This document shows positions 1-64,000 of a DNA stretch of 64,000 bases, piece after piece (positions within the stretch are counted from its first letter, which is position 1; the number at the start of each line of letters is the position of its first letter). Both the position numbers and the translations under genes were made by a program. The stretch lies in contig NZ_CP059183.1 of assembly GCF_014251275.1 (NCBI RefSeq), positions 186,001-250,000 on the forward strand. The letters run 5' to 3'. The stretch comes from Blattabacterium cuenoti. GTDB taxonomy: Bacteria; Bacteroidota; Bacteroidia; Flavobacteriales; Blattabacteriaceae. The notes below the pieces were generated by a model. The model was not told the origin of the DNA. It did no database searches and saw only the letters and a list, made by a program, of their open reading frames with translations.

Positions 1-147
1 AAAAAAATATCTTTATATTTTTTATAATTCATATAAATATTATTTTTTTGTAGATTATAATATATAAATTTCCATTTATAAATTTCTTTTTTTAATTTTA
101 AATTAAAATTTTAAGTCTTGTTTTTTTTCTAATATACAAAATGATAT

Positions 148-594
148 ATGATAGAAAACTTATTTGGAAATATCACTTGTTCAATTATAAAACCAGATGC
201 TATAGAAAGAAGATATATATTTCCTATTTTTTTTGAAATTTATAAAAATGGATTTCATATTATAGCACTGAAAATGATAAAAATATCTAAAAAATCTTTT
301 GAAAAATTTTACGAAAAACACAAAAGTAAATATTTTTTTGAGTCTTTAATAAAATTTATGTCTTCTGGTCCTATAATATCAATGATTTTGAAAAAAAATA
401 ATGCAGTAAAAGATTTTAGATTATTGATAGGAAATACAAATCCATTAATTGCAGAAAAAGGGACTATAAGAAATTTATATGCTACTTCTTTAGAAAAAAA
501 TGCAATTCACGGATCTGATAGTAATATAAATGCAATCAGAGAGTGTAGATTTTTTTTTTCTAATGAAGAGATTTTTTATAAAAAAAACTTTTAA
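148..594 (+). CDS. ndk: Nucleoside diphosphate kinase
   Basis: The 148-residue product is the usual size for this cytosolic enzyme, which moves the gamma phosphate of ATP onto other nucleoside diphosphates through a phospho-histidine. The N-terminal strand carries the family's KPDA signature (K15-D17), and the active-site segment NAIHGSDS places the catalytic histidine at H121. R91, T97 and R108 fit the nucleotide-binding positions. An ATG at 141 is out of frame, so 148 is the supported start. lemA begins 6 bp after the stop, so the two are probably cotranscribed. No odd features seen. Confidence 0.96.
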   Translation: MIENLFGNITCSIIKPDAIERRYIFPIFFEIYKNGFHIIALKMIKISKKSFEKFYEKHKSKYFFESLIKFMSSGPIISMILKKNNAVKDFRLLIGNTNPLIAEKGTIRNLYATSLEKNAIHGSDSNINAIRECRFFFSNEEIFYKKNF

Positions 595-600
595 AACATT

Positions 601-1215
601 ATGAAAAAAAGATTTTTAATAATTATTTCTTTTATTTTCATTTTTATACTAATAACTGGTTCATGGATAATAAAAATTTACAATAATTTAATAAGACTAA
701 ATGAAAATATAAAAAACCAATGGGGTCAAGTAGAAAATGTTTATCAACGTAGATCAGATTTAATTCCAAACTTAGTAAATACAGTAAAAGGTTCTGCTTC
801 TTTTGAAAAAGGAACATTAACTCAGATTGTAGAATCAAGAGCAAAAGCTACTTCTATTCATATTAATGCAGATAATTTAAGCCAAGATCAAATAAATAAA
901 TTTCAAAAAGCACAGGAAAATTTAAATAATTCTATTGGAAAACTATTTTTTATAATGGAAAATTATCCAACATTGAAAGCAACACAAAATTTTTCTGAGT
1001 TGCAAAATCAATTAGAAGGTACTGAAAATAGAATAAATGTAGAAAGAAATAGATTTAATGATCAAGTAAACAACTTCAATACTTATAGGAATCAATTTCC
1101 AGAAATTATAATTTCCAATTTTTTTTCTAAATTTAAAGAAAAAGGTTACTTTAAATCTCAAATTAATGCTAATAAAACACCTATAGTAGATTTTTCAGTA
1201 ATTTTAGTAATTTAA
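601..1215 (+). CDS. lemA: LemA family membrane protein
   Basis: The 204-residue protein has one N-terminal transmembrane segment (about residues 4-26). It is followed by the LemA signature: a tract resembling NQWGQVENVYQRRSDLIPNL and then VNTVKG, followed by long helices. LemA proteins form a membrane-anchored helical bundle of unclear biochemical role. In many Bacteroidetes lemA sits next to genes for TPM-domain proteins, as here (next gene starts about 25 bp downstream). The tail after residue 170 is rich in F, K and N. The family call is firm; the function is unknown. Confidence 0.92.
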   Translation: MKKRFLIIISFIFIFILITGSWIIKIYNNLIRLNENIKNQWGQVENVYQRRSDLIPNLVNTVKGSASFEKGTLTQIVESRAKATSIHINADNLSQDQINKFQKAQENLNNSIGKLFFIMENYPTLKATQNFSELQNQLEGTENRINVERNRFNDQVNNFNTYRNQFPEIIISNFFSKFKEKGYFKSQINANKTPIVDFSVILVI

Positions 1216-1239
1216 AGAAAATTAGTGACTTCATTCATA

Positions 1240-1974
1240 ATGAATATACTTATAAAAATTCTATTTATCATAATTCCAATAACAATAGTTAATGGACAGT
1301 TTAATATACCTAATCATAAACAAAATATAAGTCCTATTCAGGATTATTCTAATGTTTTGTCTAAAGAAGAATTGCATAATCTTAATAAAAAACTACTTAA
1401 TTATTTTAAAATAACATCTACAGAAATATTAATTATTCTTATTAGAGATCTTAACGGGGAAGATCCTAACGTAGTTGCATATAAATGGGGGGAAAGATGG
1501 AGGATAGGCCAGTTTTATAAAAATAATGGAATTGTTATACTTTTATCCATTAATGATAAAAAAATATCTATACAAAATGGATATGGAGTTGAGTCTTATT
1601 TAACTGATTTTTTAACTAAAAAAATTATAAATAACATTAAACCATATTTAAAAAATAATCTTTATTATGAAGCAATAGATAATTGTATTAATGATATATT
1701 CAAAATATTGAAAAACAATTTTGTTAATAAAAAACCATTGAAAAAAAAAAAACATAGTTTGATATCATGGATTTATGTTTTTGTTTTTTTTGTAATGATA
1801 TTTATATTTTATAAAAATGGAATGATTAATACTTCTTTGTTAAATACATTATTAATAACTAATTTATTCTTATCTAATAAAAATAATTTTTATGAAGAAG
1901 ATGAAGATGAATTTGATGGATTAGGTGGAGGGGGAAATTTCGGGGGTGGAGGTAGTAGTGATGATTGGAAATAA
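1240..1974 (+). CDS. TPM-domain (YgcG-like) secreted/membrane protein
   Basis: The ATG at 1240 is preferred over an in-frame GTG at 1225 because it places a clean signal peptide (MNILIKILFIIIPITIVNG) at the N terminus. The mature part matches the TPM domain found next to LemA: an early D-Y-S-N-V-L-S motif, a central LIILIRDLNGEDP and YKWGERWRIGQ stretch, then NNGIVILLSINDKKISIQNGYGVE. A transmembrane segment lies near residues 175-192. The C terminus ends in an acidic patch and a Gly-rich tail (GGGGNFGGGGSSDDWK), typical of this family. Exact role unknown. Confidence 0.88.
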   Translation: MNILIKILFIIIPITIVNGQFNIPNHKQNISPIQDYSNVLSKEELHNLNKKLLNYFKITSTEILIILIRDLNGEDPNVVAYKWGERWRIGQFYKNNGIVILLSINDKKISIQNGYGVESYLTDFLTKKIINNIKPYLKNNLYYEAIDNCINDIFKILKNNFVNKKPLKKKKHSLISWIYVFVFFVMIFIFYKNGMINTSLLNTLLITNLFLSNKNNFYEEDEDEFDGLGGGGNFGGGGSSDDWK

Positions 1975-2013
1975 TAAATATATTATATATAACATTTAAT
2001 TTTATTATTTTTA

Positions 2014-4710
2014 TTATTTTTGTTCCTTTTTTCCTTTAAAATATTTTATCTGTTCTTTTAATTTTTCTATTTTTTCCAAAGTATCTTTCTCTTTTTTTTT
2101 CTCCTTTAAAAGAATTTTTTTAGGAACTGAAATTATATATTTTTTATTCATTAAATTTTTTCTTATCATAAATAATAATCTATTGAAATACTGAATTTTT
2201 TTTTCAGTACTAATTATAATTGAAGAAATATTTGAAATTTTTCTATTATTTAAAAATAGAAAAAATTTATCTTCACCTAAAAAAAAAGAAACAAGTGATG
2301 ATTCATTAGGTACTTTTGAAACTGTAATTATTTTAGATATATTTGCCAATTTTAATATTATATCATCATATTTTTTTTCTTTATTACATTTATTTCTCAT
2401 AGAAAATAAAATAGTTTTTTCTTTATAAGGAATATTATGTTTTAGCCTTAAATTACGTATTTTAGATATTATTTTAGTTACTTTTTCAAAAGAAACCAAT
2501 ATATTATAATCATAACATTTTTTTTTAGGCCAAAAAGATAACATCAAATTTTCTTTATATTTTCTTTTTTTTAGTAAAATCCATATCTCTTCAGAAATAA
2601 AAGGAATATAAGGATGTAATAATTTTAAAATATTTTCAAAGTAAAATACAACATTTAAATATACTTTACTAGATATAATTTTTCCATTATCAGGTTTAAT
2701 TATTTCAAGGAACCAAGAACAAAAATCAACCCAAAAAAATTTATAAACAATCATTAATGATTCATCTAATCTATATTTTTGAAAATTTTCATCAAAAATT
2801 TTCAAAATAAAATAAAAACGATTATTCATCCATTCAATAGCAAGTAATGATAATTTTTCTAATTTATTTATTGAATTTTCTTTATTACATTCATTTTTTT
2901 TTTCTTCTACTTTCCAACTTTTAATTAAACGGAAAGCATTCCATATTTTATTAGCAAAATTTCTACCTTGTACACATATTTTTTCATCAAAATGAAAATC
3001 TTTACCTGCTGTATTTTTTAACATTAGACCTAAACGTACGGCATCTGCACCATATTTTTTAATTAAAATTATTGGGTCAGGTGAATTATTTAAAGATTTT
3101 GATATTTTTTTATTATTAATATCTCTAACAATTCCTGTAAAAAATACTCTTTTGAAAGGTTTTTTATTTTTAAAAAAAAATCCTGATACTATCATACGAG
3201 CAACCCAAAAAAATATAATATCAGAACCTGTAACTATATCTTCAGTTGGATAATAATAATCCATTTCTTCATTATTAGGATTAATAATCCCATCAAATCC
3301 AGTTATTGGTAAAATCCAAGAAGAAAACCAAGTATCTAAAACATCAGGATCTTTCCAAAGATTATCATATGTCAACATATGATTATTACTTTTATCTATT
3401 GCTTTTTTCAAAGCAATATTAATATTTTCTGCTACAACATATTCATTAATTTTTTTCCCATAATAAAAAACAGGTAATCTATGCCCCCACCATAATTGTC
3501 TAGAAATATTCCAATCACCAATATTATTCATCCATTTTATATAAATTTTCTTTATTTTTTTAGGATAAAATTTAATATCATTATTCTTTACTGCTTCCAT
3601 AGCAGGAATAGATATTTCTTTCATTTTTAAAAACCATTGAATAGATAATCTATATTCTATTATTGAAGACGTACGTTCAGAAATAGCTATTTTGTGTTTG
3701 TATTTTTCTGTTTTTTCTAATAAATCTAATCTGGTTAATTCATTAACTACCTTTATTCTAGCATCAAAACGATCAATTCCTTTATAATGAAATCCATTTT
3801 CATTTATAGTTCCATCTTCATTAAAAATATTTATAATTTCTAATCCATATTTATCTGCAAGTTGTTTATCTTTTTTATCATGGGCTGGAGTTACTTTTAA
3901 ACATCCTGTTCCAAAATTTATATCTATACATGAATCTCTAATAATAGGAATTACCTTGTTTATTATTGGAACAATAACAAATTTTCCTATTAAATGTGAA
4001 TAACGAATATCATTATAATTATAACAAACTGCCGTATCACCAAATAAAGTTTCAGGACGTGTTGTCGCTATAGTTATATTATTATTTTCATCTTTTATTT
4101 TATATTTTATATAATATAATTTACATGTTTGTTCCTCATGAATAACTTCCTCATCAGAAATTGTAGTTTTAGCAACAGTATCCCAATTTACTACATGATA
4201 TCCCCTATAAATATATCCTCTATTATAAAGATTAATAAAAATTTTTTTTACGGATTCAGATAATTTTTTACTCATAGTAAACTGTACTCTATTCCAATCA
4301 CAAGAACATCCAAGTTTTTTAATCTGATTAAAGATAATATTCTTATATTTTTCAGACCATTTAATAACATGAGATAAAAATTTTTCTCTTCCCAAAAAAA
4401 ATTTAGAAATTCCTTTTTTATTTAATTCCTCTATAACTTTTGCTTCTGTTGCAATAGATGCATGGTCGGTCCCGGGGATCCAACAAGCATTATGATTATG
4501 CATTCTTGCATATCTTATTAATACATCCTGTATTGTATTATTTAACATATGACCTATATGTAGACTCCCAGTAACATTTGGTGGGGGCATAATTATAGTG
4601 TAAGGAACACGTTTATCAGGAAAAGATGAAAAATAATTATTATTCATCCATAAATCGTATATTTTTTTTTCAATATATTCTGGATTATATTTAATACTAA
4701 TATCTGACAT
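2014..4710 (-). CDS. valS: Valyl-tRNA synthetase
   Basis: The 898-residue class I synthetase charges tRNA-Val with valine. HIGH is at residues 51-54 (context PPPNVTGSLHIGHMLN) and the KMSKS loop is KISKS at about residue 534. Between them lie the CP1 editing domain (TTISDEEV, TTRPETLFGDTAV) and the Val-type motif WVARMI. The C-terminal anticodon-binding domain is followed by a Lys/Glu-rich coiled-coil tail, as in other ValRS. It is divergent from folA with only 26 bp between the two start codons, so both promoters must lie in or upstream of the opposing coding region or be very compact. Confidence 0.97.
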   Translation of the reverse strand: MSDISIKYNPEYIEKKIYDLWMNNNYFSSFPDKRVPYTIIMPPPNVTGSLHIGHMLNNTIQDVLIRYARMHNHNACWIPGTDHASIATEAKVIEELNKKGISKFFLGREKFLSHVIKWSEKYKNIIFNQIKKLGCSCDWNRVQFTMSKKLSESVKKIFINLYNRGYIYRGYHVVNWDTVAKTTISDEEVIHEEQTCKLYYIKYKIKDENNNITIATTRPETLFGDTAVCYNYNDIRYSHLIGKFVIVPIINKVIPIIRDSCIDINFGTGCLKVTPAHDKKDKQLADKYGLEIINIFNEDGTINENGFHYKGIDRFDARIKVVNELTRLDLLEKTEKYKHKIAISERTSSIIEYRLSIQWFLKMKEISIPAMEAVKNNDIKFYPKKIKKIYIKWMNNIGDWNISRQLWWGHRLPVFYYGKKINEYVVAENINIALKKAIDKSNNHMLTYDNLWKDPDVLDTWFSSWILPITGFDGIINPNNEEMDYYYPTEDIVTGSDIIFFWVARMIVSGFFFKNKKPFKRVFFTGIVRDINNKKISKSLNNSPDPIILIKKYGADAVRLGLMLKNTAGKDFHFDEKICVQGRNFANKIWNAFRLIKSWKVEEKKNECNKENSINKLEKLSLLAIEWMNNRFYFILKIFDENFQKYRLDESLMIVYKFFWVDFCSWFLEIIKPDNGKIISSKVYLNVVFYFENILKLLHPYIPFISEEIWILLKKRKYKENLMLSFWPKKKCYDYNILVSFEKVTKIISKIRNLRLKHNIPYKEKTILFSMRNKCNKEKKYDDIILKLANISKIITVSKVPNESSLVSFFLGEDKFFLFLNNRKISNISSIIISTEKKIQYFNRLLFMIRKNLMNKKYIISVPKKILLKEKKKEKDTLEKIEKLKEQIKYFKGKKEQK

Positions 4711-4736
4711 TACATAAATAAAATAAATTAAAAATA

Positions 4737-5234
4737 ATGAAAATAATATTAATAGCTTCCGTTTCTAAAAACGGATTTATAGGAAAAAATAATGAATTAA
4801 TGTGGCATATTCCAAATGATTTGATAAGATTTAAAAATTTAACTATGGGAGAAACTATTCTTATGGGGAGAAAAACTTTCGAATCAATAGGAAAAATACT
4901 ACCAAAAAGAAAAAATATAGTACTAACAAGAAAAAATACTTCGTCAATAGAAAAAACCATAAAGAAACATAATGGATTAGTTATTTCTTCTGTAAAAGAA
5001 ATAAAAAATTTATCTATAGATAGATTGTTTGTAATAGGTGGTGAGCAAACATATATTTCTTTACTTGATTATGCTAATGTTTTAGAATTAACAATTATTC
5101 ATAAATGTTTTTTTGGAGATACAAAATTTCCAAAAATATATGAAAAAAAATGGAGTAAAAAATATGAATTTTTTTATGAAAAAGATAAAAAAAATCCATA
5201 CAATTATAGTTTTATAAGATTTGAAAGAAAATGA
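4737..5234 (+). CDS. folA: Dihydrofolate reductase
   Basis: The 165-residue NADPH-dependent enzyme regenerates tetrahydrofolate. It shows the family order: SVSKNGFIGKNNELMWHIPNDL (folate site with W and D), MGRKTFESIG (NADPH site), then VIGGEQTY near residue 100. It is divergent from valS and convergent with the DUF151 nuclease gene, whose stop lies about 30 bp beyond. Together with folD, metF and gcvH in this window it indicates a retained one-carbon network. Confidence 0.96.
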   Translation: MKIILIASVSKNGFIGKNNELMWHIPNDLIRFKNLTMGETILMGRKTFESIGKILPKRKNIVLTRKNTSSIEKTIKKHNGLVISSVKEIKNLSIDRLFVIGGEQTYISLLDYANVLELTIIHKCFFGDTKFPKIYEKKWSKKYEFFYEKDKKNPYNYSFIRFERK

Positions 5235-5265
5235 TGTTTTGTTATTTTTTTTATTATTTTGTAAA

Positions 5266-5937
5266 TTATTCTCTTCTATCTAATTCCTTTTTTATTTTTG
5301 CTGCAAGTTCATAAAATTCATTAATTACTGCTTGATTCAATAAAACATTTAGATCATTTTCTGTCATATTTTCCAAATCTTTTTGACTTTTTTCTCTGAA
5401 AAATACTCCTATATCTAATTTATCAATGTTCTCTAACTCAATATTATTATTTTCATTATTATACTTATCTTCCTTATCAATATCAATAGTAATTCCATTT
5501 TCAAAATGGACTCCAGCTTTATTAAATATTTCTTTTGTAGTATATATAGGGGCTTTAAATCGTACTGCTAATGCAATAGCGTCAGAAGTTTTTGAACTAA
5601 TTTTATGTTCTTTTAATTCTTTTGTTTCTTTATAATAATCATTTTTTTCAAATAATAGATAAGAAAAAAATATTCCATTAATTATTTTATATATTACTAC
5701 TGCTTTTAAATTAATATAAAATACTTTAGCAAAAGTAAAAAACAAATCATGTGTAAAAAATCTAGATTGATCTTTTTTTCCTAAAGCAAAAGCAATAGAC
5801 TGAGCTTGTATACTTTCTATAATAATAGGAAGTTTAATTTTCCCCGACATTTCTTCTTCAAGTAATAAAACATATATACCAGACTGTATTTGGCTTAAGG
5901 ATATTCCCCGTATAATTAATCTTATAAATTGATCCAT
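5266..5937 (-). CDS. DUF151 bifunctional nuclease family protein with UVR-like tail
   Basis: The 223-residue product has an N-terminal BFN/DUF151 domain. Visible motifs include YVLLLEEE, LPIIIESIQAQSIAFALGK and THDLFF, then KTSDAIALAVRFKAPIYTT. An acidic Asn-rich linker (about residues 155-170) follows, then a C-terminal UVR-like helical motif (LLNQAVINEFYELAAKIKKEL). This arrangement is standard in Bacteroidetes. Some homologues show DNase/RNase activity, but the physiological role is unsettled. The TATCTTTG element at 5979-5986 lies about 42 bp upstream of the start. Confidence 0.88.
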   Translation of the reverse strand: MDQFIRLIIRGISLSQIQSGIYVLLLEEEMSGKIKLPIIIESIQAQSIAFALGKKDQSRFFTHDLFFTFAKVFYINLKAVVIYKIINGIFFSYLLFEKNDYYKETKELKEHKISSKTSDAIALAVRFKAPIYTTKEIFNKAGVHFENGITIDIDKEDKYNNENNNIELENIDKLDIGVFFREKSQKDLENMTENDLNVLLNQAVINEFYELAAKIKKELDRRE

Positions 5938-5978
5938 AGGAAAATAGAAATTGTAAATTTTATTATTATTACTTATAT

Positions 5979-5986
5979 CAAAGATA
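5979..5986 (-). promoter_or_regulatory. Candidate -7 element (TATCTTTG)
   Basis: On the minus strand this reads TATCTTTG, matching the Bacteroidetes primary-sigma -7 consensus TAnnTTTG. It sits about 42 bp upstream of the DUF151 nuclease start in the 153-bp divergent gap. No convincing -33 TTTG partner is visible, so this is tentative. Confidence 0.35.
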
Positions 5987-6090
5987 CTATTTTTGATTGG
6001 ATATAGGTTCTAATATATAAAAATCTTATAAAAAAGTAATATTTTTTTTTTATATATTTATTACAAAATCACAAACAAAACATTTTAATT

Positions 6091-6813
6091 ATGAACACTT
6101 ATATAAAAGTTTTAATTTCAATTATATTTTTAACGTTTGGTTTAATTTTTTTTTCATGTAACAATGATAAAGAAATTTTAATTAATGATCTATTTTCAGG
6201 AAGAATATTAAATAAAATTCCTAAAAGAGATGAAGATTCAGTTTTAAAAGGAGAAACATTAGAAACTTTATCAAGCAAAATAGAAAGATTATTAAAAATT
6301 AAAAATGGTTGGAATGAAAAATATCAAAAAAATCTTAAAGTATACAACAAATTAGTAAATAAACATAAAAGTATAATAGAAGAAATACATCGTATAAAAG
6401 ATATTAGAAGAACTAAAAAATTTCTGCCTGAAGAAAAAAAAATAATACAAAAGAGTCTAAATGACGCAGAAGAATTAAAAAAAAATAGTATTAAAAAAAT
6501 TAATAATGAAATAAATAAATTGAATTCTATCTCTATAGAAAGAGGAAAAGTAAATACAGAAAAGCATAATACAGAATATAAACAATATATTTTTTTAGAA
6601 AGAGATAAAAGGCAAAAAATAGAGAAAGAAATAAAAATAGAGGAAGATCTTATTAAAGAAAATAAAAAGAAAGAATTAGAAATGAGAAGAGAAAAAAAAA
6701 GAAAAGAAAAAGAAATTAATAAAGAAAAAAAAAGACAAATACAAATACAAAGAGAAATAGAAAGAGTAAAAATAAGAGGTAAAGGAATAGGAAAAATAAT
6801 AAAAAAAATATAA
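6091..6813 (+). CDS. Lys/Glu-rich coiled-coil lipoprotein of unknown function
   Basis: I do not recognise a family. The N terminus has a hydrophobic signal (about residues 7-21) followed by FFSC, a plausible lipobox with lipidated C23. The rest of the 240 residues is almost entirely hydrophilic, dominated by K, E, I, R and N, with long helix-forming stretches. From about residue 160 to the end it is mostly alternating KE/RE/EK, typical of a long coiled coil. It has very few aromatic residues and no recognisable catalytic motif. It is probably an outer- or inner-membrane-anchored periplasmic rod. A strong palindrome at 6860-6899 follows the stop. Confidence 0.7.
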   Translation: MNTYIKVLISIIFLTFGLIFFSCNNDKEILINDLFSGRILNKIPKRDEDSVLKGETLETLSSKIERLLKIKNGWNEKYQKNLKVYNKLVNKHKSIIEEIHRIKDIRRTKKFLPEEKKIIQKSLNDAEELKKNSIKKINNEINKLNSISIERGKVNTEKHNTEYKQYIFLERDKRQKIEKEIKIEEDLIKENKKKELEMRREKKRKEKEINKEKKRQIQIQREIERVKIRGKGIGKIIKKI

Positions 6814-6859
6814 AAATGGTATTAAAATAAAAAGCGTCTTTTAATTTTATTTTTTTTAT

Positions 6860-6899
6860 TTTACCGGAAAGGAAATAAATTTATTTCCTTTCCGGTAAA
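6860..6899. repeat. Perfect 40-bp palindrome before pdhB
   Basis: Bases 6860-6879 are the exact reverse complement of 6880-6899; the core of each arm is ACCGGAAAGGAAAT. As RNA it would fold into a hairpin of about 18 bp with a minimal loop. It lies 47 bp after the lipoprotein stop and 14 bp before the pdhB start. A short TTTTATATT follows on the plus strand, so it could terminate the upstream gene. It is also placed to act as an operator or RNA-processing site in the pdhB leader. It is more GC-rich than its surroundings. Confidence 0.85.
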
Positions 6900-6913
6900 T
6901 TTTATATTATAAT

Positions 6914-7894
6914 ATGAAAGAAAAAACTTTTCGTGAAGTTATAAAGGAAGCTATGAGTGAAGAAATGAGGAGAGACAATTCAGTATATTTAATGGGAGAA
7001 GAAGTAGCTAAATATAATGGAGCATATAAAGCATCTAAAGGAATGTTAGATGAATTTGGACCTGAAAGAGTTATAGATACACCAATATCAGAATTAGGTT
7101 TTTCTGGAATAGGAATTGGTTCTGCTATGAATGGATGTAGACCAATAATAGAATTTATGACTTTTAATTTTTCATTAATAGCTATGGATCAAATTATTAA
7201 TAATGCTGCAAAAATTCGTTATATGAGTGGAGGTCAATGGAATATACCTATTGTTTTTAGAGGCCCAACTGGATTTGCTGGACAGTTAGGAGCTACCCAT
7301 TCTCAAACATTTGAAAGTTGGTATGCTAGTTGTCCAGGTTTAAAAGTAATAATACCTAGTAATCCATATGATGCAAAAGGGTTATTAAAATCAGCAATAA
7401 GAGATGATGATCCAGTTATTTTCATGGAATCTGAACAAATGTATGGAGATAAAATGATTATTCCAGAAAAAGAATATATTTTGCCAATTGGCAAAGCAGA
7501 TATAAAAAAAGTAGGATCTGATGTAAGTCTTGTTTCTTTTGGCAAGATTATTAAAATTGCCTTGGATATAGCATATAAATTAGAAAAAGAACACATAAGT
7601 GTAGAAGTTTTAGATCTAAAAACTATACGACCTTTAGATTATACTTCTATTTATACTTCTGTAAAAAAAACAAATCGTTTAGTAATATTAGAAGAATCCT
7701 GGCCATTTTCATCTATTTCTTCTGAAATTTCATATTTTATACAAAATAAAGCATTCGATTATTTAGATGCACCAATTAATAGAGTAACATTGTTAGATAC
7801 ACCAGCACCTTATGCAAAAAATCTAATAAAATATTGGTATCCAAATGAAAAAAAAATAATAAATTCTATAAAAAAAACACTATACATTAAATAA
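6914..7894 (+). CDS. pdhB: Pyruvate dehydrogenase E1 component, beta subunit
   Basis: The 326-residue protein belongs to the E1-beta family: RDNSVYLMGEEVAKYNGAYKASKG, then RVIDTPISELGFSGIGIGSAMNG (with the catalytic glutamate), GPTGFAGQLGATHSQTFESWYA, and the transketolase C-terminal domain. It pairs with E1-alpha to bind thiamine diphosphate and decarboxylate pyruvate, feeding acetyl-CoA synthesis. pdhA and the E2 gene are not adjacent, so the complex is scattered in this genome. It starts 14 bp after a perfect 40-bp palindrome, an unusual leader. Confidence 0.95.
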   Translation: MKEKTFREVIKEAMSEEMRRDNSVYLMGEEVAKYNGAYKASKGMLDEFGPERVIDTPISELGFSGIGIGSAMNGCRPIIEFMTFNFSLIAMDQIINNAAKIRYMSGGQWNIPIVFRGPTGFAGQLGATHSQTFESWYASCPGLKVIIPSNPYDAKGLLKSAIRDDDPVIFMESEQMYGDKMIIPEKEYILPIGKADIKKVGSDVSLVSFGKIIKIALDIAYKLEKEHISVEVLDLKTIRPLDYTSIYTSVKKTNRLVILEESWPFSSISSEISYFIQNKAFDYLDAPINRVTLLDTPAPYAKNLIKYWYPNEKKIINSIKKTLYIK

Positions 7895-7962
7895 AAATAT
7901 AATAAAATATTATTATACTATCCCATATTTACCATTTATGGAATGTATTACTTATACTTAAT

Positions 7963-8934
7963 TTAATAAATAGATTTAACAATTTTATAAATATTATCTG
8001 GCTTGTCCATTGTATAATAATGAATTACTTCTACTCCAGAGTTTTTCAATTCTTTAGATTGATTAATAGACCATTCAATTCCAACATTATATACACTATC
8101 TTTATTCTTTGCTTTTATAACTTCTTTTACTAATTCATTAGGAATACTCAAGTAGAAATTAGATGGAAGACTATTTAATTGTTTTTTAGAAGATATCGGT
8201 TTAATACCAGGAATAATAGGAACAGAAATTCCTTTTGTTCTACATCTATCAACAAAAGAAAAAAATTTCTTATTATCAAAAAACATTTGAGTTACTATAT
8301 AATCTGCACCTTCATCTATTTTCTTCTTTAAGAAATACAAATCACTATCTATATTTGGAGATTCTAAATGTTTTTCTGGATATCCAGCTACTCCAATACA
8401 AAAATTAAACATAGGAGAATAATTATCATGATTATTTTCAATGAAATATTTATCAATATATTTTCCTGTATTCAAATTTTTAATTTGCTTAACAAGTTCT
8501 ACTGCATATTTATGTCCATTTCTATTTGCATAAAAACTACTTTCCTTTTTTAAGGAATCTCCTCTTAAAACAAAAAGATTATCTATTCCTAAAAAATTTA
8601 TATCAAACAACGAATTTTCTATCATTTGTCTACTAATTCCTCCACAAATCATATGAGGAATTGCATCTACACCATATTTATTCATTATAGCTGAACAAAT
8701 TCCTATAGTGCCTGGTCTTCTTGAAATTTTTTTTTTTTGTAATAATCCATTTTCTCTTTCAATAAAAATTGATTCCTCTCTATGATATGTAACATCAATA
8801 AAAGGAGGGTTAAATTCCATTAAAGGATCTAAAGTAGAAAATATATTTCCTATATTATGTCCTCTTAAAGGAGGTAATATTTCAAAAGAAAATAAACTTT
8901 TTTTTGCTTTAGCTATATGCTCTGTAACTTTCAT
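7963..8934 (-). CDS. metF: 5,10-methylenetetrahydrofolate reductase
   Basis: I place the start at the ATG at 8934 (MKVTEHIAKAK). A longer in-frame reading from 8973 adds 13 unconserved residues and would overlap the end of serS. The 323-residue flavoprotein reduces methylene-THF to methyl-THF, the methyl donor for methionine. Visible landmarks are FSFEILPPLRG, the FIDVTYHRE segment, a long TIM-barrel core, and GADYIVTQMFFDNKKFFSF (flavin and substrate region). serS lies 22 bp upstream on the same strand. Confidence 0.95.
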   Translation of the reverse strand: MKVTEHIAKAKKSLFSFEILPPLRGHNIGNIFSTLDPLMEFNPPFIDVTYHREESIFIERENGLLQKKKISRRPGTIGICSAIMNKYGVDAIPHMICGGISRQMIENSLFDINFLGIDNLFVLRGDSLKKESSFYANRNGHKYAVELVKQIKNLNTGKYIDKYFIENNHDNYSPMFNFCIGVAGYPEKHLESPNIDSDLYFLKKKIDEGADYIVTQMFFDNKKFFSFVDRCRTKGISVPIIPGIKPISSKKQLNSLPSNFYLSIPNELVKEVIKAKNKDSVYNVGIEWSINQSKELKNSGVEVIHYYTMDKPDNIYKIVKSIY

Positions 8935-8956
8935 AAAATGAATAACTTTTATTTTA

Positions 8957-10222
8957 TCATTTGATTTTATCAAATCCTGTATAAGGAATCAAAACTTTTG
9001 GTATATTAATTTGATTGTCAGTTTGATTATTTTCCAATAAAGTTAATAATATCCTAGGAAGTGCCAATGAACTTCCATTCAGAGTATGGCAAAACTCTAT
9101 TTTACCTTTACGATTTTTATATTTTATATTTAAACGATGAGATTGAAAATTTTTACAATTTGAAATTGAGCTAACTTCTAACCATTTTTTTTGAGCAATT
9201 GAATAAACTTCAAAATCATAAGTTATAGATGAAGAAAATCCAAGATCTGGAGCAGTTAAACGAACAATACGAAAAGGTAATTCTAATGAATAAAGAATAT
9301 TTTTAACATGATTAATCATTTCTTTTAATGCTAACACGGATTTTTCTGCAGTAGTAATTTGAATAATTTCTACTTTATCAAACTGATGTAATCTATTTAA
9401 TCCTCTAACTTTAGTTCCATATGATCCTGATTCTCTTCTAAAACAAGATGTATAAGTAGTTGCTTTTATAGGAAGGTCTGAATAAAAAAAGATCTCATCT
9501 CTATAACAATTCATAAGTGGAACTTCTCCTGTTGGAATTAGATAAAAGTTATCTTTTTCTATAAAGTACATTTGATTCTCCTTATCAGGAATTTGTCCAG
9601 TAGAAAATACAGATTTATTATTTACAATATATGGTAGGTTATACTCATTGTATTCTGCTTCTATATTTTTATCCAAAAAATACTGTATCAAACTTCTTTG
9701 AAGTTTTGCACATTTTCCTATATATACTGGGAAACCTGTTCCACATATTTTTGTACCAAAATTTAAATTAAATAAATAAAATTTTTTTGATAATTCCCAA
9801 TGAGGGATAGGGTTGTCAATGCATGTAATACTATTATTTCCTCTATAAACAATATTATTTTCATAAAAATTTTTTTCTACTTGTTCATCAGGAATATTTG
9901 GAATATTTTGCAAGTCTGTTGCTAACAGAGTTTGAATATTTTTTAATTTTAATTTTGTATTTTTTTTTTTTTCTTTTAATAAAATTGCTTGTTTTTTTAA
10001 GCAATAAATTTTAGAAAAGTCATTTTTTAATAAATTATTACTTATTTCTTTGGAAATACAATTTTCCTTTTCTAAAATTTTGTTTAGATAACTTTGAAGT
10101 TTTCTTTTTTTTTCGTCTAATGTTAATACTTTTTTTATTAAGTATATATCTTTAAAATTACGTTTTTCTAATCCTAACAAAACTTTTTCTTCATTTTTAC
10201 GTATGAAAGACATTTTAAACAT
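8957..10222 (-). CDS. serS: Seryl-tRNA synthetase
   Basis: The 421-residue class II synthetase has an N-terminal helical arm that binds the tRNA-Ser variable loop (residues about 25-100, K/E/L-rich). The catalytic core follows: motif 2 around TSCFRRESGSYGTKVRGLNRLHQFDKVE, and motif 3 around HTLNGSSLALPRILLTLLENNQ. PTGEVPL marks the serine site. The start at 10222 (MFKMSFIRKNEE) aligns with the usual flavobacterial N terminus; an inner ATG at 10213 is the alternative. metF follows 22 bp downstream. Confidence 0.96.
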   Translation of the reverse strand: MFKMSFIRKNEEKVLLGLEKRNFKDIYLIKKVLTLDEKKRKLQSYLNKILEKENCISKEISNNLLKNDFSKIYCLKKQAILLKEKKKNTKLKLKNIQTLLATDLQNIPNIPDEQVEKNFYENNIVYRGNNSITCIDNPIPHWELSKKFYLFNLNFGTKICGTGFPVYIGKCAKLQRSLIQYFLDKNIEAEYNEYNLPYIVNNKSVFSTGQIPDKENQMYFIEKDNFYLIPTGEVPLMNCYRDEIFFYSDLPIKATTYTSCFRRESGSYGTKVRGLNRLHQFDKVEIIQITTAEKSVLALKEMINHVKNILYSLELPFRIVRLTAPDLGFSSSITYDFEVYSIAQKKWLEVSSISNCKNFQSHRLNIKYKNRKGKIEFCHTLNGSSLALPRILLTLLENNQTDNQINIPKVLIPYTGFDKIK

Positions 10223-10305
10223 AAAAAAATAACATTTGATTACTTAATCATCTTATTATTATTAAGATAACTCAACATAAATATACAGATAATATTTTCT
10301 ATATT

Positions 10306-10313
10306 TATATTTG
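10306..10313 (+). promoter_or_regulatory. Candidate -7 element (TATATTTG) at ksgA
   Basis: TATATTTG matches the Bacteroidetes -7 consensus and ends only 4 bp before the ksgA start codon. If used, transcription would begin at or next to the ATG, giving a leaderless message. No clear -33 partner is seen. Confidence 0.35.
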
Positions 10314-10317
10314 TCTG

Positions 10318-11115
10318 ATGTATAAATCAGTTTCAAAAAAAAAATTAGGACAATATTTTCTAAAAGATGAAAATATAGCTAGAAAAATAGTAGGGAACCT
10401 TTCTTTTAAAAATTATAATACAGTTGTAGAAATAGGCCCAGGATTTGGAATTCTTACTAAATATATTTTAAAAAATACACTTCTTACCAAACTATTTTTA
10501 ATAGAAATTGATAAAAAATTGGTAAAATACTTATATAATATTTTTCCTTTTTTTAAAGAAAGAAAAAAAAAAATAATTATTAATAAAAATTTTTTAAAGT
10601 GGAATCCTAAAAATTTTAATTTAAAAAATTTTGCAGTTATAGGAAATTTTCCTTATAATATTTCTTCTGAAATATTATTTCATATATTAAAATATTATAA
10701 TTACATACCAGAATGTATTGGGATGTTTCAAAAAGAGTTAGTTAAAAAAATTCTTTCTCATAAAGGAGATAAAATGTATGGGATATTACCTGTTTTAATA
10801 AAAACATTTTATGATGTTAAATATCTATTTACTGTAAAAAAAAATGTATTTTCTCCTATGCCAAATGTAAAATCTGCAGTTTTTTCTTTGAAAAGAAAAA
10901 AAACAAATATAATTTTTTCTACTCTTAGAAAAGAGTTACATTTTAAATGTGTAAAAACTGCGTTTAATCAAAGAAGAAAAAAATTAAAAAATTCTTTAAA
11001 TACATTTAGTTATATATTGGATTTTAATAAAATACCGTTTTTAAATAAAAGAGCAGAAGAATTATCAGTAAAAGATTTTATAGAATTAACAAAAGAAATA
11101 GAAATAAGAACATGA
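10318..11115 (+). CDS. ksgA: 16S rRNA dimethyladenosine transferase
   Basis: The 265-residue SAM-dependent enzyme dimethylates the two adjacent adenines near the 3' end of 16S rRNA. It has the family N terminus KKLGQYFLKDENIA, the SAM-binding VVEIGPGFGILTKYIL, and the catalytic NFPY at residues 110-113. The C-terminal helical domain contains FNQRRKKLKNSL. Its stop overlaps the folD start by 4 bp (ATGA), so the two are translationally coupled. Confidence 0.96.
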   Translation: MYKSVSKKKLGQYFLKDENIARKIVGNLSFKNYNTVVEIGPGFGILTKYILKNTLLTKLFLIEIDKKLVKYLYNIFPFFKERKKKIIINKNFLKWNPKNFNLKNFAVIGNFPYNISSEILFHILKYYNYIPECIGMFQKELVKKILSHKGDKMYGILPVLIKTFYDVKYLFTVKKNVFSPMPNVKSAVFSLKRKKTNIIFSTLRKELHFKCVKTAFNQRRKKLKNSLNTFSYILDFNKIPFLNKRAEELSVKDFIELTKEIEIRT

Positions 11116-11978
11116 CTAAATTACTAGATGGGAATAAATTATCAATTATCATAAAAGAAGAAATTTCTATAGAAATAAAAGAGAAAATAATAAATAGAAA
11201 TGAACGTATGCCTCATCTTGGAATAATTTTAATAGGAAATAATAGTTCTAGTATTATATATGTTAATAATAAAATTAAAGAATGTAAAAGTATAGGAATG
11301 AAATATACTTTAACACAATTATCTAAAAATATAAAAGAAAAAAAGTTATTAGAAATAATTAAAAATATGAATGAAAATTCATTAATAGATGGTTACATAA
11401 TTCAACTTCCTATTGAAAAACATTTAAATCAAGAAAAAATTATTTTATCAATAGATCCAAAAAAAGACGTTGATGGATTCCATCCTGAAAATTTTGGAAA
11501 AATGACTTTTGGAATGAAAAGCTTTTTTTCGGCTACAGCATTAGGGATAATAACACTTTTAGAAAGAAACAAAATTGACGTATGTGGTAAACATACTGTA
11601 ATAATTGGAAGAAGTAAAATTGTAGGTCTTCCTATTAGTATTTTAATGAGTAGTAAATCATATTATGGAAATAGTACAGTTACAATGATTAATAGTTATT
11701 CTAAGAACATAGAGTTTTATACAAAAAATGCTGATATAATTATAATTGCAATAGGTATTCCATGTTTCCTTACAGGTAAAATGATAAAAAAAGGAGCCAT
11801 AGTAATAGATGTTGGAATAAATAAATTGCATAATTCTAAAAAAATATTGGGAGATGTAGATTTTAAAAGTGTTAATGGAGTTGCTTCCTATATTTCTCCA
11901 GTACCTGGAGGTATTGGCCCAATGACTAGAGTAATGTTACTAAAAAACACTTTACAAGCCGCATTAAATAACAGATAA
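11112..11978 (+). CDS. folD: Methylenetetrahydrofolate dehydrogenase / cyclohydrolase
   Basis: The 288-residue bifunctional enzyme interconverts methylene-, methenyl- and formyl-THF. Signatures are YVNNKIKECKSIGM (catalytic lysine region), DGYIIQLPIEKHL, DPKKDVDGFHPENFG, GRSKIVGLP (NADP site) and PVPGGIGPMTR near the C terminus. It overlaps ksgA by 4 bp and is convergent with the his operon, whose last gene ends 39 bp away. Confidence 0.97.
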   Translation: MTKLLDGNKLSIIIKEEISIEIKEKIINRNERMPHLGIILIGNNSSSIIYVNNKIKECKSIGMKYTLTQLSKNIKEKKLLEIIKNMNENSLIDGYIIQLPIEKHLNQEKIILSIDPKKDVDGFHPENFGKMTFGMKSFFSATALGIITLLERNKIDVCGKHTVIIGRSKIVGLPISILMSSKSYYGNSTVTMINSYSKNIEFYTKNADIIIIAIGIPCFLTGKMIKKGAIVIDVGINKLHNSKKILGDVDFKSVNGVASYISPVPGGIGPMTRVMLLKNTLQAALNNR

Positions 11979-12017
11979 TGCTATAATTATTTATATTTTA
12001 TTTTTATTTAGTTAATT

Positions 12018-12641
12018 TTAATTTATTTTTTTTATTCTATTTATAGACATGTATTTATGTCTATTTTCTAATATTTTAATAACATCTTTTATAGAAATAT
12101 TTTTATAACGTAAAAGAATCAAATAATGAAATAACAAATCCGCAGATTCATTTAAAAATAAATCTTTATTATTATCCTTAGATTCAAGAACTACTTCTAT
12201 TGCTTCTTCTCCTAATTTTTGAGCAATTCTATTTACCCCCATTCTAAATAATTTATTAATATAAGAATTTTCGTTTTTTCCTTTAATATTATTATAAATT
12301 AATTTTTCCAAAAAAAATAAAAATTCTTCATTATTTATTTCATTCCAACAAGTATCTTCACCACTATGACATGTAGGACCTAAAGGTTTTACTTTAATTA
12401 ACAATGTATCTCCATCACAGTCTATTAATACTTCTTTAATAATAAGATAATTGTTGCTTATTTCACCTTTAGTCCATAATCTTTTTTTAGATCTACTATA
12501 AAAAGTAACTTTTTTTTCATTAATACTTTTGTTATAAGATTCTTCATTCATATACCCCAACATTAACACTTTATTTGTTATTTCATCTTGAATTATTGTA
12601 GGAATTAATTCATTTTTGAAATTAATATTTTTATTTTTCAT
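12018..12641 (-). CDS. hisIE: Phosphoribosyl-AMP cyclohydrolase / phosphoribosyl-ATP pyrophosphatase
   Basis: The 207-residue fusion catalyses steps 2 and 3 of histidine synthesis. Residues about 1-110 are HisI: MLGYMNEESY, the TFYSRSKKRLWTKGE segment, and the metal-binding DCDGDTLLIKV and CHSGEDTCW. Residues about 110-207 are HisE: GVNRIAQKLGEEAIEVVLES, then NESADLLFHYLILL. It is the last gene of the his operon, 21 bp after hisF. Confidence 0.97.
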   Translation of the reverse strand: MKNKNINFKNELIPTIIQDEITNKVLMLGYMNEESYNKSINEKKVTFYSRSKKRLWTKGEISNNYLIIKEVLIDCDGDTLLIKVKPLGPTCHSGEDTCWNEINNEEFLFFLEKLIYNNIKGKNENSYINKLFRMGVNRIAQKLGEEAIEVVLESKDNNKDLFLNESADLLFHYLILLRYKNISIKDVIKILENRHKYMSINRIKKIN

Positions 12642-12662
12642 TTTTAAGAAAATTTGTATTTT

Positions 12663-13415
12663 TTATCTTATAGGAATTGAAAGATTTTTCAAATAAAATT
12701 TTAAATTTGGAATTTCTATTTCTTTATAATGGAAAATGCTTGCTGCTAATGCAGCATCTGCTTTACCATTTTTGAATATATTATAAAAATCTTCTAATTT
12801 TCCGGCTCCCCCTGAAGCTATTACTGGAATAGGAACTTCTTCAGAAACAGATTTAGTAATATCTAATGCAAATCCACTTTTTGTTCCATCATGATTAATT
12901 GAAGTTAACAGAATTTCTCCGACTCCTCTATTATACCCTTCTTTTGCCCAATCTAAAGATTTAGTATTTGTTGGGATCCTCCCTCCATTTAAGTAAACAA
13001 TCCAACTATTTTTTTCATACTTTGTATCAATAGATAACACAATACATTGAGAACCAAATCTTTTGGAAAGATTTTCCAAAAGATTTGGTTCATTATAGGC
13101 AGCTGTATTAATAGATATTTTATCTGCACCTGAAAGTAATAATAACTCTACATCTTCTTCTTTTTGTATTCCCCCACCAACAGTAAAAGGTATATTAATA
13201 TAGCGAGAAATATCTTTAACCAAACTAATTAAAGTTTTTCTATTTTCATTTGTAGCAGTAATATCTAAAAATATTAATTCATCAGCGCCTTGTTTAGTAT
13301 ACCAATATCCTAATTCTATAGGGTTTCCAGCATCTTTTAAATGTTTAAAATTTATTCCTTTTACTGTTCTTCCGTTTTTAATATCTAAACATGGGATTAT
13401 ACGTTTGGCTAACAT
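12663..13415 (-). CDS. hisF: Imidazole glycerol phosphate synthase, cyclase subunit
   Basis: The 250-residue TIM barrel uses ammonia from HisH to form imidazole glycerol phosphate and AICAR. It begins MLAKRIIPCLDIKNGR, with the first catalytic Asp in CLDI, and carries TVGGGIQ and SIDTKY. The second phosphate site is VIASGGAG. It sits 3 bp after hisA and shares its half-barrel ancestry. HisH is encoded two genes upstream. Confidence 0.97.
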   Translation of the reverse strand: MLAKRIIPCLDIKNGRTVKGINFKHLKDAGNPIELGYWYTKQGADELIFLDITATNENRKTLISLVKDISRYINIPFTVGGGIQKEEDVELLLLSGADKISINTAAYNEPNLLENLSKRFGSQCIVLSIDTKYEKNSWIVYLNGGRIPTNTKSLDWAKEGYNRGVGEILLTSINHDGTKSGFALDITKSVSEEVPIPVIASGGAGKLEDFYNIFKNGKADAALAASIFHYKEIEIPNLKFYLKNLSIPIR

Positions 13416-13418
13416 AAT

Positions 13419-14159
13419 TTAATTATTAATATTTTTTTTATTACAATTTATAATTTCATTAAAAGATATTTTTTTTTCATACATAGCTTTTCCAATAATT
13501 ACTCCATAACATCCTAATTTTAACAATTTTTCTACATCATTTATATTCCTAACTCCTCCACTTGCTATAAGTTTTATATCAGTAAATTCTTTAATTATTT
13601 TTTTATATAAAAGAAAAGATGGGCCTTCCATAACTCCATCTCTAAATATATCTGTACAAAAAATATTTTCAATTCCATGATTTTTTTTCTCTACAAGAAA
13701 ATCTAATAATGAAATTTTAAACAAATTTTTCCATCCATCAATTGCTATACTTTCATTTTTAACGTCTACTCCTAACAAAATTTTATCTTTTCCATAAAAA
13801 TTTATCCATTCTTTTAAAAGTAATGGATTTTTAACAGCAATACTTCCAACTGTGGCTATATGAGCTCCACTTTCAAATACATATTTTATATCTTCTTTAG
13901 TATTAATTCCTCCACCAAAATCAATAATTAAATTAGTATTTTTTGCTATTTTTTCTAATATTTTCCAATGAATTATCTTTCCAATTCTAGCTCCATCTAA
14001 ATCTACTAAATGAATTCTAGTTATTCCATTATCTTCTAATAATAAAGCAATATCCATTGGATCATCATAATATATTTTTTTTTTTCTAAAATTTCCTTGT
14101 ATTAGACGAACACATTTATAATTCATTAAATCTATTGCTACTATTATTTTGTTTTTCAT
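13419..14159 (-). CDS. hisA: ProFAR isomerase (phosphoribosylformimino-AICAR-P isomerase)
   Basis: The 246-residue TIM barrel opens the ribose ring of ProFAR to give PRFAR, the substrate of HisHF. The catalytic Asp lies in IVAIDLMNYKCVRL, the phosphate loops are DFGGGI and IASGGV, and HLVDLDGA is the usual early motif. The order hisH-hisA-hisF is canonical. No anomalies. Confidence 0.96.
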   Translation of the reverse strand: MKNKIIVAIDLMNYKCVRLIQGNFRKKKIYYDDPMDIALLLEDNGITRIHLVDLDGARIGKIIHWKILEKIAKNTNLIIDFGGGINTKEDIKYVFESGAHIATVGSIAVKNPLLLKEWINFYGKDKILLGVDVKNESIAIDGWKNLFKISLLDFLVEKKNHGIENIFCTDIFRDGVMEGPSFLLYKKIIKEFTDIKLIASGGVRNINDVEKLLKLGCYGVIIGKAMYEKKISFNEIINCNKKNINN

Positions 14160-14179
14160 TATTATATATTTCTTTTACA

Positions 14180-14770
14180 TTACAGTTTAATGAAGTTTTC
14201 TAATATTTTATGACCCACATAAGATGATTTTTCTGGATGAAATTGTACTGCATAAAAATTTTTCTTTTGCAATGCAGAACTATAAGTAACTATATATTCA
14301 GTTTCAGATATTGTATATTTTCCTAATGGAACATAATATCCATGAACAAAATATTGATAACTTCCATCTTGTATATTATCAAATAAAGGCCCTTTTAAAC
14401 TATGAATTGTATTCCAACCTATTTGAGGTATTTTATACTCTTTATTATTAGACTTAAATTTTTTAACTGATGTATCAAAAATTCCTATACATTTAGTATT
14501 ACTCTCTTCTGAATAATTACAAAGTAATTGCATTCCTAAACATATACCAAGAACAGGTTTTTTTAAATTATACAATAGTATATCTAATTTTTTTTTTTTC
14601 AAATGATTCATAGCAAAATTAGCTTCTCCAACACCAGGTAAAATGATTCTTTTTGCATTTTCAATAGATTTTTCAGAATCTGTTACTATTGCTTTAATTC
14701 CTATTCTTTCCAAAGAAAAAAGGATAGATTGTACATTACCAGCTGGATATTTTATAATGACTGTTTCCAT
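14180..14770 (-). CDS. hisH: Imidazole glycerol phosphate synthase, glutaminase subunit
   Basis: The 196-residue class I amidotransferase releases ammonia from glutamine and channels it into HisF. The triad is visible as GICLGMQLL (nucleophile Cys), with His and Glu in VQFHPEKS. The oxyanion strand lies in ILPGVGEANFAMNHL. It lies 20 bp after hisB. Confidence 0.96.
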   Translation of the reverse strand: METVIIKYPAGNVQSILFSLERIGIKAIVTDSEKSIENAKRIILPGVGEANFAMNHLKKKKLDILLYNLKKPVLGICLGMQLLCNYSEESNTKCIGIFDTSVKKFKSNNKEYKIPQIGWNTIHSLKGPLFDNIQDGSYQYFVHGYYVPLGKYTISETEYIVTYSSALQKKNFYAVQFHPEKSSYVGHKILENFIKL

Positions 14771-14790
14771 AAATTATATTAAAAAAAATT

Positions 14791-15960
14791 TTACAATACT
14801 CCTTTAGTGCTAGGTATTTTATTAAAAGAGTTTCTTTTTACTGCCATGTTAACAGCCCTAGCAAAACATTTAAAAATAGATTCTATTTTGTGATGTTCAT
14901 TTTTTCCAACAGAATTAACATATATATTGCATTTTGCATATTCAGAAAAAGATTTAAAGAAATGATAAAACATTTCTGTAGAGACTCCTCCAATTTTATC
15001 TCTTTTAAATTTTGTTTCCCATACTAAATTACTTCTTCCTCCTAAATCTATTGCTATAGTAGATATGCAATCATCCATTGGAAGAATATAAAAACCATAA
15101 CGTTCTATTCCTATTCTATCTCCTAATAAATTATTAAAAATTTCTCCAAATGTAATTCCAGTATCCTCTATAGTATGATGTTCATCTATATGTAGATCAC
15201 CTTTTGTATTAATATTTAAATCAATATTTCCATGAATAGATATTTGTTGTAAAAGATGATCAAAAAATCCTAATCCAGTTTTTATATTATTTTTACCAGT
15301 TCCATAAATAGAAAGATATATTTTTACATTAGTTTCTAATGTAATACGTTTTTTTTTTTTATTAATAGAATTATAAGAAATATAACATAAATATTTATAT
15401 ATATCCTTCCATTTATCAGTTTTTAAGGATATTGTATTGTTTAATATTTCTTTTTTTGTAGTAATATAATAATCTTTTTCTTCTCTTGTAAGATTGTAGA
15501 AATCATTATTTTTTTTTATCCATATAGATTTACATCCTAAATTATAGGCTAATAAAACATCTGTTAATCTATCTCCTATAACAAAAGATTTTTCAATATC
15601 ATAATTTTCTGTTAAATAATCAGTTAACATTCCTATTTTTGGTTTTCTAGTATATTTTTTTTCATTTTCAAATGTTTTATCTATGTGAGTAGAAATAAAA
15701 TCAATACCTTCTGACTTTAGTATTTTTATAATATGATTATGTATTGGCCAAAATTTTTCTTTTGGAAAAGAACTACTACCTAAGCCATCTTGATTAGATA
15801 CTAGAACAAATTTATAATCAAGCTTTTTTTTTATTTTTGATAGAAAAAATATAACTTTTTTCATAAAAATTATTTTTTCAATAGAATCAATTTGGTATGT
15901 TTTAGGACATTCTTCTATAATTGTTCCATCTCTATCAATAAATAATATTTTATCTTTCAT
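14791..15960 (-). CDS. hisB: Histidinol-phosphatase / imidazoleglycerol-phosphate dehydratase
   Basis: The 389-residue fusion catalyses steps 6 and 8. The N-terminal HAD phosphatase (about residues 1-170) has FIDRDGT (D9 and D11) and the FVIGDRLTDVLLA loop. The C-terminal dehydratase (about 200-389) has GLGFFDHLLQQ, DEHHTIEDTGI and KNEHHKIE, whose histidines bind the metals. The linker (about 170-200) is Lys- and Tyr-rich. Fused HisB of this type is usual in flavobacteria. Confidence 0.97.
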   Translation of the reverse strand: MKDKILFIDRDGTIIEECPKTYQIDSIEKIIFMKKVIFFLSKIKKKLDYKFVLVSNQDGLGSSSFPKEKFWPIHNHIIKILKSEGIDFISTHIDKTFENEKKYTRKPKIGMLTDYLTENYDIEKSFVIGDRLTDVLLAYNLGCKSIWIKKNNDFYNLTREEKDYYITTKKEILNNTISLKTDKWKDIYKYLCYISYNSINKKKKRITLETNVKIYLSIYGTGKNNIKTGLGFFDHLLQQISIHGNIDLNINTKGDLHIDEHHTIEDTGITFGEIFNNLLGDRIGIERYGFYILPMDDCISTIAIDLGGRSNLVWETKFKRDKIGGVSTEMFYHFFKSFSEYAKCNIYVNSVGKNEHHKIESIFKCFARAVNMAVKRNSFNKIPSTKGVL

Positions 15961-16013
15961 TTTATTTTAATTATAAAATATTTCTTTAAAATTTTTCTAA
16001 ATAAATAATTAAA

Positions 16014-17102
16014 CTAAATAGATAAAGAATATTTTTTAATATAGTTTAATAAACATTTGTTTTCTTCGTGAGTTCCTATTGTAATTCTTAAACAATCATT
16101 GCATAAAAGAATTTTTGTTCTATCTCTAACAAAAATTCTTTTATTTATGAGATACTTGTAAAGTTTTGTAGAAGAGAAATTAGTTTTTACTAGCAAAAAA
16201 TTTGATGAGCTAGGATATACTTTTTTTATAATAGTAATTTTATTTAATACACTTTCCATATATTTTCTTTCTGAAATAATATTTTTTATATGAAAGAAAA
16301 ATAAATCTTGATTTTCCAAAGCTTTAATAGCTATTTCTTGGGATATAACACTAATATTATATGGAGACTTAATTTTATTCATCCATTTTATAATTTCTTC
16401 AGAGGCAATTCCTATTCCTATTCTTAATCCAGCTAACCCCCAAGACTTAGATAGTGTTTGTATAACAATTAAATTAGGATATTTATAAATTTCTGTATAA
16501 AAAGATTTTTCATGTGAAAAATCTATATATGCTTCATCTAATACTATAATTCCTGTGAAAATCTTCAATAGGGTTTTAATATCTTTTTTTATTAAATCAT
16601 TTCCTGTAGGATTATTTGGAGAACATAGAAAAATAATCTTGCTATATTTATTTATAGTTTCTTTTATTTTTTCTATGTTTAACTGAAATTTTTCTTTTGT
16701 AAGTGGTATCTTTATTATATTGGCTCCATGTATATTTCCTAATACCTCATACATACCATAAGTAGGAGGAAATATAATAGAATTATCAATTTCTGGACGA
16801 GAAAAAATTCTATAAATTAAATCAATTATTTCATCACTTCCATTTCCTAAAAAAATATTAGAAATTGGAATATTTTTTAATTTAGATATTCTCTCCTTCA
16901 ATTTTTTTTGAAAAGGATCAGGATATCTGTTATAGGAATTAAAAAAAGATAAAGTAGATCCGAAAGAATTTTCATTTGCATCTAAAAAAATATATTTTTG
17001 TTTACTTTTATGTTCTTTTCTAGCTGAAATATAAGGATCCATTCGTAAAATATTTTTTCTTATTAAAGACTCTAAATTGAAGTTATAATGATGATTATTC
17101 AT
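16014..17102 (-). CDS. hisC: Histidinol-phosphate aminotransferase
   Basis: The 362-residue PLP enzyme (fold type I) converts imidazole acetol phosphate to histidinol phosphate. It has PYISARKEH and FLGNGSDEIIDLI. The cofactor-binding segments are CSPNNPTGN and VLDEAYIDFS, and the Schiff-base lysine is in QTLSKSWGLAGLRIGI. There is a 53-bp gap before hisB and a 12-bp gap from hisD. Confidence 0.96.
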   Translation of the reverse strand: MNNHHYNFNLESLIRKNILRMDPYISARKEHKSKQKYIFLDANENSFGSTLSFFNSYNRYPDPFQKKLKERISKLKNIPISNIFLGNGSDEIIDLIYRIFSRPEIDNSIIFPPTYGMYEVLGNIHGANIIKIPLTKEKFQLNIEKIKETINKYSKIIFLCSPNNPTGNDLIKKDIKTLLKIFTGIIVLDEAYIDFSHEKSFYTEIYKYPNLIVIQTLSKSWGLAGLRIGIGIASEEIIKWMNKIKSPYNISVISQEIAIKALENQDLFFFHIKNIISERKYMESVLNKITIIKKVYPSSSNFLLVKTNFSSTKLYKYLINKRIFVRDRTKILLCNDCLRITIGTHEENKCLLNYIKKYSLSI

Positions 17103-17114
17103 AATTTTTTTTAA

Positions 17115-18419
17115 TTAAATATCATTAAATCTAATATCAACAGAATTTTTATGTGCCATTAATCCTTCTTCTAAAGATAGAATTCCAATACATTCCGATA
17201 AATTATTCAATCCTTTTTTAGATAATTTTTGAAATGTAATTTTTTTTAAAAAACTATCTACAGATAACCCACTATAAGATTTAGCATATCCATGTGTTGG
17301 AAGTACATGATTAGTCCCAGTTGCATAATCTCCAGCACTAACTGGAGAATAGTTCCCTAAAAATACTGATCCAGCATTAATGATTTTTTCACTAAAATAA
17401 CAAGCATTATAACAATTCAAAATTAAATGTTCTGGAGCAATTTCATTTGCTAATGAAATACATTCTTCCAATGAGGATAAAATTAGTATTTTGCTATTTT
17501 CTAATGACTTTTTTACAATATTTGTTCTTTTATCAAGAGCTAAAAACTGTTTTTTTAATTCTTCTTTCATTTTTTTTATCCAAAAATTTTTATTAATTGT
17601 TAAAAGAAGAACAAAACTTTCTATATCATGTTCAGATTGAGATAATAAATCTGAAGCAACATATTTTGGGTTTGCATATTCATCAGCTATTATCACTATT
17701 TCTGATGGTCCAGCTGGAAAATCTACAGAAATTATATTATCTTGTGATATTATTTTTTTAGCTGTAGTTACATAAGTATTACCTGGACCAAAAATTTTAT
17801 ATACATTTGGAATACTTTCAGTCCCATAGGCCATTGCGGCAATTGCTTGTGCCCCACCTACTTTATATATATTATCTATATCTAAATATTTAGCAGTATA
17901 TAATAATGATGGATTAATTTCACCATATTTATCTGGTGGAGTACACAAAATAATATTTTTACATCCTGCTAATTTTGCTGGAATTCCTAACATTAATATA
18001 GTAGATAATAAAGGAGCAGTCCCACCAGGAATATAAAATCCAACTTTTTCTATAGGAATATTTTTCCTCCAACAAAGTATTCCAGAAGATATTTCTATTT
18101 TATTTTCTTTATATATTTGTTTATTATGAAATGATTTAATATTATTACATGCTTTCTCTATAGATTTTTTTAATTTATTTGAAGTTTTAATAAAAGCTTT
18201 TTGAAAATCCTTTTTTTCTACTTTGAAATTTTCAATTTGTACATTATCATATTTTATACTGTACTTTTTTAATGCTAAATCTCCATTTAATTTAACATTA
18301 TTTATAATAGTAAAAACTATATCAATTATATGAGTATTATATTTTTGTTTTAAATTTTTTTTATTTACAATGTAATTTTCCCATTTTTTAATACTTGAAA
18401 GTACTTTAATCATATCCAT
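17115..18419 (-). CDS. hisD: Histidinol dehydrogenase
   Basis: The 434-residue zinc enzyme makes the last two oxidations from histidinol to histidine. Visible motifs are GFYIPGGTAPLLST, YKVGGAQAIAAMAYGT, KIFGPGNTYV, the FPAGPSEIVIIAD region, QSEHD, and APEHL near the C terminus. An inner ATG at 18413 (MIKVLSS) is an equally good start. hisG lies 21 bp upstream. Confidence 0.97.
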   Translation of the reverse strand: MDMIKVLSSIKKWENYIVNKKNLKQKYNTHIIDIVFTIINNVKLNGDLALKKYSIKYDNVQIENFKVEKKDFQKAFIKTSNKLKKSIEKACNNIKSFHNKQIYKENKIEISSGILCWRKNIPIEKVGFYIPGGTAPLLSTILMLGIPAKLAGCKNIILCTPPDKYGEINPSLLYTAKYLDIDNIYKVGGAQAIAAMAYGTESIPNVYKIFGPGNTYVTTAKKIISQDNIISVDFPAGPSEIVIIADEYANPKYVASDLLSQSEHDIESFVLLLTINKNFWIKKMKEELKKQFLALDKRTNIVKKSLENSKILILSSLEECISLANEIAPEHLILNCYNACYFSEKIINAGSVFLGNYSPVSAGDYATGTNHVLPTHGYAKSYSGLSVDSFLKKITFQKLSKKGLNNLSECIGILSLEEGLMAHKNSVDIRFNDI

Positions 18420-18440
18420 TTTGATATTTATATTTCATTT

Positions 18441-19298
18441 TTATAGTATAATCTTTTCTATTGGAAGTACTAGTATATCTTGAACTCCAAGTGTTTTCAA
18501 GTTTTCTATAATACCCCAAAAATCATTTTCATTTACCACAGAATGAACAGTACTACATTTTGAATTTGCTAATGGTAAAATAATTGGACTTTTAATTCCT
18601 GGTAAATAAGATATTATTTTTTCTAATCTATTGTTAGGAACATTTAATAGAATGTATTTATTATTTTTTGCTTGTTTTACTGCTCTAATTCTAAATAACA
18701 ATTTATTCATTATTACATTTTTTGTGTTACTTAAATTTAGATGTGAAGCCAAAATAGCTTCGGACTTAAGTACAGTTTCTACTTCTTTTAATCCATTCAT
18801 AAATAATGTAGATCCACTACTTACTAAGTCACATACACAGTCTGCTAATCCAATACCTGGAGCAATCTCTACAGCTCCAGATATTTCATGGATTTCTGCA
18901 GAAATACATCTTTTTACAAAAAATTCTTTAACTAAAAAAGGATAACTTGTAGCAATTTTTTTCCCATTTAAATCATTTATATTATTATAAATTAATGATT
19001 TAGGAATAGCTATAGATAATCTGCATTTTCCAAAACCTAAAGTTTCTTTAATTTTTATTTTTTTTCGTTTTTCTAATAAAACATTTTTTCCAATAATTCC
19101 TATATCAGCTACTCCATCCTCTAAATATTGAGGAATATCATCATCTCTTAAAAAAAGTATTTCTAATGGAAAATTCATAGCCGTTGTTTTCAGTTTATCT
19201 ATCCCTATATTAATTTCTATACTACAATCTTTTAAAAGTTTTATAGAGTCTTCATAAAGACGTCCTGATTTTTGAATAGCTATTTTTAATTTATCCAT
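18441..19298 (-). CDS. hisG: ATP phosphoribosyltransferase, long form
   Basis: This is the first and committed step of histidine synthesis, joining ATP and PRPP. I take the ATG at 19298 (MDKLKIAIQKSGRL); a second ATG lies directly upstream at 19301. A still longer reading begins with a TTG at 19328 and is not supported. At about 285 residues it is the long HisG, with a C-terminal regulatory ACT-like domain that normally binds histidine. No hisZ partner is needed. GAVEIAPGIGLADCVCDLVSSGSTL is the PRPP-binding region. It heads an eight-gene operon and is preceded by a promoter-like element and a hairpin. Confidence 0.95.
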   Translation of the reverse strand: MDKLKIAIQKSGRLYEDSIKLLKDCSIEINIGIDKLKTTAMNFPLEILFLRDDDIPQYLEDGVADIGIIGKNVLLEKRKKIKIKETLGFGKCRLSIAIPKSLIYNNINDLNGKKIATSYPFLVKEFFVKRCISAEIHEISGAVEIAPGIGLADCVCDLVSSGSTLFMNGLKEVETVLKSEAILASHLNLSNTKNVIMNKLLFRIRAVKQAKNNKYILLNVPNNRLEKIISYLPGIKSPIILPLANSKCSTVHSVVNENDFWGIIENLKTLGVQDILVLPIEKIIL

Positions 19299-19326
19299 CA
19301 TACAACATACTAGGAAAAGAAATAAC

Positions 19327-19361
19327 AAAAAGCTTACTTTTTAGCATTTAGTAAGTTTTTT
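19327..19361 (-). terminator. Hairpin with U-tract in the his leader
   Basis: Arms 19327-19338 and 19350-19361 form a 12-bp stem (one G-U pair) around an 11-nt loop. In the his message the stem ends in a U-run and sits between the candidate promoter (19399-19406) and hisG. It resembles an attenuator, but the short reading frame before it (start at about 19388, 13 codons) contains no His codon. Confidence 0.5.
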
Positions 19362-19398
19362 GTTTTAGAGCAATCTTACTTATATTCATGTATTAAGA

Positions 19399-19406
19399 CA
19401 AATATA
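19399..19406 (-). promoter_or_regulatory. Candidate his operon -7 element (TATATTTG)
   Basis: The minus strand reads TATATTTG, a full match to the Bacteroidetes -7 consensus, about 100 bp upstream of hisG. The predicted leader would contain the hairpin at 19327-19361. No clear -33 box. Confidence 0.45.
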
Positions 19407-19447
19407 AAAACAATTTTTAATATTTTATAATTATAATTTAGTATAAA

Positions 19448-20230
19448 ATGAAAATTATTAGTTATAATATAAATGGGATTAGATCTGTAATAAGAAAGGG
19501 GTTCCAATCTTGGATAAGTAATATAAATCCAGATGTACTATGTTTACAAGAAATAAAAGCTACACATGAACAAATAGATATTAATTTATTCTATAAGTTA
19601 GGATACTATTGTTATTGGTTTCCTTCAAAAAAAAAAGGTTATAGTGGCGTAGCAATTTTATCTAAAAAAAAACCATTTTGTATAAAATATGGAATGGATT
19701 TAGAGATAATAGATAAAGAAGGAAGAATATTATGTATTGATTTATATTTAAATAATAAAGAAAAAATATCAATAATTAGTTTATATCTTCCATCAGGAAA
19801 TGACATGAAAAATAGGTTAAATTTCAAATTATTTTTTATGAAAAAATTTTTTATGTATATAAAAAATTTTGAAGATAATAAAAAAAATCTAATAATTTGT
19901 GGAGATTATAATATTTGTCATTCTGAAATAGATATTAATGATCCAATAAAAAACGAAAATATTTCTGGTTTTTTGAAAGAAGAAAGAAAATGGATGACTA
20001 ATTTTATAAAATTAGGGTTTATAGATAGTTTTAGACATTATATAAAAAAATCTGGACATTATAGTTGGTGGAATTATAGATTTAACTCTAGAAAATATAA
20101 TAAAGGATGGAGAATTGATTATATTTTAATTAGTGTATTCTTAAAAAAGTATATGAAAAACGCTTATTTACTACCATATGTTAAATATTCAGATCATTGT
20201 CCAATGGTTTTGGAATTAAATATAGATTAA
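19448..20230 (+). CDS. xth: Exodeoxyribonuclease III (AP endonuclease)
   Basis: The 260-residue enzyme of the exonuclease III/APE1 family repairs abasic sites and 3' blocks. Conserved pieces are MKIISYNINGIRS, CLQEIKA (metal Glu), SGVAILSK, ICGDYNICH, then WRIDYILIS and the terminal SDHCPMVLEL with the catalytic Asp-His. It is divergent from the his operon and convergent with tRNA-Lys, which begins 1 bp after its stop codon. Confidence 0.96.
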   Translation: MKIISYNINGIRSVIRKGFQSWISNINPDVLCLQEIKATHEQIDINLFYKLGYYCYWFPSKKKGYSGVAILSKKKPFCIKYGMDLEIIDKEGRILCIDLYLNNKEKISIISLYLPSGNDMKNRLNFKLFFMKKFFMYIKNFEDNKKNLIICGDYNICHSEIDINDPIKNENISGFLKEERKWMTNFIKLGFIDSFRHYIKKSGHYSWWNYRFNSRKYNKGWRIDYILISVFLKKYMKNAYLLPYVKYSDHCPMVLELNID

Positions 20231-20231
20231 A

Positions 20232-20304
20232 TGACCTGACTGGGATTCGAACCCAGGACCCTTACATTAAAAGTGTAATGCTCTACCAGCTGAGCTACCA
20301 GGTC
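20232..20304 (-). tRNA. tRNA-Lys (anticodon TTT)
   Basis: On the minus strand the 73-nt cloverleaf begins GACCTGG and closes with TCAGGTC (last pair G-U) plus discriminator A. The D arm reads AGCTCAGCTGGTAGAGC. The anticodon loop CTTTTAA gives TTT, and the T arm contains GGTTCGAATCC. CCA is not encoded. It abuts the xth stop codon. Confidence 0.97.
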
Positions 20305-20338
20305 AATAATAGACATATATAATTACTATTTAATTTAA

Positions 20339-20346
20339 CAAATATA
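20339..20346 (-). promoter_or_regulatory. Candidate -7 element (TATATTTG) for tRNA-Lys
   Basis: The minus strand reads TATATTTG 35 bp upstream of the tRNA 5' end, a plausible distance for a short 5' leader removed by RNase P. This is the same octamer as upstream of hisG and trpE. Confidence 0.45.
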
Positions 20347-20378
20347 CTTATAAATTTTATGTTTTTTTTAATGAAATA

Positions 20379-20897
20379 ATGAAAATTACTTTAATAGGAT
20401 ACATGGGTTCTGGAAAAACTGTAATAGGAAAATTTTTATCAAAAAAATTAAATATTAATTTTATTGATTTAGACTCAATAATTGTTGAGGCTGAAAAAAA
20501 ACCCATTATAAATATTTTTAAAAATAAAGGAGAAAATTATTTTAGGAAATTAGAGAATAATTTACTAAAAAAAATTTTAAAAAAATACAAAAACAATAAA
20601 TATATTCTATCTGTAGGAGGTGGAACTCCATGCTTTTATAATAATATTTATTTATTGAATAAACATTCAAAAACTTTTTATTTAAGAACAGATAATTACA
20701 CACTATTAAAAAGATTATTATTAGAAAGAAAAAAGAGACCTTTAATAGAGCTTTTAGAAAAAAAAGAATTATTTAAGTTTATTATGAAAAATTTATTAAA
20801 TAGATCATCCTTTTATGAAAAGGCTCGTTATAAAATAAATGTTACAAATAAATCAAAGTGTGAAATTATTTATAATATTATTAAGTATATAAAATGA
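20379..20897 (+). CDS. aroK: Shikimate kinase
   Basis: The 172-residue P-loop kinase phosphorylates shikimate in the chorismate pathway. The Walker A loop is GYMGSGKT (residues 7-14). The shikimate site shows DLDS and the conserved FRKLE, and GGGTPCF follows near residue 80. The lid has RLLLERKKRPL. With AroA and transketolase in this window it supports aromatic amino acid supply to the trp operon. tilS starts 8 bp downstream. Confidence 0.95.
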   Translation: MKITLIGYMGSGKTVIGKFLSKKLNINFIDLDSIIVEAEKKPIINIFKNKGENYFRKLENNLLKKILKKYKNNKYILSVGGGTPCFYNNIYLLNKHSKTFYLRTDNYTLLKRLLLERKKRPLIELLEKKELFKFIMKNLLNRSSFYEKARYKINVTNKSKCEIIYNIIKYIK

Positions 20898-20905
20898 AAA
20901 AATAA

Positions 20906-22243
20906 ATGAATAAAGTATTGTATTATAATTTTGTTTTAGAAATGGAAAAACTTTTAACTAATAATACAAAAATATGTGTTGCCGTAAGTGGTGGAATAGA
21001 TAGTATGGTCCTTATTCATTTAATAATTGATATTTTTAATATAGATTTAATAGCAGTTGCCCATTGTAATTTTATGTTAAGAAAAAAAGAATCCTATGAA
21101 GATGAAATTTTTGTAAAAAATTTTTGCTATAAAAAAAATATTAGATGTTACGTTAAAAGATTTGATACTTTTTATTATGCAAAAAAGAATAAATTATCTA
21201 TACAAATGGCTGCTAGAAAACTAAGATATAAATGGTTTAATGAGTTATTAACAAAAAATTCATATAAGTTTATGATTTTGGCTCATCATTTTAATGATTC
21301 TGTAGAAACTTTTTTTATTAATATTTCAAGAGGAACTGGAATAAAAGGTTTACTGGGAATTCCTAAAATAAATGGAAAATTTATAAGACCTCTATTAGAA
21401 TTTTCTAGAAAAGATATTTTATCCTATGCAAATAAGAAAAATATCAATTGGAGAGTAGATAAAAGCAACGAAAATACAAAATATTTAAGAAATAAACTAC
21501 GTTTAAGCTTGAATAATTCTTCTTTTTTTTCAAATTATTTTTATAACGGATTAAAAAATACTATAAAAAATCTATATAATGATAACTTATTTATAGAAAA
21601 AGAAGTTAAAAAAATATGTAAAAAAATTACAATAAAAAAGAAAAATAATCCATTTATATGGAAAATAGAATATGAAAAAATAAAAAAATTACATCCATTA
21701 TATTTATTTAAAATATTTTATCCATATGGTTTTATTGACATAGATAGTATAAAACGTTTAATATATTCTCAATCAGGAAAACAAATTATATCTAAAAAAT
21801 ATAGAATTATTAAAGATAGAAATTGTTGGATTTTAGTATCTAATAAATTATTGTTAGAAAACAAAAGAAAAGTTTTTACTATTTATAATATAGAAATAGC
21901 TAATAAAATTCATCTTCCTATTAATATGAAATTTATTTTAAATACAAATACAAAAATAGAACATAAAAAAGATGTCATTTTAATTGATTTTGAAAAAATT
22001 CAATTTCCCTTATCATTAAGAACATGGAGAAAAGGAGATTTTTTCATGCCTATTAATATGAATGGAAAAAAGAAAATAAGTAAGTATTATAAAGATCAAA
22101 AATTCTCTTTATTAAAAAAATATAGAACTTGGATTTTAATAAATGGAAATAAAGATATAATTTTAATAGTTAAAAACCGTTTGGATAATAGATTCAAATT
22201 AACGAAAAATACAAAAAAAATATTAGAAATAGTAATTATATAA
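20906..22243 (+). CDS. tilS: tRNA(Ile)-lysidine synthetase
   Basis: The 445-residue enzyme attaches lysine to C34 of tRNA-Ile(CAU) so that it reads AUA codons, which are very common in this AT-rich genome. The PP-loop SGGIDS is at residues 28-33. IAVAHCNFMLR, LAHHFNDSVETFFINISRGTGIKGLLGI and the RNKLR segment follow. The C-terminal tRNA-binding domain holds the LRTWRKGDFFMPINMNGKKKISKYYKDQKFS stretch. An 879-bp gene-free gap follows. Confidence 0.95.
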   Translation: MNKVLYYNFVLEMEKLLTNNTKICVAVSGGIDSMVLIHLIIDIFNIDLIAVAHCNFMLRKKESYEDEIFVKNFCYKKNIRCYVKRFDTFYYAKKNKLSIQMAARKLRYKWFNELLTKNSYKFMILAHHFNDSVETFFINISRGTGIKGLLGIPKINGKFIRPLLEFSRKDILSYANKKNINWRVDKSNENTKYLRNKLRLSLNNSSFFSNYFYNGLKNTIKNLYNDNLFIEKEVKKICKKITIKKKNNPFIWKIEYEKIKKLHPLYLFKIFYPYGFIDIDSIKRLIYSQSGKQIISKKYRIIKDRNCWILVSNKLLLENKRKVFTIYNIEIANKIHLPINMKFILNTNTKIEHKKDVILIDFEKIQFPLSLRTWRKGDFFMPINMNGKKKISKYYKDQKFSLLKKYRTWILINGNKDIILIVKNRLDNRFKLTKNTKKILEIVII

Positions 22244-23122
22244 TTTATTTATAATTTTAATTATTTAAATAATAATTTAATTATTGATTATTGTACACTA
22301 TTATAATGGTATGTAGTTCTATACTACCATTACTATTCTACATAATAGATAAAAAAAATTATTAATTTCAATTATAATTATTCAGTTTTTTTTCAAGTAG
22401 TAAATATTTTACAATTTTATATTGTTACATATAATTTAATGAATAAAGAGCAACATATTTATATACAATATTTTTTGTATTAAACTCCATTATAGAAACA
22501 AAAAAATTTGTTAAAAGTGAATATAATTATTTTATAAAAAAAAATTAATTATAAACATATTCCAAAACATTATAATATTACAAAACAAGTATACAGTTTA
22601 CATTGTACTATTATAGGATAAAAAATTAAAATATTTACAATTACTTAAATTTATATTGTATGTGAGATTTCATAAAATTTTTTTAGTATAAAATTATACT
22701 TAAATAAATTAAGTTTAATTTATGCTTATGCACAAAAAAAATATAAGAACTGAATATATTACTATGGTAATTATTAATAATGAAATTTTATAAATAATAA
22801 AAAAAATATTTCACATTATATGGATTATAAAAAAATATATATAAATCTACACTTTTGTACAAGTAAATAGACATTAATATTTTTTTATGAAAAAAAATTA
22901 AAAAATAAAATAATTAAAATATTGAGATTACATTTTTTTTATTTTTAACAGGAAAAAAATTAGAAAAAGAATTTAATAATATGTGTAAAAATAAAAATAT
23001 TGTATAATTATAATGTTACAGATTTTTAGTTTTGTCTAAAGCAAAAATTTACAATACTTTACCATTAAAAAATATAAAATTTATAATTAAAAAAATAATG
23101 AAAAAATTTTAAAAAAATTTTC
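22244..23122. other. Gene-free gap of 879 bp between tilS and yggS
   Basis: No reading frame of useful length, tRNA or recognisable RNA was found on either strand. The sequence is extremely AT-rich. It contains a small bulged hairpin (arms 22305-22311 and 22325-22331) without a U-tract. Two similar short stretches occur, TTGTACACTATTATAATGG near 22291 and TTGTACTATTATAGG near 22604. It could be an eroded gene, but nothing identifiable remains. Confidence 0.6.
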
Positions 23123-23788
23123 ATGAACTTTATAATAGAAAATAAATTACTTTTTATAAAAAAATCAATTCCATCAAGTGTAACTATTTTAGTTGTGTCT
23201 AAAAATCATGGAATTTCTTATATAAAAAAATTATATGAAATAGGACATAGAGATTTTGGTGAAAACTATGTTCAAGAAATGAAAAAAAAATATTTATTAT
23301 TACCTAAAGACATTAGATGGCATATGATAGGAAGAATACAGAGTAACAAAATTAAATACATAATTCCTTTTATTCACTTAATTCATAGTGTTCAAAAACT
23401 TAAACATATTAAAATAATAAATGAAATAGGTTTAAAACAAAAAAAAGTTATCTCCTGTTTATTACAAATTAAAATTTGTCAAGAAAATAGTAAATCAGGA
23501 ATAAATTATGAAGAAGCAGTACGTATATTAGAAAATTGTTACTATATGAAAAACGTAAAAATTATTGGAGTTATGGGTATGGCAACTTTACAAAAAGAAG
23601 AAGAAAAATTACATAATGAGTTTATATTTTTAAGAAAAATATATAATATTTTTAAAAAAAAGTATGGACATAAAATTCTTTCTATGGGAATGAGTAGAGA
23701 TTACAATATTGCTATAAAACATGGTAGTAACCTAATTAGATTAGGGACTATTATATTTGGAAATAGAAAAAAAAACTATTTATTTTGA
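23123..23788 (+). CDS. yggS: YggS/PLPBP family PLP-homeostasis protein
   Basis: The 221-residue protein has the alanine-racemase-like barrel of this family. It binds PLP but has no known catalytic activity and helps balance vitamin B6 and amino acid pools. The PLP lysine is K27 in ILVVSKNHG. Other landmarks are RDFGENYVQEM, RWHMIGRIQSNKIK, SLIHSV-like IHLIHSVQKL, VIGVMGMAT-like IIGVMGMATL, and LSMGMSRDYNIAIKHGSNLIRLGT. Its last 13 bp overlap the end of trpA on the opposite strand. Confidence 0.95.
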   Translation: MNFIIENKLLFIKKSIPSSVTILVVSKNHGISYIKKLYEIGHRDFGENYVQEMKKKYLLLPKDIRWHMIGRIQSNKIKYIIPFIHLIHSVQKLKHIKIINEIGLKQKKVISCLLQIKICQENSKSGINYEEAVRILENCYYMKNVKIIGVMGMATLQKEEEKLHNEFIFLRKIYNIFKKKYGHKILSMGMSRDYNIAIKHGSNLIRLGTIIFGNRKKNYLF

Positions 23789-24555
23789 ATGTTAATTATA
23801 TACTTACTTATGCTTTTATCCAATTTTTTTTCATCTAAATCTAATGAGTTTATAAAACTACTACCAATAATACCTCCATTAGCATATTTACATGCTAAAT
23901 TAAAAGTTACTCTGTTATTTATTCCAAATCCAATTAATTTTGGAACTGTAATAGATAATTTTTTTATCCTTTCAAAAAAGGATAATTGATCTTTTCCAAA
24001 AGAGCAAATTTTCCCAGTAATGGAGTTTGAAGAAACTAAGTATAAAAATCCACCAGTTATTTTACTTAAAAAAAGTATTCTAGAATTACTTGTTTGTGGA
24101 GTAATTAAAAAAATTAAATGTAAAGAATATTTATAAAATAAATTTTTATATTCTTTAATAAATAAATCTACAGGAAGATCTGGGAAAATTAATCCAGAAA
24201 TTCCAATTTTGTTACATTCTTTTAAAAAAACATTAACTCCAAATTTATAAATCTGGTTAAAATATCCCATAAGAATAATAGGAGTATGTATTTTTTTTTT
24301 TAATTCTTTTATTTGATTAAGTAATAAAGTAAGATTCATTCCATTTTTTAATGCTATTTTATTACTATTCTGTATAATTTTTCCATCACATATAGGATCA
24401 GAATATGGAATGCCAATTTCAATTAAATCTACTTTATAACTTTGTAATGTTTTCAATATTTTAAAAGTGCTATTCACATTAGGGTAACCTGCAGTAAAAT
24501 AAATACATAACACATTTTTATTTTTTTTTTGGAATAAAAGATCAATTTTATTCAT
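23776..24555 (-). CDS. trpA: Tryptophan synthase, alpha subunit
   Basis: The 259-residue TIM barrel cleaves indole-3-glycerol phosphate and passes indole to TrpB. It has FTAGYPN, LIEIGIPYSDPICDGKIIQ (catalytic Glu and substrate site), ILMGYFNQIYKFG, GLIFPDLPVD (catalytic Asp) and GFGINN. It is the last gene of the trp operon, overlapping trpB by 4 bp. Its 3' end overlaps yggS by 13 bp tail to tail. Confidence 0.97.
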   Translation of the reverse strand: MNKIDLLFQKKNKNVLCIYFTAGYPNVNSTFKILKTLQSYKVDLIEIGIPYSDPICDGKIIQNSNKIALKNGMNLTLLLNQIKELKKKIHTPIILMGYFNQIYKFGVNVFLKECNKIGISGLIFPDLPVDLFIKEYKNLFYKYSLHLIFLITPQTSNSRILFLSKITGGFLYLVSSNSITGKICSFGKDQLSFFERIKKLSITVPKLIGFGINNRVTFNLACKYANGGIIGSSFINSLDLDEKKLDKSISKYIINIQNK

Positions 24556-25727
24556 AAATTATAAAATTTTTTATATACGTTAATATCTTTATCTCCTCTT
24601 CCGGATAAAGTAATAACAACTACATCATTTTTATTAAATGAAATTTTTTTTAAAACTGCTAAGGCATGAGCACTTTCTAAGGCAGGAATAATTCCTTCTG
24701 ATTCAATTAATTCATATCCAGCTTGCAAAGCTTCTTTATCAGTTACGTTAAAAAAATTAACTCTTTTTTTCATAAAAAGATTTGCATGCATTGGCCCTAT
24801 TCCGGGATAATCTAATCCAGGTGATATTGAATAAGTTGGTAAAACTTGTCCATATTTATCTTGTAAAATAATTGTCATACTTCCATGTAATATTCCTTTA
24901 GATCCACAAGCAATAGTAGCAGCTGTTTTGTTACTTTTTATTCCTAGCCCAGCTGCTTCTACAGCTATTAATTTTACTAAACTATTATTTAAATAATGAT
25001 AAAAAGATCCTGCAGCATTACTCCCTCCACCTATACAACTAATTATATAATTAGGATTTAAGTGCCCTTCATTTTTCAATTGTATTTTAATTTCCTCACT
25101 TATAATAGATTGAAATTCGGATACAATTTGAGGATATGGATGAGGGCCGACAGTAGATCCAATTAAATAATAGCTTTTATTATTATTAATCCAAAATCTA
25201 ATCGCCTCATTTATAGCATCTTTAAGAGTTTTACTTCCAAAAGATACTGGAATTACATTAGCTCCAAGAGTTTTCATTCTAATAACATTCATTTCTTGAC
25301 GATGCATATCAATTACGCCCATAAAAACAAAACATTTTAAACCCATCATTGCACAAGTAGTTGCCGTAGCTATTCCATGTTGGCCAGCTCCTGTTTCTGC
25401 TATAATATTTTTTTTTCCTAATTTTATAGCTAAAAGACATTGTCCAATAGTGTTGTTAATTTTATGTGATCCAGTATGATTTAAATCTTCTCTTTTAAGA
25501 TAAATTTTTGTTTTATATTTATCAGAATATTTTTTACAAAAAAAAAGTGGAGTTGGTCTTCCTACATAATTTTTCAATATTTCTCTATACAATTTTTGAA
25601 ATTTAGAGTCATTTCTATATTTATTGTATATATTTTTTAATTTATTTATATTAACACGTAACATTTCTGGAATAAATGCACCTCCAAATTCTCCATAAAA
25701 TCCATTTTCGTCTACCAAATAATTCAT
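24552..25727 (-). CDS. trpB: Tryptophan synthase, beta subunit
   Basis: The 391-residue PLP enzyme condenses indole with serine. The cofactor lysine is in KREDLNHTGSHKINN, the catalytic Glu lies in ETGAGQHGIATAT, and the phosphate loop is GGGSNAAGSF. GRPTPLFF near residue 55 is the usual early motif, and SGRGDKD is near the C terminus. It overlaps both neighbours by 4 bp, consistent with coupled translation and a stable alpha-beta complex. Confidence 0.98.
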   Translation of the reverse strand: MNYLVDENGFYGEFGGAFIPEMLRVNINKLKNIYNKYRNDSKFQKLYREILKNYVGRPTPLFFCKKYSDKYKTKIYLKREDLNHTGSHKINNTIGQCLLAIKLGKKNIIAETGAGQHGIATATTCAMMGLKCFVFMGVIDMHRQEMNVIRMKTLGANVIPVSFGSKTLKDAINEAIRFWINNNKSYYLIGSTVGPHPYPQIVSEFQSIISEEIKIQLKNEGHLNPNYIISCIGGGSNAAGSFYHYLNNSLVKLIAVEAAGLGIKSNKTAATIACGSKGILHGSMTIILQDKYGQVLPTYSISPGLDYPGIGPMHANLFMKKRVNFFNVTDKEALQAGYELIESEGIIPALESAHALAVLKKISFNKNDVVVITLSGRGDKDINVYKKFYNL

Positions 25728-26338
25728 AAATTTTTTATTTTTTTTAGAAAAATTTTTAATATTTTTTTATTTTTTTTTCCTGGAAAAATTTCAAATTTAC
25801 TGTTAATATCAATTCCAATCATTTTTGGATGAAAAAATTTTTGTATTTTTTCTACATCATTTATGCCTATACCTCCACTTAAAAAAAATGGAGTTTCAAA
25901 ATAATATTCATTTAGTTTTTCCCATGTAAATTTTTGTCCACTACCTCCATTATTATCAAATATAAAATAAGGACAAAAAGGAATATAATCATATATTTTT
26001 TTAAATAAAAAATATTTATCTATTTTAAAACTTTTAATTATTTTTACTTTTCTTTTGCATAATTGTTCGCAAAAAAAAGCACTTTCTTTTCCATGTAATT
26101 GAATAAAATCAAGTTTTTTTTCTTTGCTTATTTTTAAAATGTTATCTTTGTTATCATTTACAAATACTCCTATTTTTAATATTTTATTTGATATATCTGG
26201 AATTATGAAATTTTTCCCTACATATCTAGGAGATTTTTTATAAAATATAAAACCCATAAAATCAGGAAGAAAATAAGATATTTTTTTTATATCATATTTC
26301 ATCCCACATATTTTTATTTTTAATGATTTCAGTTTCAT
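25724..26338 (-). CDS. trpF: Phosphoribosylanthranilate isomerase
   Basis: The 204-residue TIM barrel carries out the third step after chorismate. The catalytic Cys lies in IKICGM. GFIFYKKSPRYV, the KLDFIQLHGKE segment, and the phosphate-binding FLSGGIGINDV follow. It is separate from TrpC here, not fused as in enterobacteria. It overlaps trpC and trpB by 4 bp each. Confidence 0.95.
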   Translation of the reverse strand: MKLKSLKIKICGMKYDIKKISYFLPDFMGFIFYKKSPRYVGKNFIIPDISNKILKIGVFVNDNKDNILKISKEKKLDFIQLHGKESAFFCEQLCKRKVKIIKSFKIDKYFLFKKIYDYIPFCPYFIFDNNGGSGQKFTWEKLNEYYFETPFFLSGGIGINDVEKIQKFFHPKMIGIDINSKFEIFPGKKNKKILKIFLKKIKNL

Positions 26339-27132
26339 TTTTGTGAATATTTTTCCTTAATAGAAAGAATAAAATTTTTACAATATTTTTCAGGATTATT
26401 TTCTTTCATAAAATATTCTCCAATTAAAAAACCTTGAAATCCTATATTTTTTAATTTTAAAATATAATCAACATTATTAATTCCACTTTCTGCTATTTTT
26501 ATATAATTTTTTGGAACTTTTGGATATAATTTTATACAAATATCATTATCTACAATAAAAGTTTTCAAATTTCTATTATTTATTCCAATAATATCTATAT
26601 TTTCTACTATTTTATTTATATCATTTTCATCATGAATTTCAAGAATAGTTTCTAATCCTATACTTTTTGCTAATTTTGATAAATTATCTATCTTTTCTTT
26701 ACATAAAATTTTTGCTATTAATAAAATAACATCAGAACCTATAGATTTAGATTCAATAATTTGATATTCATCAATTATGAAATCTTTTCTTAATAAAGGA
26801 ATTGATATTAATGGTCGTATTTTTTTTATATATTCTTTTTTTCCATTAAAAAAATGGTAATCTGTAAGAATTGATATCCCACAAACACCAGAATTTTCAT
26901 AACCTTTAGTTACTTTCACTATTGAAACAAAATTGTTAATTTTACCTTTAGACGGTGATTTTAATTTAAATTCAGAAATAATTCCAATATCATTTTTTTC
27001 TATTTTATTTTTTAAAGAAATAATTTTTCTTTCAAAAAATTTAGAATTTTCTAATTTTTTAATAGGAAAAAAAATTTTGTTTTTTTTAATTTCTTTCTTT
27101 TTTATAGATAAAATTCTATCAAGAATGTTCAT
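26335..27132 (-). CDS. trpC: Indole-3-glycerol phosphate synthase
   Basis: The 265-residue TIM barrel closes the indole ring. It begins MNILDRILSIKKKEI. Key segments are ISEFKLKSPSKGKIN (catalytic Glu and Lys), GISILTDYHFFNG, LLRKDFIIDEYQI, IGINNRNLKTF, and IAESGIN at the phosphate site. It overlaps trpD and trpF by 4 bp. Confidence 0.97.
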   Translation of the reverse strand: MNILDRILSIKKKEIKKNKIFFPIKKLENSKFFERKIISLKNKIEKNDIGIISEFKLKSPSKGKINNFVSIVKVTKGYENSGVCGISILTDYHFFNGKKEYIKKIRPLISIPLLRKDFIIDEYQIIESKSIGSDVILLIAKILCKEKIDNLSKLAKSIGLETILEIHDENDINKIVENIDIIGINNRNLKTFIVDNDICIKLYPKVPKNYIKIAESGINNVDYILKLKNIGFQGFLIGEYFMKENNPEKYCKNFILSIKEKYSQK

Positions 27133-28124
27133 ATATTTAATAATTTTTTTAATATATTTTTAGCTTTTCCACTTTTTAAAGAATATTTTGCTTTATTATA
27201 ATTATTTTCAAAATTATCTTTATTTAACAAATTAAGAGCAAATGTAGCATTCATGATAACTACTTCGTTTTGAAATGGTGATCCTTTTCCAGATAAAATA
27301 TTAATAAATGTTTGTGTATTATCCTTTACATTTTTTCCTCCTCTTAATTCATAAGGATTTACATTAATTTTATTATAGTTTGTTAATTGTTTTACAAAAT
27401 AATATTTTTCTCCTGTGGAAGTATAACATTTTATATCACCAGTAAGTGTTATTTCATCATAACCATCTAAACTATAGATTATAGCATAATTGTTTTTTAT
27501 ATTTTGATATATGTAATAATATATTCTAGCTAATTCTAGACTGTTTACTCCTAATAATTGATTTTTCGGATAGCCAGGATTTAATAATGGCCCAAGTATA
27601 TTAAAAATGGTTTTAAATCCTAATTCTTGTCTAATTTTAGATATTTTTTGTAATATAGGATGAAATATAGGTGCATGTAAATAACAAATTCCTGTTTTTT
27701 CCAATTGAAATTTTAAATCATCTTCTTTGTTTGTAAAATTGTATCCTAATTCTTTTAATATATTTGAAGCTCCAGTAGTAGAAGAATAACTAAAACTTCC
27801 ATGTTTTATTATTTTTTCTCCAGTTCCTGCTACAATGAAACAAGCTAACGTAGAAATATTAAAAGTATTTTTGTAATCTCCACCTGTTCCTACAATATCT
27901 ATTGCATTAAACTCATTAAGCTCAACTTTTATAGATAGATCCATTATTGCTTCTCTAAATCCTGTAATTTCTTCTACAGTTGGATACCTCATATTAAATA
28001 TAGTAATAACAGCGACCATTTGAGTATGGTTAATTTTACCTTCTGATAATTTTATTATTATATTTTTTGCTTCATGTTTAGTTAAAGTTTTTTCTAAAAA
28101 AAGATTATTAAGTATTTTTTTCAT
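27129..28124 (-). CDS. trpD: Anthranilate phosphoribosyltransferase
   Basis: The 331-residue enzyme joins anthranilate to PRPP. It shows DIVGTGGDYKNTFNIST (PRPP-binding glycine loop), KHGSFSYSSTTGASNILKELG and LHAPIFHP. The middle has RQELGFKTIFNILGPLLNPG, and YSLDGYDEITLTGD lies toward the end. It lies 16 bp after trpG and overlaps trpC by 4 bp. TrpD and TrpG are separate proteins. Confidence 0.97.
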   Translation of the reverse strand: MKKILNNLFLEKTLTKHEAKNIIIKLSEGKINHTQMVAVITIFNMRYPTVEEITGFREAIMDLSIKVELNEFNAIDIVGTGGDYKNTFNISTLACFIVAGTGEKIIKHGSFSYSSTTGASNILKELGYNFTNKEDDLKFQLEKTGICYLHAPIFHPILQKISKIRQELGFKTIFNILGPLLNPGYPKNQLLGVNSLELARIYYYIYQNIKNNYAIIYSLDGYDEITLTGDIKCYTSTGEKYYFVKQLTNYNKINVNPYELRGGKNVKDNTQTFINILSGKGSPFQNEVVIMNATFALNLLNKDNFENNYNKAKYSLKSGKAKNILKKLLNI

Positions 28125-28140
28125 AAATATTTTTAATGTA

Positions 28141-28716
28141 TTAGTTCTTTAGCCAATTTTCTATTATTTTTTCTCCAAATGGAGTTAAAATAGATTCTGG
28201 ATGAAATTGTACTCCACATACATCGTAATGTTTATGACGTAATGCCATTATTTCTCCTTTATTTCCAATAGCTGTTATTTTTAATAAATTTTTAGGAAAA
28301 TTATCTGGAGAAATAATCCAAGAATGATAACGCCCCACTTCTATTTTTTTAGGTAATTTTTGAAAAAGTATTTCTTTAGGATCTATAATGTTTATTATAC
28401 TAGATATTCCATGATATACCTTTTTTGTATTAACCAATTTGGCCCCAAACACTTCTCCAATAGCTTGTACCCCTAAACATACCCCAAAAATACTTTTAGT
28501 TGCTGCAAAAGTTTTTACTAAAGGTTTCAAAATATTTGCTTCATCAGGTATTCCAGGTCCTGGAGATAAAATAATTTTATTATATTTATTTATCTCAGAT
28601 AGTTTAATTTCATTATTTCTATAAACCTTTATAAAATTTTTTGTAAGTTTTTTTACAAAATAAACAAGATTATAAGTAAAAGAATCATAATTATCTAATA
28701 TTAATATTTTATTCAT
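28141..28716 (-). CDS. trpG: Anthranilate synthase, glutamine amidotransferase subunit
   Basis: The 191-residue class I amidotransferase supplies ammonia to TrpE. The nucleophile Cys is in FGVCLGVQAIGE, and VQFHPES carries the His and Glu. ILSPGPGIPDEA and YHSWII are further family motifs. The position after CLG is Val where many relatives have His. It overlaps trpE by 1 bp. It could also serve PabB if one exists, as in other bacteria with a shared subunit. Confidence 0.95.
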   Translation of the reverse strand: MNKILILDNYDSFTYNLVYFVKKLTKNFIKVYRNNEIKLSEINKYNKIILSPGPGIPDEANILKPLVKTFAATKSIFGVCLGVQAIGEVFGAKLVNTKKVYHGISSIINIIDPKEILFQKLPKKIEVGRYHSWIISPDNFPKNLLKITAIGNKGEIMALRHKHYDVCGVQFHPESILTPFGEKIIENWLKN

Positions 28717-30137
28717 TATATATTTTTAGCTAATTTTATTGCCTTAAATAATGCTAGTAGTTTGTTATTTACTTCTTCTAATTCATTTTTTTCTTTAGAA
28801 CTATAAACAATACCAGCTCCAGCTTGAAAAAAAAGAGTGTTGTTTTTACTCAAAAAAGAACGTATAATTATTGCCATGTTAATATTAGAATTGTTTAATC
28901 CAAAAAATCCAATAGCTCCACCATAAACTCCTCTATTTTGATTTTCTATTTTATCTATTAATTCCATAGCTTTATATTTAGGTGCTCCTGATAGTGTTCC
29001 AGCAGGAAAAGTATCTGAAAATACTTTCAAAATAGAAATTTTATCTTCTAGTTTTCCAGATACTTTAGATACAATATGTAACACATGAGAAAAAACTTGT
29101 ATTTCTTTAAACTGTTCTATTTTTATGTTATATGAATTTTTGCTTAAATCATTTCTTGCTAAATCAATTAACATAATATGTTCAGAATTTTCTTTAGGAT
29201 CATTCAAAAGATTTATAGACAATTTTTTATATTCATTACAATTATTTCTTTTATTTATTGTATTTTTTATTGTCCCAGCTATTGGACTTATATAAGCTAC
29301 ATTATTATGAATGATAATTTGCGATTCAGGTGAAGATCCAAATAGTTTATAATTTCCATAATCAAAATAAAATAAATACGGTGATGGATTTATTATTCGT
29401 AAAGCCCTGTATACATTAAATTCGTCCCCTTCAAATTCTTGTTTAAATTGTCTTGATAACACTATTTGAAATACATCTCCTCTTAAACAATATTTTATTC
29501 CTTTAGCCACCATTTCTTTATATTCAATATCTGAAACGTTAGAAGAATAATCACCTACAGTCTTAAATTGATATAACGAAAAATTTTTCTTTTTTATTAT
29601 TTTTATTAATTGATTAACATAGGTTATTTTTTCAGTATTGTAAAATTGATGTTCTATAATGTTTAATTTATTACAAAAATGATAAAATATTATTATGTTT
29701 TTATAAAATCCTAATCGTATTTTTGGAATATTATATACATTTTCAATTTTTACATTAAATTTTATATTTTCAAAATAGGGAATACTGTCATAGGATATAT
29801 ATCCATATAAACCAGAATAACATATAGAATTATTTTCATCTTTAAACTTTACTAAGAAATCTTCTATAAATTTTATAGTATCTAGTTTTTTTTTTATACT
29901 AATGTGTTTATATACATTATTTGGATAATATATTTTTAAAATTTTTTTGTATAAAACTAATTCAGAAATTGGATTAATGCAAAAAATAGAAAAATTTTCT
30001 TTTAAAGATTTAGAATTGTAAAATTCTAATAATAATGTATTTGGATATACATCTCTAAGTTTTAAATATAATTCTATAGTTGTAATACTATCATCTAAAA
30101 TTTTTTTCTGAGTAGTTTTAAAATTAAATTTAAACAT
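28716..30137 (-). CDS. trpE: Anthranilate synthase component I
   Basis: The 473-residue enzyme makes anthranilate from chorismate, the committed step. The chorismate-binding core is intact: VFQIVLSRQF, NPSPYLFYFDYG, LFGSSPES, PIAGTI, EHIMLIDLARND, TFPAGTLSGAPK, and the QAGAGIV near the end. In the N-terminal tryptophan-binding region the family motif LLLES reads LLLEF, so F39 replaces the serine equivalent to E. coli Ser40. The S40F change is known to abolish feedback inhibition, so this enzyme may be insensitive to tryptophan. It heads the operon, with a hairpin and a promoter-like element upstream. Confidence 0.97.
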   Translation of the reverse strand: MFKFNFKTTQKKILDDSITTIELYLKLRDVYPNTLLLEFYNSKSLKENFSIFCINPISELVLYKKILKIYYPNNVYKHISIKKKLDTIKFIEDFLVKFKDENNSICYSGLYGYISYDSIPYFENIKFNVKIENVYNIPKIRLGFYKNIIIFYHFCNKLNIIEHQFYNTEKITYVNQLIKIIKKKNFSLYQFKTVGDYSSNVSDIEYKEMVAKGIKYCLRGDVFQIVLSRQFKQEFEGDEFNVYRALRIINPSPYLFYFDYGNYKLFGSSPESQIIIHNNVAYISPIAGTIKNTINKRNNCNEYKKLSINLLNDPKENSEHIMLIDLARNDLSKNSYNIKIEQFKEIQVFSHVLHIVSKVSGKLEDKISILKVFSDTFPAGTLSGAPKYKAMELIDKIENQNRGVYGGAIGFFGLNNSNINMAIIIRSFLSKNNTLFFQAGAGIVYSSKEKNELEEVNNKLLALFKAIKLAKNI

Positions 30138-30184
30138 GATTTATTCTATACTTTATAAGAACTATAATAACTAAATAATAACTA

Positions 30185-30234
30185 AAAAAAAGGCTTAATT
30201 ATGTACTATATGTACTAATAATGAGCCTTTTTTT
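30185..30234 (-). terminator. Hairpin with U-tracts in the trp leader
   Basis: Arms 30185-30195 (A-run then GGCT) and 30224-30234 (AGCC then T-run) form a perfect 11-bp stem with a 28-nt loop. It would end in a U-run in either direction. No plus-strand gene lies upstream, so it most likely acts in the trpE leader, about 48 nt before the start codon, as an attenuator or pause site. No leader peptide with Trp codons was found. Confidence 0.6.
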
Positions 30235-30266
30235 AATGTTGCTTTATAAGTTTATATGTAATATTG

Positions 30267-30274
30267 CAAATATA
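30267..30274 (-). promoter_or_regulatory. Candidate trp operon -7 element (TATATTTG)
   Basis: The minus strand reads TATATTTG about 130 bp upstream of trpE, placing the hairpin at 30185-30234 in the transcribed leader. It is the same octamer as upstream of hisG. No clear -33 box. Confidence 0.45.
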
Positions 30275-30636
30275 AAAAAAATTATATTTAAATTATGATT
30301 ATTTTTCAATCTAAATTGAAAAAAACAATTAAAAATATAATAAATTTAATAAAAAAATAAATATAATATAATTACAACAAATATTGTATTGTATATTATA
30401 AAATATAATTTATACTAAATTAATTAGGAAATATATTTTATAATGTATTAATGTAATTTTATATTTATAATGAAATACATATGTTATTTTTTTTACTTTA
30501 TATATTATACTTTATATTTAATTCTTTTTCTAATTAACATTCACATTTACAATAAAATAATATATAAAACACAATAAAATATATAATAAAATATGTTAAA
30601 ATTTCCATAGAAAAAATGGAAAAATTTGGTATTACA

Positions 30637-30680
30637 ACTAGTATAAAACTAGTATAAAACTAGTATAAAATTAGTATAGA
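30637..30680. repeat. Four tandem copies of an 11-bp unit
   Basis: The unit ACTAGTATAAA occurs three times without change (30637-30669). A fourth, altered copy follows (ATTAGTATAGA, 30670-30680). It lies in the gene-free gap upstream of gcvH. The 11-bp period is close to one helical turn. No function can be assigned. Confidence 0.85.
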
Positions 30681-31087
30681 GTATATTGGAATCTTGTAGT
30701 GTAAATAGTAAATTATAAAAAATTACAAATAATCACTTTAGTATTAAATGTGGGAAAAATTGTAAAGTAAATATTTATTATAACTACGATGACAAATTAA
30801 AATAATGTTTTAGAAAATATAGTCCTGTGATATAGATAACAAAATAGATTATTATTTATATTTTCTTTTAAATTATCAATTATAATCAAGTAAAAAAAAA
30901 GTAAATAAACCATATTTTTTATATAGTAAAATTAATATAATTAAAAACTTTTTTTTATTAATTAAAAATAAATTAAATATAATAATTAATAAAATTACTT
31001 TTAATTTTTTAAATATTTAATAAAGTAAAAGTATAAATATAGATATAAATATGAAAGTAATATATAAAGAAAGAAAATATTTTTTTT

Positions 31088-31507
31088 ATGAATAAAAAGG
31101 ATTTAAAATACAGTAAAAATCATGAATGGGTAGGAATAATTAATTATGATAATTCATATATAGACAATAATAATAAAAATAAATATCATGCATTTATAGG
31201 TATTACATATTTCGCCCAGAAGGAATTAGGAGATATTGTTTATTTAGATATTGATAATTCTATTTTGAAAAAGGAGATAAAAGAAAAAGAAGTTTTTGGA
31301 ACTATAGAGGCAGTAAAAACTGTTTCAGATTTATTTATGCCTGTTTCAGGAATAATTTTAGAAATTAACGATAAATTAATATCTAATCCAGAATTGATAA
31401 ATAAAAATTCTTATGAAGAATGGATGATAAAAATAATAATATTAGATATAAGTACATATGATAAACTTATGTCATTTAAAGAATATGAAAAATATATAAG
31501 TATATAA
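31088..31507 (+). CDS. gcvH: Glycine cleavage system H protein
   Basis: The 139-residue lipoyl carrier shuttles the aminomethyl group among the glycine cleavage enzymes. The lipoylated lysine is K77 in the segment FGTIEAVKTVSDL. The N-terminal YSKNHEWV and HAFIGITYFAQKELGDIVYLD match the family, as does the C-terminal EEWMIKI. It contributes one-carbon units to the FolD/MetF network and may also take part in lipoate handling. It precedes ccoI by 61 bp. Confidence 0.95.
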   Translation: MNKKDLKYSKNHEWVGIINYDNSYIDNNNKNKYHAFIGITYFAQKELGDIVYLDIDNSILKKEIKEKEVFGTIEAVKTVSDLFMPVSGIILEINDKLISNPELINKNSYEEWMIKIIILDISTYDKLMSFKEYEKYISI

Positions 31508-31568
31508 TTACTACATTTATTATATTAAATTAGGTTAATTATATTGTTACATAAATTATTATTTTAAT

Positions 31569-33791
31569 ATGAATAAAAATGACTTGTATAAATTTCTTGA
31601 TAATGAAAAAGTTTCAAATAAAATAATTGATTTTCATTATAAATATATTACAAAAGTTCATTTTTTAATTCCATCTATTAGATGTTATTCCTGCATTTAT
31701 ATATTGGAAAATTTATCTATAAAAAATAATAATATTTTTGAATCTGTTGTAGATTTTACAAATAAAAAAATTTGGATAACATTTAATAATACCAAATTAA
31801 AATTAAGTGAAATAGCAAAATTACTAGATTATATTGGATATCCTCCCTCTGTTAATTTTGAAATAATAAATGAAAATAAAAACAAAAAATTATCTTTTGA
31901 TAAAAAATTGATAGGAAAACTTGCGATATCATTTTTTTGTTTTGGGAATATAATGCTTTTATCTATTCCAGAATATATTGGATCTTGTGAAGATATTTGG
32001 TATTTTAATCATCGTAATTTTTTTAGATATTTAATGTTATTAATTTCATTGCCAATAGTATTTTTACTTTTTTTAGATCATATAAAATATGTAATATTAG
32101 GATTAAAAAAATCAGTTATTAATATAGATATTCCAATTTTTATTGGAATAACAGTTTTATTTTTATGGAGTGTTTATGAAATATTTTCTGATTTAGGTCC
32201 TGGATATTTAGATAGTATTTCTAGTTATTCTTTATTTTTATCAATTAGTAAATTATTTAAAGATCATACTAGTGATGTTATTTTTTATAGAAAATATAAA
32301 TCTTTTTATCCTATTTTAATAACAAAAATTAAAAATGGAAAAGAGAAAAAAGTACTACTTTCATCTTTAAAAGAAAAAGATATTATATTAATTAAAAACC
32401 AAGAAATTATTCCTGCTGATTCTATTTTAATAAAAGGTAAGGCTATATTAGATAATAGTTTTATTACAGGAGAATCTTATTTAGTTAATAAAAAAATAGG
32501 AGATAAAATTTATGCAGGATCTAAACAAAAAGGAGAAATAATTTATTTAAAAGTTTTGAAAAACGTAGATCATAGTTATTTGAGTGTTCTATGGAATAAT
32601 AACAAAAAAAAAAATAAAAACAAAGACTTTTATTTAAATTCGATATCTACTAATTTAAGTAAATATTTTACTCCTACTGTATTATTAATTTCACTACTAA
32701 CAGGAATGTATTGGTATTTAATAAATAATAATGTAAAGGAAACATTTCATACAATGTTTTCAGTATTAATTATTACTTGTCCTTGTGCTCTAGTACTTTC
32801 GTGTCCATTAATATTAGGAAATTTTATGATTTTGTTTTCTAAAAAAGGATTTTATATTAAAGATATTTTTACTATGGAAAAAATTTCAAAAATAAAAACT
32901 TTAGTTTTTGATAAAACTGGAACATTAACAGATCCTAAAAAGTCTTATATAAAATTTGTAGGATCATTAAAGTACAATGAAAAAAAAATGATTGCTTCTT
33001 TACTTCGACATTCTAATCATCCACTAAGCAAAAAAATATTATCCAAGTTATCAATTAATAATTTTTATTCTATAAAACATTTTAAAGAAATAGTAGGAAA
33101 AGGTTTAACATGTAAAATAAATGGAGTTTCAGTAAAAATTGGATCATCAAAATACTTAAATGTTAATATTAAAAATGATAATAAAAAAACTAAAGTAGCT
33201 GTTACTATTAACAATAAATTATTAGGATATTTTTTCTTTAGAAATTTTTATAGAAATGGAATAGAAAAAATATTTTATAAATTAAGAAACTATAAAATAG
33301 TTATTTTATCTGGAGATAACAATAATTTGGAAAAAAAATACTTAAAGTCTATCTTACCAAATTCTGGTAAAATATTGTTTCATCAAAGTCCAGAAAATAA
33401 AATGTATTATATAAAAAAATTACAAAATAATGGAGAAAAAGTAATGATGTTTGGAGATGGAATTAATGATTGTGCTGCACTAAATCAAAGTGAAATTGGT
33501 GTAGCTGTTGCAGATAATATAACAAGTTTTTTCCCTAGTTGTGATGCTTTTATTAAATCTTCAGATTTATATAAAATTTGCTTATTTTTGAAAATATCAA
33601 AAATATCTGTGAAATTAATTGTTATTAATTTTATGATTAGTTTATTATATAATGTATTTGGAATTATATTTGCTGTTACAGGAACATTAAAGCCTATAGT
33701 TGCTTCTATATTAATGCCATTAAGTTCTCTTTCAGTTATTATATTTTCTATTATTTCTACTAGTTTAGTAACAAAAAAATTAATTTTTTAA
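31569..33791 (+). CDS. ccoI: Copper-translocating P-type ATPase of the cbb3 cluster
   Basis: The 740-residue P1B ATPase exports copper across the inner membrane and in this context supplies CuB for the cbb3 oxidase. It has an N-terminal heavy-metal domain with CxxC at C39/C42, an extra Cys-poor linker and eight predicted membrane segments. TGES lies in the actuator domain, CPC is at 404-406, and the phosphorylated Asp448 is in DKTGTLT. The HP dipeptide is in RHSNHPLSK, and GDGINDCAAL closes the nucleotide domain. ccoS and ccoNO follow at once, which fixes the role as CcoI rather than a general CopA. Confidence 0.93.
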   Translation: MNKNDLYKFLDNEKVSNKIIDFHYKYITKVHFLIPSIRCYSCIYILENLSIKNNNIFESVVDFTNKKIWITFNNTKLKLSEIAKLLDYIGYPPSVNFEIINENKNKKLSFDKKLIGKLAISFFCFGNIMLLSIPEYIGSCEDIWYFNHRNFFRYLMLLISLPIVFLLFLDHIKYVILGLKKSVINIDIPIFIGITVLFLWSVYEIFSDLGPGYLDSISSYSLFLSISKLFKDHTSDVIFYRKYKSFYPILITKIKNGKEKKVLLSSLKEKDIILIKNQEIIPADSILIKGKAILDNSFITGESYLVNKKIGDKIYAGSKQKGEIIYLKVLKNVDHSYLSVLWNNNKKKNKNKDFYLNSISTNLSKYFTPTVLLISLLTGMYWYLINNNVKETFHTMFSVLIITCPCALVLSCPLILGNFMILFSKKGFYIKDIFTMEKISKIKTLVFDKTGTLTDPKKSYIKFVGSLKYNEKKMIASLLRHSNHPLSKKILSKLSINNFYSIKHFKEIVGKGLTCKINGVSVKIGSSKYLNVNIKNDNKKTKVAVTINNKLLGYFFFRNFYRNGIEKIFYKLRNYKIVILSGDNNNLEKKYLKSILPNSGKILFHQSPENKMYYIKKLQNNGEKVMMFGDGINDCAALNQSEIGVAVADNITSFFPSCDAFIKSSDLYKICLFLKISKISVKLIVINFMISLLYNVFGIIFAVTGTLKPIVASILMPLSSLSVIIFSIISTSLVTKKLIF

Positions 33792-33795
33792 TTAT

Positions 33796-33933
33796 ATGGA
33801 TGTAATAATTATTATGATATTATCTAGTATCTCTTTGGGAGCGTTATTTCTTATATTATTTTTATTTTGTCTTTATTCTGGAGGGTTTGAAGATTATGAA
33901 TCTACTAAGATAAGGATTCTAATGGATAATTAA
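33796..33933 (+). CDS. ccoS: Cbb3-type oxidase assembly protein CcoS
   Basis: This 45-residue frame starts 4 bp after ccoI. One transmembrane helix (about residues 3-26) is followed by CLYSGGFEDYEST and RILMDN. This resembles the family pattern in which a helix ends in a short tail with SGQFDDLE and RIL motifs. CcoS is needed for cofactor insertion into the oxidase. Its size, motif and position between ccoI and ccoNO make the call good despite the short length. An inner ATG at codon 7 is possible but less likely. Confidence 0.88.
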   Translation: MDVIIIMILSSISLGALFLILFLFCLYSGGFEDYESTKIRILMDN

Positions 33934-33984
33934 ATAATAAATAATATTATTTAAATAATTGTTTATTTTTTTTATTTAATGAAT

Positions 33985-34006
33985 ATGGGAAAAAAATGGG
34001 AAAAAA
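33985..34006 (+). repeat. 11-bp tandem duplication at the ccoNO start
   Basis: ATGGGAAAAAA occurs twice in direct succession (33985-33995 and 33996-34006). Each copy contains an ATG. Only the second is in the ccoNO frame; the first opens a 15-codon frame ending at 34032, so ribosomes starting there would not make CcoN. Confidence 0.9.
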
Positions 34007-36203
34007 GATATATTGTTACAATAATAAAATAGTAAAAGCTTTTTTATATGCTACTCTATTTTGGGCACTTATTGGGTTTTTTGCTGGATTACTAATTGCA
34101 TTTTTATTATTCTGTCCTAAATTACCAGAATTTATTTTTGGTGAAAAACTAAAATATACTCAAGGAATTTTTGGATTTGGAAGATGGAGAATGTTACATA
34201 CAAATACCGCTATTTTTGCTTTTGTAGGAAATATCATATTTACTGGTTATTATTATGCTTTACAACGTTTACTGAGAACAAGAATTTTTAGTGATCTTCT
34301 TAGTTGGATTCATTTTTGGGGTTGGCAAATATTTATTGTTTCTACTTGGATTACATTTTTATTAGGAATTAATACAAGTAAAGAATATGCTGAACATGAA
34401 TGGCCTATAGATATTGTATTATTTTTAATTTGGATTGTTTATGGAATAAATATGATAGGTAGTATTTTAAAAAGAAGAATAAAACATTTATATGTTAGTA
34501 TTTGGTTTTTATTAGGAACATGGGTTGCGGTTGCAATGCTACATGTATTTAATAATCTTGAATTACCTATATCTCTTTTATCCTTCAAAAGTTATTCTAT
34601 ATATGCTGGAGTTCAAGATGCATTAATGCAATGGTGGTATGGGCATAATGCTGTAGCTTTTATTTTAACTACTCCTATACTAGGACTTATGTATTATTTT
34701 GTTCCAAAAGCATCAAATCAACCTATTTTTTCTTATAAATTATCTATTATTCATTTTTGGTCTTTAATATTTATATATATATGGGCTGGCCCTCATCATT
34801 TAATGTACACATCATTACCTAATTGGGCTCAAATGTTGGGGACTATTTTTTCCATAATGTTAATTGCTCCTTCTTGGGGTGGAATGTTAAATGGATTATT
34901 AACATTGAGAGGTGCATTTGAAAAAATGAAAAAAGATCCTGTATTAAAATTTTTTTTAGTTGGGATAACTTGTTATGGTATGGCAACATTCGAAGGACCT
35001 ATGTTGGCAACTAAAACATTAAATTCAATAGGTCACTTTACTGATTGGGTAATTGGACATGTACATTTAGGTACTTTAGGTTGGAATGGATTTATGGCTT
35101 TTGGTATTATCTATTGGATAGTACAAAAAATGTGGAATACGAAATTATATTCTGTATCATTAGCTAATTTTCATTTTTGGTTAGGTCTTATTGGAATTAT
35201 TCTTTACATTTTTCCAATGTATATTGGTGCAGTATTACAATCTATGATGTGGAAAAAATTTAACCCTGATGGAACTCTATATTATAAAAATTTCTTAGAT
35301 TCTGTTTTAGCTATTATTCCTTTTTACAAAATAAGATTTATAGGTGGATTTACTTATTTTATTGGATTTTTGCTAATGATATATAACATTTTTAAAACTA
35401 TTAAAAGTGGATATTTTATTAACAATGAAAAGTTCCAATATAATCTTTTTGATAAAGAAAAAAATAATAGTGAAAATATTAACAGCTGGCATAGTTGGTT
35501 AGAGAAAAAACCAATACAATTTACTATATTTTCTTTTATTGCTGTTGCAATTGGAGGATTCATAGAAATAGTCCCTACTATAATAATTAAATCTAATGTT
35601 CCTACTATACATAGTGTAAAACCTTATTCAGCTCTAGAATTAGAAGGAAGAGATCTCTTTGTAAGAGAAGGGTGTAATGGATGTCATAGTGCACAAGTCC
35701 GTCCATTTAGAGATGAAGTTGTTCGTTATGGTGAATATTCTAAAGCTGGTGAATTTGTATATGATCATCCTTTTTTATGGGGATCTAAACGTACAGGTCC
35801 TGATTTAGCACGAGAAGGAGGTAAAAATCCAAGTTCTTGGCATTATAATCATATGTTAAATCCTAGATCTACTTCTCCTGGGTCCATAATGCCTAGATAT
35901 CCATGGATAATTTACAATAAATTAAATAGATATAATACAGAAAAAAAGATAAAAGCTATGATTAAATTAGGTGTTCCATATACAATGGAATATATAAAAA
36001 ATATTAATAAAAATATGGATGAACAAGCAAAAAAAATAGTTCTTGAAATATATGAAGAATATCCAAATTTAAAAGAAGAGATAAAAAAACAAAAAATAAC
36101 AGAAAAAGAAAAATTTATTCCATTAGAAAAAAGAGAAATTATAGCATTGATTTCTTATTTACAACGTTTAGGTAAAGATATAAAATCTTTTAATAAAAAT
36201 TAG
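33996..36203 (+). CDS. ccoNO: Fused cbb3 cytochrome oxidase subunits CcoN and CcoO
   Basis: The 735-residue fusion joins the catalytic heme-copper subunit (about residues 1-500) to the monoheme cytochrome c subunit (about 530-735). Helix signatures of CcoN include WRMLHTNTAIFAF, WWYGHNAVAFILTTPILG, the WAGPHHLMY metal site, and HFTDWVIGHVHLGTLGWNG. The CcoO part has CNGCH at 560-564 and QVRPFRDEVVRYGEYSKAGE, GSKRTGPDLAREG and the SIMPRYP segment, which carries the axial Met. Fusion is usual in Bacteroidetes. The oxidase has high oxygen affinity. The start lies in an 11-bp duplication. Confidence 0.96.
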   Translation: MGKKIYCYNNKIVKAFLYATLFWALIGFFAGLLIAFLLFCPKLPEFIFGEKLKYTQGIFGFGRWRMLHTNTAIFAFVGNIIFTGYYYALQRLLRTRIFSDLLSWIHFWGWQIFIVSTWITFLLGINTSKEYAEHEWPIDIVLFLIWIVYGINMIGSILKRRIKHLYVSIWFLLGTWVAVAMLHVFNNLELPISLLSFKSYSIYAGVQDALMQWWYGHNAVAFILTTPILGLMYYFVPKASNQPIFSYKLSIIHFWSLIFIYIWAGPHHLMYTSLPNWAQMLGTIFSIMLIAPSWGGMLNGLLTLRGAFEKMKKDPVLKFFLVGITCYGMATFEGPMLATKTLNSIGHFTDWVIGHVHLGTLGWNGFMAFGIIYWIVQKMWNTKLYSVSLANFHFWLGLIGIILYIFPMYIGAVLQSMMWKKFNPDGTLYYKNFLDSVLAIIPFYKIRFIGGFTYFIGFLLMIYNIFKTIKSGYFINNEKFQYNLFDKEKNNSENINSWHSWLEKKPIQFTIFSFIAVAIGGFIEIVPTIIIKSNVPTIHSVKPYSALELEGRDLFVREGCNGCHSAQVRPFRDEVVRYGEYSKAGEFVYDHPFLWGSKRTGPDLAREGGKNPSSWHYNHMLNPRSTSPGSIMPRYPWIIYNKLNRYNTEKKIKAMIKLGVPYTMEYIKNINKNMDEQAKKIVLEIYEEYPNLKEEIKKQKITEKEKFIPLEKREIIALISYLQRLGKDIKSFNKN

Positions 36204-36206
36204 TTA

Positions 36207-36383
36207 ATGAGTTTTTTAAAAAATTATTTAAAAATAGAAAAAAATATAGGAATTTTTCAATCAATTATATTAGTAATTTTTTTTATATCATTTTTTTTTA
36301 TAATATTTTTTGTTTTTTCAAAAAAAAAAAAATTTTATAAAAAAATAAGTTTTCTACCTTTAAATGATAAAGAAAAAAAATAA
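36207..36383 (+). CDS. ccoQ: CcoQ-like small subunit
   Basis: A 58-residue frame starts 3 bp after the ccoNO stop and ends 16 bp before ccoP. It has one hydrophobic helix (about residues 16-37), then a basic KKKK stretch and a short polar tail, as in CcoQ/FixQ proteins that stabilise the oxidase. Sequence support is weak, so position and topology carry the call. Residues 38-42 are encoded across a run of 13 A (36320-36332), which invites slippage. Confidence 0.75.
   Translation: MSFLKNYLKIEKNIGIFQSIILVIFFISFFFIIFFVFSKKKKFYKKISFLPLNDKEKK
36320..36332 (+). repeat. 13-A homopolymer inside ccoQ
   Basis: An uninterrupted run of 13 A follows TTTTTTC just after the membrane helix of CcoQ. Gain or loss of one A would truncate or alter the tail. 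Such runs are known sites of polymerase slippage in AT-rich symbionts. Confidence 0.9.
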
Positions 36384-36399
36384 TACATATTATTAACAT

Positions 36400-37290
36400 A
36401 TGAATAGGTATAAAATTCCTTATTTTATAATAATACCTTTTATTTTATCTGTTATATGGTTTATATTTTATACTTTTTTAAAAAGTTATGATCATATAAA
36501 TTATATAACTCATCCTATAACTATATATTTTTTCTTAATAAATACAATATTATTAATTGTTTTAGAATCTATAAATAATTTAATTTTTAAAATTAGATTA
36601 AAATCTTTCTCTTATAAAGAAAGAAAGAACATTTTAGAAAAAAAAGAGGGGAATTATTTTTATTCTCTTTACAAATTTATTTTTTTTGATCCTAAAAAAA
36701 TAAATAAAGAAATTAAAAAAATAGACCATGGATTTGATGTAATTATAGAATTAGATAATAAATTACCAATTTGGTGGATACATCTTTTTTATACTACTTT
36801 TATTTTTTCTAGTATTTATTTTTTTTCTTATTTATTTATGGATTTTTCAAATCCATATAAAGAATATGATATTTCTTATAGAAAACAATTAAAAGAAATA
36901 GAAATTTTTGAAAAAAATGTTCCTCAAGCGACAATAGAAAATTCTATTTTTAAAAAATATTTAGTAAATGACGGAAAATTACTTTTTAAAGAAAATTGCG
37001 CTACTTGTCATAAATCAGATGGAAGTGGGAACATAGGCCCAAACTTAACAGATGAATACTGGATAAATAAAGTAGAAAAAGATTTGTATAAAAATATATT
37101 TTATATAATATGGAATGGAAGTGAAAAAAATCCCGCTATGCGCCCTTTTGGAAAATCGAAAGAAATAAAAGGAAATGATATTGAAAAAATATCGAGTTAT
37201 GTTTATTTTATAAATAGAATAGATAAAAAACCATTAATACATAAATCTCCTCAAGGAGAAAAAATTTTAGAATGGAGTAAAGGAATATAA
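36400..37290 (+). CDS. ccoP: Cbb3 oxidase subunit CcoP (single heme c site)
   Basis: The 296-residue protein has two N-terminal membrane helices (about residues 5-25 and 38-58) and a FixP_N-like segment around HGFDVIIELDNKLPIWW. A further helix lies at about 127-147, and the C-terminal cytochrome c domain has CATCH at 200-204. The axial Met is likely in NPAMRPFGK. Only one CxxCH is present, whereas proteobacterial CcoP has two. ccoH begins 4 bp after the stop; no ccoG lies between them. Confidence 0.92.
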   Translation: MNRYKIPYFIIIPFILSVIWFIFYTFLKSYDHINYITHPITIYFFLINTILLIVLESINNLIFKIRLKSFSYKERKNILEKKEGNYFYSLYKFIFFDPKKINKEIKKIDHGFDVIIELDNKLPIWWIHLFYTTFIFSSIYFFSYLFMDFSNPYKEYDISYRKQLKEIEIFEKNVPQATIENSIFKKYLVNDGKLLFKENCATCHKSDGSGNIGPNLTDEYWINKVEKDLYKNIFYIIWNGSEKNPAMRPFGKSKEIKGNDIEKISSYVYFINRIDKKPLIHKSPQGEKILEWSKGI

Positions 37291-37294
37291 AATT

Positions 37295-37756
37295 ATGAGG
37301 ATAAAATTTAATTGGTTTATAGGAGTAACATTATCCATTATCTTATTTATAATTTTTGTTGTATTCATAGCTTTTATTTTACCAATTATTTTTCCAAATG
37401 TAAAAAGTCAATTGATATCAAACGAATATTACAAAGAAGAAATTAAATATCAAGAAATAATAAATGAGAAAAAAAATACAATTAAATTCCCTAATAGAAT
37501 AAAAGTCCTTATTTCAAAAAATGGTATTATTACAACATTTCCTTTAGATAAAGGAAATGTTGTACATGGAGTTTTAACTTTACTAAGATTTTCTTCTAAT
37601 AAACTAGATATTAAAAAAAATTTTTACTTTATTAAATTTTTTGAAAAGAGGTTATTTATTTCAAAAAATGAATTGAAAAAAGGATATTATAAATTGATAA
37701 TTAGATTTGTATCGGATAGAAAATATTTTTTTGAAAAAGATTTATTTTGGAAATAA
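37295..37756 (+). CDS. ccoH: CcoH/FixH family protein
   Basis: The 153-residue protein has one N-terminal transmembrane helix (about residues 9-32). It is followed by a segment with the LISNEYYKEEIKYQEIINEKKN pattern typical of FixH and then a beta-rich domain. FixH proteins assist cbb3 assembly. The gene follows ccoP directly, where many Bacteroidetes first have ccoG. Motif and position agree, although sequence conservation beyond residue 60 is low. Confidence 0.85.
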   Translation: MRIKFNWFIGVTLSIILFIIFVVFIAFILPIIFPNVKSQLISNEYYKEEIKYQEIINEKKNTIKFPNRIKVLISKNGIITTFPLDKGNVVHGVLTLLRFSSNKLDIKKNFYFIKFFEKRLFISKNELKKGYYKLIIRFVSDRKYFFEKDLFWK

Positions 37757-37782
37757 AAGTATACGAAAATATTATTTAAATT

Positions 37783-40062
37783 ATGAAGAAAAAAATAAAC
37801 AATCTTCGTGAAGAATCGTTGAATTATCATAGTGAATTTCCTTCAGGAAAAATACAAATTTCACCCACAAAAAAATATGATAATCAAAGAGATTTATCTC
37901 TTGCTTATTCTCCAGGAGTTGCTGAACCATGTAAAGAAATTGCTATTTCTCCTATAAATGCATACAAATACACTTCTAAAGGAAATCTTGTAGCAGTTAT
38001 TACTAATGGAACTGCAGTATTAGGTCTTGGAAATATAGGGGCTTTAGCATCTAAACCAGTAATGGAAGGTAAAGCCCTTTTATTTAAAATATTTTCTGAT
38101 ATTGATGTATTTGACATTGAAATTAATGAATCTAATACAGATAAATTTATAGAAATAGTAAAATCATTATCTCCTACTTTTGGAGGTATTAATTTAGAAG
38201 ATATTAAAGCTCCAGAAGCTTTTGAAATAGAAAGAAGACTACAAGAAGAATTAGAAATTCCAGTAATGCATGATGATCAACATGGAACTGCTATTATTTC
38301 AGGAGCAGCATTATTAAATGCAATTTATTATGTAAAAAAAAACATTAATAATATTAAAGTGGTAGTTAATGGAGCTGGTGCTGCAGCTATTTCTTGTACA
38401 AGAATATATAAAAAACTTGGAGTTAATCGTAAAAATATTCTTATGTTTGATAGTAAAGGATTATTACACTTTTCTAGAAATGATTTAAATGATGAAAAAA
38501 AAGAATTTTGTGTAAATGTTTATCCAATACAAAGATTAGAACAGGCAATTAAAAATGCAGATGTATTTATTGGTTTATCTACAGGTGGGATCCTTACTAC
38601 TAAAATGTTAAAGAGTATGGCAAAAAATCCTATTGTATTTGCTATGGCTAATCCTGAACCAGAAATAGATTACAATTTAGCAGTAAAAATACGTCCAGAT
38701 ATAATTATGGCAACTGGAAGAAGTGATTATCCTAATCAAGTTAACAATGTATTAGGATTTCCTTATATATTTAGAGGAGCATTGGATGTACAAGCAAGTG
38801 TTATTAACGATGAAATGAAATTAGCTGCTATACATGCAATAGCATCTTTAGCAAAAGAAACTGTTCCAGAACAGGTTAATATTGTTTATAATAAAAAAAA
38901 TATTTCTTTTGGAAAAGAATATATAATTCCAAAACCTTTTGATAATAGATTGATATCCCGTGTATCCCCAGCTGTTGCTAAAGCCGCTATGGAATCTGGA
39001 GTAGCAAAAAATCCTATATTAGATTGGAATTCATATAAAGAAAAATTACTTGATAGAATGGGTTTTGAAAGTAAAATTCTTAGAATGATTCAAAATAGGG
39101 CAAAAACAGATCCTAAAAAAATTGTGTTTTGTAATGGAGAAGAATATGATATTATTAAATCAGTACAAATTCTTAACGAAGAAGGTATTATTCATGATCC
39201 TATAGTTTTAGGGAACGAAACACGTATAAAAAAAATAATAAAAGAAAATAAATTAAACATTGAACTAAACATTATAGATCCGGAAAAAGAAGAAAATAGA
39301 AAAAAAGTAGAATGTTATGCAACAATGTTTTGGAAAAAAAGAAATAGAAAAGGTATAACTTTATATGATTCTAAAATACGTATGAGGACTATTGACTATT
39401 TTGGTGCAATGATGGTTGATCAAAAAGAAGCAGATGCAGTAATTACAGGTTACTCTAGGAATTTTTCATTAAGTTTACGTCCTATGTTAGAAGTTATAGG
39501 TAGTTCAAATTCAATTCGTAAAATAGCAGGTATGATGATTTTACTATCTAAAAAGGGGCCATTATTTTTAGCAGATACAGCTGTAATACCAGATCCTAAT
39601 AGTGAAGAATTAGCAAGAATAGCCATTATGGCAGCTAGTGTAGTAAAATGGTTTGATATAGAACCACATATAGCAATGCTTTCTTTTCAAAATTTTTCTT
39701 CAAATTCAAAAATATCATGTAAAATGTCAAAAACAGTTTCATTCTTGCATAAAAAATATCCTAATCTTATAGTAGATGGAGAGTTACAACCTGATTTTGC
39801 TTTAAATGAATTTTTATTATCTAGTAAGTTTCCTTTTTCAAAACTTGTAAAGAAAAAAGCAAATATATTTATTTTTCCTAATCTTGAATCAGGAAACTTA
39901 ACATATAAATTTATTAGAGGGTTAGGAGATGTTAAGATAATAGGACCTGTAATGCTAGGAATGAGAAAACCAGTTCATGTAATGCAAATGCAATCTAGTA
40001 TAGAAGAAATTGTAAATCTATCTACTATAGCTGTAATTGATGCCCAACTCAGAAAAAACTAA
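37783..40062 (+). CDS. maeB: NADP-dependent malic enzyme with phosphotransacetylase-like domain
   Basis: The 759-residue protein makes pyruvate and NADPH from malate. The malic enzyme part (about residues 1-430) has SLAYSPGVAEPCKEI, VLGLGNIGALASKPVMEGK, the metal-binding EDIKAPEAFEIE and MHDDQHGTAIIS, and a Rossmann motif in VVNGAGAAAISC. The C-terminal part (about 430-759) resembles phosphotransacetylase and is usually regulatory in MaeB. It links TCA intermediates to the PdhB reaction. Its end overlaps murI by 4 bp on the opposite strand. Confidence 0.96.
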   Translation: MKKKINNLREESLNYHSEFPSGKIQISPTKKYDNQRDLSLAYSPGVAEPCKEIAISPINAYKYTSKGNLVAVITNGTAVLGLGNIGALASKPVMEGKALLFKIFSDIDVFDIEINESNTDKFIEIVKSLSPTFGGINLEDIKAPEAFEIERRLQEELEIPVMHDDQHGTAIISGAALLNAIYYVKKNINNIKVVVNGAGAAAISCTRIYKKLGVNRKNILMFDSKGLLHFSRNDLNDEKKEFCVNVYPIQRLEQAIKNADVFIGLSTGGILTTKMLKSMAKNPIVFAMANPEPEIDYNLAVKIRPDIIMATGRSDYPNQVNNVLGFPYIFRGALDVQASVINDEMKLAAIHAIASLAKETVPEQVNIVYNKKNISFGKEYIIPKPFDNRLISRVSPAVAKAAMESGVAKNPILDWNSYKEKLLDRMGFESKILRMIQNRAKTDPKKIVFCNGEEYDIIKSVQILNEEGIIHDPIVLGNETRIKKIIKENKLNIELNIIDPEKEENRKKVECYATMFWKKRNRKGITLYDSKIRMRTIDYFGAMMVDQKEADAVITGYSRNFSLSLRPMLEVIGSSNSIRKIAGMMILLSKKGPLFLADTAVIPDPNSEELARIAIMAASVVKWFDIEPHIAMLSFQNFSSNSKISCKMSKTVSFLHKKYPNLIVDGELQPDFALNEFLLSSKFPFSKLVKKKANIFIFPNLESGNLTYKFIRGLGDVKIIGPVMLGMRKPVHVMQMQSSIEEIVNLSTIAVIDAQLRKN

Positions 40063-40862
40063 ATTACATGAATATTTATAAATACATTTTTTCCAAAAAG
40101 ACACTTTACTTTTTTATAAAAAAAACAAGGAATAGAACTAGACGTATAAAATATTATTTTTTCTTTCCATAAAGATATAGGAGTTATGCATAACATATCT
40201 TTATCATACAATTTTTTTTTTATTTCTTTTACTACTATAGTTTGTATATCAATTAAATGGACTTTTCCATGATAAAATTTTTCAAATTCTTGTTTAATAA
40301 ATAAATAATGAGTACAAGCTAATAACAAGGCATCTATTGACTTTAGAGTATTTAAATAATTTTTTAAAAAAAAATTCATTATTTTTATATTTGTTCCTTT
40401 TTCTATTAAAAGAGCTAGAAATGGGATTGATATTGAAATAATGTTTAAATGATGATAATATTTTATTATATTTTTAATATAAAAATTTGAATTTATGGTT
40501 GCTGTAGTTCCAATTATTCCTATTCTTTTAAAAGAAAAAAAAATTTTATTTTTTATTACTGGATTTATAACATCGAAAATTAATATTTTTTTTTTAAATT
40601 TTTCTTTAATAATTTCTAAAGCGTTAGAAGTAATTGAATTACATGCTATTACTATGGCTTTACATTTTTTTTCATAAAGAAAAGATACCATTTTAATGGA
40701 TTTTTCTATAATGAATTTTTTAGATTTTTCTCCATATGGCATATTTTTAGTATCTCCAAAATAAATAATATTCTCATTTGGCATTTGTTTTTTTATTTCT
40801 TTAGCTATAACAAGACCTCCTATTCCAGAATCAAAAATTCCTATAGGATAGCTATTTTTCAT
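40059..40862 (-). CDS. murI: Glutamate racemase
   Basis: The 267-residue cofactor-independent racemase makes D-glutamate for peptidoglycan. The first catalytic Cys is in VIACNSITSNA and the second in LLACTHYLF. FDSGIGGLVIAKEI and the YFGDTKNMPYGEKS segment are the N-terminal family motifs. It complements dapF and the mur cluster in the window, all pointing to a retained cell wall. It is convergent with maeB. Confidence 0.95.
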   Translation of the reverse strand: MKNSYPIGIFDSGIGGLVIAKEIKKQMPNENIIYFGDTKNMPYGEKSKKFIIEKSIKMVSFLYEKKCKAIVIACNSITSNALEIIKEKFKKKILIFDVINPVIKNKIFFSFKRIGIIGTTATINSNFYIKNIIKYYHHLNIISISIPFLALLIEKGTNIKIMNFFLKNYLNTLKSIDALLLACTHYLFIKQEFEKFYHGKVHLIDIQTIVVKEIKKKLYDKDMLCITPISLWKEKIIFYTSSSIPCFFYKKVKCLFGKNVFINIHVI

Positions 40863-40970
40863 TATACATCATAAGTAATAAAAAATTGTGTATTATTTAG
40901 ATAACATGCAATAATATAACAAACACTACAATAATATGATAGAAATAGTAACAATAAAAATAAAATTATA

Positions 40971-41207
40971 TTATAAAGAAAGTTTTTTTAATAATTTATT
41001 TTTCCATCTGGAAGCTTTATTAATATGAATAATTTTTTTTTTAGATAGTTTGTCGATCATAGATATTACTAAATGCAAATCTTTTTTATTTTTATTCTGT
41101 AATAATTTTTTTATAGCTGTTTTTGTACTTTTATGTACATATCTATTACGTAATCGCCTTACATAATTTTGTCTAATTCTCTTAAAAGAAGATAAGTGGT
41201 TTGCCAT
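40971..41207 (-). CDS. rpsT: 30S ribosomal protein S20
   Basis: The 78-residue, strongly basic protein matches bS20: MANHLSSFKRIRQNYVRRLRN, then KSTKTAIKKLL, and a C-terminal KKKIIHINKASRWKNKLLKKL. It binds 16S rRNA in the small subunit. It lies between murI and tRNA-Glu on the same strand. Typical bS20 is about 85 residues, so this is slightly short. Confidence 0.95.
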   Translation of the reverse strand: MANHLSSFKRIRQNYVRRLRNRYVHKSTKTAIKKLLQNKNKKDLHLVISMIDKLSKKKIIHINKASRWKNKLLKKLSL

Positions 41208-41251
41208 TATAAGTACAAATTAATTTTTTATAATACTATTTTATATTTATA

Positions 41252-41323
41252 TAGCCCATAGGGGAATCGAACCCCTCTTTCCAGGATGAAAACCTGAGGT
41301 CCTAACCAATAGACGAATGGGCC
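41252..41323 (-). tRNA. tRNA-Glu (anticodon TTC)
   Basis: On the minus strand the 72-nt cloverleaf starts GGCCCAT and ends ATGGGCT plus discriminator A; the first acceptor pair is G-U. The anticodon arm TCAGG-TTTTCAT-CCTGG gives TTC. The T arm reads AGGGGTTCGATTCCCCT. CCA is not encoded. It lies 45 bp upstream of rpsT. Confidence 0.97.
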
Positions 41324-41398
41324 AATAGTTACAAAATACAAATTAAGTATTTTTTTTAAAAAAAAAAATAATATTTTTTTTATGGTAAAATTTATACA

Positions 41399-42649
41399 TT
41401 ACATTGTAATTGAAAAACTTAAATGTTTTAAATCTTTCCAAAAATTAGGATACGACTTATTTACTACATATGGTTCTTCTATTTTTAAAGAAAAACAACA
41501 TAATGCAAAAGTTGTAAAAGACATAGCCATTCTATGATCTTGATATGTTTTAACTTCTATAGGTAATTTTTTTTCTTTATAATTTTTATAAAAATCTTTA
41601 ATTTCAAAATCATAATTTGTAATGTTTGTTATAATTCCAAATTTTAGTAGTTCTTTTTTCAAAGCTTCTAATCTATCCGTTTCTTTGATTCTTAAAGTTT
41701 CTAATCCTTTTAATTTACATTTTATTCCGAGGGAAGCACAAGTAACTGCAATAGTTTGTGCAATATCAGGTGTTTCATTTAAATTTAATTCTATATATTT
41801 TTTATGATAAAAATTAATATTTTTTACCAATTTTATTTCATTATTATTAAATATAGTTGATATTCCAAAATATTTTTTATATATAGTGGAAATCATTTTA
41901 TCTCCTTGTAAACTTTTTTTATTATATGAATATAAAGTAACATTACTATTTTTAGAAATACTTACCATAGAATAATAATATGAAGCAGAACTCCAATCAG
42001 ATTCTACTTTGAAATATTTTTTACCAATTTTCTTTCCTGGATAAATATGAATCATTTTGTTTGTCCAAGTTGCTATAATGCCTGAAGATATTAATAAATC
42101 AAATGTCATTTTTATATAAGGAAGAGATGTTATGTGGTTTTCTAAAAATATTTTTAATCCATTTTCAAATTTACTAGCTATTAACATTAAAGAACTAATA
42201 TACTGACTACTTATTTTTGCATCTATTGTAATTTTACCTCCTAATATTTTTTTTCCAAATATTTTAATTGGAGGAAAACCTATTTTTTCTAAATAATCAA
42301 TTTTAGCTCCTAATTTTATTAAAGAATCTACAAGAACAGAAATTGGTCTTTCTTTCATTCTATTTGATCCAGTTAGAATGACTTCTTTTTTTTCTTGTAT
42401 AGATAAATAAGAAGTTAAAAAGCGCATTGCAGTTCCAGCATGATTTATATCCAATATATTTGAAGTGCTAATTAAACTTTTTTTCAAAATATTTGTATCA
42501 TCACAATCTGAAATATTATCTATATAAATATCGTTTCCATAAATAGCTTTTAAAATTAAAAGTCTATTAGAGATACTTTTTGAACCGGTTATATATATAG
42601 AACCATGTAAATTATCAGTTTTTTTGCAAACATTAATATAAGAATACAT
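41399..42649 (-). CDS. aroA: 3-phosphoshikimate 1-carboxyvinyltransferase (EPSP synthase)
   Basis: The 416-residue enzyme adds enolpyruvate to shikimate 3-phosphate. It has ITGSKSISNRLLIL (substrate Lys/Ser), LDINHAGTAMRFLTSYL (PEP-binding, with NAGTA reading NHAGTA), LTGSNRMKERPI, and LRIKETDRLEALKKEL, and near the end YQDHRMAMSF. It follows AroK in the pathway and supplies chorismate for TrpE. It is slightly shorter than E. coli AroA (427). Confidence 0.95.
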   Translation of the reverse strand: MYSYINVCKKTDNLHGSIYITGSKSISNRLLILKAIYGNDIYIDNISDCDDTNILKKSLISTSNILDINHAGTAMRFLTSYLSIQEKKEVILTGSNRMKERPISVLVDSLIKLGAKIDYLEKIGFPPIKIFGKKILGGKITIDAKISSQYISSLMLIASKFENGLKIFLENHITSLPYIKMTFDLLISSGIIATWTNKMIHIYPGKKIGKKYFKVESDWSSASYYYSMVSISKNSNVTLYSYNKKSLQGDKMISTIYKKYFGISTIFNNNEIKLVKNINFYHKKYIELNLNETPDIAQTIAVTCASLGIKCKLKGLETLRIKETDRLEALKKELLKFGIITNITNYDFEIKDFYKNYKEKKLPIEVKTYQDHRMAMSFTTFALCCFSLKIEEPYVVNKSYPNFWKDLKHLSFSITM

Positions 42650-42741
42650 ATAGTATTTAGTATTACGTTAATTTTAAATTATATACTATTACTAGTTATA
42701 TAGTTATAGTATAGTATTATTTTTTTTACTATAGTTTTATA

Positions 42742-43719
42742 TTATAATTTTTTTATTTTTTCTTTTCTTTCCAAAACAATATTTACATTATCTATTATAG
42801 CATTACGATCAATATTATATTTTTTTAATAGTTCTAGGGGCTTTCCACTTTCTCCAAAAGTATCATTAACTGCAACAAAATTTTGGGGGATACAACAATT
42901 ATTAGTTGTCAAAATTCTTGCAATACTTTCACCTAATCCTCCAAAATAATTATGTTCTTCAGCAGTTACAATACATTTAGTTTTATTAATAGATTTTAAT
43001 ATTGTAGATTCATCTAATGGTTTAATAGTATGTATATTTATTACTTCACTTTCAATTCCTTTTTTTTCATATAATAATTTAGAAGCTTCCAGTGCTTCCC
43101 AAACTAAATGACCTGTACTAACAATAGTTACATCTTTACCTTCTGTTAAAACTATAGCTTTTCCTATTTCGAATATTTGATTTTTGTCTGTAAAATTTGT
43201 TACTTTAGGGCGCCCAAATCGTAAATATATTGGGCCTGAAAATACAGATATAGCTATTGTTGCTGCATATGTTTGATTATAATCACAAGTATTAATAACA
43301 GTCATTCCAGGTAACATTTTCATTAATCCTATATCTTCTAAACTTTGATGAGTAGCACCATCTTCTCCTAAAGTTAATCCAGAATGAGAAGCACATATTT
43401 TTACATTTTTATTAGAATAAGAAATAGATTGTCTAATTTGATCGTATACTCTAGAAGTTGCAAAATTTGCAAATGTTCCAACAAAAGGAATATATTCTGC
43501 AATACTCAATCCCGCTGCTATACCAATCATATTTGCTTCTGCTATTCCAATTTGAAAAAATCGTTCAGGATATTTTTTTGAAAATTCATTCATAAATAAA
43601 GAATTAGTCAGATCTGCACATAAAGCAACAATTCTTCTATTTTTTTCACCTAGAAAAGTTAAAGCTTTTCCAAATCCTGCTCTTGTTTCTTTTAATTCAA
43701 AACTTTTGTATATTTTCAT
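42742..43719 (-). CDS. tktB: Transketolase, C-terminal subunit
   Basis: The 325-residue half-enzyme carries the pyrimidine-binding and C-terminal domains: FFQIGIAEANMIGIAAGLSIAEYIPFVGTFANFATSRVYDQIRQS region (with the TPP-activating Glu in IAEANM), SHSGLTLGEDGATHQSLEDIGLM, and the C-terminal VTAEEHNYFGGLGE. It works with the N-terminal subunit encoded 1 bp upstream. Split transketolases are common in Bacteroidetes and archaea. The product, erythrose 4-phosphate, feeds aromatic synthesis. Confidence 0.93.
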   Translation of the reverse strand: MKIYKSFELKETRAGFGKALTFLGEKNRRIVALCADLTNSLFMNEFSKKYPERFFQIGIAEANMIGIAAGLSIAEYIPFVGTFANFATSRVYDQIRQSISYSNKNVKICASHSGLTLGEDGATHQSLEDIGLMKMLPGMTVINTCDYNQTYAATIAISVFSGPIYLRFGRPKVTNFTDKNQIFEIGKAIVLTEGKDVTIVSTGHLVWEALEASKLLYEKKGIESEVINIHTIKPLDESTILKSINKTKCIVTAEEHNYFGGLGESIARILTTNNCCIPQNFVAVNDTFGESGKPLELLKKYNIDRNAIIDNVNIVLERKEKIKKL

Positions 43720-43720
43720 A

Positions 43721-44590
43721 TTATAAATTTTTTTTTATTGGATAGTCCCCTAAGAAACTTTCAGGTAATTGTTTAAGAGCTTTTTTTAATTCATCTTCAT
43801 TAGGATATTTTCCATGCCAAGTATTATCTTTACTCATAAAATCAACTCCATATCCCATTTTTGTATACAATATTATAATAACTGGTTTGTTTTTTTTTGT
43901 TCTTTTTCTTGCGTTTTTTAAAACATTAATTACACTTACAATGTTATTTCCTTCTAATTCTTCTATTACATCCCATCCAAAAGATTCAAATTTTTTTTTA
44001 AGATTTCCAAGAGGTAAAACTTTATTTGTTGATCCATCTATTTGTTGTCCATTATAATCTACAGTTGCAATATAATTATCTATATTTCTAGATCCAGCAT
44101 ACAATACTGCTTCCCAAATTTGTCCTTCATTTAATTCACCATCTCCATGTAAACTATAAACTAATGAATCAAACTCTCTTTCTAATTTTTTTGCTAAAGC
44201 GGAACCAATAGCTACAGACATCCCTTGTCCAAGTGATCCAGAAGAAATTCGTATACCAGGTAAATTTTTATTGACAGAAGGATGTCCTTGTAAACGAGAA
44301 TTTAATTTTCTAAAAGAAGAAAGTTCTTTAACTGAGAAAAAACCTGTACGAGCTAATATACTGTAGTATACTGGTGAAATATGTCCGTTAGATAAAAAAA
44401 ATAGATCTTCTCCTTTTCCCTTCATAGTAAATTTTTTTGGATTATAATTCATAATTTTTTTATATAATGCAACAAAATATTCTACACATCCTAAAGATCC
44501 ACCTGGATGTCCAGATTTTGCATCATTAACCATTCTTAATATATCTCTACGTATTTGACAGCATAAATCATTTAAATAACTTACATTCAT
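43721..44590 (-). CDS. tktA: Transketolase, N-terminal subunit
   Basis: The 289-residue protein is the thiamine-diphosphate half: MVNDAKSGHPGGSLGCVEYFVALY, FLSNGHISPVYYSILA, GSLGQGMSVAIGSALA, and the cofactor motif GDGELNEGQIWEAV with VDYNGQQIDG. The C-terminal domains are encoded by the next gene, 1 bp after the stop, so the pair must assemble into one enzyme. This is a natural split, not a broken gene: both halves have complete domain borders. Confidence 0.93.
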   Translation of the reverse strand: MNVSYLNDLCCQIRRDILRMVNDAKSGHPGGSLGCVEYFVALYKKIMNYNPKKFTMKGKGEDLFFLSNGHISPVYYSILARTGFFSVKELSSFRKLNSRLQGHPSVNKNLPGIRISSGSLGQGMSVAIGSALAKKLEREFDSLVYSLHGDGELNEGQIWEAVLYAGSRNIDNYIATVDYNGQQIDGSTNKVLPLGNLKKKFESFGWDVIEELEGNNIVSVINVLKNARKRTKKNKPVIIILYTKMGYGVDFMSKDNTWHGKYPNEDELKKALKQLPESFLGDYPIKKNL

Positions 44591-44669
44591 TTTATTTTAT
44601 TTTTGTTTTAAAATAATTAATTAGATTAATTATATAATTATTTTAAAAAAACAAAATTAATAATTAATT

Positions 44670-45116
44670 ATGAGTATTAGTATACTAATAGTAAATAGAA
44701 AAGCAAGATTTAAATATCATTTTTTAGAATATTATGTTGCTGGGATTGAATTACTTGGAACAGAAGTAAAATCTATAAAGAAAAAAAAAGTAAATATAAC
44801 AGAAAGTTTTTGTAAAATAATAAATGGAGAATTATTTTCAGTAAATATGTATATCGCTGAATATGAATTTGGAAAGATCAATAATCATGAACCAAACAGA
44901 ATTAGAAAATTATTATTAAATAAAAAAGAATTGATTAGAATTAATAAAAAATTAATAAATCCAGGAATAACTATAATACCAATAGAATTGTTTTTTAGTA
45001 AAAAAGGTTATATAAAAATGAAAATAGTTTTAGCAAAAGGTAAAAAAGATTATGATAAACGTGAAATTTTAAAGAAAAAATATTTAACAAGAGAAATGAA
45101 ACAATTTTTTAATTAA
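44670..45116 (+). CDS. smpB: SsrA-binding protein SmpB
   Basis: The 148-residue protein binds tmRNA for rescue of stalled ribosomes. It has NRKARFKYHFLEYYVAGIELLGTEVKSIK, the FCKIINGELFSVNMYIAEYEFG stretch, HEPNRIRKLLLNKKE, and GYIKMKIVLAKGKKDYDKRE followed by a basic tail. The tmRNA gene itself is not in the window. Ribosome rescue may matter here given the many homopolymer runs. Confidence 0.95.
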   Translation: MSISILIVNRKARFKYHFLEYYVAGIELLGTEVKSIKKKKVNITESFCKIINGELFSVNMYIAEYEFGKINNHEPNRIRKLLLNKKELIRINKKLINPGITIIPIELFFSKKGYIKMKIVLAKGKKDYDKREILKKKYLTREMKQFFN

Positions 45117-45145
45117 ATTTTGTTTAATTAATTTAATTAATTATA

Positions 45146-45153
45146 TATATTTG
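45146..45153 (+). promoter_or_regulatory. Candidate -7 element (TATATTTG) upstream of the OmpA-like gene
   Basis: TATATTTG lies about 214 bp upstream of the OmpA-like start in the smpB gap. If used, it would give a long 5' leader of about 205 nt, as seen for some outer-membrane protein messages. Weak evidence. Confidence 0.25.
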
Positions 45154-45366
45154 TTCGTATTCAAAAATTTAAAAAAGTATAAAGAAAAAAAAATTATTTA
45201 TTGTATCAATTGTATTAAATCAATAAACAAAAAAATAAAATAAAGTAATGAATAATATGTAATGTTAATGAAAAATTTTATTTTATTTTTTTAAACAAAA
45301 TCGATTACTAGATTACTATTTTATTTATATTTATTTATTAGAGAAGTTTAAAGAAATTATAGTTTT

Positions 45367-47697
45367 ATGAAAAACATGAATTTTTTTATTATTATTTTGT
45401 TATTTACTTTTTTTTCTTCTAGTTCTGTTTTTTCTAATTCGAAAGAAAAAGAATCTGAAGAAAATTTGTATTTGCGATTAGGAACACATGATGTAAATTA
45501 TTTTCCTACTAATTCGCCTTTTAAAGGTAATTTTGATAAAAAGTACCATAGTATTGATCCAGTAATTTCAAATGTTGGATTAGGATATGATATAAACAAA
45601 TATGTTGGAATTTGCTTAGATGCATCATTAGGATTGGTAGATAATCGAAGATGGGATATAGAAGATTCTTTATTTATTAACCTTACTAAAGGTGTAACCT
45701 TCCATGTATATCCAAACCATAAAATTGATCCTTATATTAGAATAGGTGGAGGTTATCACAAATTTAATAAATATGTAGATAAAGAATTATCAATTTCAGA
45801 AAAACATCTATTTAAAACTGAAAATAAAAACTTTGCTGTAGTAGATGGAGGATTAGGTGTAAATTTTTGGATGATTCCAAATTTAGGATTGAATTTACAA
45901 AGTACATATAATCATGTATTTGAAAATAAATCTCCAAATTATTTAGATTTTTGGAAACACAATATTGGATTAATTTTCCGTTTTGGTAGTTTACATGATA
46001 TAGATGATATAATAAAAAATAGAAATACTAACATATTATATAAAAAAAATAAAAACAAAAAAGTAAGTTCAATTGATAATAAATATGAACATAAACATTC
46101 TGTTATTCACAGTAATAAAGGAAAATCTAAAAAAACTAAAACTACTACTAATAAAAAGAATAAATCTATTTCTAAAACTAAAATATTAAATACTAATACT
46201 AATACTACTAATACTAATAATAGTAACGTTAATTGTTGTAATAATGATAATAAAAATTCAAGAGATAAAAATAAGGTAATAATTGATAATGAAAATAGTG
46301 ATGATAATAATATTATCAATAGTAAAAACAATAATGAAATAATTAACTTAAATTCAGATATAGATAAAGATGGCGTTTTAGATAAAGATGATTTATGTCC
46401 AAAAACATATGGATTAAAAGAATTTCAAGGTTGTCCAGAATCTGTTTATGTTAAAAAAAATCCTACTGTCCCAACTAAAAATAGTACAACATTTAATTTT
46501 ACTCCTTCTATAAATGAAAATATTCCTACTATAATTCCAAATGGGAAAACTATCCCATCTATTCTAAATACTAATGTAAAAAAAACAATAGTTAAAGAAA
46601 TTATTAAACCTAAAGCTAAAGGAAAAGGAGTAATAATATCAAATAAAAATATTCCAAAAAATATTTCTAATGTAAATAAAGGAAAGAATAAAGTAATAAG
46701 TTCTAAAAATAAAACACCTAAAGGAATTAAAACTAAAAGTAGTAGAGGAAGAGTTCCAGTTAGAGGAAGAGGAAGAGTTCCAGTTAGAGGAAGAGGAAGA
46801 GCTCCAGTTAGAGGAAGAGGAAGAGCTACAGTTAGAGGAAGAGGAAGATCCCCAGTTAGAGGAAGAGGAAGGGCCCCAGTTAGAGGAAGAGGAAGAGCCC
46901 CAGTTAGAGGAAGAGGAAGGGCCCCAGTTAGAGGAAGAGGAAGGGCCCCAGTTAGAGGAAGAGGAAGAGCCCCAGTTAGAGGAAGAGGAAGAGCCCCAGT
47001 TAGAGGAAGAGTCTCAATTAGAGGAAAATCAGCAGTTAGAAGAAAAACACCAGTTAGAAGAAAAGCACAAATTAGAAGAAAAGCACCAGTTAGAAGAAAA
47101 GCACTAGTTAGAAGAAAAGTACCAGTTAGAAGAAGAACTCCAGTTAGAAGAAAAGCACCAGTTAGAAAAAGAGTCCCAGTTAGAAGAAAAACACCAGTTA
47201 GAAGAAGAGGTAAAAATGTAGTTAGAAGAAGAGGTAAAAATGTAGTTAGAGGAAGAGGTAAAAGTGTAGTTAGAGGAAGAGGTAAGAGTGTAGTTAGAGG
47301 TAAAAATATAGTTAGAGGAAGAGGTAAAAGTGTAGTTAGAGGAAGAGGTAAAAGTGTAGTTAGAGGAAGAGGTAAAGGTGTAGTTAGAGGAAGAGGTAAA
47401 GGTGTAGTTAGAGGAAGAAGAAAAAGTGTGGTCAAAGGAAGAAGAAAAAGTATAGTTAGAGGAAGAAGAAAAAGTGTAGTTAGAGGAAGAAGAAAAAATG
47501 TAGTTAGAGGAAGAAGAAAAAATATAGTTAGAGGAAGAGTAAGAAGTAGAGTAATAACTAAAAAAAATAGAAAGATAACTACTAATACTAAAGAAAAAAA
47601 AATAAGTAGTAGTAATAACAACAAAAACAACAAAAATAAAAATCAAACTATAACAAAAAAAACAGATACAAATAATAAAACAAAAAAAAACAAATAA
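45367..47697 (+). CDS. OmpA-like outer-membrane protein with Arg-rich repeat tail
   Basis: The 776-residue product begins with a signal peptide (about residues 1-23). An OmpA-type eight-strand barrel follows (about 30-206), with strands ending in aromatic residues such as IGLIFRF. Next is an Asn/Thr/Lys-rich linker (about 210-330) and a TSP3-like calcium motif (331-357: DIDKDGVLDKDDLCP, then CP). Normally an OmpA_C peptidoglycan-binding domain would follow; I see none. Instead residues 463-724 are three tandem arrays rich in Arg, Gly and Lys (46753-47010, 47011-47208, 47209-47538), then a Lys/Asn tail. The barrel should anchor it in the outer membrane with the tail in the periplasm. The tail's function is unknown. 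Confidence 0.85.
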   Translation: MKNMNFFIIILLFTFFSSSSVFSNSKEKESEENLYLRLGTHDVNYFPTNSPFKGNFDKKYHSIDPVISNVGLGYDINKYVGICLDASLGLVDNRRWDIEDSLFINLTKGVTFHVYPNHKIDPYIRIGGGYHKFNKYVDKELSISEKHLFKTENKNFAVVDGGLGVNFWMIPNLGLNLQSTYNHVFENKSPNYLDFWKHNIGLIFRFGSLHDIDDIIKNRNTNILYKKNKNKKVSSIDNKYEHKHSVIHSNKGKSKKTKTTTNKKNKSISKTKILNTNTNTTNTNNSNVNCCNNDNKNSRDKNKVIIDNENSDDNNIINSKNNNEIINLNSDIDKDGVLDKDDLCPKTYGLKEFQGCPESVYVKKNPTVPTKNSTTFNFTPSINENIPTIIPNGKTIPSILNTNVKKTIVKEIIKPKAKGKGVIISNKNIPKNISNVNKGKNKVISSKNKTPKGIKTKSSRGRVPVRGRGRVPVRGRGRAPVRGRGRATVRGRGRSPVRGRGRAPVRGRGRAPVRGRGRAPVRGRGRAPVRGRGRAPVRGRGRAPVRGRVSIRGKSAVRRKTPVRRKAQIRRKAPVRRKALVRRKVPVRRRTPVRRKAPVRKRVPVRRKTPVRRRGKNVVRRRGKNVVRGRGKSVVRGRGKSVVRGKNIVRGRGKSVVRGRGKSVVRGRGKGVVRGRGKGVVRGRRKSVVKGRRKSIVRGRRKSVVRGRRKNVVRGRRKNIVRGRVRSRVITKKNRKITTNTKEKKISSSNNNKNNKNKNQTITKKTDTNNKTKKNK
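46753..47010 (+). repeat. Array A: 11 copies of a 24-nt (8-residue) unit
   Basis: Units read xPVRGRGR with x = V, A or S (one copy has T for P). Ten are full length and the eleventh is cut to APVRGR. Copies 6-11 are almost identical at nucleotide level, differing mainly by AGG or AGA before GCC, which suggests recent duplication. The GGGCCCC stretches are unusual in this AT-rich genome. Confidence 0.95.
47011..47208 (+). repeat. Array B: 11 copies of an 18-nt (6-residue) unit
   Basis: Units follow xxVRRK, for example TPVRRK, APVRRK, ALVRRK, VPVRRR; the first is VSIRGK and copy 4 is AQIRRK. It shares the VR core with arrays A and C but has a shorter period. Copies are more diverged than in array A. 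Confidence 0.93.
47209..47538 (+). repeat. Array C: 14 copies of a 24-nt (8-residue) unit
   Basis: Units follow GKxVVRGR with x = N, S or G; the last five start RK instead of GK. The fourth is cut to GKSVVR. Neighbouring copies are often pairwise alike, fitting stepwise duplication. The array ends at VRSRVITKK. Confidence 0.93.
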
Positions 47698-47740
47698 AGT
47701 AAAATATATTGTACATAATGTACATAAATAAAATAATATT

Positions 47741-47772
47741 AAACCTCTTGTTTATTTTATAACTAGAGGTTT
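47741..47772. terminator. Bidirectional terminator between the OmpA-like gene and tatC
   Basis: AAACCTCT (47741-47748) pairs with AGAGGTTT (47765-47772) around a 16-nt loop, followed on the plus strand by GTTTTTTTATTTTTTT. It lies 43 bp after the OmpA-like stop and just before the convergent tatC stop, so it can serve both genes. Confidence 0.75.
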
Positions 47773-47778
47773 GTTTTT

Positions 47779-48576
47779 TTATTTTTTTATTGCATAATAA
47801 GAAATATATATACTAATTTCATATAAAATTAAAAGAGGAACAAAAACTATAATTGTACTTAAAATATCTCCAGGAGTAATTGCAGAAGCAATAATTAACA
47901 TTATAAGTATAGCATACTTTCTATTTTTTTTTAAAAAAATATAAGATATTATTTTTATTTTAGATAAAAAAAATATGAAAAATGGAAATAAAAAAATAAT
48001 ACCCATAGAAAAAACAGAATATATAATCAAAGAAATATAATCAGATAAATCAAAAATATTTTTAGGTAATGAACTAATTTTGAAAAAATATCCAAAATTA
48101 ATTAAAAATGGAAATAATATATAGTATCCAAATAATACCCCACTAATAAATAATAGTGATATTATCCCTATAATTCCTTTAGAATATTTTTTCTCTTTTT
48201 TAGAAAGTGCAGGTTTTACAAACCTCCAAAACTCATATAAAATATATGGAAATGATAAAATTATTCCACCTATAATACAAGTAAATATGTATGTATTAAA
48301 TTGCCCAAATATTTTCCTATTTTGAATTTCCAAGTTTTTAGATAAAAATAAGATAGGTTTAAAATTAAATCCTAAAAAATTTCTTGTAAAATTAGAAAAT
48401 AAACGATAAGTAATAAAATCTTTTTTAGCTGGACCGAAGATGATACTATCAAATATAATGTTTTTATTATTCATTAAAACAATTGTAGTAATAACAATAG
48501 CAAAAAAACAATGTATAATATGTTTTCTAAGTTCTTCAATATGTTCCCAAAATGGAAATTGTTTTTCTTCACACAT
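47779..48576 (-). CDS. tatC: Sec-independent protein translocase TatC
   Basis: The 265-residue inner-membrane protein is the receptor of the twin-arginine pathway. It begins with the family motif FWEHIEELRKHII and has six predicted hydrophobic segments. The second loop holds IGGIILSFPYILYEFWRFVKPALSKKEKKY, which includes the conserved F-x-x-P-A-L-x-x-E. The tail ends in a hydrophobic stretch with ASAITPGDILSTIIVFVPLLILYE. No tatA/B gene is adjacent. Confidence 0.95.
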   Translation of the reverse strand: MCEEKQFPFWEHIEELRKHIIHCFFAIVITTIVLMNNKNIIFDSIIFGPAKKDFITYRLFSNFTRNFLGFNFKPILFLSKNLEIQNRKIFGQFNTYIFTCIIGGIILSFPYILYEFWRFVKPALSKKEKKYSKGIIGIISLLFISGVLFGYYILFPFLINFGYFFKISSLPKNIFDLSDYISLIIYSVFSMGIIFLFPFFIFFLSKIKIISYIFLKKNRKYAILIMLIIASAITPGDILSTIIVFVPLLILYEISIYISYYAIKK

Positions 48577-48638
48577 ATATAATTATAATCAAATTTTCAA
48601 TTAATTTAATTAATTAATTGAAAAAAAATAATTAAATC

Positions 48639-49649
48639 ATGAAATGTGGAATTATTGGTCTTCCTAATATTGGAAAATCTACATTTTTTAATATTATTTC
48701 TAATTCTAGAGTACTATCAGAAAATTTTCCATTTTGTACTATAGAACCTAATTATGGAATTATAAAGATTCCAGATAATAGATTAAAAGTACTAAACAAT
48801 ATAGTAAATTCTACTAAAATTACTCCATCTGAAATAAAAATAATAGATATAGCTGGATTAATTAAAGGAGCTCATAAGGGAGAAGGTTTAGGAAATAAAT
48901 TTTTATCTCATATAAGAGAAATTAATGTAATAATTCATATGATAAGATTTTTTGATAATACAGAAATTTCTCATGTAGAAGGGACGGTAGATCCTATTAG
49001 AGATAAGGAAATTGTAGATATGGAATTACAGTTAAAAGATTTAGAAACTGTGGAAAATACTTTAAAAAAAATTTATAAAAAAAAACAATTATATGAATAT
49101 AAAAATTTTTTGAAAAATATTATATCTTTTTTAAAAAAAGGACAAAATATTAGATCATACCCATTTACTAAAGAATATGAAAAAGAATATGCAAACAGGT
49201 TGCAGTTATTAACTATAAAACCAATACTTTACATATATAATATCTCAGAATTAAATAAAAAAACTATTTTTTATATAGAAGATATAAAAAAAATAATAGA
49301 AAAACAAAATTCAGATCTTTATGTTTTTCCTTTAAAAAATGTTACCCCACATGACATAGAAAAAATAATGAAAAAAATACAAAACTTACTACATTTACAA
49401 AATTTTTTTACAGTAGGAAAAAATGAAATTCGATCATGGATAGTTCCAACTCCATGTACTGCTTATGAAGCATCTTCTTATATTCATACAGATATACAAA
49501 AAGGATTTATAAAAGCTGAAATTATACACTATAATGATTACATTACATACAAATCAAAAGAAAAAATAAAAACATTAGGAAAAATACTTATAGTAGGAAA
49601 AAAATCATTAATTAATGATGGTGATATTATTCACTTCAAATTTAGGTAA
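48639..49649 (+). CDS. ychF: YchF/Ola1 family ATPase
   Basis: The 336-residue Obg-related ATPase associates with ribosomes. The P-loop is GLPNIGKST (residues 7-15). DIAGLIKGAHKGEGLGNKFLSHIRE is G3, and YNISELN replaces the usual GTPase G4 with the NxxE type that favours ATP. A coiled-coil insert lies in the middle, and the C-terminal TGS domain ends with LINDGDIIHFKF. It is about 27 residues shorter than E. coli YchF. Its 3' end overlaps the M42 peptidase gene by 8 bp. Confidence 0.94.
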   Translation: MKCGIIGLPNIGKSTFFNIISNSRVLSENFPFCTIEPNYGIIKIPDNRLKVLNNIVNSTKITPSEIKIIDIAGLIKGAHKGEGLGNKFLSHIREINVIIHMIRFFDNTEISHVEGTVDPIRDKEIVDMELQLKDLETVENTLKKIYKKKQLYEYKNFLKNIISFLKKGQNIRSYPFTKEYEKEYANRLQLLTIKPILYIYNISELNKKTIFYIEDIKKIIEKQNSDLYVFPLKNVTPHDIEKIMKKIQNLLHLQNFFTVGKNEIRSWIVPTPCTAYEASSYIHTDIQKGFIKAEIIHYNDYITYKSKEKIKTLGKILIVGKKSLINDGDIIHFKFR

Positions 49650-50730
49650 TGAAAAAATTTTCAAAATTTCTATTAATTTCTAATAAAGTTTCAAAAATTA
49701 ATGATATAGTTTTCTCAACATCTCTTTTATGAACCATTTCTACTGTAGTATGCATATATTTAAGTGGAAGTGATATTAAAGCAGATAAGACCCCTTTATT
49801 TGAATAAGCAAAAGCATCAACATCAGTTCCTGTTAATCTAGATGTTACTAAACGTTGAAATTCTATTTTATTGTTATTAGCAGTTTCAATAATAAAATTA
49901 CGAATTTTTCTTTTTATAGATTGAGAATACACAATAACAGGTCCTAATCCACATTTTATATCTCCTTCAATTTTTTCATCAATCATAGAAATTGAAGTAT
50001 CATGTGTAACATCTGTAACAATAGCTACATTAGGCTTAATATTTCTAGAAATCATTTTTGCACCTTTTAGTCCAATTTCTTCTTGAACAGAATTTACAAC
50101 ATATAACCCATATTTTAAATTAACATTGTTTTTAGTTATTAATCTAGCAACTTCTGCAATAATAAACCCTCCTATTTTATTATCTAATGCTCTAGAAACA
50201 AAATAATTGTTGTTCATAACAAAAAATTTATCAGGATAAGTAATAATACATCCTACATGAACTCCCATATTTATGGCTTCTTCTTTACTTGATACTCCTA
50301 TATCAACAAAAATATTTTCTATTTTAGGATATTTTTCTTCAAAAGATTTTCTAGTATGAATTGCAGGCCATCCAAATACTCCATATATTATACCTTTTTC
50401 TGTATGTATTACTACTTTTTTAGATGTAGCAATTTGATGATCTGAACCTCCATTACGAGATACATAGATAATACCATCTTTTGTTATATAATTTACATAC
50501 CACGATATTTCATCAGCATGTGCTTCAATAACCAATTTATATGAATTATCTGAATTTATAACTCCTACTGCTGTACCGAATAAATCTACATTTATTTTCT
50601 CTACGTAAGAATTAATATAATCCATCCATATTTTTTGTCCTTGATTTTCTTCACCTGATGGTGAAAAACTATTTAAATAATTTTCAATAAACTCAAAAGA
50701 TTCTGAATCAATTAAATAATTTTTTTTCAT
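49642..50730 (-). CDS. M42 family metallopeptidase
   Basis: The 362-residue dinuclear-metal aminopeptidase belongs to the glutamyl aminopeptidase/FrvX group. Metal ligands and catalytic residues are visible in VIEAHADEISWYV (His, Asp), RALDNKIGGFI (Asp), NSVQEEIGLKGA (catalytic Glu pair), VTDVTHDTS (Asp) and the terminal MHTTVEMVHKRDV (His). Family members form large tetrahedral dodecamers that trim peptides. It is convergent with ychF and 5 bp after dapF. Confidence 0.93.
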   Translation of the reverse strand: MKKNYLIDSESFEFIENYLNSFSPSGEENQGQKIWMDYINSYVEKINVDLFGTAVGVINSDNSYKLVIEAHADEISWYVNYITKDGIIYVSRNGGSDHQIATSKKVVIHTEKGIIYGVFGWPAIHTRKSFEEKYPKIENIFVDIGVSSKEEAINMGVHVGCIITYPDKFFVMNNNYFVSRALDNKIGGFIIAEVARLITKNNVNLKYGLYVVNSVQEEIGLKGAKMISRNIKPNVAIVTDVTHDTSISMIDEKIEGDIKCGLGPVIVYSQSIKRKIRNFIIETANNNKIEFQRLVTSRLTGTDVDAFAYSNKGVLSALISLPLKYMHTTVEMVHKRDVEKTISLIFETLLEINRNFENFFIT

Positions 50731-50735
50731 ATTGT

Positions 50736-51566
50736 TTATATTTCGTAATAAAGTCCTTTAAATACAAAATTAACTTTTCCAGTCAAATAAATTTTTTCAT
50801 ATTTTTTATTTGTTTCATTATCAACAGATACCAGTAAATCACCTCCCATAGTCTTTACTATAATTTTTTTTACAGTGTTTATTTTTTTTTTTTCATAAGC
50901 CGCGATTACTGATGCTACTACACCAGTTCCACAAGATAAAGTTTCATTTTCTATTCCACGTTCATAAGTACGTACTTTTACAGTATTATTATTAATTATT
51001 TGAACAAAGTTAACATTTACACCTTTGTTAAAATAAGGGGAACCATATCTAATTCTTTTTCCTTCCTCATATACATTGATTTTTTCTAGTTTTTTTTTAT
51101 TTTTATCTATAAAATAAATATGATGAGGGGATCCAGTATTTAAGAAAACATAATCTGAATTAATTTTTATCTTGTTTTTTTCTAAATCTATTAATCTTAT
51201 GGATACTAAGTTATTACCTTTAGTAAAACCATGATGACATCCTACTATTGATCTAAAGTAAAATTCTTTTTTTTCTTTTTCATTATTATAATCACCAAAT
51301 TTATTACAGAAAAAAATAGCACATCTTCCTCCATTTCCACACATTGTACTTTCCTTTCCATTGGAGTTATAATACTTCATATAAAAATCACTTTCATATT
51401 CATAATCTTTTTTAATTATAATTATTCCATCTGCTCCAATTCCAAAATTTCTATTACATAATTTCTTTAATAAAAAATGATTTTTATCTTTAATTTCATA
51501 TTTTCTTTCATCTATTAAAATAAAATCATTACCTGTTCCGTTTAATTTAAAAAAATTAAATTTCAT
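50736..51566 (-). CDS. dapF: Diaminopimelate epimerase
   Basis: The 276-residue cofactor-independent epimerase converts LL-DAP to meso-DAP. The catalytic cysteines are in STMCGNGGRC and TLSCGTGVVAS. FFKLNGTGNDFILID and NFGIGADGIIII are further markers. Its product is the substrate of MurE encoded downstream, which has the DAP-type DNPR motif. The M42 gene follows 5 bp downstream. Confidence 0.96.
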   Translation of the reverse strand: MKFNFFKLNGTGNDFILIDERKYEIKDKNHFLLKKLCNRNFGIGADGIIIIKKDYEYESDFYMKYYNSNGKESTMCGNGGRCAIFFCNKFGDYNNEKEKKEFYFRSIVGCHHGFTKGNNLVSIRLIDLEKNKIKINSDYVFLNTGSPHHIYFIDKNKKKLEKINVYEEGKRIRYGSPYFNKGVNVNFVQIINNNTVKVRTYERGIENETLSCGTGVVASVIAAYEKKKINTVKKIIVKTMGGDLLVSVDNETNKKYEKIYLTGKVNFVFKGLYYEI

Positions 51567-51671
51567 ATTTTAATAATCATAAAATAATGAATTTAACATT
51601 TTTTATTTTTTTATTCTATAAAACTATAAATTATAAATTATAATACAGTAATACTTATAATATTTTTACAC

Positions 51672-51679
51672 TATATTTG
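51672..51679 (+). promoter_or_regulatory. Candidate degP -7 element (TATATTTG)
   Basis: TATATTTG lies 41 bp upstream of the degP ATG at 51721, a suitable spacing for a leader of about 35 nt. No clear -33 element. Confidence 0.4.
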
Positions 51680-51720
51680 TTTTTAAGTTTAATTTTTAAG
51701 TATAAAATTTGTATTTTCTT

Positions 51721-53244
51721 ATGAATAAAAAAATAGTATTTTATATCATACTTAGTAGTTTTGTTAGTTCAATAATTAGCATTGCTGCATATAGTAAATA
51801 TTATAAAGAAGAAATTTCTAGATTTCCATTATATTCTTCATCTCATCCTATTTCAAAAAATAAATTAACATCATCAGAGACTTCATGGAATAATTATACA
51901 AAATATCCTGATTTTACAACAATTGTAGAAAAAACTATACATGCAGTAGTTAATATAAAAAATTATTCAAGAAAATATAACAACAATAGTAACACTGATC
52001 CATTTGATTTCTTTTTTGGTTTTCCAGATAATTTTGGAAACAGAGAAAGAAAACATCAAAAAAATGATATTACAGGACTTCATGGATCAGGAGTAATAAT
52101 ATCTCCAGATGGATATATTGTAACTAATAACCATGTTATAAAAGATGCTGAAAAAATAGAAGTCACACTTAATGATCAAAGATCATATAATGCAAAATTA
52201 GTAGGAACTGATCCTAGTACAGATGTAGCTTTACTAAAAATAAATGAAAAAAATCTCCCTTTCATTTATTTTTCAGATTCTAATAAAGTAAAAGTAGGTG
52301 AGTGGGTATTAGCAATTGGAAATCCATTTGATCTAAATTCCACAGTAACTGCAGGAATTATTAGTGCAAAAAATAGAAGTTTAGGAATTTTAAGGGAAGA
52401 TAATCAATCAGCTATTGAATCTTTTTTTCAAACTGATGCTGCTGTTAACTCTGGTAACAGTGGTGGAGCATTAATAAATACAAATGGAGAATTAATCGGA
52501 ATAAATACTGCTATTTCATCTTCTTCAGGAAATTTTATAGGATATAGTTTTGCAGCTCCCTCTAATCTTGTAGCAAAAGTAATACAAGATATTAAAAAAT
52601 ATGGGAAAGTACAACGTGCATTTTTAGGAATTAGGGGAATGGATTTATCAATAGTAGATTCTTTTAATTTAAAAAATTTCAATATAAAAACAAATAAAAA
52701 AATTAAACCACAACCTGGATTTTTAATTATAGAAATACTTGATGGAAGTGGAGCAAGTGATGCAGGTCTAAAATCAGGAGATATAATAAAGAGTATAGAT
52801 GGAGTATTAATAAAAGGTATTGCAGATTTATCATTTATAATAGGAACAAAACATCCTGGAGATAAAATAAAAATAGTGATTAATAGAAATGAAAATAATA
52901 AAATTTTTAATGTTATCTTAAAAGATCTCCAAGGAAAAACCAAAATAAGAAAAAAAGAAGAAATGTTCCTATCTAAGATTTTAGGAGCAACATTTGAAAA
53001 AATTTCTTTAAAAGATAAAAAAGATTTGGGAATTAATTATGGAATTTTAGTTAAAGAAATAATAAGTGGAAGATTAAGTACTCTAGGAATAGAAGAAGGA
53101 GATGTAATATTATCTATTAATGGAAAAAATATGGAAAAGCCAATTGATGTTAATAATGTTTTAAAAGGTTATTCAGGAGATGTAACAATAAAAGTTTTTA
53201 AACAAAATGGTCAAATATACATAGTAGGATTTGAAATGAACTAA
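51721..53244 (+). CDS. degP: Periplasmic serine protease/chaperone DegP (HtrA)
   Basis: I use the ATG at 51721; an upstream in-frame TTG at 51709 adds four residues before the signal. An N-terminal hydrophobic anchor/signal is at about residues 5-22. The trypsin-like domain has the triad H138 (NNHVI), D168 (STDVALLKI) and S247 (NSGNSGGALI). Two PDZ domains follow (about 300-390 and 415-507), including GSGASDAGLKSGDIIKSIDG. The 507-residue size suits DegP/DegQ. It should handle misfolded outer-membrane proteins, such as the OmpA-like protein nearby. Confidence 0.95.
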   Translation: MNKKIVFYIILSSFVSSIISIAAYSKYYKEEISRFPLYSSSHPISKNKLTSSETSWNNYTKYPDFTTIVEKTIHAVVNIKNYSRKYNNNSNTDPFDFFFGFPDNFGNRERKHQKNDITGLHGSGVIISPDGYIVTNNHVIKDAEKIEVTLNDQRSYNAKLVGTDPSTDVALLKINEKNLPFIYFSDSNKVKVGEWVLAIGNPFDLNSTVTAGIISAKNRSLGILREDNQSAIESFFQTDAAVNSGNSGGALINTNGELIGINTAISSSSGNFIGYSFAAPSNLVAKVIQDIKKYGKVQRAFLGIRGMDLSIVDSFNLKNFNIKTNKKIKPQPGFLIIEILDGSGASDAGLKSGDIIKSIDGVLIKGIADLSFIIGTKHPGDKIKIVINRNENNKIFNVILKDLQGKTKIRKKEEMFLSKILGATFEKISLKDKKDLGINYGILVKEIISGRLSTLGIEEGDVILSINGKNMEKPIDVNNVLKGYSGDVTIKVFKQNGQIYIVGFEMN

Positions 53245-53584
53245 TATTATTCATTTTTTTTTAATAATTTTAATTATTAATTTATTAATTAATATAACAT
53301 GAATAATTATAAATTGTAAATAAAATAATCATTAAATACAATAATAATAAAAATAATAAATATTAAATTAAATTTTTATGTTATTTTATATTAATATAAT
53401 CCCATAATTATCATATTTTGGGATTCTTTATAAGGTTAAAGGTTATATGTATAATCATAATTAATTATAATACCAAATATAATACCAACAATCAATAACA
53501 CAACCAAAAACACAAAATACAATTTATAATATAAAAATATAAACATTATTTATGATTATTGTATAATTAAAAATTTTTTCATAT
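53245..53584. other. Gene-free gap of 340 bp between degP and rsmH
   Basis: No coding frame is supported. A hairpin with arms AATCCCA (53398-53404) and TGGGATT (53419-53425) and a 14-nt loop lies in the middle without a strong U-tract. mraZ, which normally starts dcw clusters, is absent from this gap. Confidence 0.65.
53398..53425 (+). terminator. Possible weak terminator hairpin
   Basis: AATCCCA and TGGGATT form a 7-bp stem with a 14-nt loop, 153 bp after degP. CTTTATAAGG follows, so the U-tract is poor. It may instead be a structure in the rsmH leader. Confidence 0.35.
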
Positions 53585-54466
53585 ATGAAAGAAGAAAAAA
53601 AAATGATTATAAAATATTTTCATAAACCAGTACTTACAAAAAAAAGTGTAAATAATTTACTTACTGATAAAAATGGAATATATATAGATGCTACGTTTGG
53701 AGGTGGTGGTCATTCATCATATATGCTTAAAAAATTAAATATAAATGCAAAATTAATTGCTATTGACCAGGATAAAGATGCTATAAAAAGTAATCTTATT
53801 AAAGATCCCCGATTACATTTATTTCACAACAATTTTGTTAATATTAAAGATATTTTAAATAAAAAAATAATAGGAAAAATATCAGGAATATTGATTGATT
53901 TAGGATGTTCTTTTTTTCAGTTATCAAATCCAAAAAGAGGTTTTTCTTATAAGTTACATTGTATTCTTGACATGAGAATGAATCAAGACCTACCTTATTC
54001 TGCTCAAAATGTTGTTAATGAAAGTTCTAAACAAAAACTTTATAAAATATTTCATGAGTATGGAGATTTTAAAAATGCTATAAAAATAGCAGATATAATA
54101 ATAAAAAAAAGAAAAGATAAAAAAATTATTACTAATTTTGAATTAATGAATCTTTTTTTAATTAAAGGAAATTTCAAGAAAAGAAAAAGATTTTTCTCTA
54201 GATTGTTTCAATCTATACGAATAGAAGTAAACAATGAGATAAATATTTTAAAATATTTTTTACTAAAATCCTATGAAATTCTTTCTTCAAAAGGCAGAAT
54301 TGCAGTTATATCATATCATTCTACTGAAGATAGAATTATTAAACATTTTTTTAAAAATCTATCATTCAAAATCATTAATAAAAAAGTATTTAAACCAAGT
54401 AAAAAGGAAATTGAAAATAATTCAAAATCTAGAAGTGCAAAACTAAGAATTGCAGAAAAAATATAA
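53585..54466 (+). CDS. rsmH: 16S rRNA (cytosine-N4) methyltransferase RsmH (MraW)
   Basis: The 293-residue SAM-dependent enzyme methylates C1402 of 16S rRNA. It has HKPVLTKKSVNNLL, YIDATFGGGGHSSYML (SAM loop), AIDQDKDAI and GILIDLGCSFFQLSNPKRGFSY. The C terminus has ISYHSTEDRIIKHFF and SKSRSAKLRIAEK. A second in-frame ATG at 53603 (MIIKYFHKPVL) is an alternative start. It heads the dcw cluster and overlaps ftsL by 1 bp (TAATG). Confidence 0.95.
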   Translation: MKEEKKMIIKYFHKPVLTKKSVNNLLTDKNGIYIDATFGGGGHSSYMLKKLNINAKLIAIDQDKDAIKSNLIKDPRLHLFHNNFVNIKDILNKKIIGKISGILIDLGCSFFQLSNPKRGFSYKLHCILDMRMNQDLPYSAQNVVNESSKQKLYKIFHEYGDFKNAIKIADIIIKKRKDKKIITNFELMNLFLIKGNFKKRKRFFSRLFQSIRIEVNNEINILKYFLLKSYEILSSKGRIAVISYHSTEDRIIKHFFKNLSFKIINKKVFKPSKKEIENNSKSRSAKLRIAEKI

Positions 54467-54801
54467 TGATAAATAATATAAGTACAATTAAAGACATACT
54501 AAAAGGAAAATTTTTAATTAAAAAAAATGCTTATAAAAGTTGGAATTTTATAATTTTTCTAGCCTTATTATCCTTAATTAGTATCACTAGTTCACATCTA
54601 ATGGATCATAAAATACGTAAGATGAATAAAATAAATGAAGAAATAAAAGAATTAAAATCAGAATATGCCTATATCCACAGTAAATATATACAAATGCAAT
54701 TGGAATCTTTTTTTAAAAAAAAATTATCTAACAGGTTAAAACATTTAGATAGTCCACCATATGAATTAAAATATGAAAGTAATAAAATAATTAATAAATA
54801 A
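54466..54801 (+). CDS. ftsL: FtsL-like cell division protein
   Basis: The 111-residue bitopic protein has a short cytoplasmic part, one transmembrane helix (about residues 27-45), then a coiled coil (IRKMNKINEEIKELKSEYAYIHSKYIQM). The LDSPPYEL segment near the end is typical of Bacteroidetes FtsL-like proteins. FtsL recruits and activates septal synthesis with FtsI/FtsW. Position between rsmH and ftsI strongly supports the call; ftsI starts 3 bp after its stop. Confidence 0.88.
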   Translation: MINNISTIKDILKGKFLIKKNAYKSWNFIIFLALLSLISITSSHLMDHKIRKMNKINEEIKELKSEYAYIHSKYIQMQLESFFKKKLSNRLKHLDSPPYELKYESNKIINK

Positions 54802-54804
54802 TGT

Positions 54805-56802
54805 ATGTATGATAAAATAAATATGGAAATAAAAATAAAAAGATATATTTTATTATATAAATCATATTTAGTTAGTTTTTTATTCATATGTATCTCTATA
54901 TTAATTATTTTAAACTTATTACATATTCAAAATTATTCAAACTTATATAAAAGATCTGTTATAGAAAATAAAATTAGAACTAATCTTATTCATGCTAAAC
55001 GTGGAAATATTTACTCATCAGACAATAAAATACTAGCTATGTCTGTAATAAAATATGATATTCACATTGACTTTAAATCAATATCTAAAAAACTTTTTAA
55101 AAAAAATATTGTATCTCTATGTAATTCATTAGAATATTTATTAAAAAAACCGTTCTTCTTTTTCTACAAAAAATTTATATATGAAAAAAATAATGAAAAT
55201 AGATATTTCTTATTAGCAAAGAATTTAGACAGTTTACATGTAAAAACATTAAAAAATTTTCCAATTTTCAGAGAAGGAAAAATAAAAGGGGGTTTTATAG
55301 TAGAAAAAAAAATATGTAGAATATATACATTAAAGGATATAGGAAGAAGAACACTTGGATATGATGATCATAGAGGAAAAATTGGATTGGAAGGAGCCTT
55401 CAGCAAATATTTAAAAGGAAAAGATGGTAAAAGGTTAGAACAAAGAATTGGATATAAAATATGGAAACCATTAAAATGTAAGAATGATGTAGATCCAGAA
55501 GATGGAAAAGATATTTACTCTACAATAGACATATCATTACAAGAAATAGCATATAATGCATTACTTCAAAGATTATACATATCTAAAGCAGATCACGGTT
55601 GTGTCATTTTAATGGATGTAAAAAGTGGTAAAATACCTGCTATAATAAATTTAGAAAAAATTAATAGTAACACTTATTCTGATGTAAGAAATTTTGCAAT
55701 ATGGGAAGGAAGTGAACCAGGCTCAACTTTTAAAACTATAGCTATTCTTGCAGCATTAGAGGATAAAAAAATAGATATAGATATGATGGTTAATCTTCAA
55801 GGAGGAGTTATTAAAATAAATGGGAAAGTAATTCGTGATAGTCATTATAATGGACATAAAAATATGAATATCAAACAAATTCTAGAAAATTCTTCTAATG
55901 TAGGAATAGTGAAAATAATTTACAATAAATATAAAAATAATCCAACGGAATTTATTAAGCACTTATACAAGTGGAAACTAAATAAAAAGATAGGAATTGA
56001 CCTACCTGGAGAAGGGATCCCATTTATACCAAAACCTGGAAAAGATAATTGGAATAAAATTACACTACCTTGGATGACTTTTGGGTATAATGTTAAATTA
56101 ACTCCTTTACAAATACTTACTTTTTATAATGCCATAGCAAATGAAGGAAAAATGATAAAACCAATATTCGTAACAGAAATAAAATACAAAGGAAATAGCA
56201 TAAAAAAATATACAAAACCTATAATTATAGAGAAATCTATAACTGATCATTCTTCTCTAAAAAAAATTCAAAATATGTTAGAAGGAGTTGTTAAAAATGG
56301 AACTGCTAAGAAATATTATAATCCAGAATATCCATATGCCGGGAAAACAGGTACTACACAATTAAATTATTGGATGAAGGAAAAATACATGAATTACAAT
56401 AGTTCATTTGTAGGATATTTTCCGGCTAAAAATCCAAAGTATTCTTGTATTGTTGTAATTTCAAATCCATCAAAAGGATATTATGGAATAGAAACAGCTG
56501 TTCCAGTATTTGATAAAATAGCTAAATCAATATATCAAAAAATGGAGAAAAAAACTTTTATTGATAACAATAAAAATAAAGAAAATTTTGTAAGAAAAAT
56601 TTTGGAATACAAAAAAATATTTTTCAATAAAAGTTTAATGCCTAATGTTATATCATATCCAGGTAAAGAAATTATACCAATTTTTGAAAACAAAGGATAT
56701 ATTGTTAAATATACAGGAATAGGAAAAGTTATATATCAATCTATTAAACCTGGAGAAAAATTAAAAAGAAATAAAGTTATATTTCTAAAACTAGAAGAAT
56801 GA
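54805..56802 (+). CDS. ftsI: Penicillin-binding protein FtsI (PBP3-type) with PASTA domain
   Basis: The 665-residue septal transpeptidase has an N-terminal anchor (about residues 19-41) and a dimerisation domain starting with HAKRGNIYSSDNKILAMSV. The transpeptidase domain has catalytic S307 (GSTFK), SSN at 363-365 and KTG at 514-516. One PASTA domain follows (about 610-665, LMPNVISYPGKEIIPIFENKG). An inner ATG at 54823 (MEIKIKRYI) is an alternative start. It overlaps murE by 4 bp. Confidence 0.95.
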   Translation: MYDKINMEIKIKRYILLYKSYLVSFLFICISILIILNLLHIQNYSNLYKRSVIENKIRTNLIHAKRGNIYSSDNKILAMSVIKYDIHIDFKSISKKLFKKNIVSLCNSLEYLLKKPFFFFYKKFIYEKNNENRYFLLAKNLDSLHVKTLKNFPIFREGKIKGGFIVEKKICRIYTLKDIGRRTLGYDDHRGKIGLEGAFSKYLKGKDGKRLEQRIGYKIWKPLKCKNDVDPEDGKDIYSTIDISLQEIAYNALLQRLYISKADHGCVILMDVKSGKIPAIINLEKINSNTYSDVRNFAIWEGSEPGSTFKTIAILAALEDKKIDIDMMVNLQGGVIKINGKVIRDSHYNGHKNMNIKQILENSSNVGIVKIIYNKYKNNPTEFIKHLYKWKLNKKIGIDLPGEGIPFIPKPGKDNWNKITLPWMTFGYNVKLTPLQILTFYNAIANEGKMIKPIFVTEIKYKGNSIKKYTKPIIIEKSITDHSSLKKIQNMLEGVVKNGTAKKYYNPEYPYAGKTGTTQLNYWMKEKYMNYNSSFVGYFPAKNPKYSCIVVISNPSKGYYGIETAVPVFDKIAKSIYQKMEKKTFIDNNKNKENFVRKILEYKKIFFNKSLMPNVISYPGKEIIPIFENKGYIVKYTGIGKVIYQSIKPGEKLKRNKVIFLKLEE

Positions 56803-58268
56803 AAAAAACATTGAAAAACGTTTTTAAAAATGTAACAATACTAAAAAAAATAGGATTTATTTCTAATAAATTTATAGTTGGAATTTATATACATTCTAAT
56901 AATGTTAAAAAAAATTCTATGTTTTTTGCAAAAAAAGGGGAAATAACAGATGGACATGAATTTATTAATGAAGCAATAAAAAGAGGCGCTAATACAATTG
57001 TATGTGAAAAAATTCCTATTTGTATTAATAAAAATATAACATATATACTTGTTAAAAATACTATTGTATCTCTAGGGATTATATCTTCTAATTTTTATGA
57101 CAATCCAACTAAAAAAATTAAACTAATAGGAATTACAGGGACAAATGGTAAAACATCTATAGCAACTATATTACATCAATTATTCTATAAGATGGGAGAG
57201 GATAATATTCTTATTTCTACAATAGAAATAAGAATATTATCCAATAAATATAAAACTATACATACAACTCCAAATATTATTGATATTAATAAATACCTAT
57301 ATTTAGGTATAAAAAAAAAATGTAAATATGCTTTTATAGAGGTCAGTTCCCATGGAATTGATCAGAAAAGAATTTATGGATTGTTATTTAAGGGCGGTGT
57401 ATTTACTAATATAACACATGATCATTTAGATTATCATAAATCATTTCATCATTATTTGTTTACTAAAAAGTTTTTTTTCAATAGTTTACCCAACAAATCT
57501 TTTGCTTTAATTAATTGTGATGATAAACATTATGATAAAATTATAAAAGAAATTTCAGCAAAATTATATTCTTATGGATTGAAAAAAAATGCTGATTTTA
57601 ATGCAAAAATTTTACAAACTAATTTTTATGGGAGTTCCATTTTGATTAATGGACATAAAATATTTACAAGTTTAATAGGAAAATTTAATGTATATAATAT
57701 TTTAGCTAGTTATGCTACGTCTATATTATTAGGTAAAAAAAAAGATGAAATTTTAAAAATTATAAATGAAATTAAACCAGTAAATGGACGTTTTGAACAA
57801 TTTTTATCAAATTCAGGAATTCGTGTAATTGTAGATTATGCTCATAATCCTAATGGATTAAAAACAATTATAAAATCTATTAAAGAAATAAAAAAAAAAA
57901 ATGTAAGATTGATTTGTGTTATAGGATGTGGAGGGAATAGAGATGTTATAAAACGATCTTTAATGGGTAAAATTGTTTATGAAGAATGTGATATTTCTAT
58001 TTTTACTTCTGATAATCCTAGAGAAGAAGATCCATATAAAATATTTATGGATATGAAAAATTTTAGTTCATATATTGAAAAAAAACCTATATTAACTATT
58101 TTAAGTAGAAAAAAAGCTATAAAAACTGCAATCAAAATTGCAAATAAAAATAAAAAATATATTATTTTAATAGCAGGAAAAGGTCATGAAAATTATCAAG
58201 AAATAAAAGGATCCCGTTATCCTTTTAATGATATAAAAATAATAAAAAATTTTTTAAATAAAAAATAA
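56799..58268 (+). CDS. murE: UDP-MurNAc-tripeptide synthetase, meso-DAP-adding
   Basis: The 489-residue Mur ligase adds the third amino acid to the stem peptide. The ATP loop is GITGTNGKT (111-119), and EVSSHGIDQKRI and the carbamylated-Lys region are present. The DNPR motif at 405-408 marks meso-diaminopimelate as substrate, agreeing with dapF in the window. mraY begins 4 bp downstream. Confidence 0.96.
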   Translation: MKKTLKNVFKNVTILKKIGFISNKFIVGIYIHSNNVKKNSMFFAKKGEITDGHEFINEAIKRGANTIVCEKIPICINKNITYILVKNTIVSLGIISSNFYDNPTKKIKLIGITGTNGKTSIATILHQLFYKMGEDNILISTIEIRILSNKYKTIHTTPNIIDINKYLYLGIKKKCKYAFIEVSSHGIDQKRIYGLLFKGGVFTNITHDHLDYHKSFHHYLFTKKFFFNSLPNKSFALINCDDKHYDKIIKEISAKLYSYGLKKNADFNAKILQTNFYGSSILINGHKIFTSLIGKFNVYNILASYATSILLGKKKDEILKIINEIKPVNGRFEQFLSNSGIRVIVDYAHNPNGLKTIIKSIKEIKKKNVRLICVIGCGGNRDVIKRSLMGKIVYEECDISIFTSDNPREEDPYKIFMDMKNFSSYIEKKPILTILSRKKAIKTAIKIANKNKKYIILIAGKGHENYQEIKGSRYPFNDIKIIKNFLNKK

Positions 58269-58272
58269 CACA

Positions 58273-59463
58273 ATGAAAGTGTCGTTATTTACATACAAAA
58301 TATTATATACAAATACTATTTTTTACCGATCTTTAATGGCTTTTTTTTTCTCATTTATAATATCTTTCATTTCCTATAAAATAATTATTTATTTCAATTC
58401 CATAAAAAAAATTGAAATAATAGATAACATTCGTAAACTTGGACTTATTGGAGAAAAAAATAAAACAAATGTACCTACAATGGGAGGTATTGTTATTATA
58501 TTTTCTACATTGATTTCTACAATTATGTTTTCTTCATTTAAAAATAGATATATACTTATATTAATTATTAATATGCTGTGGATAGGTACTATAGGATTTA
58601 TAGATGATTACATAAAAATAAAATATAACAAAAAAGGATTAAGTTTTATAGGAAAAATATCGGGACAAGTAATATTAGGTATTTTTATTGGAATTACAAT
58701 GTATTTTCATACGGAAGAAAATGGAAAAAAAATAATATATATTAATGATAAAAACATTAACATTAATGGATTTACAACAAACATTCCAAAATTTCTTTCT
58801 AAATACTCAAAAAAAGAAAAAGAATTTGATTACTCTTGTATATTAGGGTGGTATAATAATAAACTAAAAAAATATACTTGGATAGTTTTTATTCCTATAG
58901 TTGTTATGATTATGATATTTTTCTCTAATGGATCTAATATTGCAGATGGAATAGATGGATTAACAGCAGGAATTTCTACAATTATATTTGTAATATTATC
59001 TTTATTTTCTGCAATTTCTAGTAATAAAATTTTTTCAAAATTTTTTCATTTAATCTATATTCCTAATTTAGAAGAGACAATTGTTTTTTCTTTTTCTTTT
59101 TTAGGAACTTTGATAAGCTTTCTTTGGTACAATACATATCCTGCACAAATATTTATGGGAGATACTGGTAGTCTTACTATAGGTAGTTTAATTGTAACAT
59201 TGTCTATTATGAATAGGAAAGAATTTTTTTTACCTATATTAGGTCTAATTTTTATAATTGAAAATTTTTCAGTATTTATACAAGTATTGTATTTTAAATT
59301 CTTTAAAACAAAATACGGAATTGAAAAAAGATTTTTTCTAATGGCTCCTATTCATCATCATTTTCAAAAATTGGGGTATCATGAAAACAAAATTTTTAAT
59401 CGTTTTTTCATTATACAAGTAATACTTTCTATATTATTATTGATTTTACTTGTAAATAAATAA
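58273..59463 (+). CDS. mraY: Phospho-MurNAc-pentapeptide transferase
   Basis: The 396-residue polytopic enzyme transfers phospho-MurNAc-pentapeptide to undecaprenyl phosphate, giving lipid I. About ten membrane segments are seen. Conserved residues lie in VPTMGGIVII, FIDDYIKI (Asp pair), SNGSNIADGIDGLTAG, FMGDTGSLTIGSL, and the MAPIHHHFQKLGY loop. Longer than E. coli MraY (360) because of an extra charged loop at about residues 155-195, a feature also known from other Bacteroidetes. Confidence 0.96.
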   Translation: MKVSLFTYKILYTNTIFYRSLMAFFFSFIISFISYKIIIYFNSIKKIEIIDNIRKLGLIGEKNKTNVPTMGGIVIIFSTLISTIMFSSFKNRYILILIINMLWIGTIGFIDDYIKIKYNKKGLSFIGKISGQVILGIFIGITMYFHTEENGKKIIYINDKNININGFTTNIPKFLSKYSKKEKEFDYSCILGWYNNKLKKYTWIVFIPIVVMIMIFFSNGSNIADGIDGLTAGISTIIFVILSLFSAISSNKIFSKFFHLIYIPNLEETIVFSFSFLGTLISFLWYNTYPAQIFMGDTGSLTIGSLIVTLSIMNRKEFFLPILGLIFIIENFSVFIQVLYFKFFKTKYGIEKRFFLMAPIHHHFQKLGYHENKIFNRFFIIQVILSILLLILLVNK

Positions 59464-59465
59464 TA

Positions 59466-60851
59466 ATGATAAAAAGATTAATTGTAATATTAGGGGGTGG
59501 AGAAAGTGGTGTAGGAGCTGCTTTACTAGCTAAAAAAAATGGATTTAAAATATTTGTATCCGATTCCGGAATAATTAAAAATAGATATAAAAAAATTTTA
59601 AAAACAAAAAAAATACCTTTTGAAGAAAAAGGTCATTCAGAAGAATTTATAGTAAAAAATGCAAAAAATATAGTAAAAAGTCCGGGAATATCTAGTAAAA
59701 TTCCATTAATAAAAAAAATTAATTCTTTTAAAATACCTATTTTATCTGAATTAGAATTTGGAAAAAAATTTATAAAAAAAAATTCTTATATAATAACTAT
59801 AACAGGGAGTAATGGAAAAACAACTACAAGTACTATTATTTACAAAATTCTTAAACAAGATAGAAAATTAAGTGTAGGATTAGCAGGTAATATAGGATAT
59901 AGTTTTTCTAAAGAAGTTTTAAAAAAAAAAAAGATTTATGTATTAGAAGTAAGTAGTTTTCAATTAGATGATTGTTGTAACTTTCGTTCAAACATTGCAA
60001 TTATTTTAAATATTGCAAGAGATCACTTGAACAGATATAATAATTTTGATAGTTATATTTATTCTAAGTTTAGAGTAGCAATGTATCAACGTGAAAAAGA
60101 CATTTTCATTTATAATTATGATGATCCATTTATTAGAAATGGATTAAAGAAATACTTCATCAAATCTAAACGTATTCCTTTTTCTTTAAAAAAAAAATTA
60201 AATTTTGGAGCTTATATAAAGGATAATAAAATATATATTAGAAATATAAAAAATGAGATAGTTTTTTGTTTATGTATAAAAAACATTTCTATAGAAGGAG
60301 ATCATAATCTTTATAATATTATGGCATCTTTAATTGTATCCAATATTTTTGATGTACAAAAAAAATATATAAAGACTGTATTATTTAAACTTAAACCTAT
60401 TCCACACCGTATGGAGAAATTCTTTCATACAAACGGTATACAATTTATTAATGATTCTAAATCAACGAATGTCCATTCTGCTTTTTATGCATTACACAGT
60501 ATAAAAAAAACTATACCTATTATATGGATCGTAGGAGGTAAAGATAAGGGAAATGATTATAATGAATTAGTTTCATTAGTTCACAGTAAAGTAAAAACAA
60601 TAATTTGTTTAGGTAAAAATAATAAAAAGGTTTTTAATTTTTTCAAAAAAACTGTTGATATTATATTGGAAACAAAAAAAATGAAAGAAGCTGTGATTAT
60701 GGCTTATGTTTTTTCCTTTCCAGGAGACTGTATTTTATTATCTCCTGCTTGTTCTAGTTTCGATCTTTTTAAAAATTATAAGGAAAGAGGAGATAAATTT
60801 AAACTAGAGGTAAAAAAAGTTTTTCATGATAAAAATATATATTTTTCTTAA
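59466..60851 (+). CDS. murD: UDP-MurNAc-L-alanine:D-glutamate ligase
   Basis: The 461-residue Mur ligase adds D-glutamate made by MurI. It has ILGGGESGVGAALLAKK, VKSPGI, the ATP loop TGSNGKTT (about 113-120), LEVSSFQLD, and NIARDHLNRY. The C terminus has HRMEKF, FINDSKSTN, WIVGGKDKGNDY and LLSPACSSFDLFKNYKERG. Its end overlaps ftsW by 26 bp. Confidence 0.96.
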   Translation: MIKRLIVILGGGESGVGAALLAKKNGFKIFVSDSGIIKNRYKKILKTKKIPFEEKGHSEEFIVKNAKNIVKSPGISSKIPLIKKINSFKIPILSELEFGKKFIKKNSYIITITGSNGKTTTSTIIYKILKQDRKLSVGLAGNIGYSFSKEVLKKKKIYVLEVSSFQLDDCCNFRSNIAIILNIARDHLNRYNNFDSYIYSKFRVAMYQREKDIFIYNYDDPFIRNGLKKYFIKSKRIPFSLKKKLNFGAYIKDNKIYIRNIKNEIVFCLCIKNISIEGDHNLYNIMASLIVSNIFDVQKKYIKTVLFKLKPIPHRMEKFFHTNGIQFINDSKSTNVHSAFYALHSIKKTIPIIWIVGGKDKGNDYNELVSLVHSKVKTIICLGKNNKKVFNFFKKTVDIILETKKMKEAVIMAYVFSFPGDCILLSPACSSFDLFKNYKERGDKFKLEVKKVFHDKNIYFS

Positions 60852-61980
60852 TAAATATATAAGAGGAGATAGATATATATGGGCTTTTATATCCTTATTA
60901 TCTATATTTTCTTTTTTACCAGTGTATTCTGCAAGTGCTAATCTGGTAAGTACATATGGAGAAAAAAACATAGTATTTCGTTATTTATTAAAACATGCAA
61001 TTTTTTTATTTATTGGTTTTATTATTCTTTTATTTACTCAGTTTATAGACTATAAATATTTTTATAATATTTCCATATATTCTCTTCCAGTAGTTTTTAT
61101 TTTATTAATTTTAACTTTGATTCAAGGAAAAGAATTAAATGGAGTAAATGCTTCCAGATGGTTATATATTCCTATAGTTAATATATCTTTTCAAACGTCT
61201 AACATTGCTGGATTGTCCTTATTTATTTATTGTTCCAGATTCCTTTCTCAAAAAAAGAATGTAAATTTTACTTTTATTAATTCTTTTATTCCATTATTAT
61301 TACCAATATTCCTTATTATTGGACTGATTTTTCCTGCTAATGGTTCAACTGCAGCAATTGTATTTTTTTCCGTTTTAATTTTGCTTTTCATAGGTGGATA
61401 TCCATTTATAGGTATAATAGGAATTCTATTAATGGGAATATTATTTTCGTTTATATATATTTACTCTGTTATAAAATTAGGAGATAAAAATCCAATTCAT
61501 AGGGTCTTCACATGGAAAAGTCGTATAGAAAAATTTTTATATCATAAATATGAAGATAGTTATCAAATGAAACAATCTAAAACTGCTATTATATTAGGAA
61601 ATAAATTTGGACGAGGGCCAGGAAAAAGTGTATTAAAATCCTTTTTACCCCAGTCTTCTTCAGATTTTATTTATGCTATTATTATAGAAGAATATGGAAT
61701 CTTTGGAGGAGTAATTCTTTTATTTATATATATGCTTATTTTATTAAGAATTATAATAATAGCTACAAAAGTAGAAAACTATTTTTGTTCTTTATTAGTT
61801 ATTTCTGTAGGATTTCCTATAATTAATCAAGCATTAATTAATATGGGTATAACAGTTGGATTATTTCCTGTTACTGGGCAAACTTTGCCATTGATTAGTG
61901 CAGGTGGGACTTCAATGTGGGTAACTTTTTTTAGTTTTGGTATTATACTAAGTGTCAGTAGAGTAATATATGAAAAATAG
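60826..61980 (+). CDS. ftsW: Cell division lipid II polymerase FtsW
   Basis: The 384-residue SEDS protein has about ten membrane segments and polymerises glycan strands with FtsI. SASANLVSTYGEKN sits after the first helix, NGVNASRWLYI matches the periplasmic motif, and the catalytic-loop Asp is likely in the RVFTWKSRI to SYQMKQSKTAII stretch. The C-terminal LPLISAGGTSMWVTF is strongly conserved. Overlaps murD by 26 bp and murG by 11 bp. Confidence 0.94.
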   Translation: MIKIYIFLNKYIRGDRYIWAFISLLSIFSFLPVYSASANLVSTYGEKNIVFRYLLKHAIFLFIGFIILLFTQFIDYKYFYNISIYSLPVVFILLILTLIQGKELNGVNASRWLYIPIVNISFQTSNIAGLSLFIYCSRFLSQKKNVNFTFINSFIPLLLPIFLIIGLIFPANGSTAAIVFFSVLILLFIGGYPFIGIIGILLMGILFSFIYIYSVIKLGDKNPIHRVFTWKSRIEKFLYHKYEDSYQMKQSKTAIILGNKFGRGPGKSVLKSFLPQSSSDFIYAIIIEEYGIFGGVILLFIYMLILLRIIIIATKVENYFCSLLVISVGFPIINQALINMGITVGLFPVTGQTLPLISAGGTSMWVTFFSFGIILSVSRVIYEK

Positions 61981-63091
61981 AAATATGAGTCATAAAATTG
62001 TTCCGAAAATACTTATTGGATGTGGAGGCAGTGGTGGTCATTTATATTCAGGTATAGCTATTGCAAATGAGATTAAAATCCAACTTCCAAAAGCTAATAT
62101 TTTATTTGTTGGATCTAAAAATCATATGGAAATGCTACAAGTTCCTAAATATGGATATTCTATAAAGAAAATTTATATTTCTGGTGGAAAAAATAAATTT
62201 TTTTCTGTATATGGATTTATTTTATGTATGGAATTAATATATAGTTTTTATTTGGCAAATAAGATTATTAAAAATTTTTCTCCCAATATTGTAATTGGTA
62301 CAGGCGGTTTTGTAAGCTTTCCGACTTTGGTAGCTTCTATAAAAAATAGAATTCCTATTTTAATTCAAGAACAAAACTCTTTTCCTGGTTTAACAAATAG
62401 AATATTTTCTCGTTATGCTAGAAAAATATGCATTGCTTATGAGCAAGCAAAACCTTTTTTTCCAAATAAAAAAACTATTTTAACTGGAAATCCAATTCGT
62501 TCAGAAATATTACAATTACCTAGCAAGAAACAAGCTTGTTTACATTTGGGTTTAAAAAAAGAAAGACCAATAATATTATCCATAGGAGGTAGTATAGGTT
62601 CTAAAAGCATAAATAATGCATGGAAAAAAGGTTTATATAAACTAATTAAACTGGATATACAATTTATATGGCAAACAGGAAAAGATGATTATTTAGAAAT
62701 AAAAAACAATAAAATATATCATCATTCAAATATTATTTTGATGGAGTTTATTGATAAAATACCTATATGTTATTCTGCAGCAGATATTATAGTATCTAGG
62801 GCAGGAGCATTAACAATATCTGAAACATGTCTTATAGGAAAACCATGTATATTAATTCCTCTTCCATGGTCTTCAGATGATCATCAAAATAAAAATGCCA
62901 AAGTATTGGAAGAAAAACAAGCAGCATTAATTATCAAAAATGAGGAATTAGATAAAAAATTAGTAGATTCTACCATAAAATTAATGATGGATTATAATAT
63001 GAAAAAAAAAATGATTAAAAATATTATTCAATTAGGAAAACCAAATGCTACAAATGATATTGTTAATGAAATTTTACGAATCATAATATGA
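61970..63091 (+). CDS. murG: UDP-GlcNAc:lipid I N-acetylglucosaminyltransferase
   Basis: The 373-residue GT28 enzyme converts lipid I to lipid II. The N-terminal glycine loop is CGGSGGHLYSG. NIVIGTGGFVSFPTL, EQNSFPGLTNRI and LTGNPIR follow. The UDP-GlcNAc site has LSIGGSIGSKSINNAW, SRAGALTISE and ILIPLPWSSDDHQNKNA. MSHKIVPK at 61985 is an alternative start. Confidence 0.96.
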   Translation: MKNRNMSHKIVPKILIGCGGSGGHLYSGIAIANEIKIQLPKANILFVGSKNHMEMLQVPKYGYSIKKIYISGGKNKFFSVYGFILCMELIYSFYLANKIIKNFSPNIVIGTGGFVSFPTLVASIKNRIPILIQEQNSFPGLTNRIFSRYARKICIAYEQAKPFFPNKKTILTGNPIRSEILQLPSKKQACLHLGLKKERPIILSIGGSIGSKSINNAWKKGLYKLIKLDIQFIWQTGKDDYLEIKNNKIYHHSNIILMEFIDKIPICYSAADIIVSRAGALTISETCLIGKPCILIPLPWSSDDHQNKNAKVLEEKQAALIIKNEELDKKLVDSTIKLMMDYNMKKKMIKNIIQLGKPNATNDIVNEILRIII

Positions 63092-63095
63092 AAAT

Positions 63096-64000
63096 ATGAA
63101 TATTAATAAAATTGATTTTTTATATTTTTTAGGAATAGGTGGAATAGGAATGAGTTCTTTAGCAAGGTATTTTCACATTATGGGAAAAACAGTTAGTGGA
63201 CATGATAAAAATGAGACCTTTTTAACAAAAAAATTAGAATCAGAAGGTATATCAATTAATTATCATGACAATGTAAAAATAATTCCAGAATGGATAAAAT
63301 CTAATAAATGTTTAATTGTTTATACTCCAGCAATCCCTAAGGATTATAAGCAATGGATTTTTTTAAAAAAGTATGGGAAAAATATAAAAAAAAGATCACA
63401 ATTATTATCTTTAATAACAGAAAATTCAATTTGTATTGCTATAGGTGGAACTCATGGAAAAACTACAACATGTAGTTTGTTAGGTCATATTTTATATGTA
63501 TCTGGAAAAAATTTTACTGCTTTTATTGGTGGGATATCTGAAAATTATAAATCTAATTTAATATTGAATGGAAACAAGTTTTTCTTAGTTGAAGCAGATG
63601 AATTTGATCGTTCTTTTTTACATTTATCTCCAAATATAGCTTGTATTACTTCTATTGATCAAGATCATGTGGATGTTTATCCTAAAAAAGAATTTTTAGA
63701 AAAAGCCTATATAAATTTTTCAAATAGAATAAAGAAACCATATAAAAAGATCTTTATTTGTGAAGAAGAATCTTTTACAGTAAAAAATGCTATTTATTAT
63801 TCAGTAAAAAAAAAAGTACATTATTATGCAGATAATGTTACTATAAAAAACAATAAATGGTATTTTGATTTTCATACTCCTAAAAAAATATTTAAGTATT
63901 TACCATTGCCAATTCCTGGAATTCATAATTTAAAAAATACAACAGCAGCATTAGCTATATCTGATTATTTAAATATTAATGAAAAAAAAATAAGAAAAGC
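63096..64000 (+). CDS. murC: UDP-MurNAc:L-alanine ligase (partial, runs off the end)
   Basis: The first 301 codons of MurC are present; the gene continues past 64000. It starts MNINKIDFLYFLGIGGIGMSSLARYF, with the family's N-terminal nucleotide loop GIGGIGMS. VYTPAIP and the ATP loop AIGGTHGKTTT (from about residue 115) follow, then EADEFDRSFL, and ITSIDQDHVDVYP. It is 4 bp after murG and continues the dcw cluster; ftsQ, ftsA and ftsZ would be expected next. Confidence 0.95.
   Translation, partial: MNINKIDFLYFLGIGGIGMSSLARYFHIMGKTVSGHDKNETFLTKKLESEGISINYHDNVKIIPEWIKSNKCLIVYTPAIPKDYKQWIFLKKYGKNIKKRSQLLSLITENSICIAIGGTHGKTTTCSLLGHILYVSGKNFTAFIGGISENYKSNLILNGNKFFLVEADEFDRSFLHLSPNIACITSIDQDHVDVYPKKEFLEKAYINFSNRIKKPYKKIFICEEESFTVKNAIYYSVKKKVHYYADNVTIKNNKWYFDFHTPKKIFKYLPLPIPGIHNLKNTTAALAISDYLNINEKKIRK

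Follow-up and report, generated by a model that had tools for sequence, protein, structure and literature searches.

What is a perfect palindrome doing immediately upstream of pdhB in the decaying genome of a cockroach endosymbiont, and which gene does it serve? The palindrome lies in the analyzed window of 64,000 nucleotides, positions 186001-250000 of a 594,902-bp Blattabacterium genome (Table 1), and, isolated as it is, its nature can be settled by comparison with congeners. The first-pass annotation had offered an operator, a processed RNA hairpin, or a terminator with read-through into pdhB. Conservation, covariation and the asymmetric distribution of T favor a terminator, and it is very probably an intrinsic (Rho-independent) terminator of the upstream lipoprotein gene, belonging to a small set that Blattabacterium would keep after genes of typically abundant proteins. 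As judged from sequence comparison, the palindrome is most likely an ordinary kind of transcription stop signal ending the gene of a surface protein; it is notable mainly for the rarity of such signals in this symbiont, where the others follow genes of typically abundant proteins.

Table 1. Features of the pdhB-upstream locus and of a comparable site in the window
Feature	Position	Strand	Evidence and remarks
Lipoprotein-like gene, 240 aa	6091..6813	+	ORF; by eye, a signal peptide and a lipobox-like FSC; most likely terminated by the hairpin
5' arm of palindrome/hairpin	6860..6879	+	Perfect palindrome; RNA stem of 18 pairs
3' arm of palindrome/hairpin	6880..6899	+	Perfect palindrome; RNA loop 6878-6881
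T-rich tail TTTTATATT, 7 T of 9	6900..6908	+	T count; a terminator scan also reports the site
pdhB, pyruvate dehydrogenase E1 beta subunit	6914..7894	+	ORF and protein-family match; 14 nt 3' of the hairpin
Comparable hairpin AAACCTCT...AGAGGTTTG, then T-tract	47741..47773	+	3' of OmpA-family gene 45367-47697; included in the proposed set

The palindrome and its predicted RNA fold

Positions 6860-6899 are their own reverse complement. All 20 pairs match, the next pair outward (T/T) fails, and the resulting 40-bp perfect palindrome is the strongest inverted repeat listed for the window; the ATG at 6914 follows after a gap of 14 bases (6900-6913). The reverse complement and the ORF coordinates thus confirm the element as first annotated, and it is indeed richer in GC than its surroundings, with 12 of 40 bases (30%) compared with 22.7% in 270 kb sampled from the same genome. 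Base composition alone predicts about 1e-4 perfect 40-mers in 594,902 bp. Folded as RNA, the segment 6850-6915 reaches -25.7 kcal/mol, compared with -7.7 +/- 2.5 kcal/mol for 200 dinucleotide shuffles, none of which was as good (z = -7.1), showing that the palindrome is real and beyond chance. Six of the stem pairs are G-C, G-C pairs lie near the base of the stem, and the loop has 4 nt. The tail 3' of the stem had been called a weak U-tract; its longest run is only four T, but with seven T in the first nine bases it is not poor in T but interrupted.

Further copies of the arms, for which a search had been suggested, were not found: a whole-genome search gave no second copy and one partial match (82%) at 394950. 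At the Rfam gathering score nothing was found at 6860-6899, and two tRNAs were the only matches in the window. In the available text of open-licence literature on Blattabacterium terminators, palindromes, operon RNA-seq and lipoproteins, no description of this hairpin was found.

Conservation and covariation in Blattabacterium

We compared the region preceding pdhB among 38 genomes of the genus and scored a hairpin as present if its stem was better than all 40 local shuffles. A hairpin between the lipoprotein-like gene and pdhB is present in 28 genomes and absent from ten; one of the latter (G015) has a stem score of 23 but stays within its shuffles and was excluded. The commonest arms are AACGGAAAAG/CTTTTCCGTT. 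Where the commonest arm reads AACGGAAAAGAAA, the source strain has ACCGGAAAGGAAA, and its other arm has changed to match. The purine-rich core noted earlier on one arm is likewise inherited, from the genus-wide arm CGGAAAAG. All 28 stems contain at least three G-C pairs, and 25 of the 28 loops are no longer than 8 nt. Arm bases 1-8 have a mean identity of 93%, while the flanks have 40% and 35%.

The compensatory changes that had been sought in sister strains are present. In the alignment (A1), two-sided changes occur in eight of 13 pairs and 96.1% of cells are paired, with the source strain's 3' arm placed one column off, so that the pairing of that strain is in part miscounted; on each of five measures the alignment outscored all 500 shuffles. 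Twenty of the 38 genomes contain a single copy of the motif CGGAAAAG..CTTTTCCG, always beside pdhB, and none of the 38 contains its reversed control. A covariance model (R1), run on the 38 genomes with 150 candidates scored per genome, has the pdhB-upstream site as its top match in each of the 28 hairpin genomes, its scores being circular because the model was built from the same sequences; the best match elsewhere (G030:481707-481752) reaches 39.8 bits.

Inverted repeats are described as frequent in Blattabacterium in the available text of PMC10434271, which would fit a chance palindrome or a mobile repeat. Such an origin is extremely improbable given the small number expected, the covariation of stem pairs, the presence of the hairpin at the orthologous place in 28 of the 38 genomes and the lack of a second copy in the genome.

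T-rich tails and strand asymmetry

On the + strand side, the nine bases next to the 28 hairpins contain 6.9 T on average, versus 2.6 on the other side. The + side is richer in T in 27 of 28 cases, and six or more T are found there in 25 hairpins, compared with one on the other side. The tails with fewer than six T are those of G003, G011 and G021, and in G003 the stem as scored has swallowed the tail. In 21 of the 28 tails the longest T run is at least five. The segment 6860-6908 combines what is expected of an intrinsic terminator: a stable G-C-paired stem, a short loop, a U-rich tract and compensatory change. We propose that the palindrome acts as RNA and not as DNA, and that the stem with its basal G-C pairs, the 4-nt loop and the U-rich tail would stop RNA polymerase before pdhB.

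A dimeric regulator binding the palindrome as DNA and controlling pdhB would account for the perfect dyad near the start codon and for the conserved arm sequence. An operator of this type would have fixed half-site spacing and would stay with the regulated gene, whereas the loops range from 3 to 19 nt, and pdhB is found in 38 of 38 genomes but the hairpin in only 28. The number of sites (one per genome) and the strand asymmetry of the T tail also argue against DNA binding, making an operator very improbable.

The upstream gene and its co-loss with the hairpin

The lipoprotein-like ORF has no Pfam or NCBIfam match. Its counterparts have the same type of start at the same position in most congeners, and inspection of the ORF lists by eye shows a lipobox-like start and fast change of the remaining ORF.

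Seven of the ten hairpin-less genomes also lack the lipoprotein ORF (G015, G017, G020, G024, G026, G034 and G060), and 27 of the 28 hairpin genomes have it. Since ten genomes retain pdhB without the hairpin and the lipoprotein gene is missing from seven of them, the hairpin is not a fixed operator of pdhB. Counting against a terminator of the lipoprotein gene are three hairpin-less genomes that retain the ORF (G010, G025 and G029) and one hairpin genome in which the gene is degraded (G021). In a plain table that ignores kinship, the co-loss gives a Fisher p of 7e-5. Few forks of the pdhB tree are supported, and the tree allows one independent pair on well-supported branches and four at most, too few for significance; co-loss of the hairpin with the lipoprotein gene is therefore only suggestive. 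The clearest case is the pair G034/G060, which lacks both, next to the source strain, which has both, and the branch joining them (92/54) is not strongly supported.

Consequences for pdhB expression

The hairpin lies 14-62 nt from the pdhB start codon in the 28 genomes, and the 14 nt of the source strain is the shortest distance. Because a promoter and a leader do not fit in 14 nt, pdhB of this strain is likely to depend either on partial read-through past the interrupted tail or on a near-leaderless start whose promoter elements would overlap the 3' arm. The read-through suggested earlier is thus plausible in the source strain.

The same short distance, the interrupted tail and the very stable stem could also belong to a processing or stabilizing hairpin within a continuous lipoprotein-pdhB transcript, where the stem would protect or mark a 3' end generated by RNase cleavage and so yield more lipoprotein than PdhB. 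We consider this unlikely, as the T-tracts of most relatives are unbroken in the manner typical of termination.

Rarity of T-tailed hairpins after stop codons

Stems with at least three G-C pairs and a T tail were sought with a detector in 1,058,934 bases from five genomes, which contain 880 ends of ORFs of at least 100 aa. T-tailed hairpins follow the stop codon at eight of the 880 ends: five are the pdhB-upstream site, once per genome, and the other three follow groEL, the HU gene and the OmpA-family gene, in one genome each. The same detector found 71 hairpins inside coding sequence and six at other non-coding places. In the first 670 kb, 55 matches were obtained in total versus approximately 16 expected from shuffles, so those within coding sequence are more than noise and a detector match alone is weak evidence. 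Two of the six other non-coding hairpins are the hairpins upstream of pdhB and after groEL read on the opposite strand; one further hairpin each was found upstream of a hisG-like gene and a cysE-like gene (identified by eye), in the space separating two ORFs, and between a rodA-like gene end and the tmRNA gene. Rho is present in the genome, and other transcript ends can therefore arise by other means.

Hairpins after groEL, HU and OmpA-family genes

Gene ends were compared at 30 loci per gene. Gene-specific hairpins follow groEL at 28 of 30 loci (arms AATAGTGTC/GACACTATT), HU at 25 (common form GATAAAGTTTG/CAAACTTTATC) and the OmpA-family gene at 25 (CCTCTTG/CAAGAGG and variants); these genes were chosen because one locus each had been flagged, and without the flagged loci the counts are 27/29, 24/29 and 24/29, respectively. 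No such hairpin follows pdhB itself at any of 30 loci. In the source strain, inspection by eye found groEL arms AAATAGTGTC..GACACTATTT, altered HU arms AATGTAAAG..CTTTACATT and the OmpA-family hairpin of Table 1, which has a long loop; in the locus count its OmpA entry (L283) was scored as a miss because the locus stops short of the stop codon, and the hairpin was found otherwise.

High abundance is typical of GroEL, HU and OmpA. Since the other members of the proposed set follow genes of such proteins, we predict that the uncharacterized lipoprotein, as the fourth member, is abundant as well; it may be an abundant surface protein of cockroach symbionts. According to the available text of a Blattabacterium transcriptome study (PMC11050582), the GroES-GroEL operon is among the highly expressed genes.

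The hairpins retained 3' of stop codons, few as they are, suggest which genes the symbiont most needs to insulate. A broader proposal, which we put forward tentatively and hold to be possible rather than probable, is that Blattabacterium has retained strong intrinsic terminators at very few gene ends (those of the lipoprotein, OmpA-family, groEL and HU genes), with conserved arms particular to each, so that decay would have left a list of the most expressed genes readable from the sequence; arm conservation beyond pairing would then hint at recognition of the 3' hairpin, for example by an RNase or an RNA-binding protein stabilizing the mRNAs.

Comparison with known terminators

The Blattabacterium hairpin resembles intrinsic terminators in its basal G-C pairs, short loop, T tail and position just 3' of a stop codon, although the textbook stem is shorter and more GC-rich. 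It differs from usual intrinsic terminators in that its arms are conserved genus-wide and very few such sites exist in the sampled genomes. In E. coli, genes of envelope proteins such as lpp offer a parallel, a strong terminator following the gene of a small abundant lipoprotein, whereas the abundance of the Blattabacterium lipoprotein is a prediction. Buchnera, likewise a reduced AT-rich endosymbiont, has hairpin terminators 3' of coding sequences according to the available text of PMC3091783. TransTermHP predictions reported there place terminators in 47% of the intergenic regions between same-strand genes and 86% of those between convergent genes, percentages that are not directly comparable with our eight of 880 ORF ends, the Blattabacterium detector being stricter.

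Other repeats and hairpins

The OmpA-family outer-membrane gene at 45367-47697 (776 aa) keeps a beta-barrel domain (PF13505), while a domain search did not find the OmpA domain in its product, unlike in the G022 ortholog. In place of this domain the gene contains about 800 bp (46744-47547) of 24- and 18-bp tandem repeats, which encode arginine-rich RGRGRAPV, RRKAPV and RGRGKSVV units.

Two further perfect inverted repeats with 3-nt loops were seen in the window: one of 19 bp at 13051-13091, within a coding ORF of the - strand (12663-13415) judged by eye to be HisF-like, and one of 20 bp at 57200-57242.

A strong hairpin of similar sequence occurs in three species (G030, L171 3108-3150; G005, L161 near 4821; G022, L176 near 3284), and the G030 copy lies inside an ORF that by eye is UvrD/PcrA-like helicase. 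In G005, a perfect T-tailed hairpin (L157 11114-11145) overlaps the end of the rodA-like ORF approximately 30 nt before the tmRNA gene on the same strand; a simple rule based on abundance would accommodate it only if it served the tmRNA gene. The T-tailed hairpins upstream of the cysE-like and hisG-like genes (L184 5952-5972 and L177 454-477, respectively; genes identified by eye) may be leader elements.
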